DNA of 64,000 nt, taken from positions 6,743,358-6,807,357 of the forward strand of contig JAJEKV010000052.1 of the NCBI GenBank assembly GCA_021234155.1, given 5' to 3'. Positions 1 through 64,000 of the stretch are shown here, piece after piece (the first letter of the stretch is position 1; the number at the start of each line of letters is the position of its first letter). Made by a program: the position numbers and the translations under genes. Origin of the DNA: Isoetes taiwanensis (taxonomy: Eukaryota > Streptophyta > Lycopodiopsida > Isoetales > Isoetaceae). Under the pieces are notes generated by a model. The model saw nothing but the letters and a program-made list of their open reading frames with translations, was not told where the DNA came from and ran no database searches.

Positions 1-1600
1 CTCAAGTCATTCCAGTCGCGAAAGAGGCGACCGGGCCCCAAACCTCGACCCGTCTGGAAGGGACGGGCTCGACCGGTGCGAGCAGATGTGACCGATGGCC
101 CCAATCATAGAGCTCGCACGGTGGTTGTTCTCGCATGGCATAGAGCTTTTCGGCCCATTTGTCAAGCGGATAGGCGTCCCAGCCAGGCGAGGGAGGGGAA
201 CTCCACCCCTAGGTACTTGTAGGTGGGCGACGTGAAGGGCAATGAGAGTTGTCCCACCCACCCCTCCCCAAAATACCCCCACCATAATTGTATAATACAT
301 GTATGAAATTAAACCATTAAGTAATTTATTTCAAACCATATAGTATCTTAGAGAGTTTGCTATACTTATACCCCTTTGTTACTTAAAGCTATTATTAGAT
401 TTAAGGAACTCACTGTTGTACCTATCTCTAATAGGATAAGTCAGTTGCTTGAGTGCTTTGTCCTTTTCAACATAATTTCCTTTCTATTTTTTTACCAAAA
501 GACAAACTGTTAATGCCCCTGGACGACTCAAAATCAAAGCAACTTAATGTCATGAATCTACGCAAAAACAAGAAAAATACTTGGAAAATACGTAAGAAAT
601 GCGGAGGAAATTCGGCGAAGAACCTAATATATAAACAAGAATCAAGAGTAAAATGGCCCAAAGGCAAGCAGGAACACGAGACAGATGGCTAGAAGTCTCA
701 AGACTGGCATTGAACTGGAATGGTTCGACGAGAAGGAGGTGCCTCCTTATATATCTAGGCCAACGGTCAGGATCGCACCACTCCAATGGTTGAGATCACG
801 CCAAGCGTCGCACATGCATGTAGGTTCTAGAATATTCTAGAACCTCCTGAAAACAACCCCGCATATGAGAAAGACGTGAAGAAATATCTTTAACAAGTAT
901 TGGTAGCACATTTGGCAAAGGTGTGTGACTTATAACTAGAAGGTTGCAAGTTTAAACTTTGTCTTGTGCAACTACCCTTTTGCATCCGTGTGACGACCAT
1001 CTTTTGTACGTACGAGTATAATATTCGTATGATACGAATGTCCGTATGATCGTCACACTTGTCTGAATTGCCTAGGACCTAAATTTACAACAAACGAGGG
1101 TTAGGGACCCAAATTTGTTATAGTAGGGCATAACACCCAAGTTCTAGGGTGTTATCCGCCTTAGCAAACTGGACTGGGCCCGAGAGTTTTATGGTGGTTT
1201 TATGGTAGTTTTGTGGGGGTTTTATGGTGGTTTCCATAATATGCTAGGTATTTATGGCCATCTAGCATAACGAGCTAGGTGTTTATGGGCTTTTCTCTAT
1301 TACTTGTGGTGTGGGTAACACCACTACAACCAATGGCTGAGATCTAATCTCAGCTATAAAACTCGAGGCCACATTGTTTAGGAGAAGCTAATGCATAAAT
1401 AGCTATAGCAAAACATTTACTTATGTACCTACGAAGGGGCTCATCCATAAGGAGCTCGCTATGTCTTCACCCTGATTGATACACGCGTCTTCGCCCTGCA
1501 CTCATTCAACGAAGGATATAGAATGTGAAACACATGTCCATTTTTTCACATAGAAACAAAATTTGACAAAAGCACTGGGAGGCAAAGAAACAGTTACAGA
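1..1600. other. No gene seen
   Basis: I find no open frame here with recognisable protein motifs. The first 300 bases are GC-rich and unlike what follows. Around 1010-1060 there is a palindromic stretch built on ATTCGTATGATACGAAT. Around 1190-1240 a short motif TTTTATGGTGG is repeated. A degenerate RNA polymerase III B-box-like GGTTGCAAGTTTAAAC lies near 933. This may be decayed mobile DNA. Confidence 0.5.
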
Positions 1601-1618
1601 ATGTATGGTTGTGGTGTA

Positions 1619-1785
1619 TTTATGGTTTATTTATTCATATTTATCACTATTAAATTGTTGGTGTGTGACATAGACAGGTACGAGTGTTACACAGACAGGT
1701 ACGCGAGACCGAATTTATGGGTTTATTTATTCATATTGACCACTATTAAATTGTTGGTGTGTTACATAGACAGGTACGCGCGCGA
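1619..1785. repeat. 95-bp tandem duplication upstream of the SDR gene
   Basis: Two copies start at 1619 and 1714. Each begins TTTATGG(G)TTTATTTATTCATATT and continues through ACTATTAAATTGTTGGTGTGT and ACATAGACAGGTACG. They differ at only a few positions. The array ends about 130 bp before the start codon of the dehydrogenase gene, so it lies in its promoter region. Confidence 0.85.
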
Positions 1786-1868
1786 AACGTAGTCGTGACA
1801 AATACGTAGACAAACTATATAAATAAACCCCTTATTAAGCGGATGGACAGGATAGGGTAGAGCAGAAC

Positions 1869-1876
1869 TATATAAA
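1869..1876 (+). promoter_or_regulatory. Probable TATA box of the SDR gene
   Basis: TATATAAA lies 49 bp upstream of the ATG at 1918, which would place transcription start near 1900 and leave a very short leader. A second similar motif (CTATATAAATA) lies near 1815. Position and sequence only; there are no transcript data. Confidence 0.45.
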
Positions 1877-1883
1877 CCCATTA

Positions 1884-1908
1884 CTAGTAAACGTGTGCCC
1901 GGCGTTGC
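1884..1908 (-). mobile_element. Helitron-like 3' terminus remnant
   Basis: The 25 bases from CTAGTAAACGTGTGCC to GGCGTTGC are identical to 5911-5935. Read on the minus strand they end ...GTTTACTAG followed by T, the CTRR-T form of a Helitron 3' end. The hairpin is broken here because the matching GCCGGGC arm is absent. The remnant lies between the TATA box and ATG of the dehydrogenase gene, inside its probable 5' leader. Confidence 0.55.
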
Positions 1909-1917
1909 ATAGCAGAT

Positions 1918-3235
1918 ATGGGTCGTGCATGCTTTTCATCCAAAACTGTTGCCGTTGTTACAGGGAGCTGCCGCGGAATCGGCCTTCAAATTGTCCGGCA
2001 GCTCGCTCGCCATGGCATCACCACCGTTCTCACAGGCAGAAACCCTGATCGCATACAACAGGCCTCTGATTTGCTGCACCAGGATGGCCTCCATGTTTTC
2101 TCTCATCTCCTCGATGTCACCAATCTCATTTCAATTCAAAAATTTGCCTCCTGGCTTCAGTATGAATTCGGTGGTCTCGACATATTGGTAAGATCACTTA
2201 TATCTGTGTCCCAAGAATATGGAGTCAGTATTGTAATTTAAATTAAACGTGGAGTATTTGTGACAGATCAATAACGCCGGAGTTGCAGCACGAGGTGCAG
2301 CAAACTCCAGGCTAGTTATGCAGACGAATTATTATGGGGCGAAACATGTAACAGAGGCTATGCTTCCTCTATTCAGGCCCTCTTCAGCAGGCTCAAGGAT
2401 TGTGAATGTCAGCTCGTCTTTAGCGCGGCTAGATGTAAGAAATATTGGTTTTTATGGACGTAAAAACCATTCAATTCCATTCAATTTATTTAACAGCTTA
2501 TTGTTTTCCTGGACGATAAAAACCATTCAATTCAATTCAATTCATTCAGTAAAAACCATTCAATTCAATTCATTCAGTATGTAACAAATATTGGTTTTCA
2601 TGGGCGATAAAATCTATTCGAATCAATTCAATTCAATTCATTAACAGCATGTACCGAAGCCGGTCACCAAATGCGCATTTTCTGATTCTTCGCCCTTTTT
2701 TTTCTCACAGTGGCTGGAAAACGAGGCGTCAAATTGGGCTTCAAAATTAAACGACGTCGAAGAGCTTTCCGAGGAGCTGATTGAAACATTTGTTGAAAGT
2801 TTTTTGGAAGATGAAAATCAAGGCAAACACATACAGAAGGGATGGCCAAAACTGGAGGGTGTCAACCCGCCGGATCTGCTAGGAAGCTACACTGTCTCCA
2901 AAATGGCACTAAGCGCATACACTAGAATGCTTGCTCGAGATCTGATGAACAGAATCTCAGGCCATGATTTTTTCGTAAATTCCATGTGCCCCGGCTATAC
3001 TGCAACGGACATTACAGGAAAACTTGGACACAGTATAGAAATTGGAGCTGATACTGCAGTGTGGCTCGCTCTGTTGCCCCACAAAGACTGCAAATCTGGC
3101 CAGTTTTTTGTGAACAGAAAACATGAGGGATTTGTTGCGGTTCCGTTGTTTTTGAATAGCGCATTGAGTTACCATCTGGCAGAGCATCGACAGATATTAT
3201 TACACATGTACCTCGCCAGAATTTCATCATCATAA
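1918..3235 (+). CDS. Short-chain dehydrogenase/reductase (carbonyl/salutaridine reductase-like)
   Basis: An NAD(P)-dependent oxidoreductase of the classical SDR fold, probably cytosolic. Three exons, 1918-2187, 2267-2434 and 2711-3235, join in phase 0 with GT-AG introns and give about 320 residues. The cofactor motif TGSCRGIG lies near residues 13-20, INNAG opens exon 2, the catalytic serine is in the NVSSSLARLD segment, and the catalytic YTVSK is in exon 3. The residues before YTVSK are longer than in a minimal SDR, as in the plant carbonyl/salutaridine reductase group. The start is supported by a TATA box 49 bp upstream and by the Rossmann strand beginning soon after the first Met. The natural substrate cannot be told. 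Intron 2 carries an ATTCAATTC microsatellite. The gene appears intact. Confidence 0.9.
2466..2642. repeat. ACCATTCAATTC repeat in SDR intron 2
   Basis: Intron 2 is largely made of ATTCAATTCAATTC-type units, with the phrase AAAAACCATTCAATTC recurring at about 2463, 2518 and 2550. A simple-sequence expansion with no coding content. Confidence 0.8.
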
Positions 3236-3412
3236 ATATATTTTCATAATACAACAATTAGAACCAACTTGTTTCATTTTTCCCAAGCACTTCGAAAGGG
3301 TCCCTCTTATATCCCTTGATCTAGGACAAATTTGTGTGCTTGATTTAGGACAAATTTGTGTGGTGGACCTCGCTTTAGCATTTGTCGAGAGTCCTTATCT
3401 TAAAAATATATG

Positions 3413-3437
3413 TATCTATCTATCTATCTATCTATCT
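3413..3437. repeat. (TATC)n microsatellite
   Basis: About six uninterrupted TATC units in the 3' flank of the dehydrogenase gene. Confidence 0.95.
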
Positions 3438-3462
3438 TAGTCTTATCCTTTCGTAGTTGATT

Positions 3463-3725
3463 CCAGTTAATTTCACTCATCAAGTGGCATCCTTAAAAGC
3501 TCCAACATCCTTTGGGTCCTCACATCCTTTCGTGGTTGATTCCAGTTAATTTCACTCATCAAGTGGCATCCTTAAAAGCTCCAACATCCTTTGGGTCCTC
3601 ACAAAGGCACGTGAATTTGTGGCTCGGGTTAGTTACACCAATATTGGCATCCTTAAAAGCTCCAACATCCTTTGGGTCCTCACAAAGGCATGTGAAATTG
3701 TGGCTCGGGTTAGTTACACCAATAT
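3463..3725. repeat. Interleaved tandem repeats downstream of the SDR gene
   Basis: The segment TTCCAGTTAATTTCACTCAT plus GGCATCCTTAAAAGCTCC occurs at about 3463 and 3540. A second unit containing GTGGCTCGGGTTAGTTACAC occurs at about 3618 and 3699, with period 81. The units share the phrase CCAACATCCTTTGGGTCCTC, so the array grew by unequal duplication. The open frames here are only a by-product of the repeat. Confidence 0.85.
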
Positions 3726-4222
3726 TGATGTTGTCAATAGACCATGTTTGGTCTCCTGTGGACATTAAAATTCCTCCTCCAAATCTGACGTTTTTACATT
3801 GTCAGGCCTTTTATGGCTTTGTAAATTTGCATAGGATGTAAGAAGGACCAAAACAAGACCATTTATAATGCCTACGAATGAGAACAATCTAAAGTGAGAT
3901 GAGCATCATAATGATGGCATGCAAGAAGTGTGATGCAATGTTGCACTTAAAGATCTCTTCTTGACCTATGCTAACATTTATAGAACTTCAACTTTGGAAC
4001 ATTCCATTGTTATTGTACCGAGAGCATGTACCATTACGGAAGGTATGTCCAGTACAGATTCTTACAGCATTGCCTGCGGAGTAGAGATATTAATTCCCCT
4101 AGATGTAGTAACTTTTATCCATTGATTGATGGCACCCTTACATCACTAAGGCCAGCTTTCATCCCTGCTCAACAGGTGGGTGTTGCTGTCAAGCTCCCTT
4201 CTTCCTGTAAAATCAAACAAGA

Positions 4223-4315
4223 TACATCTTCTTTATTCGTTGTAAAAATCCATTGCCTCAAGGTCACGGGTTCAAGTGCTACCAATTAGTCCTGTAGTAG
4301 AGACCTTAAACCTGT
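4223..4315 (+). mobile_element. SINE-like fragment with polymerase III B box
   Basis: GGTCACGGGTTCAAGTGC (4262-4279) resembles a tRNA B box. The surrounding ATTGCCTCAA ... CCAATT ... GTAGAGACCTTA is shared with 42440-42492, which belongs to a fuller SINE-like copy there. No A box is visible here, so this copy is truncated. Confidence 0.5.
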
Positions 4316-4337
4316 CATATGTACTCAATAATCACAT

Positions 4338-4537
4338 GCAAAAAGCAGCTCCTAGCATATCGCGCCTAGGTAGTGGATTGGCTTCCATGTGAAATGTAAA
4401 ATAAAGTGATATAGAATGTACTCATGATATGATGATGAATAATATATGCAAAGCAACTCCTAGCATATCACGCCTAGGTAGTGGATTGACTTCCATTTGA
4501 TATATGTATAATAAAGTGATATAGAATGTACTCGTGG
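4338..4537. repeat. About 110-bp tandem duplication
   Basis: Two copies, starting at about 4338 and 4448, share CTCCTAGCATATC(G/A)CGCCTAGG, TAGTGGATTG(G/A)CTTCCAT and AAAGTGATATAGAATGTACTC. The array lies just outside the left inverted repeat at 4788. Confidence 0.85.
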
Positions 4538-4787
4538 CTTCTTTTTCAGTATTTCATCTTTCATTTGCGAAATGATGCATTCCACAACATTAGGGGCTAG
4601 GGGGTCAAGTCCTAGGCCTAAGTGATAATGTGGTCCCGATGAAGAACCGTATGTTTATAACTCTAGATTTGTGAAGGTGTGCTTCTGTATTCGTATGTAA
4701 ATTTGTATGAAGCTGACACTGGCAATTGGTTTTGGGGAAGAAGCTATATTATCCTGTTCGCTAAGGTCGGCCTGTAGATAGCATCGT

Positions 4788-4813
4788 GGGTGAAAGCATG
4801 TTGTAGTGGAACA
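4788..4813 (+). repeat. Left terminal inverted repeat of the 23-kb element
   Basis: Starts GGGTGAAAGCATGTTGTAGT and matches the reverse complement of 27867-27892 at all 26 positions. A subterminal GCACCACATTT and GTGTGGTGGGA block follows to about 4890. Confidence 0.8.
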
Positions 4814-5098
4814 AAAACGTGCATTTTAGCACCACATTTTTGGGTGCTAAGTGTGGTGGGAACTACCGAATTTGTAGTGGGAGAGGCAGTTATTTTTTCA
4901 AATATACACATGATTACTTATTCAAAATTTTGTCCTTTCTGAATTACACGATCATTTTCCCTCAAAAACTCTGATCACGTTCCCTTAACCCGGCAAGACC
5001 ATTTCTGACTCTGAATTTTCATTTTCCCTCAAAAACTCTGATCACGCTCCCTTAATCCGGCACCATTTCTGATTTCTGGCAAGAAGATCGATCACGAA

Positions 5099-5697
5099 AT
5101 GGCTCTGATCATACCGGACTTGAATGCCACGGGATACACCTATAAGGAAATGTACATGCAAGAAAAGCATTACGCCACACAAGAAGAAATCGAGTCTGTT
5201 TGGGGACCGAAATTATTAGGAAAATCCACTTACAGGTGGGTTGCATTCTAGATTCGGGGATGCCCATGATTCTCTGTTGTTTAAAGTATTGTTTTGTTTC
5301 ATCATGCAGGTTGAAGAATCTGAGCAAGGAGAGGTATAATGAATATATGTCCCTTTACAGGAAAATCACACAAAGGAAGTGTGCCTGGGGAGGCATGGCC
5401 TCACAGACTATGGCTGTTGCGTATTACCTTCACACAAAAGGAAAAGAAATAAACTGGTTGAGTTTCTGGCAACAGTTAAGAGAAAAAGGGTCTGAAGCCT
5501 CTCCGTCCCAACGTAAGAGGAAGCATGCAAGCATTTCAAATAGTGAGGAAGCAGAGCAAAATGCCACAGATGATGCTTCCTCTCTTGAAATGACTAGGCC
5601 ACAATTCAAGCCTCCTCAAGCTGTAAGAAGAATCTCGGGGAAAATCACTGAAAAAATAGGTACTTTTCAACCCTCTTCTTCTGGAACCACCATATGA
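5099..5697 (+). CDS. Uncharacterised spliced gene at the left end of the 23-kb element (partial)
   Basis: The first exon, 5099-5235, starts at ATG (MALIIPDLNATGYTY...) and ends at a CAG/GTGGGT donor in phase 2. The second starts at 5310 after a TGCAG acceptor and keeps the frame across the junction. It runs to a probable donor near 5660, so the stop at 5697 is likely intronic. A possible third exon begins at about 5731 after TTTTCCAG. Exon 2 has an aromatic and basic region (YNEYMSLYRKITQRKCAWGG), then a WLSFWQQLREKG segment and a basic RKRKH stretch that could be a nuclear signal. I do not recognise the family. Its place about 285 bp inside the inverted repeat, reading inward, suggests an accessory gene of the element. 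Confidence 0.5.
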
Positions 5698-5910
5698 TGC
5701 AATTTAATATTGGAACTGTTATTTTCCAGCAAGGTCAAGCAAGCTTGAACAATCAGGTACACCACTTACTTCTTCATTTGGGTGTGTTGTAAGTTATGTG
5801 TAGGAAATTTGTGCTGCTAGTTTCGAGTTGTGGTGGATAATTTCAGTTCACAGTAGTATGTAGCTCCAAATGTGTTACAGGACAGTCATATGGTGCCAAT
5901 TATATGTTAA

Positions 5911-5940
5911 CTAGTAAACGTGTGCCCGGCGTTGCCGGGC
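5911..5940 (-). mobile_element. Helitron-like 3' terminus, hairpin intact
   Basis: On the plus strand CTAGTAAACGTGT is followed by GCCCGGC-GTT-GCCGGGC, a perfect 7-bp stem with a 3-nt loop. Read on the minus strand this is a hairpin, a short spacer and then CTAG, flanked by A on one side and T on the other. That is the layout of a Helitron 3' end. The element body would extend to the right on the plus strand. I cannot find its 5' TC end. Confidence 0.6.
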
Positions 5941-8070
5941 TAATGTCCTTACGTGTGTTTTTACTCAGCCTTTTACGTCCATATGTGCAACTTCGACAAT
6001 AACACATTGATATTGGCAAGAATTGACATTATTTACTTTTGTAATAATTTTTATTATTAAAATAGTCTAATGACAGTATCATCAATGTATTAACTTTGCG
6101 TTTATGGATTTCAGTAGAGAAAACAATGCTTGTTTTGGTATTGTCTTAGCCCATAATTTCATTTGGCCTCATATCAAATCAGTAGAGCTATGGAAAGTTA
6201 ACATGCATATCTTTAAGGTCCATCTTTGTTTCCATTTGAATTCATTTCTTTCCAATCCTACTGGTATGTTAGGATATAACCAAAAAAGAAAACAACTTGA
6301 TAAGGTTGCTTCTGTGTATATAAGATGTATAAGTTAAAATCCAATTCTCAGTGTATTTCAGTATTATCTTATCTGGAGATTCACTTGTTTTCTCTTTTTT
6401 CCGTAACAATAAACGTGGCTTAGCAATTCTAAAGTCATATTGTGTGCCTTAAGTATTTGCAACTACATCCTAATTTAATTGATAGCAGGGAAACTTGTAA
6501 GATCATTAAATGTTGTAGAACATTTAAGTAATTGTAGTATTGAATGTAAAACAATAGCTCATAATTTGGATGGGGATTTGAATTGCACATCCCTTGAGTG
6601 CTCAAAAGGTGCACTGCTAGATGGGCCGAAGCTGAGCAAGATGGACAACTGAATGGCCTATTTTGACGGCCTATAAGTTAGGTTCTAGAGACCATTTGCA
6701 AAGATTTCTGTCTTTTTGAACAGATTAATTCCCAGGCTTTCCAAAATGGTCCTTTTTCCATTTTCATTAAAAAAATCTACTCCGTTGCATTCACACCTTA
6801 AGAAATGCGATAATCTCTTGTAGATGTCCATCAATTGCAATTGAATTAAAACTCAGGACATAATATTCAAAATCATTAGAAATGGGCTTCCAGAATGTCA
6901 ATGTTACAACAGGATATGATGTTTACAGAATGTCAATGTTACAACAGGATATGATGTTTACAAACCTCTACGGCATGTGAGGTTTCACATGCAAAAACCA
7001 CAAATGGCAAAGTAAAAAATGAACAGCATCTTGCTTTTATCCATGCCAAATATCCTAAAGGTAAAGCATATGACATTAAGAAATCTATCGTATGCCAGGT
7101 TTCAAACCCAAAACCATGTTCACACTTGCTGCAAGACCATGATGAGAATGGATTTTTTGATGACAGATTTCATCCAAATAAGAATATCGTGCATTTTGTA
7201 ATGCCCAGCTGATAGATATGATGATGTATTGACATAAACATGCATAAGCATCAATGCATTTTGTCACAATAAATTTATAGACGTGTCAGTCTATGGCCAA
7301 CTTCAACAACACTTCAAACTAAAGAATAACATATAACGTTAGCCCAGTTAGCACAAAAATATAAGCTCTGGTGTGCAAAAATTATAAAAAGGAGAATATG
7401 GCCTATGTTTTGCCTTATGGAAAATGATGCAGACACTGGATATCTGATTTTCTTTCTGCAACCACCTCTATAAAACTGCAAAAATAACAGTTGTAATTGC
7501 AAGGGTCAGTACAAATCAAGCTTCAATCCAACATCCCAGGCAGTATTAGGTAGACAATTCACTAATACCTGACTGTAAGTAGATGCTTTTGGAGAACATC
7601 TGATTTGAATCTGTTTATTGAAAGTAATCGCACAAAACAACATTATGAAGTGCCATAATCATATTAAACAGCAAAGGTGGCTCAAAAGAGAAAAGGCTTA
7701 GAAATGGTCCAAAGAGGCTTAATGAATCTACTTATCCAAGCATTCTATGCCCTTACCTTTATCATCTTCAAAAACGGCCGGCCAAGCTAAATATAGTGAT
7801 GCACCTGTATCCATCTAGAGTGAAATAAAAAAAAAGTGGTGTGTCAGATGAACATATCCTGCAATGAGAAATACAAATAAGAGACCGTAAATGCCACATT
7901 AAAGTGCCCATCCTTTCTTTATAGCAACAAATACCTTCTGATTTTTTCTGATATAGGACAAAAGCATTTCTGGAAACTCCACTTTGGTGCTAACGGGTAA
8001 AATCGGAGCAGGGTATTTTTGGAACTCAGGCTCAAGATTTCCAAGAAATAAAAGACCAGGTACATAGGCA
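5941..8070. other. No gene recognised; possible Helitron body
   Basis: AT-rich sequence without a convincing coding frame. A direct duplication of a TTACAACAGGATATGATGTT unit occurs at 6893-6960. The stretch lies between the Helitron-like terminus at 5911 and the dynamin fragment at 8075. Confidence 0.4.
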
Positions 8071-8074
8071 GAAT

Positions 8075-8377
8075 GCCCCATATCTGACAATGGTGTATCT
8101 TCCTGGTATTACCAGAGTTCCTGTAGGCAGGCAACCATATAACATATATGAGCAGATTTCTGAGATTATAATGGAGTATATTAAGCCGAATGAGAGTATT
8201 ATTCTGAATGTCTTTATCTGATAGTGTTGATTTTCCAACATGCGAAAGCATTAGAATATCTCAAATGGTAGACAAAAGGAAGAAAGGACTTTAGCTGTTG
8301 TGACCAAGGTGGATAAATCGCCTGAAGGTTTATATGAAAAAGTTACAGCAGATGCAGTAAATATTGGGTTAGGTTAA
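8075..8377 (+). pseudogene. Dynamin-related GTPase fragment (plant DRP4/Mx-like), broken
   Basis: Dynamins are large GTPases that remodel membranes. The first part reads TMVYLPGITRVPVGRQP and then EQISEIIMEYIKPNESIIL, matching the G3 region of plant dynamin-related proteins, but the DxxG aspartate is replaced by Tyr (YLPG). After a frameshift near 8215 comes VDFPTCESIRISQMVDK. After a second near 8260 comes ERTLAVVTKVDKSPEG, which holds the G4 TKVD motif, then VTADAVNIGLG and a stop. It has no intact start, P-loop or middle domain, so it is a non-functional fragment. It lies downstream of a Helitron-like terminus, and gene-fragment capture would explain it. Confidence 0.8.
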
Positions 8378-8655
8378 GAATCAGAGCCAGAGTTGGACCC
8401 AAATCTGCCATATTCTTTGGGTCTGGCGATCCCAAACTGGGACGAACAAAGAGCACAATGGCCCCAAAAAAACCCCATACAATAAACCCAGGATTCTTCT
8501 CGTGACAGGGTCTCAGCCAAAACCCTGCGATAATCTGGTAGGGGATCATTATCTGCTTGAAATCTCTCAAAAATAAGATCGATTACTGCCGGCTTGGCTT
8601 CATGGGATAGAAATCTTCTACAACATGGAGAAATGGCAGGGTATTGGTGAATCTG
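8374..8655 (-). CDS. Possible minus-strand coding exon, unknown
   Basis: An open frame on the minus strand ends at TAA (8376-8374) after about 90 codons. It has balanced composition, including HEAKPAVIDLIFERF and DYRRVLAETLSREESW and a late CALCSSQFG. A possible AGGCAG acceptor lies near 8655. A possible first exon starting MAEAKRTLEG lies near 9497-9464. I do not recognise the protein, and the link between these exons is not established. Confidence 0.25.
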   Translation of the reverse strand, partial: QIHQYPAISPCCRRFLSHEAKPAVIDLIFERFQADNDPLPDYRRVLAETLSREESWVYCMGFFWGHCALCSSQFGIARPKEYGRFGSNSGSDS

Positions 8656-9829
8656 CCTCTGCTAAAGAAGCTGTCACTCTAACGTCCAGAGGTTGGATAT
8701 GGTGGATGGATTCAGATGAATGTTTACAACAGAGCTCCAAAAGAAAGAAGATAAAAAAAACCCTTAAATTATAGAAATTTACCTTCTCACAAAGAAAAAT
8801 CGGGGTCAGGCTATATGGCGGCAACAAATGCTCAACTTCAAATAAAGACTTGATTGGATCAAACAAATGCTCAGATCTGAATCTGAAAAAATGCAAGAGA
8901 TGAAGTGTGAGATGAAAAACAGATGAAAAAAATGCAAGAGATGAAGCTGGAAAATAGATAAAATGCAGCAGAGTTAGGGTGTTAGAATTTGAGGAGGGTT
9001 CGAGGAGGATCAGATATGGAAAATAGGCATGCTTCTTATCTGTAAAGTGATTATTTAGTCGCAGAAATAGATATCGAATCTTCATAGCTTGTTACTCTGA
9101 GTCTGAATAGCTTTTTGCCTAAAGCATACAGAGATGCATCTGAGGAAAAAACTTACCTCGACGATTTTTCATAGCCTAATACTCATTTGCCAAACTCGCT
9201 TACTGCAAAGAACTCTTCAACCTGCAAAAAAAAAGAAAGAGAGAAAATAAAATCATACGCTTCAAGCTCCATAGAAGAAACCGGAGGAGAAAAAAATAAA
9301 GTTGAAATCCAACTGGTGATCCTTAAACAATCGCCTAAACTTGGTTTAGGCAGCACAAAACTTCCTCGGATTTACAATGAAATGAAAAAAGGAAAGAACC
9401 GGAAAGCCTTAGCAGATCTGCTCCCCGCCTGATGCAGGATGAAGCTGGAAATACCTGAGCCTTCCAAGGTTCGTTTCGCTTCTGCCATTTTTACCCTTGG
9501 CAAGAAATCATGGAAGCAAGAGGCGATGAGGAGAGTCAATCCTGTAACGGTGGGCTCTAGCGTTACCCACCGCCCCACCATGAAATTTTGGAAAGGAAGC
9601 ATAGTGAAAACCCTAACCCGAGCGCTTCCTCAGCCGGAAAAAGAATACGATAACACAAAAAATGAAACATGAAGAAACTCGCCGGAAAAAGCGTTACATC
9701 CGGCGGCCGGAAAGGGCACACCGGCATCAGCAAGACACCCCAAAAACTTTTTAAATAAGTAGATAATGTAGTTTGTAGCATATGTAGTGTCACATATAGT
9801 ACCAAACGTGGTACCTTATCTGAATAGTG

Positions 9830-10275
9830 AATTGGCTTCCATATGTTTCTATACTTTGTGTCATATGTGATGTTAGATATGGTGATACTTGTGAATGGTG
9901 GATTGTCTGCCATATGTGGTGTCAACTGCTACGCTAAATATTGCACCACGCTATCTGCCACATATGGGGTGGTGGATGCCTGTCGGATGTGGTGCCTTCT
10001 GTGCATTGTGGTGCCACATGTGGTGTCTAATGTGGCACCACTATGGATCCACATTTTGCACCACATGTGGTGTCTTTGACGCCATTTGTGGTGCGAAGTA
10101 ATGGATTGCCATATATGGTGCTTTGGGTGCATTGTGGTGCCATATGTGGTGTGGCATGTGGCACCAGGTTTGGTGCCACATGCCACACCACATGTGGTGA
10201 ATATGACGCCATTTGTGGTGCAAAGTTTGTCATGATGGAATTTGTGGTGTGTAAAGTGGTGCCTGTTGTGTCATG
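9830..10275. repeat. GTGGTG / CCACATGTGG array
   Basis: Degenerate units such as TGTGGTGCCACATGTGGTG recur. Many are near-palindromic because CCACATGTGG is its own reverse complement, so open frames appear on both strands but are not genes. Similar sequence recurs at 19905-20610, 21786-21840, 24000-24070 and 26190-26830, all inside the 26-bp inverted-repeat pair. This fits subterminal or internal repeats of one element family. Confidence 0.75.
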
Positions 10276-10302
10276 TGGTACTAACCTTGGATTACTTTCC
10301 AG

Positions 10303-12690
10303 TTGAATTCAACAGGACACTGGAAGAATGGATCAACTCTACAAGATCAGAAGTGATTCAGTGTAAGGCAATGTTGCAAACTTGTGATCAAAAGTCGTGG
10401 CGTTCCAAAGACAAAGATAACGGTCCTAGAACGCATAATCGCATCGCCTCGCCACACGCCAGTACATGCCACTCCGACCGACGTGTACGCCGACGGATAG
10501 CCAGGTAAGTAGCCCTAGGGGCAACTTGCTAGGAATGTTCACATGTTATTAATGTGCACATATGCACATTAATGTGGGCACACTTTTCCATGTAGGCACT
10601 TTTTGCCACCTTGCCATTAATGGCAAGTGGGCCCTTTCCAATTATCCCACATGCCAAAAAGGGATAATTGGAAACCCTAGCCCTAAACCCATGTCTATTT
10701 AGGGTAGAAAGACCCTAACTTGCTAGTTTTTCGTCCTTAGGGTTTTAGAGCCCTGTTTTGACTGCCCAGAGCCAAAAACCGCATCCCGCACGCCCAAGCT
10801 TAATTATGCCATCGGTTTCCCTGAATTCGATCAGCTCAGCAGGATGGTTGAACTCAGGTCAGGAGGAGCCACTCAGGGATCAGGTATTTGGTCAATTTAA
10901 TAGCTTAAACCGTCTTCTAGTCATAGAACCAGTAAGTTTAGACTATTAAATTGCCCATAGTAGCTATCTAGATCTTAGATCTCGGACACTAACTAAAGAA
11001 CCTAACTCTATGATCTAGATTAGATCTAGTTCTTTAGTTCTTCGGTGATGTATATGGATGATGTATCTTTGTGAACTCCTTGTATTGGGAAGGGGGGTAG
11101 AGGCCCTAAGGCTTGTAGTTGATGCTCCTAGAGTAGCCTCTCTAGCACACGGTAGATTCGGCCTGTGCACAAGAACCACACCTGGTTGTGGGTGAAGGGG
11201 CCAGACTGGCTTAGAAAGAGGTTCGTGTTCTGACTCTTGAACGATCCCTATGGTGTGTTAGTGCTACCGGGGATCATTGTGACTAGGTCTAATGCCTTGC
11301 CACTGAGTGCGGGCAAGGCATGGGCTCGACACCCGTGGGGTGGGGTTCACCTTCCAATGGGTTCAAGTCGAATCACGGGGTGGTGGCCCTCTAGTCACCT
11401 TGAGTCAGCATGTAGACCTCTGGAGGGAGTGATCCCTACCTGCCCCATCGGAACTGGGGAGATGAAACCCAGGAATAGCCCTTTTGGCTATGCATCCGGC
11501 GGGCTACAGTCAGGTCCCAACACTTTTCAGCCTACTCTGCAAAGTGTGCACAGGAGGGGCGGATGGAGTGGACAACCCTATGCCATGTTCATATGCCAGC
11601 CAAAGCCATTGCCATGAATTCCGTCTGCAATGAACTCTGGAGACCCAAGCCGTCAGTCATCCCCTTGAGTCTGAGCCCTGGGTAAAGCTTCCCATATGTA
11701 TTGTGCTCACCTTGTTTATGCAGATGTGATGGACCACCCTTGGAGGTGGTTATGTGCTTATGTTATATACTGACATGTATGTTTACGCTTCCGCAGCTAG
11801 GTTGGCCCTGAGGGAGACAGGGTAGAATGACACCTTCACTCTTCCCACTGGGACTCGTTACGGGTGCAGTGATGTGTGGAGGGCCCTATATCAGTGTGGA
11901 GCTGGTATGGGGGGAGAACTCCTGTTTGTATACGGTGAGGGCACCGTATGCGAGTAGGGGACGTCACAAAAGCCTGCAGGTGCTACAAATGAAGGTTCAG
12001 CAACTTGAGTTCCAGACCGAGAAGATGAATAAAGATTTAAAAAAATGGGAAGGAATGATTAAGGATAAACCAAGTCGTGCAGACGGTATTCGGGCTATAT
12101 GCCAAGATACAGAGGCTGAGCTGAAGGAACTATTACCAGAACTTGAGCAGACAAAAATCGAGGAGCTTAATCTGCTGTCAGCCAGGGAAGCAGACACAAC
12201 AGCATTGAAAGTGCTGGAACCAAGGTTAGAGAGGTTTCTGTCTTGCAAGGACCGTCTTCCTTTATTTGTCTTGGATCCACTACTTTCAGATCTTGATAAG
12301 GCTGAAGATTATGGTAGTGGCTGTCCATTCTGTGGCAAGATCCTCCAGTGGATGGGGAAACCACTACCAACTTTGATTGCTGAATGCAGTCACCAATACC
12401 ATCTTCCATGTCTGCTCAGCCTCTTGAGGTACTTCATAACAAAATTCCTGAAGTGCTTAGTATAATTGTATTCTCATTGACAAATTTGCGTTCACTTTGC
12501 AGGATTTGTAATCACTGTTGCATTGAGAATTGCTGTCATGAATTTTCTACAGCATGGGTACAAGCCTTAGGTGTGAGTAGGGAGGATCAAAAGCAACTTC
12601 AAGCTACTGAGACACTTATACATCCTGGCTTAGTCTCTTCCATCCTGGCTGGCTTAGTCTCTTTTGCTTGTCCTGTTTATTGTATCTAAA
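10303..12690 (+). pseudogene. Coiled-coil plus RING-like zinc-binding protein, split by a solo LTR
   Basis: A coding exon starts at 10303 after TTTCCAG (FNRTLEEWINSTRSEVIQ...). It is cut at 10394 by the LTR and resumes at about 11979 with a heptad-rich helix (LQMKVQQLEFQTEKMNKDLKKW...). The exon ends at 12428 and joins exon 12503 in phase. The C-terminal part has CPFCG, then AECSHQYHLPC, then the next exon's CNHCC. This Cys-x2-Cys ... Cys-x-His-x2-His-x2-Cys ... Cys-x2-Cys pattern fits a RING-type cross-brace. RING domains often act in ubiquitin or SUMO transfer, but the activity here is inferred. The next exon candidate (about 12836-12901) abuts the 4.5-kb insertion at 12939, and related coding sequence resumes after 17465. 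Confidence 0.55.
10395..11967 (+). mobile_element. Solo LTR related to the histone-bearing Ty3 element
   Basis: The ends are TCGTGGCGTTCC and GACGTCAC, flanked on both sides by AAAAG (CAAAAG at 10389-10394 and 11967-11972), a probable target-site duplication. Internal blocks align in order with the LTR at 44894-46514: GGGGGTAGAG, TGCTCCTAGA, the CTGTGCACAAGA block, the CTGCAAAGTGTGCACAGGAG block followed by GGCGGATGGAGTGGACAACC, and GTGGTTAT near the end. Length is about 1573 bp against 1.6 kb there. No internal genes remain, so this is a recombined solo LTR of a related subfamily. It interrupts the coiled-coil gene. Confidence 0.75.
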
Positions 12691-12968
12691 GTGCCCCCTG
12701 GGATGAGATCGCTCACTCATTTTAGGGGGCACTTTAGATATATATAAATAGGAACATCGTAAAGAGAGTAAAAAAGCCTGGAGCTTAGTTAAAAAAACCA
12801 AAGCATAGTTACAATCAATTGTGATTCAATTCCAGGTTTGCAGAGCATGGTGCCGTTTACTAATTCAGGTCTAACTGTTCATACTGGTGGCAATGACTTT
12901 GTGAGTCCATATAGCACACCAAAAAGGGAATTATTTTCTACCCTCCATTAGGGCGGATTTGGGGTCTG

Positions 12969-13215
12969 AAAATGGCCTCCTATCAGCCATTCCACGTCAT
13001 ATTTCCGCTCCCTTTTTCCCATGCCACCTAGGATACCAAACTCTCATAATTACAGATTTGCTTGGAATATTCTTCCGGAATAAGGGGGATTGCACATTCA
13101 TGGCGCCATATGTATTTAATTCTGTTGGTTGTCAGACGGACTGATGCAACACGTGGCGCTTCTAAAATGCCACTTGCATTATAGCATACTGGCAACTCAT
13201 GACGGTGTCTCTTGG
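12969..13215. repeat. Left-end segment duplicated at 14950-15171
   Basis: About 240 bp starting AAAATGGCCTCCTATCAGCC recur in direct orientation at 14950-15171. Shared blocks include GGCGCCATATGTATTTAATT, CAACACGTGGCGCTTCTAAA and GGCAACTCATGACGGTGTCT. The inner copy lacks about 25 bp near its start. It begins within the inverted-repeat sequence, so it may be a fragment of a second copy inserted internally. Confidence 0.85.
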
Positions 13216-14050
13216 TAAGCGTGCGCGTCACCGCCTTCTACATTTCAAAATTTGAATGTGTAGGTTGAAGCTTTGTATCGATCGGACTTTCATTTTGGAG
13301 GGCCAAGGGGTCGCGCTTTAACCGATCTTCACTTCATCCTAATATTGGGCTTCCCGCCCCTACAATTCGAAATTTGAATTTGCTTAATGTATAAAAGCAT
13401 GGATTGTAGGAGAATGGACTTTTCGATTTCCATATGCACGGTGCAAATTTCAAAAATGAAGTTAGTACCGGACGCGTTCGGCTCACACGGTTTAATTGTG
13501 TTTGGGGCATAAAAATACCACACCTTGATTTCAGCGTCGCGATCGACTACATGATATGGAAGTTGCTTGTTGTCAAATTAAACTTAAACACAAGTGAGGT
13601 CGGCACTTACGTGGTTTTCTCGAGGAGGGTTTGGAGTGTTTTTTAAATCCCAATTATCGACATAGTGTGACGTAGCATCTTGGTATTAAATAGTATGTTA
13701 AATTCGAATTATATCGGTGTTCATTTTCAGGTTAAACTCAAATCATATAGGTTTAGGAATAAGGTTAAAAAAGGAAGATATTGGATATTTAGGAATAAGG
13801 TTAAAAAAGGAAGATATTGGATATTTAGGTATAAGGTTAAAAAAGGAAGATATTAGATATGGCTCAAATTTCGAGATATGCACATAATGGCATGTAATGA
13901 TGGTTGATAGGACTGGAATACGAATCATTCCTACGATTTTCATGTCTAATCCAGCCTATATCTATTCCAGCCTAGATTGGCGCCCATTCTCCTCCCAATC
14001 TCCGCCCAATCTTCGCTAGATCCTCCGCCCAATTTCTCTAGTCCATCGCC

Positions 14051-14422
14051 ATGAAGAGATCAGCTACGGAAGAGCCGGAGGTGTCCTCCAAGAGGCGCCT
14101 ATTACGGCTGGAAGAGGTGTTCCCTCCGCAGTTCCCTCCGCTGCCCACGGTTCTTGCTTTGAATGCCTCTGATTCCTCTGATTCCTCTGATTCCTTTGAC
14201 GAGGAATCAGAGAATGAGGAATCAGAGGAAATTTCGGAGCAGGAGTTCATCACAGGTGTTCTTGAAGGCTGGATAGGAGATTCTTCAGAAAATGAGTGGT
14301 CTACCGACGGAGAAGAAGCCGAAGATGATGAAGAAGATGAAGAAGTTGAAGACGAATCCGCTGACTTCGAGGAGCTCATGGCGTTAGTTCATGGTACATG
14401 CATGTTTTCTTTCTTTTCTTAA
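14051..14422 (+). CDS. Acidic protein or exon inside the 4.5-kb element
   Basis: The frame starts MKRSATEEPEVSSKRRLLRL, a basic start that could act as a nuclear signal. It then becomes Ser/Asp/Glu-rich with a SDSSDSSDS repeat and long acidic runs. The codons before the stop may be intronic, because CATG/GTACATG forms a possible donor near 14393. A small nuclear acidic accessory protein is possible. I recognise no catalytic motif. Confidence 0.4.
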   Translation: MKRSATEEPEVSSKRRLLRLEEVFPPQFPPLPTVLALNASDSSDSSDSFDEESENEESEEISEQEFITGVLEGWIGDSSENEWSTDGEEAEDDEEDEEVEDESADFEELMALVHGTCMFSFFS

Positions 14423-15179
14423 GCATTCAACTAACGGTTATTTCTTATTTTTTTTTGAGATGGTGAAGCGGATGAATGAAATTTGTTAGGGTGAGCACCT
14501 CTTATTTTTTTTCCTTGTTCTTAGCCTCCGGCTTGCCTCCGACTTCTTACCATATTTGCAAGCCTCCGGGCTTTTTGTTGTGAATAGTTGAAGCCTCCGG
14601 GCATTTAAATTTACAAAATGATGTAAAGCCATACGGCCATAAAAAATTTTGAATGTAAAAAGTTTTTGCTTCTAATTCCATTTGAATACCTAACTTTTTT
14701 TTTACTGTACATGTGTTACCACTCTTAAGTACATAAGTCATTATCCCTTTTCAAAGAGCATATTATTTTTCAAGGATCACACCAAGCGAATAGTACATAT
14801 GCAACAAAAATGGAACACACTAAATTCGCATCGTGTGATCCACTTTCTTAGTTGTTGTCAAATTAAAATTAAACACAAGTCCCTCATCAATAGTCTCCCA
14901 TTTGCATATAAAATATCTATCATTCCAAGTTATATTATGTTTTATGAACTAAAATGGCCTCCTATCAGCCATTCCACGTCATATTTCCGCCCCTTTTTTC
15001 CCGTCAGATTTGCTTGGAATATTCTCCCGGAATAAGGGGAATCGCATATCTATGGCGCCATATGTATTTAATTCTGTTGGTTGTCAGACAGATTGACGCA
15101 ACACGTGGCGCTTCTAAAAAGCCACTTGCATTATAGCATACCGGCAACTCATGACGGTGTCTCTTGGTTTGTTTGATAC

Positions 15180-17426
15180 CAATCATGCGCATCACATTCC
15201 TGGTCGCCTTCCCCTTTCTGGCGTTGGGCCTCCTCCTTTGATTTGAAGGTCCTGGCACCTCCACAGGAGGAACAGGAGGAGCAGGAAGAGCAAGAAGAGG
15301 CGGCTGCCCAATAATTAATCCGGCGTCATATTCTGCTCGCCGGTCTCTCACATTTTCATCCTCTGTCTCCGAACCGGAGTGCACCTCCCTACTTACTCCG
15401 AGCCGCTTCTCCCGCCGCCATCATGCGCGGATTTCTTTTCGGGTCTTTCGTTAGGCATGGTCGGAGGAGGAGAATCTCTATCGAGACTTCAGTCGAGTCG
15501 ATGAAGAAGGCGGACTAATGTAATCACTGGCCTTACACCACTGGATGGATCCTTGCGGTTTGCTTAGTTCTTGCCATGGCTTCTCGCCGGATGGATGGCT
15601 TTATACTACTTAACACCGACAAAAATAGACAACCGGCAAGAGATAAATAGTAAAAAAGAAGTTAAAGTAAAATATGATGGTAACATTTTTAAATAATTGT
15701 AACGGAACCCTAAAAAATATCGGACAAAATACGGAACCCTAAAAAACATCGACAAAAACACAAATAAAAAAACGAGATTCAAAGCGCTAGCCGATAGACA
15801 ATTTCTTGTTGATCGCGAACTCACTAAACTTTACATTTCCCTCTTGCCTCAGAACCAACCCTAATGCCATCAATAAAATAATGGAAGTCGCCGCCAATCT
15901 CCTCTGTCTCCATTAGCACTCTTAGCTCGATAATGGCCATTCGCTTTCCATGGGTGGTGTATAAATGACTTCCTCCCTCTCCATACTCGAATATCCACCG
16001 CGATCGGAGTATCATTTATGGTCCTCAAACGGCTCCCAAAAAGTTGTGCAGCCTCTCTTTTTTGTTTCCTTCGTTCTAGTTGACAATTAACGATAAATAT
16101 TGTTTTGGAAGAAAGTATCCGAACTTAAAGGAGGACTTAACTACGCGGACCTCTGTTAGTTGACCGGATGATTCGTGGAATCGAACATCCCGTGTCGGAA
16201 CCAAAAATAAGCCATCCACAAAATCGGCAAGGGGGGAGAAAAGCGTATATGTCTTCTGAGCTTTCGAACTTCTGCGCCATATCCGAATATGTTAGCAAAT
16301 ACCTCAAGCGGTGTGAAGATTTTGAAACTCATCCTCACGCCTCCGTTTTTCAGACATTCCCGCTTGCACCTCGTCGACCATGCATTTCTTCATTGCAATT
16401 ACATTGTTCTCATTAGTCCGTGGCTTACAAAGTTCACTTAAAGGGGGCAATTCAACCGCCTCAAGCTCGGTTTCCGACCTTTACGTTATAATCATGTCCA
16501 GTAAAACCAGATGCCTATACCCGCAAGGTCACGGCATCCATACCTTGAAAAGGACAATTCCGATGTCTATGTGATACACGACAAGTACACTACTAATACT
16601 TTTCGGCCGGAATGACATCCACGACGCCCCGATAAACATAAACCCGCACAATAAATTTGTTTGTAAACACGTGTCAACGAAAGAAATAAAAGATAAGGAG
16701 ATCACACGACGCCAAACTATCTCTACGCAGGTTAAGTAGTCGACGCCTAGCTTCAAGGCCGTCGTGTGATCCGATTAAGGTGGTTACCATTTGCGGGCAA
16801 TTTTGGGAAGCCGCTTTTTGGTGGAGATTAGCTCTTTGGCCATATCGGAAGGGGTATATGCATGTCGTATTGTTATACTTTCCACTTTTCGCCGCTAGAA
16901 TTCAACTTGAACTCTTTTATCCTACCTATCCAATGTGTCCGCATCGTCGATCGCCTTTGTCGCTAACTCTATGCTCCCTCGTTGATGGCAAAGCATACTC
17001 ACCCACGAACCTATTGAGACAAAACCTCCCACTTCGCGGACCTTGGGAGTTCGTAAATGGGGCAAGAACACGTAAATTACGGGGAGACATGGATTGCGAG
17101 ATGAGGAGTGAAGGCGAGAGGATGCGAGAGAGGCCGGAGTGACAAGATGTAAGTTTGGCGCCAAAATTTGACAAGGGAGTTGGTGACGCCGACAAGAGGG
17201 CGGTCAAAGTCACCATTATTTTGGCGGCGGGCGACTCAAAAAAAAATACGGGCCATTAAAATGGTTGCAATAAAAGCGCAGGCATCCCCTATGAAAATAC
17301 GCCATGTGGATGCCAAGTAAGCCTGCTCATCCTTCTACCTGCCAAGTAATACTGACTTTCGTAAAAAAGGCGCAAACCTGATTGGTCCTGGCGAATCTGA
17401 CGTGGAAATCTTTAGCCCAAGATAAG
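15180..17426. other. Inner right part of the 4.5-kb element, no recognised gene
   Basis: There are several short frames on both strands. One on the minus strand (16015-15824, MILRSRWIFEYGEGGSHLY...) has plausible protein composition but no motif I recognise. No DDE transposase or helicase motif is seen. Confidence 0.4.
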
Positions 17427-17465
17427 GGCCATTTTCAGACCCCAAATCCACCCTAATGAAAGGTA

Positions 17466-18620
17466 ACCAAGTCTTGTTTGATGCAATTGGGATATGTAGC
17501 TTACTTCTTCATCCCTACTTTGTAGATATAGAGGTACAATGTGGTCAGGTAGGGGGACAAGACACTCACACCCCTTCAATAGCATTAGACACAGAAGATG
17601 CATCAGGTTGCAGGAACTCGGACAAATTAGTAGATGTCAACAAATCAGTAGGTGCATCAAGTCAAGCTCCAACTGGACAACAATCTGCCAGATCAGCAGA
17701 TGCATTAAGTCATGCTCCACACCAATCTGCCAAATCAGCAGATGCATCAGGTTATGATCTGAACAAATCGTTAGGTGAATGTAAGTCACAAGGTAACTTC
17801 CAACCTTTTGTGCCTGTCTTCTTTTTAATTTGACCCATATAGTTACGAGAATCCGGTTAAATTTTTGGTACCTGGAAGTGTCTCGGAGAAAAAGCAAGAG
17901 CGTAATTCCAAGCAAAAGACACCTCCAAGACATCTTTGAAGCGTAAGTTTCCAGCCCCGCACGAAAGAGATTTGAAGCGAAGTTTCCAGCCCAGCCACCA
18001 AGAAATCTTGAAGCGAAGTTTCCAGCCCTACACCAACTCGGGTCCATGTAAGACTACAAGGTTAAGCCCAATCCTGCTTGTTTTTTACTACAATGGAGTT
18101 TTGGGTAGAAGCTATGACAAGAGTCAGTTACTACCCACTGCCAAAGAAGTTGGTGTTAAGTTGATCACACTTAACAGATCCAAGTGGGTAGTAACTAGAC
18201 CAGGCTGGGCCGAGTTCATAGATTGGTGCAGTCAGAATTTTCATATAGCACTTTGGTCCAGCCTGCAGGCTCAAAACTTGAGAATGATAGTTAAGGGAGC
18301 ATTGATGAAATACAAGGACAAATTCAAGTTCATATGGAATCAGGATCAGTGTACCAACACAAATTTATATAATAGTGGAAAGCCAATTTTTTTGAAGCAC
18401 CTCAAAAAGGTCTACTTAATTTAATTTCCAGGTTTCACAAAAGAGAACGTGCTTCTCATTGATGACAGCAGATACAAAGGGTACCTCAATGAGCCAAAAC
18501 CATGATCCGTCCCAAACAATTTGGAGCCCCGACATAGTAGATGGCAATTTCCTCATGAATGATCTAAAGGTTTGGCTTCGTGGGGTTCTTTGAAGGTGGA
18601 ATGTGCAAAGTTATGTCGAA
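17466..18620 (+). pseudogene. FCP1/NIF-like phosphatase domain with a repeat-rich N-terminal region, decayed
   Basis: The first part (to about 17800) encodes imperfect repeats of the type QSARSADALSHAP / QSAKSADAS. From about 18050 the frame resembles the FCP1/NIF HAD-type phosphatase domain. It has LLVFYYNGVL where the family has a DxDxT/V nucleophile motif, then TRPGWAEFIDWC, FHIALWSS, FKFIWNQDQC and KPIFLKHLKKV. After an intron at about 18414-18431 comes ENVLLIDDSRYKGYLNEP, the conserved late HAD aspartates. Both nucleophile-motif aspartates are replaced (Y, N), and there are later frameshifts, so it is not expected to be active. FCP1 enzymes dephosphorylate proteins such as the RNA polymerase II tail. 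In a transposon it is probably captured cargo. Confidence 0.65.
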
Positions 18621-18849
18621 AAGCAACAAAATCTTTGAATATGTTTGACACGAGAGTCAAATTTGTATTAATATGATGAAAAACATAGAACTAAAGCCTA
18701 GAAATAGTATTATTGTGTATATGATGTAACCTCTCTTGACTTTTTAATATAAACAAAGTTTTACTTCAATTGTTCATTTCTTGGCTATTTCAATGTTCCT
18801 CAAGGTTTTCAATGATCTTCCATTTCTTTGAATGTAAACTTACACCACC

Positions 18850-19722
18850 AGCAGCTTAAGAGCGACATCCCACCAGAACACTTGCCACTTGAAGTGTTTA
18901 AAGGACAGCAGAGAGCTTTGTTGTGCTTGATCAAGATTCAATCGTAATATTGGAGAAAAGTAGGGATTGGTTCAAAGGATGGGATAGTCCATTTCTTCAT
19001 GAGGTTAGTAATCTAATATAAACAACTCGATTTGAAGTCTTCGTTGTTTCTTAAATCATCTTGTTTTACCGCACCTTGGACTTGGCGGTGTATGCACCAA
19101 CTCGCATCAAGCATGACATGGACAGAGGTTCCATTTCATGGATACGCTCATTTACACATTATTGTCGAACGAGCTTGCTTCAAAGGACAAACCGTTGAAC
19201 CCTCAACTTGCAATTTTCGAATGTACCATTTCGCCAAAGATGTTATCGCCTTTGGGCCGGTGTATGTCATTGTAGGTCTTGGTCCTTGGAGGTCGGTTAA
19301 ATGTCAGCCCGTGTGTGTACCATTTTGTGACCTAGAAATGTACAAGGGCTCCGAGCCTATCATGAGTTTTGTTGAGGATGCAAACACAAAATTCCCAAGC
19401 ACCATAAAGCTGCACCACAAGAGAATTACAAGTTCCCCCACTCAGTCTGATTGCTGGTCGTGTGGTCCTGCTATATGTGTCTTTGTAAAGAAAGTTGTGG
19501 CTGCAGTAATGTGAGACTTGGACATACTATCCCAATGCAAGGTGAGTTCGTAAATTTGAAGGTATTACTCATCCAATGTGAGGCCTGATATGTTTGTTGC
19601 AGGGTGTACCAATTTCTAGTGGCGAGCTGTTGGACACGTGCAGAATGATGATTGATGTTGTGAAGCACAGTTGCTCTAGTAATGAAGCTGAGGTTGACAG
19701 ATCAATAGATCTTTACTTGTAA
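18850..19722 (+). pseudogene. Ulp1-like (C48) SUMO protease, decayed
   Basis: Ulp1 peptidases cleave SUMO and are common passengers in plant DNA transposons. The main exon (19032-19514) carries FGPVYVIVGLGPWRSV, where the family has the catalytic His before Trp (here Pro). It then has FCDLEMYKG in the position of the catalytic Asp, and TQSDCWSCGPAICVF with the oxyanion Gln and nucleophile Cys of the QxD..SCG motif. A last exon (19603-19722) starts after TTGCAG and ends with a TAA stop. An upstream exon candidate (about 18905-18999) encodes VVLDQDSIVILEKSRDW. Loss of the His indicates decay. The same strand and order after the RING-like and FCP1-like segments suggest one or two element genes. 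Confidence 0.65.
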
Positions 19723-19904
19723 TCACATGTTTGTATTATTGTAACCAAAGAGGTTATTCTTGTAACCTATTCTTTCATTGACACTCTAATGTACATTGTT
19801 GTATACCATTGTATACAATAGACTTTTCTGGCTGACCAGAGCAACACTCTGGTGGAGTTCAAATCTTCAGAAGAAATTGATGTATTCAAAGATTCATGAC
19901 AATG

Positions 19905-20610
19905 TGGTGATACATGTCGTGATAGATGTGGTGATGCAAATGGTGCATGTGGTGAATCATGTGGTGCATGTGGTAAATCATGTGGTGTGTCATGTGGTGA
20001 ATCATAGGTGGCATGTTGGAGCCTACGTGGCATGTTGGAGCCTAGGTGGCATGTTTGAGCCACCTTGGCATGTTGGAGCCTAGGTGGCATATTTGAGCCA
20101 CCTTGGCATGCTTGAGCCTAGGTGGCACGTTGGAGCCTAGGTGGCATGCTAGGTGGCATGTTGGAGCCCACGTAGCATGTTGGAGCCTAGGTGGCACGTT
20201 GGAGCCTAGTTGGCATGCTAGAGCTCACGAGGCATGTTGGAGCCTAGTTGGCATGTTGGAGCCTACGTGGCATGTTGAAGCCTTAGTGGCATGTTGGAGC
20301 CTAGGTGGCATATTTGAGCCACCTTGGCATGCTTGAGCCTAGGTGGCACGTTGGAGCCAACTTGGCATGTTCGAGCTCACGTGGTACGCTTGAGCCCAGG
20401 TGGCATGTTGGAGCCTAGGTGGCATGCTACGTGGCATGTTGGAGCGTAGGTGGCATGTTGGAGCCTAGGTGGCATGTTGGAGCCTAGGTGGCATGTTTGA
20501 GCCACCTTGGCATGTTGGAGCCTAGGTGGCATGTGGTGAATCATGTGGTGAATACTGTGGTTATACTGTGGTGATGCAAATGGTACATATGGTGAATCAT
20601 GTGGTGACAT
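19905..20610. repeat. GTGGTG repeats flanking a 19-20-bp GGTGGCATGTTGGAGCCTA minisatellite
   Basis: The centre (about 20003-20535) holds more than 25 variants of GGTGGCATGTTGGAGCCTA and a related GGCATGTTTGAGCCACCTT unit. Both flanks carry GTGGTGAATCATGTGGTG units. Reading frames here are repeat by-products. Confidence 0.9.
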
Positions 20611-20639
20611 GTGGTGGGTGGCTCGGCTCCTGAGGTGTG

Positions 20640-21115
20640 CAATCGTATGCATGCAAACGTCCCTTTCCTCTTCTGCCTCATTCCCAGAATCGTATGCAGG
20701 CCTACGATTTTGCATCCCTTTTATTCCCAAAATTCTGCCCGCAGCTTCATTCGGCCCATTCCGTCCCCATCGCGTTTATTCGCCATCTCCTTCACTCCTT
20801 CCCCATTCCGCCCATCTCCTTCACTTCCGCCATGGCCAAGTTCAAGACTACACCGGGCAGAATACTATCCCGCCATGGTGCGCTCCTCCTCCGCCCAAAG
20901 ACGGTCCAGTTCTTCCTCCCGAGGATCCCGTGTCTTCCTCCGGGAGAATCCGTGTCTTCCTCCCGGGAGGCCACCCTAAGATTCTGGCCAGTATGGGTTC
21001 ACTCCATCGAGGTGGAGAAGCTCATCATGGATCATCAGCTGCCGCTTCGTTAAGGGTGATCGAGTGGGTGCATGCGGAGTTACCTCGACGAGGGCGACTC
21101 CTTAAATGAAGATGT
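20640..21115 (+). other. GC-rich coding-like segment, unknown
   Basis: A frame starting at 20832 (MAKFKTTPGRILSRHG...) runs about 75 codons. Related sequence continues in another frame up to AMEDDLHIELKMA near 21160. Two C/T-rich GATCCCGTGTCTTCCTCC-type repeats lie at 20924-20970. I recognise no family; it may be an eroded transposon gene. Confidence 0.25.
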
Positions 21116-21129
21116 ATGCCATGGAGGAC

Positions 21130-22030
21130 GACCTCCATATAGAGCTGAAGATGGCCTGAAGATCAAGCCTTGTTTTTTGTAATCCCTGGTTTCAATTTTT
21201 TTGGCAATAGTCCTTGTGACTATTCTTTGTAAAGCTTTTTAATTAAATACAGAACTTGTTTTGCAATAGTCCTTGTGACTCCATTTTTTGTAAAGCTTTT
21301 TCATTAATGACAGAACTCCTCTTCTCTACAGCTGTTGTGACTATTTTTTTTGCTTTAACTGTTCTCTGAGTTTCCACTGTTCTTTCAGTTAGCTGAACTG
21401 TTCAGTTAGCTGAACTTTTTGTCATTAATTATAAAATGCAAACAAGGAATTTGAAGGTGCAGAATCTATGATCTGCACACTAACAAAATATGGTAACCAG
21501 CAGCAAATAGGAAAATATGAGATGGGTGGCTCGGGTTCAAAAGAAATAGAGTTCAAAAGAAACTGAAAAGAAAAACACAGAATTCCCTGAAGCAAAAGTT
21601 AGTGGCCTTGCAAGAATCTAGAGCTTAATGAATTTTGGCCTCATATCAATTCAGGGACCTAATTTGGGATCCATATATTGCTGTCACCAAAATCAGTCAA
21701 GATACTATCAGGAATATGAGAACCATTCCATTTTCTGACCGGGTCAAAAAATGGTCAATGCCCCTGGCTGATTATAGTGAAATCTGTGGTGAAAGCTGTG
21801 GTGAAAATGTGGTGAAAACTGTGGTGAAGCTGTGGTGATGCAAACGTTGTTTTTATATTTCAAAGGGAGAAAAATACATATGGAAATCTACCATACCCGG
21901 TAGAATAGTTCATACTTCTTATGAAATGAAGCATGCAGAAAAATCAGGGAAAACTATAACCCTGAGCTTCTAGTATTATCAAAATGCATTAGAGATATAA
22001 TAATAGCTGTTTTGAAGAGGTTAATGATGA
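21130..22030. other. No gene seen
   Basis: Contains two copies of CCTTGTGACT...TTTTGTAAAGCTTTTT near 21210 and 21270, a doubled TTCAGTTAGCTGAAC motif at about 21387-21416, and a short GTGGTGAAA run at 21786-21840. Confidence 0.6.
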
Positions 22031-22038
22031 CATCTGAT

Positions 22039-22824
22039 TCATCGGGCCTCAATCAGATCCTGCATTGTGAGATCTGTAACTCTTCTTCTTCCAAATATGT
22101 TCAAGATGAGATCAAGTTTTTCTGCTGAATAGTTGGTGAAATCTAGCAACACTAAAACATGAGCTTCTCGTTTCTGCTCCCACTTATGATACAGATTCAT
22201 AAAGTATTGTCTCAAGTTGTTGTGTCTCCATGCATCTGGCCTGTTGAGCACTTTTTTAATGGCTGAAGCATGGATCATTTCCTGCTTTAGTTGGATGAAC
22301 ATATCCTCTTCCTCAAGCATGGAGAGAGCTGCGAACTCATCCTCGAATCATACGCCACCCCCGGATCTCGGGCCGGCTGCACCAGCTCTGTTAAGTCTCC
22401 TGACTGCATCTGTGTAAAACAACATCATTAGTAATATATAAATCACATTCTACTACAAAGAAAGGCAACCGCCTATCACTGCCTTGGCTTCTAATTCTTT
22501 AAGCCTATCAGGAATTAACCTATGTTTTAAGTCTAGAATACCTCGGAATTCATGGGTCCTCCGCTCCTCTAATATCCGCCTCTCGTTCTCGGGTTTATTT
22601 GCTCCAAAGATAGGTCCTACCAGATCGATCGCATTTGAACCGGGCGAAATTGTTTGTGCTTTCGTGTTCTCCTTCGTTTTCTTCCGCCGCCATTTGGATT
22701 GGGATAAGCCAATGTCTGCATGCAAAACTAGATTTAGGATTTCCCTCCAATCTTTCCTGCACAGCCAGCTTTTGAATGATTGACCTTGCATTTGATGTGA
22801 CAGATTTCCAATGGTGGGTTTCAT
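22039..22824 (-). CDS. Uncharacterised two-part gene at the 3' side of the transposase
   Basis: Two minus-strand coding stretches. The first, 22824-22453, begins MKPTIGNLSHQMQGQSFKSW and has a basic KWRRKKTKENTK patch and a charged helix (ENERRILEERRTHEFRG). The second, 22320-22039, begins near MLEEEDMFIQLKQEM and ends VTDLTMQDLIEAR. A splice between them is likely, as ACAGATGCAG sits before the second block. I recognise no domain; the charged helical style fits a DNA-binding or structural accessory protein. Same strand as the transposase. Confidence 0.4.
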
Positions 22825-22829
22825 TGTGT

Positions 22830-24335
22830 GTTTCTCTGTCCCATTCTGTTCATCCTTAATGTAATTTTTCTGTGTGTCACTTTCACCCTGTCAATTAAAC
22901 AGTGAAGATTGAAGAGTGAAGATTTATATTAAACATATAAAATGATTACATAAGGTTACATTTCAGATTACAAGCGAGGATTTGTATTCAGATTACATGA
23001 GAAACAAAACTTTTTATATACACTTGCTTTCATTCCTGTGGGTCTATCAAAAAGAGATCTAGGTCCAGCTCCTCCTCGTCATCTTCTATGATCACCAGAT
23101 CAGTGGCCACCGGGTCAGCTTGCCAGCCTATTTCATCCCATTCTGGAGGGAAAGCAAAAACCCATAATGGTGCAGTGTTACCAAACAGAATAGCAGCTTC
23201 TCCATGTGCATCCCCGCAAGCCCTTGTGATGATAGAACATATCCCCTCGGGCGAAGGAATTGGTCCTCAGTAAACAACCTATCATAACAAAAGCGAGTAA
23301 CACGTCTAGCGTAAAGGCTTGGTAGCCATTAAGCGTAAAAGGTCTCAACCTTGCAGATCCCGGTCAATAGTATGAGGAACGGGCCAAAGATCTTGGTGTG
23401 TAAAAATTTCAATGGCAAAGCAGAGTAAGTTGAGAGGTGCGGGAGGTCCGTGTACAATTCATCCTCTGGGTGAGAGTTTTCAAAGCATTTTGCGTGGTCA
23501 TATTCTCATCCGGTGAATAGAGAAATTTTCATTTGGTTCGAGGATGTCCATCCGTTCGCATGGCTGAAAATCGACAAAGACGCTGGGGTATTATGGGCTC
23601 TTCTTCTCGGGTCACATTGTCCCATTAGGCACTCCATCGTTTTTGCAAAGATCCAAGAGGTGAAGTTGACCATGTCTGCTGAAGTAGCTGCTGTAAGCTG
23701 TAAACTATAAACTGCTTCCCACCCAACTGTAAACTGTAAACTGCTTCCCAAGGACCTGCTGCTGTAAACTATAAGATGCTCCCGAACTGCGGTAAAAGAC
23801 TGTAAACTAGGTCGGGAGCAAGAAGAATGGCATCTCGGCTTTTGGGTTGCCCGGGGTCATTAATTTTTGCCATCCCATAATGATTTTCGGGTACGGCTGT
23901 CAGCCAAAGGATGATGAGGGGACCGAGAGAATTTAAGGAAAAGGAAAGCATTTCAGTGGAAAAGCTGTTCAGAAGGATCTATCTGTCTCGGGGGAAGAGA
24001 CAGAAAGTGAAACACGTGGTGAAACATGTGGTGAAACACATGTGGTGACACATGTAGTGAAACATGTGGTGAACCTGGCGCATGTTACATCAGGGACATC
24101 AAAATACAATTACATATTACATCAAAAGCAAACATAGTACATTGAAACAAGGGACATCAAAATACAATTGAGCATGGAATTGAGTTTCTTATATTATTCC
24201 CAAACAAGGCAAGACACAACAACATATATTCAAAATTTCTGAATCATTTCCTAACCTGTAAGAATGTGTTCAACTATTCTTCATCAGACATGCTATCTTC
24301 ATCAGATAAAACCTCGGGCAAGTTTTCTAGAATCT
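22830..24335. other. No gene recognised; short repeats
   Basis: GTAAACTGTAAACTGCTTCCCA-type units occur at 23690-23815 and GTGGTGAAACATGTGGTG at about 24010-24070. A minus-strand frame (23751-23506) has ordinary composition but no motif. Confidence 0.45.
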
Positions 24336-27300
24336 TTTCCTCATCTGCCTGGTCTAGCCTGTAAACAGTTCGAGCATCTTTCTTGATCTGCACAAATTTG
24401 AGTAGAGAATACAAGTGAATTTGGCTCGTTTGTCAACAACTCATATATCACCTTTGACCGAGGCTTCTTTCTATAGTAAATGCCCTCCACAACGGTTTCA
24501 CCTCTTATAAACAAGTTTCCGTTCTGCTTGAAGTCATTTTCAACTTCAAATTTTGGCTTGGTGCATAACATCCAAAATACAGAATCCTCCTCATTCCCTT
24601 TAGGTGCAGCAACTGCAAAGCTGTCTCCTTCTCTAAGTGCTTCTGCAAGTACATTTGCTAAGGTTGAGTATAGTGGCCTGGTAGACTTGCGGGTCTCTTC
24701 CACATCCGCATGAACATTGGAGGATGGTTCAACGACTACAAGGTTCCATTCATCTACATACAATTTGTTCTCACACATGTCCCATTTTCCATCCAAACAA
24801 TTCTTTGCAAAAACATGATAGCTTTACGGTATGTAGGCGTGTTGGATTTTTCTGTCTTTGAATCCATGGATTTGAATGAATTTGCCCGGTTTTCGGAATT
24901 GTCTCTCGCACCCCAAGCCTTTTTTCTGTTGATATCCTCGGGTTTTATTTCCCGTAAGTATCTCGAACTTTTCTTCCATTTTCAGTCCACTTTCGGATGT
25001 ACCACATTGAAATTGTTTCTCGCAATTTTCACCACATCATGGGCATTATCTAGTTTAATGTCGGGATGTTTAAGCTGCAGACCTCGTGATCCATCTTTTC
25101 AATTCGCCGCCTTCCCATCATGTTCACCTTTTCCATGGTTTGATCCAAAGAAGTTCCACATCATGTTGACCTCTCGTATCACAACCGTACCTTCCAACAA
25201 AATAAAATGATCTCGGGCTGCTTTTGAATTGTGATGCATCACCATCCGAAAATACATATAGTGCTTTGTTTGGGGACATTGCTTTTCGCTTTAGGTACTC
25301 AAAATGTTTCATAAAACAATATTGAACAAAAAGTGTGTCATGTTCCCTATCATCCCGGCACATAGTAGTGTGTTTCCTTCTCAATGGTGTAAATACGTGG
25401 ATCAACCCGATAGGTTATTTGAACAAATATAGTCATCCGGTTGTTGACCCAAATAAGCATGGACTGAACTTCATTCTCGCTCCTTAAAAGTATAATTCTC
25501 TGCGAAGTCAACCACGGATAGGTAAGCATCTCCAGGCAAGTTATCAAGGAGTTCTTTGTACTGGCCTGCCTGCCACTTATATCTGAAGTTGTGTAAAGGA
25601 AATTTTGGAAGCTTCTCCAACATTTTGTTCACCAATGGAAGACTTGCGTTTCATTGTGTTGGTGAACTAGCTTAGACTTCTTCTTTGCCATCATCTGAAT
25701 ACTGAGTTTTTCATAGTCTAGGTATTCCCACTTCACCATGCCACTATCACTAGATTGTTCATGTGGCCAGATAGGGAACTTCGTAATCCCACACTCTTTA
25801 CACTTACCCAGAATGCATTCCCTCTTATGGTAAGGTTGGAAGCTAGTAGTTTTCTCGCATAAAATTCCCTGCCACAGACTTCTTGTGCTACTTATTTTGT
25901 ATTCAGGGCATGCATTCACCATATATGTCCGACCGCAAAGTTGACAAAAATTTTTGCAGACTTTTGGGTGCTTAGTTCTCATACTATTGAAGCCATCTAT
26001 TAGCATCTGCATTCTAACATGGTATATACAAAGAGCAACTATTGAAGTCCTTTAATTTTACAACAAACCATGGTTTTGACTTTTCAAACATCCTCTGTTT
26101 GATCATAACACTAAGGATGTTCCGCCTTGAATTTTCTGAACAATTGCAACCGCAAGGAAGATAACAAGGTGATCAAAGATATTTATTGCACACTACATTT
26201 TCCACCACACTAGGCACCACATAGCATATATTACGGACATTCATCTTACACCTCGTTATTCACCACACTAGGCACCACAAAGCATATATTAAATAATTTT
26301 ATCAGACACCATATTTTTTCACCACACTAGGCACCACATAGCATATATTACAAAGATTTATTTTACACCATATTTTTCACCACACTAGGCACCACATAGA
26401 ATATATTACAAAGATTTATTTTACACCATGTTATTCACCACACTAGGCAACTACATAGCATATATTACAAAGATTTATTTTACACCATGTTATTCACCAC
26501 ACTAGGCACCACAAAGTTTATATTTAGAGCATTTATTTTACACCATATTTTTCACCACACTAGGCAGGCACCACATAGCATATATTACAGCATGTATTTT
26601 ACACCATGTTATTCACCACACTAGGCACCACAAAGCATATATTTACAGCATTTATTTTACACCACGTGCCTCACCACACTAGGCAGCACATATCATATAT
26701 CATAGCATTAATAGGCACCACACACCACAAGCAATCACTAACCACACCAAACACATATCACAAGCAATCACTAATCACATACCACATACCACATTAACAA
26801 TAAAAAATGTGGTGAAGATGAAGAAATGAAATAACCTGTGATTCTTCCAGATAGTGAGTGGCATGATCCTCTCTTACATTTCGTTCCAATCTTCTGAACG
26901 TAACATCCTTTGCATTTGGAGAGACCCTACTGTTTTCGGTCCAAAATTGCTGCACAAGTTCTATGACAGAATTGGGAATTGCATCTGCTCTTCTAACTCT
27001 TTTGTACAAAACCCATTTCCCCCCTTTGCAATCTATCTCTTCCCTCTTCAATTTTGCTTTGGTAAGATTCCTAGGATGAACACCCATCAGTTTACCAAAA
27101 CCCCGAGCACTGACAGGATTAGCACTTTCGGTAATGCTTCTGCTTACGGCCATAGCAAGGCAACTACTCTTGGCTGCTAAACTGTCATTGCTGTTAGACT
27201 TCTTCACAAGTTGAATAGAAGCCCCGAGGTTCGCGACCACAATGCTCTTTGGCTTGCAAATCTTTTCAGCTCTTCACCAAGTATTTGTCCATTGTGTCAT

Positions 27301-27751
27301 CTTCCAGGAAATCTCGTAAAACCTCTTTCTTATCACTGTCAGCCAAGCCTTTAGTGGTGCTATGAAATGAAGATAATAATTTCAACACCATCCGACGCCT
27401 AGTAGAGGCCGTTCTGGTGGATCCTCCCTCTGCTGATGCAATTTTTGCTAATTCTTCTTTAGCTTCTCTTTTTCTTTTCCTTTGGCGTCTTTTATGATCC
27501 CGTTCTTGTTCTGGAGTTCTCTTTCTCACACCTGTGCTCCGGTTTGAGATTTTAGGCAGATTTGCTTCCAAATTAAATGATTCAAAGTATGAACCGGATT
27601 GATCCACAACCGGATTAAGCGCCATAGCCGTGTGCTTCAGGAAAGGCGCGGGTGGGTTTAGGAATCGGTTAGGTGGAAATTGGAATGGGACGGGTGGCGT
27701 AGAAATTTGGAATGGGACGGGTGGCGTGAGAATCGGGTCGTTGCAGTTCAA
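24330..27751 (-). pseudogene. DDE-type transposase of the 23-kb element, decayed
   Basis: A multi-exon minus-strand gene. Exon 1 (probable ATG at 27624, MALNPVVDQ...) has a basic region KRRQRKRKREAKEELAKIA. After a frameshift near 27260 comes a conserved N-terminal block ending VQQFWTENSRVSPNAKDVTF, with a donor at 26836. After an intron of about 790 bp comes LCIYHVRMQMLIDGF with several CxxC pairs (CQLCG, CKECG). Then come VVDFAENYTF (first acidic residue), YVFSDGDASQFK (second) and NFFGSNHGKGEHDG, with frameshifts between blocks. It ends with a domain at 24796-24341. I know this motif set from unannotated transposase-like proteins of cnidarians, fish and plants, but cannot name the superfamily with certainty. 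Confidence 0.7.
26180..26830. repeat. About 60-bp tandem repeat inside a transposase intron
   Basis: Roughly nine units of TTCACCACACTAGGCACCAC followed by ATAGCATATATTA and TTTATTTTACACCAT, then a degenerate ACCACA tail. The array fills most of the intron between 26836 and about 26045. CACCAC is shared with the arrays at 9.8-10.3 and 19.9-20.6 kb. Confidence 0.9.
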
Positions 27752-27866
27752 GAAATGATTGAATCCGGGCAGTTATGCACTAGGCGCCAAACAAACATTT
27801 AAAATCGCACCACAAATTTGATATCTCCCACCACATTTTTAGGGGGGACAGGGGGGACACCCAGGG

Positions 27867-27892
27867 TGTTCCACTACAACATGCTTTCACCC
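27867..27892 (-). repeat. Right terminal inverted repeat of the 23-kb element
   Basis: The exact reverse complement of 4788-4813 (26 of 26). Between it and the transposase start lie GCACCACAAATTTGATATC and CCCACCACATTTTT, an inverted, imperfect match to the block inside the left end. Confidence 0.8.
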
Positions 27893-28240
27893 TCATGCGT
27901 GCGCCTTGGGCACATTTTGGGCAGCCAAGGACTTTCTAATTCCGTCTCCTGTAGGTGGCGGCATAGCGATCAAGCGGATGGACAGGTTCTTCTTTCAAAT
28001 TTGCAGGGATCTGCGGTTCACCAAGCAGGTAGCATTTTCTGCCCTCTGTGTTGTTCTTGTTCTTGCTTTTTGTTATGTCTTTGAGGAAGGCAGTGAGGAA
28101 GGGGAGGGATGCGGCAGGCCAGGCCCCCCATCCCGGCTGTTGGTGCGATTCCTCCTGCCATGTCTGCTAGTGCATAGATGCATCCTATCCGGCCTGCTAC
28201 TGCCATGTCTGGCACATCTAGCTCTGGACAGACAGACCAA

Positions 28241-28603
28241 TGTTGTCCCGTACGTGATACGTTCCGTACGTTTCGGACGTATTTTTTGAAAAAATACGTA
28301 TTTTATACAATACGTTCTTAAAGTGCTTAAAATACGTTTTTTAAAAAAATTGAAAAAAAGCTTAAATATAACAAATTATGCAATATAAACACAAACAGAC
28401 TGTTGGAAAGTTGGTTAGCATGTTTGTTTGCTATCTGGGAGGCCCAGGTTCGAATCCTACTGGGTGCAGATTGAGTCTGTTTTGAGAAAACTGTGTCTGT
28501 TTTTTTGAAAAAAGCATTAAGCGTATTTTTTAAAAAATACGTGTACCATACGGTACGGGAGGGTACGTATGCATTTTTAAAAAATACGCGTATTTGAACA
28601 ACA
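28241..28603. mobile_element. Foldback/MITE-like insertion with an internal tRNA-like segment
   Basis: The ends are TGTTGTCCCGTACG and CGCGTATTTGAACAACA, giving a short TGTTGT/ACAACA inverted terminus. Internal palindromic blocks follow, such as ACGTATTTTTTGAAAAAATACGT and GTATTTTTTAAAAAATAC. The insertion separates two stretches of GGACAGAC-containing coding-like sequence. In the middle, about 28402-28470, is a tRNA-like segment with TTGGTTAGCATG (A-box-like) and GGTTCGAATCC (28447-28457, perfect B box). Confidence 0.55.
28402..28470 (+). other. tRNA-like segment (SINE head or tRNA pseudogene)
   Basis: The A-box-like TTGGTTAGCATG (28411-28422) and the perfect B-box GGTTCGAATCC are 25 bp apart, close to tRNA spacing. 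An acceptor stem cannot be formed cleanly, so this is not a functional tRNA gene. It could supply a polymerase III promoter for the insertion around it. Confidence 0.5.
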
Positions 28604-29118
28604 CTGGGACAGACCCAGGAGCCTCCTGCCATGCCCAATTCGTCCATGTAGCAGGGGCTGTTGCCTTGGAGCGGGGCTCCCCTGCAGATCACTTGTATGT
28701 TCAGAGTGTTTTGAGAGCACGCTTTAGATCTCCCAAGGCTATCAATGAAGCTATCAAGAGAGACTTCAACTGTCTATGTAAGCCAACAGGCATGGTTTTG
28801 GTCTGTAAGGCGCTCAGGAACACGAGGCTCCACTGCTTTGAATGGATGGTGGGCTACTGTATGAAGGATATTGGCAAGGTGCATTATTCATGTCATCTTC
28901 ATAATGTGAGCGATTCCATGATACAAAAGGGCAAAGATCTGTACTTGCAATGGGGTGCTGGAGATACTAAGGGCCTCTGTATTCTTGACAATCGTAACAG
29001 CCTGAATAAGGCAGCACATTTCATTTTCTATCATGGGGGACGTCGTGCCACACCGAGCCTCATCTTTACCTTGGCTAGAACAATCAGGAGCAGCAAGTAC
29101 ACCCTACCCAACAGCTAG
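28594..29118 (+). pseudogene. Possible HUH (Rep-like) endonuclease remnant
   Basis: The frame runs from before 28600 to a stop at 29116-29118 and is entered from the foldback insertion, so its N-terminus is cut off. It has AGAVALERGSPADHLYVQSV, which resembles the HUH strand (family HLHVQ; here HLY, second His replaced). Then come a conserved-looking INEAIKRDF helix and EWMVGYCMKDIGKVHY, which resembles Rep motif III with its catalytic Tyr (YCxK). The order and spacing fit Rep-type nickases as used by Replitron-like or related rolling-circle elements. No helicase domain is visible. The assignment is an inference from short motifs. Confidence 0.4.
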
Positions 29119-29445
29119 ATAATCCCTTCTAACACAGCCCACGTGAATGAACACAGGGTCCGTGTTGTCTGGAGGATCCTCCTGAGCCCTGCTCGTTGCA
29201 TGCCTTCAGATATCTGAACAATTCTATATGGCCCGCCAGCTGGCTATGTGCCAGTTGAGAGAAATGGACCTGGCAGATGTAGGTACTGGGATGACTCCGA
29301 CCCTGCTGATGAGACTAATGAGAATTTCCATGATATTTGTGACCCCACGTTCAGCCCTGAGGTTCTGATACCTGATCATGATGCTGATTACATTCCAGTT
29401 TATATAGGAGATCATACCAGGGCTGTTGACTAAGCCTGTTAGTTC

Positions 29446-29841
29446 TTGTGTGATTGTACAGTTTCCTTTATGTATTGCTCTTCTTGTTGCAGGTTAGAAA
29501 TGGAGGTGGATGCGAATGCCCAGGATGGTGCAGGTGATCCTGTGGTGCACATAGATCCTTCGTTGATAAGCTCTAGCGTGGATGCCTCTCATTTTGATGC
29601 TCGGATTTACCCACCGGAACTGGAGGAGACATTCTATGCTGAGGAGTTCGTGAACCAGCTAGTTCAGATTGGCACGAAAATGCATAGGATGGCGGCCTCA
29701 ATGCGTATTCTTAAGCGTCAGCTTCGCAGGTTTTACTTGGTAATTGGTACTGCTATGAGCAGTGTTGCGTGGAAGCGGCTCACATCTGAGCTTCATACTC
29801 TCAGGTTGCACATGAGCCTTGCAAGGGCGCTGCTGTCATAG
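29446..29841 (+). CDS. Uncharacterised coding stretch after the Rep-like remnant
   Basis: A probable acceptor TTGCAG at about 29493 precedes codons for LEMEVDANAQDGAGDPV and an acidic stretch. A helical basic region follows (HRMAASMRILKRQLRRFY) up to a TAG stop. An upstream frame on the same strand (29248-29433, MPVERNGPGRCRYWDD...) may be a previous exon. No known domain; possibly part of the same mobile element as the Rep-like remnant. Confidence 0.3.
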   Translation: MCDCTVSFMYCSSCCRLEMEVDANAQDGAGDPVVHIDPSLISSSVDASHFDARIYPPELEETFYAEEFVNQLVQIGTKMHRMAASMRILKRQLRRFYLVIGTAMSSVAWKRLTSELHTLRLHMSLARALLS

Positions 29842-30117
29842 GAGATCCATGCATTGGATAGCGTTATAAGGCAACTCAATCTGGAGAGCTGCGCAAGTGA
29901 GTTTATGCTCATGTTCTCTTTTCTGTGTACTTTGTGATTGCATGAATGTACATATGCCACGTTGTACTGTAAAGAAATAACAGATTCACTTAATTTACTT
30001 CTCTTATGGTGTTGTCTTTACATGCTCGTCTTTTGTATTTTGGCTTCAATTCATGGTTTTTGTGCAAGGGGCGCTCCTATTAAATGGGGTCAATTTGACC
30101 CCATGTTGACCCCACTG

Positions 30118-30225
30118 GTGGCTTGGATTCTCGCAGCTAGCATATTCTGTAGAAGGTGTCGTCATCGGACGGCTTGAATTCTCGCAGCCAGCATACTCTG
30201 TAGAAGGTGCCATCATCGGACGGCC
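30118..30225. repeat. 54-bp tandem duplication
   Basis: Two units share GCTTG(G/A)ATTCTCGCAGC, AGCATA(T/C)TCTGTAGAAGGTG and CATCGGACGGC. A palindrome TGGGGTCAA-T-TTGACCCCA lies just upstream at about 30083. Confidence 0.85.
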
Positions 30226-30229
30226 AATA

Positions 30230-33200
30230 AACGATAATACACCCAAAATAAACGATCTTTATATAATATAATAATAATAGTATAGGGTGTGTCCATTGTG
30301 CATCGAGCCCTAAATCGAATGGTTTAGATTTAGGGCCTCAGATCTGACGGACCAATTTGTGTTTGTTTTTTACTAACCCTAATTTGCCCATTCAGTTGTT
30401 GAACAGCAAGGAGCGGCTAGGTTGTTGGTAACCCGCTTTTGGGTAGTGTAGGTATGGCGACGCCCTCTGCTGGCGACTGTGTTATGTCCTTAGGCTCCTC
30501 TTGGGCTGCTAAGATTGCTTTTTTTTTTTTTTAATTATAGGGCCATTCCAGCAGCTGCTCTCAATCTTGCTTCATGGAATGGAAGGCTGTGGTGAAGCTT
30601 CCTCTTTGGCTGTGGTGAAGCTTCACAAATGGTAGAACATGGCAGAATGGCAACAAATGGCAATAACAAAATTCTAATAAGCCTCAACCTTGAATCCAGA
30701 CCAAATCGACCTTCTTAGGACAGTAAGTTTTGGTGCATGCCTATGCCTAAACTGGTTGAATGGGAAGGGCAATGCTCCACCACCAGCTTCTAGCGACACC
30801 CTGAGTTTTTTTCTGCTGCACCACAAGAATACGCCATGAGACATTTTCTGCTGCACCACAAGAATAGGCCATGGTACTGTAGCTTTGACAACAAGCCCCT
30901 TTTATCAAACCTCCAGATCTTCTTCGACCAGTTCTATGATTCTTCTGTTATGCCATGCCACGATTTACACAGGTCAGTTGAAGTGAAAGGTTGTGGATTT
31001 ACACATGCCAGTTCACAAATTACACAAGCCAGTTGAAGGTGAAGTTTATGGATTTACACGGGACATAAGCTTATGGACTGGAGTGATCCTTCATCTTGCT
31101 CCTACATTTGTTTTTGGACTTCACCAAGGAACCTAAAACATATACCAGAACTTATGTATCCAGGTAGTTTGTTGCATTTGGTGCCCTCGATATTACATGT
31201 CCTAAATCTGACGGTTTAAATCATCCTATGCCTTTTCGAATAGGTCTTTTGATTTTCCCTAATGATGGTGCAGCAGTTCAGCGTCAATTCTTGCGTCAAA
31301 GCTAAAATTGGTAAGGTCCTTCCATTTTCTGATGATTCCAGGGCCTTTCATGCAGGCCTGAGACTCTGTATCTACAGATTTGTTAATTTTTATCCAATCC
31401 CTGTACTTCGATCCTCTAGAGCTTCCATCTGGGTTTTTGTTCTTGGATTGCAGCTTGAATTTGGCCTACATTTTTGGCATTTCTTCTTACCAGATTCAGC
31501 CACGGCGATCGCTTTTGAAGATGTGGCTGCATTTTGTAGCACAAAATTAATTTCTCAGGGGCATTGCGTTGCCATCATAGTTCCTGCTAAGTTATACAAC
31601 AGTTGTGGACGTAATGCTCCTTTGGTTAAATCAGCAGGACCTTCTAGAAGATGTTATCATTTCCCGTCAATAGTATGTGAAGCAAAAGAGATTACAATTG
31701 TCGGCAAGTGGAATCTTGTCTTTTCGAAATCATTTTATGATATTTAGCTAATGTAAAAATCTCCCATGAATTTCATCAAATTTTGTCAAATCTCTGTACA
31801 GAAATACAATATGATGTTTTTCATCGATGTCAAACTGATCTTCGGAGTTGAGTCGAATTATTTAGTCAAATGCATATGCATTTCTGATTGTTAGAAGCAG
31901 TGCGCTAAATCCTATATGCAGATAGGTGATTTTGGCTTATCACGAATTAAACATGCCACTGTTCTAGCAACAAAGTGGGAAGGGGAACAATACATATGAA
32001 GTCAGTGTTTTCATATGCATATGCAAAATGAATTTTCTTATGATCGTTTTTTGCAGCAGAAATAATGTGAAATGAACTCTGATGAAAAGTAAGTTAAGAA
32101 GCTCTGCTTACAGAGAAATTTATTGGCTCTATGGGTTATTTTTTCCAAACAAAAAAATTGCTGCGTAAGAAGCTAGAAGATCTACTACTCGATTTCCTGT
32201 TTCAGTTATACGGCAAAATAAAAGTCCCTTTCCAGGTTGTTGATACTAAAGGCTTCAACTATCTTGGCGCATGGACTTGATTCATCTTCTAGATTTCAAG
32301 TTAATGACAACTACTCCTGTTTCAACGATAATATTGTGTTTCAGATGTTCACTCAGCATTATAAATATGAGCGCATGGCAGATTTATTTATAAGGGTAAA
32401 AGTTCCAACCCCAGGTTTGATTATTAAATCCTGTTTCAATTATATGGCAAAAAAAAAGCGCTTTTCCAGGTCGTTAATACTAAGGGCTTCAACTATCTTG
32501 CGCATGACTTGATTAATCTTTTAGATTCTACGGAAATGACAAGTACGCATATTTCCACAATAAGATATTGTGTTTTAGACGTTCATTCAAAATTGTAATT
32601 ATGAATGCAATGGCAGATTTATTTACAAGCGTAAAAGTCAATTCCACATTTGATTATTAGATAGTTTTTATTTGTGAAACACCAGCATTCTTGCATACTG
32701 GGTAGAGCTAACTCTGAAGGTGTAGCTAACTTTGTAATTGTGATGCTAATTAGCATGCTCTCAAGTTCTGTTTATGGTAACGCTTGAGAATGATGATGTT
32801 GTCATGTATCAGATGAGTAGATGCTTAGGATGTGGTGCGGGTCATATATGTAAATGTGATATTGGTATTATTCGATAACAATATCATACATTAAATTACA
32901 AGCAGTTGTATGATATTCTGGATTCCCCATCTTGAGACACCATAAATAAGGTTCCATTTCCAAATACTTGCTCCATTGTCAAACACTAACTTCTACAACA
33001 CCAAACCCTGTGTAAACCAACTCAGAACAATGGTCAATAAATAATATGTTAATCAAAACAACCTTAGTTCCAAAGGATGTAACAAATAATTGGCCAAATA
33101 GTTTGTTAACCAAAACAAAGCTGTATGTATAATGCCATAGGTAATAATCGAAGCAAAGCATATAATGCCATAGGTAATAATCGAAGCAAAGCATATATGG

Positions 33201-33560
33201 TTGAAGCATCCACTTATAGAGGACACATGAATACAAAGTACATTCGATGTATACACCAAGCCAATAAGATCTAAACTCTACCACGAGTGGTTTTTGCTAA
33301 TATTATATGTACATTATGAATAATTGTTCTTCACCGGGAGGTGCACTAGGTATTAATGATAACCATGTGCGAGTTGGGTTTTGTGTATGCATCCTCAATG
33401 AAGAGGCTATCTGAATTATTGTTGCATATACATTTCATATATTAAAACAATTAGAAGTGATTTAAACCTTTCTACATTGTCTTTTTCCTTTCTTATGCAA
33501 ACATGAAGTTCCTATAAAACTTGCAGGGTAAACATGAACCTATTAAAACACAGACACGAG
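30230..33560. other. No gene recognised
   Basis: There are several frames of 60-160 codons without family motifs. The stretch contains a T-run near 30520, a GTGGTGAAGCTTC pair near 30588, a tandem duplication at 32203-32670 and a 39-bp duplication at 33125-33200 (TATAATGCCATAGGTAATAA units). Confidence 0.5.
32203..32670. repeat. About 235-bp diverged tandem duplication
   Basis: Copies start near 32203 and 32438. Shared blocks are TTTCAGTTATACGGCAAAAT / TTTCAATTATATGGCAAAAA, GGCTTCAACTATCTTG, ATATTGTGTTT(C/T)AGA and ATGGCAGATTTATTTA. Confidence 0.85.
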
Positions 33561-33589
33561 GTAGTCCCTACGAAAATTGCAGGGTATGT

Positions 33590-33697
33590 GGATTGAATCG
33601 AGTAAGTTCGTTAACAAGGTCCCAACATTAGCCCAGCGAGTAAGTTCGTTAACAAGGTCCCAACATTAGCCCAGCAACGCTGGGCACTATTACTAGT
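33590..33697 (+). mobile_element. Helitron-like 3' terminus with duplicated subterminal unit
   Basis: GCCCAGC-AAC-GCTGGGC (33669-33685) is a perfect 7-bp hairpin, followed by ACTATTACTAG and T. This is the same layout as the reverse complement of 5911-5940, including an upstream ACATTAGCCC shared by both. A unit of about 38 bp, CGAGTAAGTTCGTTAACAAGG plus TCCCAACATTAGCCCAG, is duplicated at about 33600 and 33638. The element would extend leftward. It ends about 155 bp before the start codon of the next gene. Confidence 0.6.
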
Positions 33698-33850
33698 ACT
33701 AGTAATAATAGAATTCTTAACAAACATGTGGTGATCGTCATTTTCAAAGGGTCTTTGACAATTGTATTTTTTTTAGCAAATACACAACTGTATTTGCTTT
33801 TTATTTATTTAAAATGCAATATACTAACATTATTTTCAGGACAACGAACT

Positions 33851-35350
33851 ATGGCGATGGGGGAACGGGTCGACGTAGTGATTTTTGGAGCCTCGGGTTT
33901 CACAGGTAAATATGTACTTCGTGAATTCCTCAAGTTTAACCAAGTTCAAATCGCGATCGCAGGTCGCAGTGAATCCAAACTTGTAGAAACCCTAAAATGG
34001 GCCTCCAAATCAGCATCTCCACCTCAAATTCCCATTTTTCAAGCGGATATAAACAAACCAGATTCCCTTGCTAGGATTTGCTCTGCCACTCGTCTTCTGG
34101 TAAGTTGTGTTGGCCCTTTCAGACTCTATGGCGAGCCTGTGGTTAAGGCTTGTGTGGAGGCAGGGATTGATTATTTGGACATTACTGGGGAGCCTGAGTT
34201 TATGGAAAGAATGGAAGCTGCGTATCATTCCAAGGCTTTAGAAAATGGTTCCCTGGTTGTTTCTGCTTGTGGATATGATAGTATACCTGCGGAGCTGGGT
34301 TTAATCTTCAACAGCAGGCAATGGATTCCTCCATCTGTGCCCAACAGTGTGGATTCTTACTTGGTGCTACATTCTTCTGGAAGAATACGAGGCAACGTTG
34401 GGACTTACGAGTCAGCTGTGCTAGGAATTGCCAGTGCAAGAGAGCTACAAAAACTACGTGCATCTCGGCCCAGACGTCCCAGGTTACAGGTGAAATGGAA
34501 CCCGCAAGTATTTGGGCTTTTAAATTATTTTAGGAATGTTGGTTAATTTGTCGTGCAGTTCTAGTAAAAGATACTATCCATCTATCTATAATGTGCATGA
34601 TGTTTTATCCTTTACATTATAGTTGAGCACAAACTTATCAATGTGGATTAAACAATGCAGGTTCCTGGTCCTGGTCCAAAGAAACTTTCACTAGTACATT
34701 GGGAAGAGAATTCTGGGACATGGGCTTTAAAACTGCCAAGTGCAGATGCCATTGTAGTTCGAAGAACCATGGCAACTATGGCAGCATATCCACAGGGGCT
34801 TCCAGCACAAGAAGACGAAGAGAAAGAAGATGCAAAATTAAAAAGACAGAAAGCATGGGAAACTTTAAAACCGGTTCATTTTGGGGTTTTTATATCTCTG
34901 AAGAAACTTTGGCATGTTGTTGCCTATATCATTTTTGGTGCCTTCTTCTTGCTGATGGCAAATTTCAAGCTTGGAAGAGATCTTTTAGTTCGGTACCCCG
35001 AATTTTTTACAGCTGGAGTGTTTTCCAAGGATGGACCTTCTGAGGAGGAAGTAAAGAATGCATCTTTTTCTATGTGGTTTGTAGGAAATGGATTTAGTGA
35101 TTCTAGCAAGATTCAAGCTGGGAAGAAGCCAGACCAGCAGATTGTGACAAGAATAACAGGACCAGAGATTGGATATGTAACAACTCCAATAGTTCTTGTA
35201 CAGGCTGCTCTTGTGGTTCTTACTTCCAGAAAGAGTCTTCCTAAAGGTGGGGTCCTAACTCCTGGTGCCGTTTTTGGCATTACTGATTTGCAGGAGAGGC
35301 TGCAAAAGAATGGAATTTCATTTGATGTTGTTAGCATCAAGTCTATCTGA
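33851..35350 (+). CDS. Saccharopine dehydrogenase-like oxidoreductase (SCCPDH type)
   Basis: Two exons, 33851-34489 and 34661-35350, join in phase 0 (CAG/GTGAAA donor, ATGCAG acceptor) and give 442 residues, the normal length for plant members. The N-terminal Rossmann motif VVIFGASGFTGKYV lies at about residues 8-21. Conserved blocks are SCVGPFRLYGEPVVKAC, DYLDITGEPEFMERM, GYDSIPAELG and GTYESAVLG. Exon 2 has WALKLPSADAIVVRRT, a hydrophobic YIIFGAFFLLM segment that may contact membrane, and ITGPEIGYVTTPIVLVQ. This family resembles saccharopine reductase but is a distinct branch, often membrane or lipid-droplet associated; its reaction is not settled. I chose the second in-frame Met cluster (MAMGERV) because it abuts the Rossmann strand and follows a TTTTCAG sequence that may end a leader intron. 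The gene appears intact. Confidence 0.93.
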
Positions 35351-36221
35351 TGCCCTTGCTTGTTAATTGCATACCTGGGATGTGTTCGAAGGTATTTACA
35401 ATATTTCAGTACTTCAGATTTACAAAGTTGTACTTGAACTTTGCGTTAGTCTTTTAGTATTTCATGCAAGCTATTCTATTGAAAACGTTTTGGATTGGGA
35501 TTAACTGGCATTTTCAAGGGAATAAATACTCCAGGTAAATGTGAGGAAAAGTGGCCATATTGTTTGCTCCTGTGACCCAAATTTTCCATAATTCATTGAA
35601 GAGTTTGGAAGTTCTTCAAGAGCCAGGAGAAGCATTGAGTTAATCAACACAGCAAGTAACAAGAAAATACCTCTGCTACCATTTTGAATGCTACCATTTT
35701 TCCAAAACATTCAATTCACCATTTCGACTTCCTAATTGACATAAGCATTATTGTCCTCAAAATGTTCAAGTTTTTTAAGCTGACGATGAGTGTTTTGGCT
35801 TCAGTTTAACAAAATTTACAAGTCTTTTGGCTTCAGTTTAAAAAAATTTACAAGAAACTAAAAGAATTGGCCACATTTTTGATAAAGTATCAAAGGAATG
35901 TAACAATTTGAATTGTTCAATCAAAGAAACTTTCAACCATCATTCAGTTATAATTATATACTGTACAACAAAATAACTTTGTTTCCAAGCACCTGAAAGT
36001 TGTGACTCATTCCATTCTTGTTTCCGCTGTTCCATGCTGCAACTCTTATTATTATATTCTCTTAAGGAGAAATCCATCTGGAACTCGTTACCTCAGGTGT
36101 GACTCTTTCTGCGGACCAGTACACGAGTATTGAAAGAAATACTGAGCACATTAAATAAGATAAATAGCATGCATGGATGCACGATGTACCAACAATTGGT
36201 CAAACCATAGAATCGGTTAAC

Positions 36222-39200
36222 CTACTCATGAATGGAGGAACCTCGACGAGGCACATAGAGTTCAAGTCTACCACGTTTTTGGCTAGCATCTTTATATGCC
36301 TGCACAACCACTTCCACAGATTTTGGGTCCTTAAGTGGTTCCTCGATTTTGAGCTGGTTCTTTCTTTCCACATCAAATGCTGAAGAAGTTGAATTGGCAT
36401 GCAATGTTCCTAGCTGTGGGATATCCTCATTCATCCTAGGACCTAATCTTTCCCATACACTCCTCCTAGGGGCGTTGTCTGGTATTCCGTGTACTTTTTC
36501 ACTTGATCCTTCAGGTATTCCATTTACTTTTTCACTGGATCCTTCAGGTTGTCGGCTAGGGACAGCATGCTGATGGTTATAGCCCCATTCATTTTGTTTC
36601 GAATTATCCATAGATGATTCCTGTTCATAATCTCTTGATTGGTTCGATGATCCTTTTCTTGCTGACAATTTAAACCTGTCTCTTTGTTTAGAACACGCAT
36701 CAAGTCTAGCAGATTGGCTATCTGTAAGACTTGGGGATGGAAACTTTGCAGTAGTTTCAGAGACCGTTTCCAACTCATCGTCCGAATCCTCAACTACATC
36801 ACCCCACTTCCTTGTTTTATCAAACCGGTTTGCCACATTTTCATTAGCTCCTTGACTAGCCTTTAAATCTTCAGTACTTTGTTGCTTGACTTCATGTTGC
36901 AAATTCCATTGCTGTTGAGAAGATGTCGCAGATGCAGCTCTACTTGGACATGGTTCTGTATATCTTCCACTTGCCAGTGCAACACCTTTTAGGGACTCTG
37001 CATCTGAAGAACCTCTTAACAATCTATTAGAATTACTAGCTTCCTTGCCAACTCTAAAATCTCTGCCACTCCTTTTTGCATAAGGTGCACGCCTATCTTT
37101 CCGAGAGTTTAGAAAATTGTTTTGCTGTTCATGGGCGTCCTGTAAGGGTTTGTTCGCTTTAAATTCAAATGATCTAGAGACCTCAGTGTCCTTGCGAGGT
37201 TTTGCCATAGGAAATTTTTCCCCATCGAAATTAGACATATAAGAACTGCTAACATTGTCCTCCTCAGACTTCCTTCCATGTTTCTCAGCAACAGGGACAC
37301 TAGATCTTTCAATGCGTCGCTCTTGTTTTGCAGTATCAAACGTGATAACCATAGTTGACTTTGCATACTCTATGTGCCTCTCCTGGCGTTGGCTATCAAA
37401 TGTTATTTTTAATCCCACGTTATCTGTATCATCGTGGCTTGATTGGTCCACCTGAGATTGAATTTCTTTTGGATGATCATCCGCAGCATATCCATGACCA
37501 TGCATCGGACGTCTGCTATTTCTGCCTTTTCTAGACAATAATGTTGATACATGAGGATCCACGAAATACGGCACATTGTCTACAAATGCACTTTCATTTC
37601 CAGTACTGTTTGTCTCCAATGGCGGAGAACTAGCCTGATTCTCATATTGGTTGCTTGCAAGTTTTCCAGTTTGCCAAGATCCTGAATCTTTAGTTTGCTG
37701 CCTCTGTTTATGCACGTTCCTCTTTTTTGAAAATTGTAGTTTCGAAGTGACTTCGTGTCCTGTCTTTTTTATATTTAATGTGCTTAGCTCTTCTTCCTCC
37801 AGTTGCTCAACTCGCGAAGTTTTCTCTGGCATCTGCTAAAATCCAACTTAAGGTCTCACAAATCACAATATATAGTAATGATTACAAAATGCAAGGTAGA
37901 CTCGAAATAAATTTTTGATCAGCGTTTTACTTTTTCTTCTCAATGAGGTGTGGAGGTTAAGATGACGTTTTGATATACCAACAGCAGTTACAATTACAAA
38001 TGCCCCATCCAGGTCTTATGGGCTGTCATGAATTGCCCAACAGAAACAAGGACTGCATTTATGGATGGGCTTGTCCGCCTATTTTACTGTAATATTCAGG
38101 AATACTATTTATATTACTAAGGCCAACTACTACTGCATGTAATTTTATGGACCATAATTCGTTAGCATATGCCAACCCATTCTTCACTTTTGACCCCATT
38201 CATGTTCCTATGACGGCCGACATACTCATCTTTCAACCGTGTTAGCATATTGTTGACTCATGCTGTTCAAACTTACTTCAAAGAAAGAATAAACCACCTC
38301 ACCTGCTTATGAAGGGTAATTTCAGCAAGTTGTTGTGCAGCTTGGCATTGCCTCTCATATTGATCTCGGTCGTGCTGAATCTTGACCTGAGAAAAGAACT
38401 TCACTTTTCAAAACACGTAAGGCGTCTGCATTGTAGTGACTACATCACTCCGTTTACTATTCCACAGAAAAAGGCCCCTTTCCATAAGAAGTAACTAAAG
38501 AAGTGAAATACAGATGCACGCCTGCTCAACATAATATTATGCATTGTGGATTTCTCCACAACAAAATGTACAATGTCAACTTACAATTTCCCGCACAAAC
38601 TGATGTTGGAGATTAATCCTTTTCTTTTGTGGCTCTTGCCGCAAGGAAGGCTGCAAATTGGTTGCACTATCCTCACTGCTGCTGCTCTCAATTTCGTCAA
38701 CATTGAGCTTCCTAGAATGAGGCTTCTGACCACTATTTGCAGTGCTATCTAGGCTACTGTTTTCAAAATTACTCCCCTCTGTCAAGTTCCCTTCGCTGGT
38801 CATTGAGTTATGTTCCTGCCAAGCGATGGTAAGAGACAATGCTACCAATATATAAGAAAAAATGTCTGAAAAAAAATAAGAACCTTTACAGGAGTTTCAG
38901 AATCATCCCGCACAACTGTGTCTTGATTATGTGCATTGGAAATGTCATTTTTCTCGGGTATAACGGGATCTGTTGGCCCTATGTTACAAATCTCTGTACC
39001 ATCTGGCTTTGTAGGCACATCAACCTTAACTTCATTCCCATCCATGTGATCTTTATATGCAATCCTGGCATGTGGAGGAATGTAGATGCCAGGCTTTCTC
39101 TGTAGTCCAATTTCTGGGTTTACAACAGCAATATCCTTTACAATTTCTGACTGAGACCCAGCGTCCTGCACAGCCAATTTTGAAACTGCTTTAGCTAACC

Positions 39201-39489
39201 CATCAATATCCTCATCGTTGGAACTTGGAACGTTTCCTCCAGGATTTATGTTGACATGAACGTGAGAATCTAATGAAGTTGCCAGCTCCAATCTTACGGG
39301 CTCTTCAGCTTCTGCTCTATTATGATCCCCCAAAGACATGTCGTTGACAGAAGATGCAGAGGATTCATCACCTGGGACGTCCGGAGAGCTAGCTAAAGAA
39401 CTGGCTTCCGATGTCGCAACGTCAAGCTGTCTTTTTTCTTCTTCCTGCGATGCCCCAGTTGTATTAACTGCTTCATCTGTTTCTTCCAT
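36222..39489 (-). CDS. Large disordered protein with C-terminal LYVPRR motif
   Basis: Four exons on the minus strand, 39489-38884, 38815-38585, 38386-38303 and 37832-36222, all join in phase 0 with GT-AG introns and give 843 residues. Exon 1 is acidic and Ser-rich and contains KPGIYIPPHARIAYKDH. Exons 2-3 form a Gln-rich helix (QHDRDQYERQCQAAQQLAE), probably coiled coil. Exon 4 is long, polar and repetitive. It has two VITFDTAKQERRIE-like copies (37426 and 37360 regions), WERLGPRMNEDIPQLG, and a C-terminal KRGRLELYVPRRG. The last motif recalls the short peptides of R3HCC1-type RNA-binding proteins, but I see no R3H domain and the link is weak. No stop or frameshift breaks it, so it is probably a functional host gene. 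Tail to tail with the SCCPDH-like gene, 870 bp apart. Confidence 0.75.
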
Positions 39490-39599
39490 GGAACAAACTA
39501 AAAAGCCTAAATATGAATGTCCTCCAAACCCTAGTCTTGGTCCCAGGAAACCTTAATTGCCTCTAAATTATAGCTTTTGTGAGAGCAAGGCTTTGGATT

Positions 39600-42330
39600 G
39601 ATAAGAAAATCTCAATTTTTACGCAGATGTACCTCGAACTTAGAGAAATGGCGGCCCTGATCTCTGTAAAACCATACAAAAGCTGATCTAAATCTCAGAT
39701 CCAAATTAGCTGAGTTTCGCCCTCGCCACGACAATCGAAAGGAATACGGGCTTGCCGGCTGATTCTCGTATGAAAACCTCAACCTGCTTTTTTCGAATAA
39801 ACGCATATCTGGCCGATCACGGCGGCCATTTCTTTTACCTTTTTCCTGAAACTTTGTAACTAAACGAAGAAAGAATCAAGTCGGTTAAGCACTTTGCGTA
39901 ACTAGTTTCTCTTAACTCAGTAATCATTTTTCATGTTTTATTAAACTAAACTATAGGGTTTTTGAAAGTTTGGGTTGTAGATCTGCAGTTTTCTTTGTAT
40001 CTCCCTTGCAACTTTGCCATGCATAATATTGGATATGGTGAGGGAGTTTTGGGTTGGATGCTCTTATATCTGGAGTTGTAGCTGCTTTTTACGGGTTTTG
40101 TTATATCCCCCACATGATATATGGCAATTCCTTTGTAGCTACTTGAGTATGGTTGGGAATGCCAATCTACTTTTTGGGTTGCCCTTTCTGGCAAACCTCG
40201 TTTCTGGGGTGGATGAGAAGTATTCTAAACTCATTCTGTATTCGCCAATAAAGTGCTAATTTTTGGGGCAGACATTCCATGGGATATTTGCTTCAACAGT
40301 TTTCTATTGTATACCTTCCTTAGGTCACACGTAATTTGCAAGTTATATTGTGGTTTGGTCGACCAGCTCTATTAGTCTAACAGTTTGGGAGATCTTCTGC
40401 TCAATGCATGCTTCGCAGCAAAGGTCTAGCTATGATGGAGCTTTTAGTTATCATACTATCCATAGTTATCCTACCATCTCTAGGAATAGGCCATCTCCAT
40501 CGTGGGGAAGAATAGGAGTTAGGTGGGCTGCCAGAGCGTACCTATCCAATCATGCAAGCATTCTTGCTGTTGTTGCACATGCATGTGGTATTGATACCAT
40601 GTGAAGCATCATCGTCTTATGAATGTAAATGTTAAGTGGCAACATTTCTGACCTCTCTCCAATCATATACAGCCACCTGGACTGTGTTTGTTTTAGGGAA
40701 TGTTGAGCTTGTTTGTTTTAGGGAATGTTGAGCTTGAAAGGCATTCCTTATTTTGCTTGCAGATCTCACTTTTTATCCTCATTCCTAAACTCGAGTTTTT
40801 TTCTTGACATTCTGCAAGTTTTTATCCTACATTTTGTGATCTCAGAATTAAACCCACAATGTTAAGTAGAAATCTGAAAAGCAATTTACGGCCACTCACA
40901 AATGATTTTCTTTTTCAAAGACACAATTGGGTCGACTCTTGACACATAGAATTTACAATAACAATGGAGCTAATTTTTCATTATTTACAGCATGAAATCC
41001 TCGAATTCATTTTGTCATCTGTGGCATTATGACGCTACAATTCTGGAATTCGTCCACGATGCATGTCAAACAACAGGACAAGATGCTGCAAGTGTCTCAA
41101 GATCCTTACTAAACTATACCAACTCATTTTATCTTTGTTTGCACTTCTTCAACTATAGATGGTAGAACAGTTGACACACCAGTTACAGGACAACTACTCA
41201 GCTTTATAGATGTTGTGCTAGAAGAATTTACAACGGGAACAATAATCTCAAAAATAAAAACCTTCTAATGTTAAAGCACTAGTAGAGCAAAATTTTTTGA
41301 TAATTATATACAATGTCTTCTTTTTTTATAACCTTGGTTATAACAAAATGAGCACCGGAAGTTGGGGCTTTTGACTTTTTCACAAATTGGAAAGAATAGG
41401 GTAAAGGCAAGGATGCATGTACCCCTATGGCTATAGCTAGTGGAGGCAACTCTGTCGAGTCGAATCTAAGATAGAATCTACTATTTGAAGCAGGAATCAA
41501 CACTTTTAAAGTGGGAATTATATTTTTGAAGCAGGATTGAGAAACTAAAGCAGGAATCTGCCATTTTGGAGCAAGAACCGGCGATGTAAAAGAATCTATT
41601 ACACAAAAAAAAGGTATGCAGTACTTCTTAACAAGATTCAGCCCTTGCATAAAGAAAATGGATCTACAAGTCAAAGAAAACATAAAGTTGGAATGAAATA
41701 CTCAAGAAAATCACTAAATCAACTAAATCTTGCAAAGATTACCAAAAATAACTGAAATTAGAGTGGAATCTTGTTGCTAGAACTCATATCTGAAGTAAAA
41801 AACTTGGATGCCAAAGTCAGAATGCTAAAATAAGACAAAAAATAAGCTAGACGACTACAGATGCACGACTACAGTTACTCTAGTGCAAAAAGCAACTAAC
41901 AGCTACAATGGTTCATCTTCACCTATGAAATGCATCGCTGCCTCACAGTGCCATAGCTATGTCCAGAAAAAAGGAGAAAGAAAGAGTGAGGCAAATGGCA
42001 GAAATATTTTGGCATTACCATATGGCCGCCATGTCAAAAAATATTGTTGCATGGAAGAAATATCGCTACATGGCAGAAATATCACTACCGTAGAAATTGC
42101 CCCACTATTCAAATTCGTTGGGATCAAATTCCACGGACGCATATGTTGACCTCTCAAAATTTAAGTCGTGGGTCATTTCTTATATACTTAATTACTTTTG
42201 CCTTGGATGATGTAATCATTGGAATATATTTTTGTTATGTTTTGTCCCTCTTCTATGTCAATGTCTATAAGTCTTTGACATCCAAAACATAGCAATATAG
42301 TTCGTAGATATATTAAATACATCATAGTTG
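39600..42330. other. No gene recognised
   Basis: The first few hundred bases upstream of 39489 must hold the promoter of the minus-strand gene. The rest is AT-rich with short frames lacking motifs. A duplicated TTGTTTTAGGGAATGTTGAG unit occurs at about 40689-40735. Confidence 0.5.
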
Positions 42331-42337
42331 CTCTTTG

Positions 42338-42500
42338 GGGCATGGTCTAGTGGCAGGACCTTAAATTGCCACACTCAAGGTCATGGTTTCAAGTTTGGCT
42401 AACATCAGTCTAGTAATGGGGACTTTAAAATTTATTGCCTCAACATCAGAGGTTCAAGTACGGCCAACCAATTCTATGGTAGAGACCTTAGGCCATCTCA
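42338..42500 (+). mobile_element. tRNA-derived SINE-like copy
   Basis: TGGTCTAGTGGCAGG (A-box-like) and GGTCATGGTTTCAAGT (B-box-like) are spaced as in a tRNA. A second B-box-like AGAGGTTCAAGTACGG follows near 42450. The downstream part matches the fragment at 4240-4310. Confidence 0.55.
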
Positions 42501-42660
42501 TTGCCCCTTTGTTCTATTCACCTATTTGTTCATAAGAGTGGCCCTATTCACCTACCATGATAGTTCCGCTATTAGAACTATTAGCCCATCTCATTGCCCC
42601 TTTGTTCATAACAGTGGCCCTATTCACCTACCATGATAGTTCCACTATTAGAACAATAAG
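42500..42660. repeat. Short tandem duplication
   Basis: CCATCTCATTGCCCCTTTGT, GTGGCCCTATTCACCTACCA and TGATAGTTCC(G/A)CTATTAGAAC recur at 42495-42575 and 42582-42655. Confidence 0.85.
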
Positions 42661-44125
42661 CATTTTTTCATCGTATTTGTGACTGTAGGACCAGCCAACT
42701 ACAAACAATCTTCCCTCCATCAGAGGGGAGGGATCACGTTTTGTTCATGTAGTTTATGTCCGAGTGCACTTTAGAGGTGTTTTTTGGACCAATTTATGTA
42801 CGTATATGGATGGAAGGGGAGTGCTTTCATATGTACTTAGGGTGAGTTGCATATGAAGGGGTTCAAATTTGGCTTTAATCCATATACAAGGGGTGTTTTT
42901 TCTACTATAAGAATGCAGATATAACTGCATCCCCCAGCTTATCATGCTCCTGTTGATCTGAAACTTGGCACTTAGATCAACCTCAGAGGATTCTACATGG
43001 CTAGAATCTCTAGGTTGCTTAAGACAACCAATCTTGGTGCAAAATTTGCAAAAAAAAGGACTAATTACTTTAGGATCCCTAAAGCAAAATGAGATAATTG
43101 CAGTTAGACATGAATATATCGAGTTCTACTGATCTTTTTTAAATGATTTTTGAAGGAGCAATAAAAAAAAAAGGTTCGATGAGATGTGGGGAAAAACTTG
43201 GCTCAATTTGAATCTGGAATGACTGAGAAGATCGGATTCAAATTTGGCCAGTGCACTTCCCTGAGACCAAAAAAAAAGTCTGTACACCCAAATGAGGATA
43301 TGTTGAGTTTTACTAAGCATTTTTTTCTGACTTTTGGAAAATTATCAGAGAAAAGTTGTAGGAACGTCTCAAAAAAACTTGGCCAATTTGGAACTCAGAT
43401 GGTGAAGAAAAATGAGTCAAAGTTGATCGAAAATCCTGTCAGTGAACTGTCACAGAAAAATAGCAAGCAAATTTATGTATCTTGAGTTTTATAAGGGGTT
43501 TTTGCATGATTTCAACTGGCACTGGCCTGAATAGGGTCTAGGATTGTGTGCAAAAGATAAAATGTTGGTTTGGATCACTGGAAACATCTCTTATAATAAT
43601 GTTTTGGGAAGTAGAAGTTGCAAACATAATGGTTTCAAACTTGACATGGAATTTTCATTGATATGAAGGTCAAATAATCATAATGACGATATGTTCATAC
43701 TATGCAAATCATGTACACAACAAAAGTCATGTAGAAAGTAATGTAAGAAAGATTTTTAGCCTTAGAAATTTATCTCAAACTGAGGAATGTACAGATAAAT
43801 TTAGGATCAACTTCAAAACATGTTCAGCATGCAAATAGAGTGTCTTCAAATGTCTGGATCTTCAATTAAAACCATTACCCTTGTTATGGTTCAAGTTTTT
43901 GGTGATCATTAATTTAGTGTATGTTTTTAGCATTCCTGAGTTTAGGAGGAGCAGGAAATAAAAAATAGGTAGGCTCCAGTTCCATATCAAATTCCGTTGC
44001 AGAAGATAGGTTTCTTACCCCTTTAGAGGGCAGCCCTTCATCAATACACCGTCTACTTTCAGAAGGTGGTCACTATGGATGATGCTCATCTCCCTAGCCC
44101 GGCTTATACCGTGGCAATGGAGCCA
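42661..44125. other. No gene recognised; diverged repeats
   Basis: Around 43125-43440 a unit of roughly 190 bp is repeated in diverged form: A-run, AAAAACTTGG(C), CAATTTG(A/G)A, ACT(C/G)AGA. The rest shows no coding motif. Confidence 0.4.
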
Positions 44126-44129
44126 CAAC

Positions 44130-44893
44130 ACCTCACACCACGAACTCCCAGAGTCCCCCACGACTGATGGGATTACTCTGGATGGGATTAGTCTCCCAAA
44201 GACTAACCAGGAAGCCTTCCTCTTGATTCTTTCCTAAATAATCGAATAGCCTTTGCAACACAAAGGCCAATGGATTATCTCCCAGAGATAATTCTTTTGA
44301 TGCAAGCTCACTCTTGCAATCAGTATTGCATACTGCAATCAAATGCAATTCACGCTTTTGTATTCCAAATACAAGTGAATCTTTTGCAATTACTTGCAAG
44401 CAATTAGCCCGGATTGCTTCTGTTATCAAGCCACCCCCAAGGTGCTCCAGAGACCAAAACTGTGCTAAAAAAGGTCGGATTGGGCTGGAGAATACCAAAG
44501 CCTCATTGGCTGATCTGTAACAGAGATAAAATAGCAATTTTGAAGCCTTTCCAATTTCGTGGATCCTTCCAAATCGCCTCAGACAGCTTAAATAGGTCTG
44601 ATTTCCTCTGCTACATGCTTTTCGATGCAATTCTGTCCACTCCCAGGTGGTCTCCATGCCCTGGCAGGTGGATCGGCACCTAAGGGCGTCCAACCAGCCG
44701 TGTATCAGGGAAATTAGAAAAGCTCCAAGCTTTTCTTAGCTAATGTTTATTCAATAAACATTAAAAGTTGTGCCCCTAGGGCGAACTTTGCTAGCCCCAG
44801 AATGTCCCCATAGCCCGATTACGAGTTTATGGTCCATCGCATAGCCACTATGCCTGGCATGCTATCGACGGTACCTCCATGCTTATGGATATC
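44130..44893 (-). mobile_element. Probable 3' LTR remainder of the older minus-strand Ty3 element
   Basis: Sequence left of the younger element's TSD is continuous with 57389-57432, which is the start of an LTR (TGTTACATG on the minus strand) just after a polypurine tract AAAGGAGGGAGGAAT. The younger element therefore sits inside this LTR. A near-perfect stem AATGTTTATT-C-AATAAACATT lies at about 44742-44762. The left boundary is uncertain. Confidence 0.5.
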
Positions 44894-46514
44894 TGTGACG
44901 TTCCAAGTATTTATACGGTATAAGTATAAATATGTTGACACGTCACCAAGGATACATACGCCACATGGGGTATGGGAACCTAGGTGGTTCACTTAAAAAG
45001 GATTAAATTAGCTATGCTAATTTAATTATTGACAATAATAACCTATAATTAAGGAACTAATATTTAAAAACCATAATTAAGCTAATTATGGTTTGGGAAG
45101 GCGCCACGTGGCCACCCTCGATTGGCTAGCATGATAATGCTAATTGGGGTCAATAGGGTGGATCACCACCCCCATACCAGCCACAACTCACCTTGAGCGT
45201 TGGAGCCACCCTTGTGACCGAAATGAAGCCACCTTGAGCAATTGGACGCCACCCTTCTCACACAAGTGGAACACCAAGATCAAGAAGATGGAGATCCCCA
45301 ATGACAATGGGTCGTCGAAAAACATGTGGGTGGCTAGTGTAGTTGTGAATTCTAGGATAAGCTCTGCTGGGCACCTGTTTGGGTTGTTGGTCTATTCTCT
45401 CTGTGGTTTACTCGTAGGAACTAACCCTTGATTGTAAAGGTAGGTTCTCTATATATTTCGATTCCGGTTCTCGCTTGTAATGGATGGATTGGTGGTTGTT
45501 AGCCTAGTGTTACCTCGAAATGGGGATTAAGGGGGTAGAGACCTCGGGAGGCTATTTATTGTAGTATGCTCCTAGATAGAGCCCCCGTAGATATCCCGTT
45601 AAATGCGGCTCGTGCACAAGAGCCCACCGGGTCATAGATGCTATGGACCGGCTTAGCACCAGATAAGGAACACAAGTGGTGAAGTGGTTGGCGGGTCCCG
45701 CACTAACATAAAAGGCTCCAGGACTCCTATAGTGAGCTAGGCGATAGCCGGGCCACGTAGAGGGCCGGGTATGGGTCCGACACTCGGGTGGGAAGGTGTG
45801 ATCCGTGATGGAGCACCTTGCACTTTGAGTAGATTTAGGGCGCAGTAAGCCTGCACGGATGCGGGGTCGCCGATGCGGCACGTATTCTCTAGCTCGCCCA
45901 TGGAACCACCGCGGATTCCGAAGGGGACGCTTCCCCGACCCGCCTCATCGGACGGGACTTCATGAACCCCGGAGTAGGCTTAGCAGGGTGATGCCTCAAG
46001 CCTACGTCTCCGGAAGGCTATAGCGACACCATAGCGTGAATTGACCCATCTGCAAAGTGTGCACAGGAGGGGCGGATGGAGTGGACAACCCTAGCCAATG
46101 TTCTATGCCAGCCAACGCCATGTCAAGATTCGGGTCCGGCCGATCTCTTGAGGCCTAGCCATCAGTCGATCCTCACTAGAGTCTGAGCCGGGGTAGAACC
46201 ATGGGGTTGGGGTGTTTTCTTAGGTTTAGATGCATATTCTTTGCCGTTGGTATTTGGATGGATATGCCACCCTTCGTGGTGGTTATTTATATGTGATTTA
46301 TGCTGTGTGCTAACCCTTGTATTCACGCCTGCGACGTAGGAGCCCACCGGGGCGTGGGCGAATGACCCCTTAGGTGTCCTTCTTTCGGGCATCCCATTAT
46401 AGATGGCCCGGAATAGACGGAGGGAGCCTCGCCATGGCGAAGTTGGTCGCCATGGGAGGAGAAAGTCCCCTGTATGTATACCGGCCGGGGTCGATATGTT
46501 CGGGGAGTCGCCGG
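44894..46514 (+). repeat. 5' LTR
   Basis: Paired with 55751-57383. It contains TATA-like GTATAAGTATAAATATG near the start and CTCTATATATTTCG near 45447. The 3' edge reads GGGGAGTCGCCGG before the primer-binding site, whereas the 3' LTR ends GGGAGCGTCACA, so the 5' LTR edge has changed. Differences between the two LTRs are frequent short gaps and CG/TG changes. Confidence 0.9.
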
Positions 46515-46527
46515 TGGTATCAGAGCC
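46515..46527 (+). other. Primer-binding site
   Basis: TGGTATCAGAGCC is the standard complement of the initiator tRNA-Met 3' end used by plant Ty3 and Ty1 elements. Confidence 0.9.
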
Positions 46528-47221
46528 GTGATTTCGGTTACTCGAAATCATAGCACTGACCAAACCCTAACTCGCTAGTTCGGTAGTTAGGAGAGAGAAT
46601 TAAGCAAGAGTGATTGTTTAAGTCTTTCATGTTTGAATTGGTGCTAGGTTAAGGTAATAGACTGTAATTTCTAAGGAAGTCTAGGCTGCCTGGAGGACCC
46701 AAGTTTCGAGGAGCCATAACTTTTTGTAGGTAGCTCGGATGAAGGCGAAAACGGCTCCAATGGATCGGGCACCTCTCAAATACCCTAGGGGGCACGTCTC
46801 CCGAGGCAAAACGGATAACGGGCCGCCGAAAAACAAAAAGGGGCGCCGAGGTATCCGAGGGCGTTTCTTTTCGAAAATAAAACGCGTATAAACACGTCGG
46901 CGTCTCTGATACTTGGCCGCACAGATTTTTTATACGCGCCTGTTTGAAAATTTTTAAAAAAAAAAATATATTTTTTAAATTTTAATAAAAAGTCAAAAGT
47001 TAAAATTTGAATTTTGAAGTGTCTTTTCGGGCGTGTGTTTCTTTTGAGCGCCTTTTTCCGCCATATAGCCCGGGACCTAAGCTTCGCGATCCGCCATAGC
47101 CGACCTTGACGCCTTCCTTGCACCTGCCCTACACCCCGGTGCCCTCGATTACCCCTTCGCGCCGTCCCGCCTTGCTTGAGCGCCTCCTTTTTCCTTGTCC
47201 CCTGTTTGTTCCCTACCAAGT

Positions 47222-48127
47222 ACGACATGCCGCGCTTCAAGCCGACCAGATCCAAGAAACCAATGTATATCGGTTGTTTCTTCGCCTTAGTCGAAGCATC
47301 CGGGCCGAGGAAGACCCTATAATAGATACCATTCTTAACCTTCTTGTCAAACACTTTGTCGAGGGCCGACGAGTCCCCTACCCTATCTTCCACTTCAACG
47401 AGCGCTTCCTCCTCAAGTTGAATGAAGCCGGTCAGGATTACACTCTCGTGGAGCAGCGGACCATGCTTGGGCTGTGGTTAAGTTTTATCCTCGCCAGACC
47501 GGATGACGACCGGGCAGAGCTTAGTCGGAATGAAGCCCGTGAGGATCATGCATCTTTGCGAGAGTGGAAGACTTACACCGAGATAGCCGGTGCTCCACCG
47601 CATATATAAGAATGGAACGTTTTTATTATTTGGGGAAAGGTCGTATACTTACGTACCGGGAATACTTTAATCTCCCTACCTTCTCTTGGAATGAAGATCT
47701 TAACAGCTTTATCTTTGAGAATGTCCCGCCAAGGTTTAGTCAAGGCCACCCGAACTGCGGGGAGGACATATGAACCGGCCACCGATATCATACCGAGATT
47801 GCCCCTGCATTTGGGCGTTTGGAGAGAGAGGCCAGGGCTGAAGAACGAGAGCGGCTCCTAAAGGAAGGCGAAGACTCCCATGGCCAGCAAAGTGAGCACG
47901 AGCAGGAGGAGCAGCCAGGCCATCAGCAGGAGGAGCAGCGGCAGAATTTTGATGATAGACAGCAGGACCTAGGTGCGGCTCAGAACGTTGTGTCCCAGAC
48001 AAACCCTGTTGACATGGACCCATCGGCAAACCCACAGCAATCGACCGGGCCGGGTAACCGGAGACTGAAAAGGACCAAATCTAGACCGGTTCGGGGTGGG
48101 GTGCACTACAAGACCCGGACCGAATAG
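47222..48127 (+). pseudogene. Accessory ORF 1 of the Ty3 element, frameshifted
   Basis: A frame starting at ATG 47227 (MPRFKPTRSKKPMYIGCFF) shifts after about 20 codons. It continues as RLSRSIRAEEDPIIDTI ... LNEAGQDYTLVEQRTMLGL to a stop at 47607-47609. After further breaks come ERFYYLGKGRILTYREYF and a hydrophilic Glu/Gln-rich linker (47819-48127). The end is the basic RRLKRTKSRPVRGGVHYKTR, then TAG. This TAG directly abuts the ATG of the histone ORF. I recognise no domain in the folded part. If the TAG was once CAG, this region would be the N-terminal part of a fusion with the histone. Confidence 0.5.
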
Positions 48128-48546
48128 ATGCCGCTGACGCCAAAAGAAGACATCGCTCGTAGAAGGGAGTTGATCGTAGAGCGCACAAAGCATCCTTCGA
48201 CAGGAGGTAAATCCATTCCGTCGCTCAAGGCGACCCTTAAGCCACGGAAGCCCCACAGGTTCCGACCTGGCACGGTAGCTCTTCGGGAGATACGCAAGTA
48301 TCAGAAGACTACCGAGCCATTGATCCGCCGGCTTCCTTTCCAAATGGACTGTATGAGATCGCTCAAAAATTCAAGACCGACTTGCGGTTTCAAGCCTTTG
48401 CGGTCCTTGCATTACAAGAGGCTGCCGAGGCGTACCTGATTGAGCTTTTGAGTGACGCCAACTTGTGCGCCATACATGCGAAGAGGGTCACTATTATGCC
48501 CAAGGACCTTCACCGGCATTTAAGGATCCGAGGGGAATTTAGGTGA
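48128..48546 (+). pseudogene. Histone H3-like gene inside the Ty3 retrotransposon (one frameshift)
   Basis: The histone fold is unmistakable: [28 protein letters not shown], then in the next frame [42 protein letters not shown] and a final RIRGEF. The two parts are offset by one missing base within 48344-48354, at the position of the RLVR codons of H3. Total length is about 139 residues, close to 135 for H3. The core is of canonical H3 type: no CENH3-like loop-1 insertion. The tail is rebuilt: about 18 extra residues ([17 protein letters not shown]) precede [12 protein letters not shown]9 is absent, the STGGK with K14 remains, and the K27-S28 segment is missing. It replaces or supplements host H3 only by inference. 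Confidence 0.9.
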
Positions 48547-48720
48547 TGACACAACCGTTTTTTTTTTTTTTTTTTCTCAAAAAAAAAAAAAAAAAATTTG
48601 TAACTTATCCATGTACTAGTCCCATTTTTGGGGTTGTGAATATAAAAACATTTTTTTTTTTGGAAATATAATATTAAGTAAATAAAAATTTTAATAATAA
48701 TTTTGGGAAACGTGCCAAAA
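48547..48720. other. Poly-T / poly-A spacer inside the retrotransposon
   Basis: A T-run of about 19 (48558-48576) and an A-run of about 18 (48580-48597) can pair as a hairpin, followed by AT-rich DNA. It separates the histone gene from the next ORF. Confidence 0.8.
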
Positions 48721-48722
48721 AG

Positions 48723-48729
48723 TATAAAA
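48723..48729 (+). promoter_or_regulatory. Internal TATA box of accessory ORF 2
   Basis: TATAAAA lies in a plant-promoter-like context (GTATAAAACCCC, then C/T-rich leader) 80 bp before the ATG at 48809. It suggests a transcription unit independent of the LTR. Confidence 0.5.
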
Positions 48730-48808
48730 CCCCTTTTTGGCCATTAGGGTTTCATTCTTCCTTCTAGTTCCAGCGCCTTCTTCCCCTTCCTGTGCGCCTT
48801 CACTCCTC

Positions 48809-50200
48809 ATGGCTCGCCCAACCCTTCAGCAGTGGTATGTAGACGGAGAGCATTGGGACCCTGCGGTTCCCTTTGATCTTCTTCACCCCTACCCCGCTCC
48901 CGCCAGGTAGATCTTATCTCCAACATGCAGCCCACCCACATTATTACGCCTTCCTTCGGGGTTCTATGGAGAGGAGATTGTGCCTGCATGCGTTGGTAAT
49001 GATGACGATGAGCAGCTTTACCTCGACTTCCACACCTTACACCAGATGTTAGGGGGTGATGATCATGCCCGTAACGTCATCAAGGGCATCAGACGGCGAG
49101 GGACTGACCTCCCTATTGCCACAATAGATCGGGAAACTTGTTTTGAGGCCCGATTTGCACTGGCCATCATTATGGACCAGTACATAGAGGATGAGGAGAT
49201 CCCTGCCGAGCGTTCTTCTACACCTCTACCTCCTGACCCAGAAGATGACGAAGTCGTTGATGAGCAGGATTTTGTGAGATGGAAGGAGCTTGCCACAGAA
49301 GCTCCTGCCAGCAGGCAGCAGGCCCTAAAACTTGAAGGGTTAAACCTTCTCCCTACAGTACTCCTGAATGATCAAGAGTACCTGATCCTTGACGATATTA
49401 TGTGGGCGTACCATGTTCTTACTGGGGTCCGCCGCAGGAAAGTAGAGGTTCTCTATGATCTTGCGGAATATTGCCAAGATGACTTCATCGACTTCACTAC
49501 TCCAGTGGTGCAACCTACACAGGTAGAGAGCCTATTGGCATATCGGCCCGAGGAACAAGAGCCCGTTGAGACTCTTCTGTCGCTTCGCCAGTACTTGCTA
49601 GCTGAAACCCCCCAGCCTCCGGAAGAGCAATTTGCGGCCCCGACACGGTCTCTCCTTCGAGATCCGCCTCTGCAAATCACTATGGGCGAGGGGGATCAAG
49701 ACGAGGAAGACCTTTGGGACACCAAGGTCAGCCTTAAGGATGAGAGAGAAGAAGAAGACGAAGGGAAGCTCCCCATCGACTTGGAGAAGGAAGCTGAGAC
49801 CTCCACCGACCCTCAAGTTAGGGCAATGGGCAACCATATGGCCCGATTCTTTCTCTCAGCTTTCCGCCAAGGAGAGGTGCTGTTCTTCTCCGAGAATTTA
49901 GGCCCATTTTCTGAAGCTTCTTGGTGGGCGCTCCGAGCCATATCTACTTCAGCGGGCCATAAGAAGATTGATTATCGTGTCACCACTATTACTCTGGTCC
50001 GTAGAGATTTGGCTATAGCAGCGTTGGGAGACGTGGCGGGCTGTACTAGCATGCGCCTCCTTGTCGCGGCACCTTTGGCTACCTGTCTACCACCTGAGGC
50101 AGCAGCTCAAGCCGCCCTCTCTGCTAGTCCCAGCGCCACTTTGATGCGTTATCGTCCACCTCCTCAGCCAATGGATGAAGATGAGGGATTCAGCTCCTAA
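48809..50200 (+). CDS. Accessory ORF 2 of the Ty3 element (about 463 residues, one in-frame TAG)
   Basis: Begins MARPTLQQWYVDGEHWDPAV. After 33 codons an in-frame TAG (48908-48910) interrupts it, and the same frame then stays open to 50200. The region after the TAG has EEIVPACVGNDDDEQLYLDF and EARFALAIIMDQYIEDEE. Acidic, Pro-rich linkers follow, and then a C-terminal half with RFFLSAFRQGEVLFFSENLG and an Ala-rich stretch. I recognise no family, catalytic motif or zinc site. Long, well-kept frames in an element of this age imply selection. The TAG could be a C-to-T change from CAG, or it could lie in a short intron (CCAG/GTAG donor). Confidence 0.6.
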
Positions 50201-50341
50201 ATTATTGTGTTATGAATTTTGCCTTTGAAATCCTTGTTGTTTAAAATATGGTTATTACTCGTGATGTGATTTCTCCTTATTGTATCAAGTCCAATACATA
50301 ATGCCAATACAACTTTTTTTTGAATAAGCCTCTTCCATGAC

Positions 50342-50859
50342 AAGTTATTAAGCCTCCTGGAAATGTTAGTATTATATACTCATTCCGCCCTTTTGCAGAA
50401 GAAACGCTCGCGGAGTACGAAGATAGGATAACATCCCAGATAAGGAGAGATGAACAGGGACCTCCACAACAGGACTATGGGGAACGATACAACGAGTATC
50501 CTGAACGGGCAGTTGACGATGAGATAGCGGAGCTTAGGGTGCCGGAACAACCTTATGATCCTGACAAGGGGATGGAAATAGTTACTCTTCTTCGAGAACG
50601 TGCTTACGATGATCTGAAATGGACTCTTTCCCGTACTTGGGATTATTGGAATATGACCCCACATGAGGCTTTTGAGGATGCTAATGATCATCTCTGGCAA
50701 ATCTTCTACGCACTGCGAAGGCTCTTCAACCTTCTTATTATTAGCCCCACTTGGGATTATCAACCCGTTATTATCCAGGCTTGGGCACGTTACAAGCTCG
50801 TCAGAGCTGTGCGTGAGAGTGTGCGCTATGCCGTCATGTATCCCTACGCAAACCCTTAA
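50342..50859 (+). CDS. Accessory ORF 3 of the Ty3 element
   Basis: Open from about 50342 (no early ATG; first internal ATG at 50572) to TAA at 50857-50859. A TTTTGCAG acceptor near 50398 suggests that it is a 3' exon. Contains ETLAEYEDRITSQIRRDEQG, DDLKWTLSRTWDYWNM and a basic helical end (ARYKLVRAVRESVRYAV). It could be an N-terminal gag extension by splicing, or a separate product. No recognised domain. Confidence 0.5.
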
Positions 50860-51093
50860 GCCGCATTTTCCAGTTTTGTGTGTTCCTATGCTTCACTATG
50901 ACTAGGAAAATGGCCTGTATCAGGCCCATGTATGTATTATATAACTATAAGTCATAATTACTGTCAGTATCAAGCTCTTGGATGTAACCGTTACTTCACT
51001 TGTAATTAAAATTTTTCCGTGGGTTTTTGCGTGTTCACTTTGTTCTCGACACGACTTAAAAATGACCTTGTATGACACTTATTGTCGCTGTAA

Positions 51094-54000
51094 ATGTTCT
51101 TATATCATCTTATGTTTAATATAGACGGGGCACGCAACGCCGCTTGGCAGCCACCCTCAAATGCAAGTCGATTAACACCAGAACAAGAATTGATGCTGAT
51201 GAAAAGACAGTTAGGCGAATTACAGGCCTACGTCTTGCATGCTAACCCACCACAGCATGTACAACAGGATGCACCGGAGTTACCTCCGTTGCCGCCTAGT
51301 CCACCTGCACAGCAGCCGTCCCCACCACGAACCAGTCCTGTACCCGTGCGAAAGAGGTCCCACTCTAAACGCCGACGGAGCTCCTCCAGGGACAATGCCA
51401 CCTCTTCAAAATCTGCCACTTCAGTGTCAACTGAATCATCTGCATCATCTGGCGACCATACGAAACGCCGAGATAAGGAGTACCGCAAGACGGTTGATAC
51501 GGCCATAACTAGCATATGGAAGAATCGCAAGTTGGCCCAGTTTGATGGGAAGTCTAGAGGCGGATTAAATGCCGAATCCTGGTTAGATGAAATGAAGGAG
51601 TTCGGAAGGTCTTATGGCATGGCAGAAAGGGATACCGGAAAGGTTGCCACCACCAACCTTACCGGAGCTGCCCGTATATGGTGGAAGGGCTATGCCCGAG
51701 CCAAACACTTGGACAGGAGCAGATGCAAATTCAGAAAGTTTGCCAAGGCCTTCAAGTCGCATTATGTGCCCCGTGCACACAAATGCCAACAGATCCAAAC
51801 TTTTTACAGGTTGGAGCAGAAAAGTATGTCCGTACAGGCATACACGGATGAGTATATGCGCCTAAGGCTGTATGTACCCGGTATGAATGAGAAAAGAGCA
51901 GTGGAGGGTTATATTGAGGGATTGGCACCCTCGATCAAACGGATGGTTAAAGCCATAGATCCGAAATCAGTTGCAGAGGCCGAGGCTAAAGCGTTGAGCC
52001 TCGAGGAGGACATACCCAGGGCTCAGTATTCGCGCCCTGCTACTTACTCGCAGCCACGGCCATCCACACCGTACAAACCCCGCTCTCCAAGCCCGGGGCC
52101 CTCTCAGCAGAGCACTTACGCTCGCCAGGAGAAGAAAGTCGCTTTTAGCACGCCAGAAAAGCAGAACAATGCTGGCAAGGACGTTCGGAACCTCTTACAG
52201 TCCATTCCTAAAGAGGCCAGAGAACAGCTCCGCCGCGACAAGGCATGCTACAGGTGTATGAGGCCTGGGCACTTCATGCAAAATTGCCCATATGTTACCC
52301 AGACTGCCCAGTTGGCTATGGCCGACCTCGACTGGGATGAGCTTGAGGCAACACTACCGGCAGAGGAGGACGCTCCCGACTACATTCATGGTGCGTCTCA
52401 TATCCTTGCAGCTATAGAAACTGGCAATGCTGAAAGTCAGCCTGCTGTCATTTCTACCATAGGCCAGGTAGACAGTAAGCCTTTCATCATTCTTATGGAC
52501 ACGGGAAGTACCCATAATTTTGCTTCCCCTAGAATGGCCCAGGTCCTACAATTGGAAACCCTAAGGTCACGACCGAGGCCTGTCACTTTAGCCAGTGGTA
52601 AGGTTAGGCATACTCATGGTCGTCGCATCAATCTAAAGATGCAGTTGCCAGGCGCACCAGTTGCTATGGGCGCCGAGCTAATGGATATTGGCAAATATGA
52701 CCTCATTGTTGGGATGGAATTCTTGGCATCTGCAAAAGCCAACATAGACTGCGAGAAGAGAGAAGTTACCTTCAACGCGGCAAATGGAGCCCGCGTAACT
52801 ATAAAAGGTGAACCATTCAACCCTATCATGCAGTCTATGTCCATCCGACAGTTAGATAGAGCTATAAGCAAGCAAAAGCTCCTCTGCCTTATCAGACTTG
52901 CTTCCATTGAGTCAGACCCTAAACAGAAGCAAGTAATTGACACCTTACCGGAGGGGATCGCCTACCTTATCCGACAATTTTGTGATCTCTTCCCAGACGA
53001 AATCCAGAAGCTTCCTCCTTTTAGAGGGGTAGAATGTGAGATAGCTTTAGAGCCAGGTACTAAGCCTACCAGCAAGGCCCCGTACCGTATGAGTCTCCCA
53101 GAGTTGGCAGAGCTTAAAAAGCAACTTCAAGAGCTACTAAACCTAGGTTTTATTCGACCTAGCGTCTCGCCCTTTGGCGCCCCTATTCTTTTTGTAAAGA
53201 AAAAGGACGGCTCCTTGAGAATGTGTATTGATTATCGGCAACTCAACAAGCATACCATCAAGAATCGCTATGCTTTGCCAAGGGCAGATGATCTAATGGA
53301 CCAGTTGCAAGGGGCCAAGTATTTTTCGAAGATTGATCTTCGCTCCGGATATCATCAGATAAGGATTAAAGAGGAGGACATTCATAAATCTGCTTTTTGC
53401 ACTAGATATGGGCATTATGAGTTTACCGTTATGCCTTTCGGATTAACTAATGCCCCCACAACGTTTATGCGGTTAATGAACGATGTTTTCCGACAATACT
53501 TGGATGATTTTGTTGTCATTTTCTTTGACGACATTCTCATCTACAGTAAGACTCTAGAAGAGCATGAGAAACATCTTAAATTGGCCCTACAAAAGTTAAG
53601 ATGTCATCAGCTTTTTGCCAAGTTCTCTAAGTGCAAGTTTGCCACTCCAAAGGTTGACTATTTGGGCCATATCATTTCAAGCAATGGGAATTGCTCTGAG
53701 ATCCAAAGAAAAATAGAGGTAAGGGAATGGCCTATTCGAAAAATGTCTCCGAGGTCCGAAGTTTCTTGGGATTAGCAGGATATTACCGAAAATTTGTAAA
53801 GGATTTTGCAAAGATTGCAGTCCCTCTTACAAATCTTACCAAGCATGAGAAGGTAAAGGATTGGATGGAGCACTGGAAGACTAAGGTTCAGGGAAGTTTC
53901 CAGCAGCTTAAAGATGCCTTAACCTCAGCACCCGTTCTCACGTTGCCCGATCCTGATAAGGATAAACTAGTGGCCACAGATGCCAGTAAAATTGCCACTG

Positions 54001-55853
54001 GTGGGGTTCTAATGCAGGAGGGGAGGGTTATTGCTTATGATTCAAAGAAGATGAATGAGACAGAACAACGATATCCTACCCATGACCAGGAATTGCTGGC
54101 TGTAGTTCGCGCTTTGCGAATATGGAGACACTACCTCCTTGGTAGAAGATTCCAGTTGGACACGGATCACCAAAGTCTCCGATATTTAACCACCCAACCC
54201 AATCTCAACCTCCGGCAGAGGAGATGGATGGAATTTCTTGAGGAATATGATTTTGAGATCATGTATAAGCCTGGGAAGCACAATGTGGTTGCGGATGCAT
54301 TATCACGCCATCCCTTGGTAACCCGGACTCATTGTAATGCAATTTCGACACTCACAAGTGAGTTTGGCAAACAGATAGAACAGACTTTGGCCACGGATCC
54401 TGAGTTCTGTGACATTTGGAGTAGTCTCAATAAGGAGGCACACACAGATAGAGAGCGTGACGCTTTCCGGTCATATAAGAAAGAGGGCAATTTGTTGTAT
54501 CACAAGGACAAGTTGTGTGTACCTCATACTTCCGGGGTGCGTAAGTTAATCCTCCATGACACGCACAACAGCCCTATAGCTGGACATGCGGGTTTTATGA
54601 AGACCTACTTTAAGATCCGCTCCAGTTATTTTTGGCCTTCAATGAAGAAGGACATTGCCAGGTACATCAAGCAGTGTCAAGTATGTCAGCAGACCAAGGC
54701 AGAACAATTAAGGACTCCAGGAGAATTGCAACCTTTGGATGTGCCCAACGCTAAGTGGGAAGTGATAACCATGGATTTCATTGTGGGCCTTCCACGTACT
54801 CTTCGTGGATATGATGCGTTAATGGTAGTGGTCGACAAATTGTCGAAAATGGCTCATTTCTTGCCATGTCGTACCACGGACACCGCCTTTGATACTGCTC
54901 TGCTTTTTGCAAAGGAGATCTTCAGATTGCACGGAATGCCACGGGTAATTGTATCTGACAGGGATCCCAAATTTGTAAGTGCATTTTGGAAAGATTTCTT
55001 CACCACCATCCAGACCAAGCTTGCTATGAGTACCGCATATCATCCTCAGACAGATGGTCAGACAGAGCGTACCAATCGTATCATAGAGGATATGCTACGA
55101 AGTTATGTGTGGAGTAAGCAATCCCAATGGGCTGACTATATTTATCTAGTAGAGTTTGCCTATAACAGTATGAAACAGGAGTCTTCCAGAATGTCTCCTT
55201 TCATGATAAATTATGGTTATCAATGCCTTACTCCTGACACATGGCACAACCCCGTGTCGAAAGTGGAGGTTTCTCAACAACTCCTCCTGGAGATGCAAGC
55301 TTTGGTCGAGGAAGTACGTGGTTACTTGTTAGCTGCACGCAGTCGTCAGAAAAGTGTAGCGGATAAACACAGAACCCCACGAATCTTCCAAATGGGCGAA
55401 TCAGTTTGGCTTAAAATCAAGGTAAAACAAGCCAAGCTTAAAATTGGTAACTGCAAGAAGTTAGCGCCCAGATGGGCAGGACCATTCAAAATCACCGAGC
55501 GTATTGGAGAACAGGCATATCGCTTGGATCTGCCACCCCGTTTGAAGATCCACAAGGTCTTCCACGTAAGTCTTCTGAAACAGCACACCCCTGATCCAGA
55601 GGAGGTTTTGGAAACCCCAACCCTCCTCGAAATGACAGAGGAGCAGCTCGAGATAGTGCCTGAAGCTCTCCTTGACCGGGCTTATAAACAGACTCGGAGG
55701 ACGCAAAAGTTGCAATACCTGGTCAAGTGGAAGCACTTGCCGGTGGAGGATGTGACGTTCCAAGTATTTATACGGTATAAGTATAAATATGTTGACACGT
55801 CACCAAGGATACATACGCCACATGGGGTATGGGAACCTAGGTGGTTCACTTAA
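51094..55853 (+). pseudogene. Ty3/gypsy gag-pol polyprotein with chromodomain, one frameshift
   Basis: The first frame (51094-53775) holds a Pro/Ser-rich start and a gag core ([31 protein letters not shown]). It also has a zinc knuckle [14 protein letters not shown] at about residue 385, the protease [10 protein letters not shown] at about 467 and reverse transcriptase with FFDDILIYS at about 809. A shift near 53729 moves to the second frame (to 55853). This frame has RNase H (LVATDASKIATGG), the integrase His/Cys finger (CQVCQQTK), the DDE residues in ITMDFIVGLP, VSDRDPKFVS and HPQTDGQTERTN, and a chromodomain start (YLVKWKHLPVEDVTF). The 3' LTR begins inside the chromodomain at 55751, so its end is encoded by LTR sequence. 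Reverse transcribes the element RNA and inserts the cDNA. Confidence 0.93.
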
Positions 55854-57383
55854 AAAGGATTAAATTAGCTATGCTAATTTAATTATTGACAATAATAACC
55901 TATAATTAAGGAACTAATATTTAAAAACCATAATTAAGCTAATTATGGTTTGGGAAGGCGCCACGTGGCCACCCTCGATTGGCTAGCATGATAATGCTAA
56001 TTGGGGTCAATAGGGTGGATCACCACCCCCATACCAGCCACAACTCACCTTGAGCAGTGGAGCACCACCCTTGTGACCAGAGCTGAGCGCCACCTTGAGC
56101 AATTGGACGCCACCCTTCTCACACAAGTGGAACACCAAGATCAAGAAGATGGAGATCCCCAATGACAATGGGTCGAGCCGAAACACAGGTGGGTGGCTAG
56201 TGTAGTTGTGAATTCTAGGATAAGCGCCCCTGTTGGGCACCTGTTTGGGTTGTTGGTCTATTCTCTCTGTGTTTACTCGTAGGAACTAACCCTTGATTGT
56301 AAAGGTAGGTTCTCTATATATTTCGATTCTGGTTCTGCTTGTAATGGATGGATTGGTGGTTGTTAGCCTAGTGTTACTCTGGAAATGGGGGATTAAGGGG
56401 GGTAGAGACCTCAGAGGCTATTTATTGTAGTATGCTCCTAGATAGAGCCCTGTATTATCCCGTTAAATGCGGCCTGTGCACAAGAGCCTACCGGGTCATA
56501 GATGCTATGGACTGGCTTAGCACCAGATAAGGAACACAGTGGTGAAGTGGTTGGCGGGGTCCTGCACGAACATAAAAGGCTCCTGGGACTCCTATAGTGA
56601 GCTAGGCCTGATAGCCGGTCACGTAGAGGGCCGGGTATGGGTCTGACACTCCCTGGGTGGGAAGGTGTGATCCGTATGGAGCACCTTGCACTTTGAGTAG
56701 ATTTAGGGCGAGTAAGTCGGGTACGGATGCGGGGGTCGCTGATGCGGCACGTATTCTCTAGCTCGCCCATGGAACCACTGTGATTCTGGAAGGGGACGCT
56801 TCCCTGACCTGCCTCATCGGACGGGACTTCATGAACCCCGGAGTAGGCTTAGCAGGGTGATGCCTCAAGCCTACGTCTCCGGAAGGCTATAGCGACACCA
56901 TAGCGTGAATTGACCCATCTGCAAAGTGTACACAGGAGGGGCGGATGGAGTGGACAACCCTAGCCAATGTTCTATGCCAGCCAACGCCATGTCAAGATTC
57001 GGTCTGCTGATCTCTTGAGGCCTAGCCGTCAGTCGATCCTCACTAGAGTCTGAGCCGGGGTAGAACCATGGGGTTGGGGTGTTTTCTTAGGTTTAGATGC
57101 ATATTCTTTGCCGTTGGTATTTGGATGGATATGCCACCCTTCGTGGTGGTTATTTATATGTGATTTATGCTGTGTGCTAACCCTTGTATTCACGCTTCCG
57201 CGACGTAGGAGCCCCACTGAAGGCGTGGGCCGAATGACCCCTTCGTGTCCTTCTTTCGGGCATCCCATTATAGATGACCCGGAATAGACGGAGGGCCCTG
57301 CTCATGGCGAGTTGGTCGCCATGGGAGGGGAAAGTCCCCGTATGTATACGGCCGGGGGTCGTATATGTTCAGGGAGCGTCACA
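55751..57383 (+). repeat. 3' LTR
   Basis: Begins TGTGACGTTCC directly after GGTGGAGGA, a weak polypurine tract that is also coding. Ends GAGCGTCACA, followed by the ATATC duplication. The last 34 codons of the polyprotein lie in it. Confidence 0.92.
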
Positions 57384-57388
57384 ATATC

Positions 57389-60300
57389 CGTCAGGAGTCC
57401 GTAAAAACTGTCACCCCTGGAAGCACATGTAACAATTCCTCCCTCCTTTAAGACCTTGTCCTCAAGGTATTTTAATTAGTTCGGGTGAGGAAACTGTTGC
57501 ACGTACTCATCCGACTCCCATGTGGCATCCTCGGGAGTCTGGCCTCGCCACAAGACTAAATATTCTACAACATCTCTGTTGCGCAACTACCGAACTCTTT
57601 TATCCAAAAGAGGTTCTGGCGTTACAGAGGAGTTTAAGACTCTCAGGACTAACCACGTTATCTGTATCTAGTATAGCATGCTTTAGTTGACTTACATGAA
57701 ACACAGGATGGATCCCAAGGTCCTGTGGTAAGCTCAATTCATATGCCATTGGACCTGTTCTTTTCAAAAATTTAATGGGTCCGGCATATCGCGGGGTAAG
57801 CCTAGGCACCCGTCCTTTCACTACAGGTCGTAAACTATTTACCCTTAGTGACGAAGGATAGACCACTCTTAGAAAGACATAGTCTCCTTCCTTATAGGAG
57901 ACATCTCGTCTATGCTTATTAGCACTAGACTTATATCGATCCCGAGCCCCTTGCAAATTCAACTTGCATTGATGCAGTATCGCATCCATATCATGAAGCA
58001 TATTCACAGCTGCTTCTGCTTTGAGGTACTTGTGCATCCCAGCATAAGTTCTCGGGTTCCTACCTATTATAGCCACAAAAAGCGTCATGATACTCGTATG
58101 ATGGCTATTGTTGTAGGCAAATTCCAAATAGAGCAAATAATCCTCCCACTTAGATTGTTTTTCATGAACAAAACTTCTCAACATATCCTCCAGGATCATG
58201 TTGATTCTCTCAATTTGTCCATCGGTCTGCGGGTGATTCCCACTACTCATACAACCGCATGTAACCCCTTCATCAGTTCTCTCCAAAATTGGGTGAACTT
58301 GGTGTCCCTATCACTTATAATGGATAGTAGAAACCCGAATATTGGAAACACGTACTGCATGTAAGTTGCAGCTACGTTGAATCACGTAGCATCACCCCTT
58401 AGAGGTATAAACTTAACATACTTAGTCAAGCAATCAACCACTGCTAAGATCTGGGCATGTTGCTTAGCAGTTCAGAATAATGAGACTACAAAGTCCATAC
58501 TCACACATTCTCACCTCTCATTAGGTACTGGAATGGGTTGCAACAGGCCTGGGGTCTTGCCATGGTCAGCTTTCACAGCCTGACACACCAAACAATGTGA
58601 ATCCATCTGTTTCACTTGGTCTTGCAAACCCGGCTAATAATATTGCCTTTTAACCAGCTCATAGGTTTTCCATTCACCCCCATGCCCAGCTTGTGGGGTG
58701 TCATGATGCTCATGAATAATTGTTTCTCGCAATTCTTCCTACAAAGGAAAAATACAGTACAACCCTTCTTGCTTGGTCCACCAATCCCCAGTTTTGGTGA
58801 CTGCAGGGTCTTGTTGATCCTTTGTGTACGCATCCCTAATCCTCTGGAAAAGGTCATTCTCAATGATAGCAAGAGCATTTACATGCTTAATCCTTGATAA
58901 AGCATCAGCTACTGGGTTATTCTTCCCAGGCATATGCTCAATGATAAAATGAAATTTATGGAGAAAATTAAGCCATCTAGTCTGTCTAAAGCTAATCTCA
59001 ACGTGACTTTGCAAAAACCTCAATGGTTTATGATCGACTTGTGTGGTTCCTTATTTGTACCACTTCTCAAGTAATGCCTCCATGTTTTCAGAGCATGAAC
59101 TATTGCCAATAGCTCTTGCTCCTATGTTACATAATTCCTCTCAGCAGAATTAAGCTTTCGGCTTTCATAAACCATTACCCGACCTTGCTGCCTTAATACA
59201 GCCTCAACTGCTTGACCACAAGCATCGATATAAAACTCAAAGGATTCATTGAGATCGGGAGCCTTTAGTATGGGGCTACTAACCAACAACCTTTTGACAA
59301 GCTCAAAAGCTTCTTGTTGTGCTTTCTCCCATACATACTCATGATCTTTCTTCAAAAGATCCGTGAGTGGAGATACTACTTTTGAATATTTCGGCACAAA
59401 TTTTCTATAGTACGTAGCCAAACCCAGAAAACTTCTCAACTCGGAAACACATTCAGGTGGTAAGTGGTAGCCAGTCTTGCACTATTTGCACCTTGCTGAG
59501 ATCCGCTGACACTCCCTCCCCTGAAAAGATATGTCCAAGGTATGCAACCCTTTGCTTAAGAAAATCACACTTGGATATCTAGCATAAAGTTTCTGAGTTT
59601 GAAGAGTTTGCAATACTTGCTCCAAATGAGTAAAGTGCTCTTCTAACGTTTGTGAATACACAAGTATATCATCGAGCAACACCTCGACAAACTTATCTAA
59701 GTATTCCGAGATTACTTGATTCATCAACTTCATAAAGGTTGCGGGAGCATTTGTGAGATCAAACGGCATCACTAAGAACTCATAGTGCCTCTGATGAGTT
59801 CAAAGGCCGTCTTAGGTTCATCACCTTCCCGAATCCTAATTTGATAATATCCACTACGTAAATCAGTCTTAAAAAAATCATTTGGCTCCATCAAGTCGAT
59901 CTATAATGTCATCTATTCCAGGTAATGGATATCTATCCTTGATAGTTGCTTTGTTAAGAGCACGATCATCTATGCACATTCGCATAGTCTCATCTTTTTT
60001 CTTAACAATCAAAACTGGACTCGCAAAAGGCGACTTACTAGGCTTAATAAATCCCCTTGCAAGCAGTTCTCTAACTTGATGCTTAACTTCCTCTAACTCT
60101 AGAGAACTAAGACGATATGGAGCACGTACCATTGGCTTAATCCCTGGTTCAAGCACAATTTCATGCTCAACTCCCCGAGAATGTGGTGGCCCTTTCGGCA
60201 ACTCTTCTGGAACATGTCTTTAAATATTTCCAAAGGATTTTGTAATTCTTGATTGACATCTGAACCTAGTTCAATGTTTACATCCATAGATTACAAGACT

Positions 60301-61140
60301 TAACCATGTCATCACCAGGCATGATATACATCAAGAAAAAGCTACCTTTATTAACTTGAAAATATCGCTTTGCCTCAGTGGCAAACAACAATTTTCCAGG
60401 CCCCACATAAGATAAGCCATGGAGAGTAATTGTTTTCTTAGGTGAAATTTTGATCATTACAGTATGGGATGGCCATAAAATGATTGGCTGAGCTTTTTGC
60501 ACACTGGATTCCCAGAATCACATCATAGCGGTTTAGCTTAGCAATATCAAAATCAATGACCATAGAGACAGCATCACGGGTCTCCTTATCCACCAACTTC
60601 AACCGAACGCCCAGTGCTTGTTGATGATAGTGCTGAGTCTGGGACTCAGCCGCAGTCTCAATAACATAAGGAGGCACCTTGCTTAGGCTCAAGCCTAGTT
60701 CCTCTACCACATCTGCAGAAATAAAGTTGTGAGTACTGCCAGAATCAATCAAGACACTCAAGTCCTTACCATTGATCCTTCCTAACAACCTTATTGCATT
60801 ATCGGCATAAGCTTGTGTAGGACTTACCATATTCTCTCCATGACCAATCATCGATAATGATTTCACCTCAATCTCGCTCTTGGAGGTACTTGCTAAAACC
60901 TTCTTATCCTTCTGTGGCTTTGTACAATCCCGAGCATAATGCCCCACAATGCCACAGTTATAACATCCCTTGGATATTTTAGTTTTAGCACTAGCCTCCT
61001 TAGGATTATCCATCCGCTTTTCCTTAGCTGGATTTTTCTTTTGCTTTTTGGAAGGTGACCCAGTCTAAGAGGCACCCCCAATCCTCTTTGCCTTCCATTC
61101 AACAATTCTTTGGGCTTTACGGGATTCCTCCCTACCAACC
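57389..61140 (-). pseudogene. Older Ty3/gypsy chromovirus remnant
   Basis: Read leftward: a Lys-rich gag end and zinc knuckle CYNCGIVGHYARDC (about 60962-60921), protease LIDSGSTHNF, reverse transcriptase pieces (60201-59878; 59772-59482 with LLDDILVYS) and RNase H (59439-59122, 59023-58739). Then come an integrase end (58286-57600, with HPQTDGQIERIN) and a chromodomain (EYLVLWRGQTPEDATWE, about 57565-57515). A polypurine tract AAAGGAGGGAGGAAT and the LTR start TGTTACATG follow at 57447-57424. Many stops and shifts separate the pieces, and the integrase core is lost. It was split by the insertion at 44894-57383. The 5' LTR is not found. Confidence 0.88.
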
Positions 61141-61361
61141 AGTTTTCTAGCTGTTGATAAGTTAGGAGATGTCATCAAATGATAGCAAGTGTGCTCAATT
61201 CTTAGCAGTTGTGCTCAACTCTTCATGGATATTTATGTAAATAAGGGAGTCATGGGCGCATCAGAACAAAATAGTTCAATGGTTAAAAGGGTTAAAGATG
61301 CAACCATTGAACTTGTATATACATGACCAATTATTTAAGTTTATAAAGGTTCGAAATAAGG

Positions 61362-61402
61362 ATTCTAGGGAAAGGTCCTTATGCACAAATATCAACATCC
61401 GA
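61362..61402. repeat. 41-bp direct repeat, left copy
   Basis: ATTCTAGGGAAAGGTCCTTA and the following 21 bases recur exactly at 62532-62572, 1170 bp away. Confidence 0.95.
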
Positions 61403-61742
61403 AGTGAAGTGGTGTTCCATTGAGCTGAATGAAAAAATAGTACAATGACCCATGGGGAAACAAACTGATGAATCCCAAAATGAGTGAAGAGGGGAACAAA
61501 ATGATGAACCCCAATGGGTAAAAAAAACACAACCTCGGGTTAGACCACCCAACGTATAAGATAATTGTGTACAATGAGTACAGGCCCCCACAAAGAACAT
61601 CTAGAAGGCCGCTGTATTGTAATGCTCCCAAACTGCAACAACTGCAAAAAATCAGGTCGCGCTACCCATCCAAGCAGTGACTCAAATCCGCCCCGCTAAG
61701 ATACCGCTCCATGCGTCCCACCTGGCCACTGGTATAAAAAAC

Positions 61743-62190
61743 AGCCACATGCACATCAGAGAGCTCCAAACTGCAAGACCAAACCACATGTGATTGTCAA
61801 CTGTGTTAGAAGCCATCTACGGGCCAAGAGTAAGCAAGCTACAAAGTGGGACTAAAAATACAAGAGCACAATATCAAAATGGAAAAGATGATCCATGAGG
61901 ATCCCCGGAAACCACGAGGCTACGCCGAGATAGGGAAATGTAGGCTCGACCCAGATGCATAAAGAAAGCAGCTTCATGCACATCAGTGAGCTCCACACTG
62001 CAAGACCGAACCATATGCGATTATCAAATGTGTTAGAAGCCATCCACGGGCCAAAAGTCACCAAACTATAAAGTCGGAATAGAAATACAAGAGCATAATA
62101 TTGCAAATTGAAGAGATGATCCATAATGATCCCTGAAGCCACCGGCTACGCCGAGATAAGAAAAATATATATGTAGGCCCGACCCAGGGG
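61743..62190. repeat. About 230-bp tandem duplication
   Basis: Copies begin near 61743 and 61973. They share CATGCACATCAG(A/T)GAGCTCCA, GTGTTAGAAGCCATC(T/C)ACGG and GGCTACGCCGAGATA. Frames read across both are repeat by-products. Confidence 0.85.
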
Positions 62191-62485
62191 GGGTTCCCCT
62201 TGGTGCCCTCCAGAAGCGCCATGTGCTACGCTGGGAAAAAAATGCAAAAGCCCATCGGCCAACACTGAACAAAAAGTAAAACCCATATAGGAGAGTAAGA
62301 GGTGGAGGGGGGGAACTCCGCACAACAACAACAAGATTCAGCGTGAGGAAACGCCGATGAGGAATGCAGGAAGACACAAGGCTTTTTATGGGAGAAATGG
62401 CCAAAAGAAAGCCTCAAGGCTTATAGCAGGCTTGTGCCAAAGAAAGCTTGGATCCAAAAGCAGAGCTAGCGCCAAAACTGGCGTC

Positions 62486-62545
62486 CCTTTCCCTAGAATG
62501 ATGGTTCTCTTCTATAGAAGAGAACCATTGCATTCTAGGGAAAGG
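62486..62545. repeat. 60-nt near-perfect inverted repeat (hairpin)
   Basis: The left arm CCTTTCCCTAGAATG-ATGGTTCTCTTC pairs with the right arm GAAGAGAACCAT-TGCATTCTAGGGAAAGG around a central CTATAG. The only defect is a 2-nt bulge. The right arm is the start of the 41-bp direct repeat. Confidence 0.9.
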
Positions 62546-62579
62546 TCCTTATGCACAAATATCAACATCCGACACAAAG

Positions 62580-64000
62580 AGGAACCTCCCTCAAACCCCA
62601 TCATAGATTGAGACCACGAGAGATTGTAAGGCACACTGCTAGGAAAGAGTAACGACCATGAGATGAGGTGGGATGCCACTGCAAATAGAGGGGAAGGGGC
62701 TCAAGAAACCCTGAGACAACTAGACTGCATAAGGCAAAGAAGGCATGAAAATCGAACACAAACAAGATCTATGGCCACCACCAAAGCACATGAAATCAAA
62801 ATTGTAGAACCAACGTACCCAACAAAATACAGAGAATACCTAACGACAAGACGCTATGGAAGTAAGAACAAACATACCTAACTTATATTATTCATGCAGA
62901 ACAGACTCAAGCGAACTTTCATGAAGACAATGCAAACCCCCTAATAAGAAAGACCAAAACCATGCACCATGGAATGCATAAAAAGAGAAGACATCAAGAC
63001 CGGACATAGTCAACAAGCTAACAAAGAGCACCTGGAACTAAAATTCAAGAATCAACCTACCAGTAGTGAACTACAGTGAATACTATAATGACAAAAACAC
63101 TACAACAAACAAGGACCTAAAACCTAAACATATACGCTACACGCATAACCAGTTCAAACAAACTTTAAAAAATAGAAACAACATAACCCATGGGAACAAG
63201 ACGAAAGGGACCCCGAGACACAAGAACAAAAAGGTTTCATAAGGTGACGTAACAATTATGCAATTGAGAACACGGTAGATGACGCCACGTAGTCAAGTGA
63301 GGATGGGATCAACGCCAAGATGAGGAATAAATGAAGAAAACCGAGGGCAACCTCAAAACAAGAACCATTTACTTAATGCAAGACAACGGACCACAAGAAC
63401 CACTACAACATGCACGAACCGCAAAGATGCAACCGTGATTTTGAAATTTAAACTACAGCCAAAAGAGAGAATGTCACAGAAAAAGGGGACACCAAACAAC
63501 TCCTTTAGTCTTTAAGAGGTCAACGTAGAAAAGGCATGACGACCGGACCAACAAGGCAAGAAGAACTACGCCAAATCAAGGGGCGCATAAAGGAGGGAAT
63601 CAAGACAATAGCAGAGCAAAGATGTATTTTAAGGGATAAACCGGAAACAAGAGGAAAGGAATAAACATAGGGTGAAAAAAAAGACAAACAGAGACCAGAA
63701 TGAAATGGATAGAAAAAAGGGATCGAGAATAGCAAACAAAGCAAAACGAGACAAAATGGCCGAGGACACAAAATGGAAATAATCAAGGCCCTCAAAGGCA
63801 CTAATGAGACACTAAGAATCTATGACAAAGAGTTTTAGTATAGGCCCCCATAAGGGCATCCATGAGAACCACTGAGAACATATGAGAATATTGGAGTAAA
63901 AGAACAAGTAGAGCAACAACAATAAATAGCAAGGACTAAAATTCATGAATGTATACCCACATACATCACGGATCCAAGTTTTAATTTTCAACGAGAAACA
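62580..64000. other. No gene recognised, A-rich
   Basis: A-rich plus strand with scattered short frames and no family motif. Possibly the decayed body of a mobile element. Confidence 0.5.

Follow-up and report, generated by a model that had tools for sequence, protein, structure and literature searches.

In Ty3/gypsy chromoviruses of the Isoetes taiwanensis genome, a large element protein, ORF1, ends in a C-terminal histone H3 fold, and the H3 part of this protein has been under purifying selection between the subfamilies of the element. Between subfamilies, the H3 core combines near-saturated synonymous change (pS 0.77-0.94) with very little change of the protein (pN 0.06-0.12). The first-pass annotation had proposed such selection in parent lineages for a single H3-like segment in the window (the whole stretch of 64,000 nucleotides that was analysed), and these values bear it out. 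The copies compared were found through their H3 score, which biases estimates of conservation within a subfamily; selection of copies by score may lower the differences within subfamilies, but cannot produce near-saturated synonymous change with a near-unchanged protein between lineages.

A decayed chromovirus with an H3 core

The copy in the window (44894-57383) is a decayed Ty3/gypsy chromovirus that contains an H3 core, and all features of the element lie on the plus strand. It is flanked by the 5-bp target-site duplication (TSD) ATATC, read from the sequence at 44889-44893 (left copy, no strand assigned) and 57384-57388 (right copy). Alignment of LTR against LTR by blastn placed the 5' LTR at 44894-46513 and, together with reading of the sequence, the 3' LTR at 55751-57383, which ends in GTCACA directly before the right ATATC. 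Over an alignment of 1642 columns, 52 mismatches and 35 gap openings separate the two LTRs. The primer-binding site (PBS) TGGTATCAGAGC, which we take to be of the initiator-Met tRNA type, lies at 46515-46526, and in other copies it directly follows ...TCACA. LTRs with a short TSD and a tRNA-primed PBS are characters of a chromovirus, as is the order gag, protease, reverse transcriptase, RNase H and integrase, which was recovered in Pfam matches of the window ORFs. Matches to PF19259, PF03732, PF08284 and PF00078 exceeded their cut-offs across gag (Ty3 capsid), protease and reverse transcriptase (51094-53775), and those to PF17917, PF17921 and PF24626 did so across RNase H, integrase, an SH3-like domain and the start of a chromodomain (53700-55750, compared with copies L011 and L022). 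Scores for the integrase core (PF00665) and the chromodomain (PF00385) fell just below their cut-offs in the window, and the zinc knuckle was seen only as a match below cut-off.

Behind the integrase, the chromodomain stretch VKWKHLPVEDATW reads on by eye in L011 and L022, a further chromovirus character. The window chromodomain stops after VED, and its frame runs directly into the 3' LTR (55700-55853); the chromodomains of L011, L022 and L026 read on past this break. No clear polypurine tract was seen by eye within 55700-55853. Of the three cage residues, two are missing from the family's integrase chromodomain, LQYLVKWKHLPVEDATWVM, if the cage positions are, as we assume, those set by comparison with HP1. 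Adjoining the element, pieces of what may be another Ty3-like pol were seen by eye on the minus strand at 57600-59050.

Between the PBS and gag lies histone H3. This placement inside an LTR element had been claimed from the sequence alone, and the LTRs, the TSDs, the PBS and the domains from gag to integrase were all found. A phmmer search against PDB sequences identified 48241-48546 as H3 beyond chance (E 8e-25), and phmmer and tblastn together placed the core, from alphaN to the C-terminus, at 48254-48543. With an open-frame relative as tblastn query, the match is split between 48155-48343 (94%, frame +2) and 48337-48543 (86%, frame +1), which implies a frame change within the H3 core of the window copy. 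Upstream, alignment of ORF1 copies assigns 47804-48253 to a linker and a basic tail-like stretch that stands in place of the H3 tail (window frame 48128-48439). Before it, at 47227-47803, comes the element-specific N-terminal domain of ORF1, located by tblastn and broken in this copy into matches in two frames to an open-frame relative (47250-47606 and 47459-47803; 57-59%). Downstream lie ORF2 (48809-50200, by tblastn), which is conserved between subfamilies and has no known domain, and ORF3 (about 50362-50859), a conserved ORF between H3 and gag that encodes a short helical protein. The stretch 48812-50158 matches ORF2 of copy L013 at 77% in tblastn. The decay of the copy is seen in the ORF1 N-domain and H3, each of which lies in two frames, and in pol, which is divided between two ORFs. 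The first-pass description of an almost complete H3 holds for the core, with its one frame change, but the H3 is the C-terminal domain of the larger ORF1 and not a separate gene.

The H3-bearing family and its ORF1

We searched the whole genome (1,658,258,908 bases in 1,110 contigs) with the PF00125 profile and scored 150 of 8,705 first-look candidates, and all 150 exceeded the cut-off. Fifteen of the 150 match the profile from position 2 to 122, like full-length host H3, and the eight of these that were read are canonical H3, usual tail included. The remaining 135 matches begin further in, in open frames of up to 494 aa. Forty of these 135 loci were picked by hand and fetched, with a long open frame as the main criterion for the first 20, and element-type H3 was present in 40 of 40; because these loci were found through the H3 score, this count is no measure of H3 loss. 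Its occurrence at 40 other places makes H3 an integral part of a retrotransposon family that moves with the element, as had been supposed, and rules out a single chance insertion of a host retrocopy in the window copy only. Two further H3 stretches were met by chance, outside the score search: an open core on the minus strand at L020 and a decayed one (46%) at L025.

The counts given below use the 39 loci in which the H3 core was recognized by motif and which fall into four subfamilies, A (24), B (6), C (5) and D (4). Locus L042, one residue off the motif, was left out; it is an open element-type ORF1 with a 442-residue frame, subfamily C-like and with A107. A Pfam core histone match above cut-off, together with H3-type residues, identifies the encoded domain as histone H3. 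Among 20 long loci of about 10 kb each, H3 is present in all 20, the ORF1 N-domain upstream of it in 19, ORF2 in 18 and ORF3 in 10; a related gag lies downstream on the same strand in 17, and the PBS is found upstream of ORF1 in 14. Gag follows close behind ORF1 in L011 and L022, without ORF2 and ORF3, which implies that these two ORFs can be absent where H3 is kept. The gags of subfamily B diverge, with 34% identity to the window gag in L014 and 61-66% in L016 and L017, and this divergence suggests an exchange of modules between lineages. In one element copy, an ORF with the look of a LINE-type reverse transcriptase was seen by eye between ORF1 and ORF2 (L021:3799-5532).

ORF1 is open from its start codon in 15 of the 39 copies, with lengths of 394-459 residues. 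In these less decayed copies H3 forms the C-terminal domain, and it is fused to the rest of ORF1 wherever the frame is still open. The protein consists, in order, of an N-domain of ~200 residues, a variable Q-rich or coiled linker, a basic stretch and the H3 fold. PF00125 was tested on three open ORF1s, one each from subfamilies A, B and C, and matched the C-terminus of each with E-values of 1e-41 to 1e-43; outside H3, the N-domain gave no Pfam match above cut-off and no match in the PDB. Identity of ORF1 to the subfamily A reference L046 is 43-51% for the aligned members of B, C and D, compared to 65-89% for other members of A. A scan of viral contigs with the ORF1 alignment returned two distant H3-like loci, at 33-37%.

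The sequence in front of the core differs between elements and host. The host tail ARTKQTARKSTGGK stands exactly before the core in eight of eight host genes and in none of the 39 element ORFs, which have basic sequence of different make-up where the host tail with K4, K9 and K27 would be. The ARKS motif is absent in 34 of the 39 ORFs and occurs upstream of H3 in the other five (four of the five of subfamily C and one of the six of B), where it counts against an explanation by tail replacement; six of the 39 have at most 62 residues open before the core and hold little information on the tail. In subfamily D, ORF1 begins with MARTKGTKS in four of four loci (L041, L043, L020 and L028), near to the H3 start MARTKQTARKS, and this beginning may be a remnant, mimicry or chance.

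A second histone in ORF2, suggested by eye by an L2-alpha3 histone-fold look, was unsupported by Pfam (ORF2 of L013), by a PDB profile search and by a single-sequence model (pLDDT 36). Neither ORF2 nor ORF3 of L013 has a Pfam match; the one PDB match of ORF2 was not significant (E 0.92), the best match of ORF3 to PDB sequences had an E-value of 0.036, and the single-sequence model of ORF3 (pLDDT 54) gave no fold match at E<=0.001. A relationship between ORF1 and ORF2 was likewise rejected (hhalign probability 0.3%). With the PF15511 profile, which detects H4, 150 of 1,953 candidates were scored and 16 of the 150 matched; their open frames are 107-146 aa long, and the three of these 16 that were read are all ordinary H4. 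There was no sign of H4 amplification among the 150 scored candidates, a search in which weak relatives would be missed, and this implies that host H4 would be the partner of the ORF1 H3.

Selection, origin and residues of the element H3

Within the same ORF, the H3 fold has changed far less than the N-domain: among 15 full-length ORF1s, pN is 0.42-0.48 in the N-domain compared to 0.06-0.11 in H3, at similar pS. In the H3 tree that had been called for, a gene tree over 94 codons, one branch parts the 39 element H3s from the eight host H3s (support 100/99.7); synonymous sites are saturated, so this tree of 39 element and eight host sequences from this genome shows a separation and is not a dated tree. 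Residue 107 is A in 39 of 39 element H3s and T in eight of eight host genes. The one branch to host H3, the common A107 and the shared N-domain argue for a single capture: before the present subfamilies split, and most simply in one event, a Ty3/gypsy chromovirus would have acquired an H3 coding sequence and retained it at the C-terminal end of ORF1. The element core is without an intron, and so are the eight host H3 genes that were read; the missing intron is therefore no evidence for the route of capture.

The 94-residue core aligns to host H3 without a gap in 39 of 39 elements and is identical to host gene L004 at 77-84 of the 94 residues. Centromeric H3 (CENH3) has a divergent core and a longer loop 1, and the ungapped alignment excludes it as the identity of the element H3. 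K56, R69, R72, K79, R83, C110, H113, K115, R116, K122, D123, L126 and I130 are kept in all 39 elements, R49 and R63 in 38, and R42 in 32, with K in the other seven. The kept positions presumably cover the H4 face and the H3-H3' bundle of the nucleosome, together with most of the contacts to DNA. We take R42 to be a DNA contact as well, and its replacement by K in seven of 39 counts against a role in nucleosomes. Positions 41, 57, 60, 64, 86, 87, 89, 101-105, 107, 124 and 125 differ from all eight host genes in at least 10 of the 39 elements; 86, 87, 105 and 107 do so in 39, 102 in 38 and 89 in 35. The area of 86-90 and 102-107 includes what we take to be the surface read by H3 chaperones. Outside this patch, positions 41, 57, 60, 64, 124 and 125 vary in at least 13 of 39, which counts against a change confined to the patch.

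Possible roles and comparison with known systems

We propose that ORF1 is an element-encoded H3 variant, captured by a Ty3/gypsy chromovirus, with host H4 as its partner and with element sequence in place of the modifiable tail; judged from sequence comparisons, the chances that this proposal is right and that it is wrong seem to us evenly balanced. The histone fold of ORF1 would pair with host H4 and enter nucleosomes or H3-H4 complexes, and the element N-domain and basic linker would take the position of the host H3 tail. Nucleosomes on element DNA (incoming cDNA, new insertions or transcribed copies) would then be without the host K9 and K27 sites and could resist silencing, and the N-domain could recruit element or host factors. 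Among the possible benefits to the element, we judge evasion of tail-based silencing most likely and tethered integration next, with particle packaging and a chaperone decoy less likely. An extended form of the proposal, in which ORF1-H3 and host H4 would build an element-specific chromatin with a retrotransposon tail, unwritable by host K9/K27 silencing and read by the element's own cage-less chromodomain integrase, seems to us unlikely.

Tethering would work differently: ORF1 would be anchored in host nucleosomes by its H3 domain, to which the N-domain or the integrase chromodomain would bind, and integration would in this way be steered to chosen chromatin. To our knowledge, other plant chromoviruses whose chromodomains lack these cage residues have no H3, and we consider a tether possible but rather unlikely. 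The conserved N-domain of ORF1 is consistent with it, as is the integrase chromodomain without two of three cage residues, since this is the type (type II) whose partners are described as not identified in the available text of PMC6317226. As a guess, the ORF1 H3 could be the partner of the integrase chromodomain, and it is in this sense a candidate partner for type II chromodomains in general. ORF1-H3 might instead serve as a core protein, and not as a nucleosomal histone, by coating or compacting the RNA or cDNA of the element ahead of its entry into the nucleus or in the course of it. The location of ORF1 5' of gag and the basic stretch adjoining the H3 fold fit such a role; packaging would not require H3 specificity, however, and none of the 39 elements has changes at the residues that we take to form the H3-H3' bundle and the H4 face, with most DNA contacts likewise kept. 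We regard this role as improbable.

Slightly more doubtful still is a decoy or poison, in which free ORF1-H3 would sequester H3 chaperones, or silencing factors that bind tails, and thereby weaken host silencing generally. The near-universal changes at 86, 87, 89, 102, 105 and 107, in the presumed chaperone patch, and the tail-like start of ORF1 in subfamily D point in this direction, but a decoy does not need a near-invariant whole fold, and the changes extend beyond the patch. Finally, a host H3 retrocopy could have entered one element and been amplified as a passenger without function. ORF1 is broken in many copies, including that in the window, and capture followed by inactivation is known in fungal hAT elements (available text of PMC6710886). 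Against a passenger stands the low pN of H3 at near-saturated pS between four subfamilies, far below that of the N-domain of the same ORF; these values contradict the absence of function for the past of the family, and we consider a passenger very improbable, with recent relaxation the one form in which it could still hold.

In the conflict of genomes with mobile elements, core histones belong to the host. If the proposed H3 variant is real, a retrotransposon H3 without the silencing-mark tail would directly counter chromatin silencing, and ORF1 would be an H3 variant with a foreign tail that arose in nature. Our literature search, with subscription papers and preprints mostly or wholly outside its scope, turned up no histone encoded by an LTR retrotransposon, and the word 'histone' occurs 0 times in the main text, as available, of the I. 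taiwanensis (PMC8566536) and I. sinensis (PMC10541799) genome papers. As far as the accessible parts of the sources cited here go, a conserved H3 fusion in a retrotransposon was not found among the nearest known systems.

Centromeric H3 and long-tailed H3 variants resemble ORF1 in that a long N-terminal region, unrelated to histones, precedes their H3 fold; they differ in that the Isoetes core is ungapped against canonical host H3 over 94 residues and is encoded by a retrotransposon. Viral histones, in the parts of the cited papers that were available, are likewise core histones encoded by a parasite: a bracovirus H4 reportedly enters the nucleosomes of the host and changes expression via its N-terminal tail (PMC5423620), nudivirus Orf1, a 1111-residue protein of unknown function, ends in an H4-H3 doublet, and histones of giant viruses have been described (both PMC9145170). 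These are divergent histones or H4 from DNA viruses, whereas the Isoetes retroelement has a nearly canonical single H3 fold. Capture of AlkB by orchid Ty3/gypsy elements (PMC9289625, available text) is similar in that an extra host-derived domain became fixed in a Ty3/gypsy ORF, but AlkB is an RNA demethylase and not a histone. The captured domains named there are AlkB, CHROMO, PMD, AIR1, G-patch, KOW, ArgoL2 and B3, with no histone among these.

Fungal hAT DNA transposons, according to the available text of two papers, also carry and amplify an H3-like coding sequence, such as H3L of Pyrenophora tritici-repentis (PMC3538342) and the H3 of Pseudocercospora fijiensis and relatives (PMC6710886). 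A hAT-borne H3L, which would come with a hAT transposase and terminal inverted repeats, was rejected for the window, where the element has LTRs and encodes reverse transcriptase and integrase; no inverted-repeat pairs of at least 60 bases were found in 44000-62000. In the fungi, the carrier is a DNA transposon with H3 as a separate ORF, present in tens to hundreds of copies. The Pyrenophora H3Ls have insertions in the tail and a partly variable fold, for which the authors suggest drift (PMC3538342), and the H3 copies of P. fijiensis were inactivated by RIP (PMC6710886). By contrast, the Isoetes family consists of retrotransposons in which H3 is fused to an element domain and its fold has been kept by selection across deep subfamilies.
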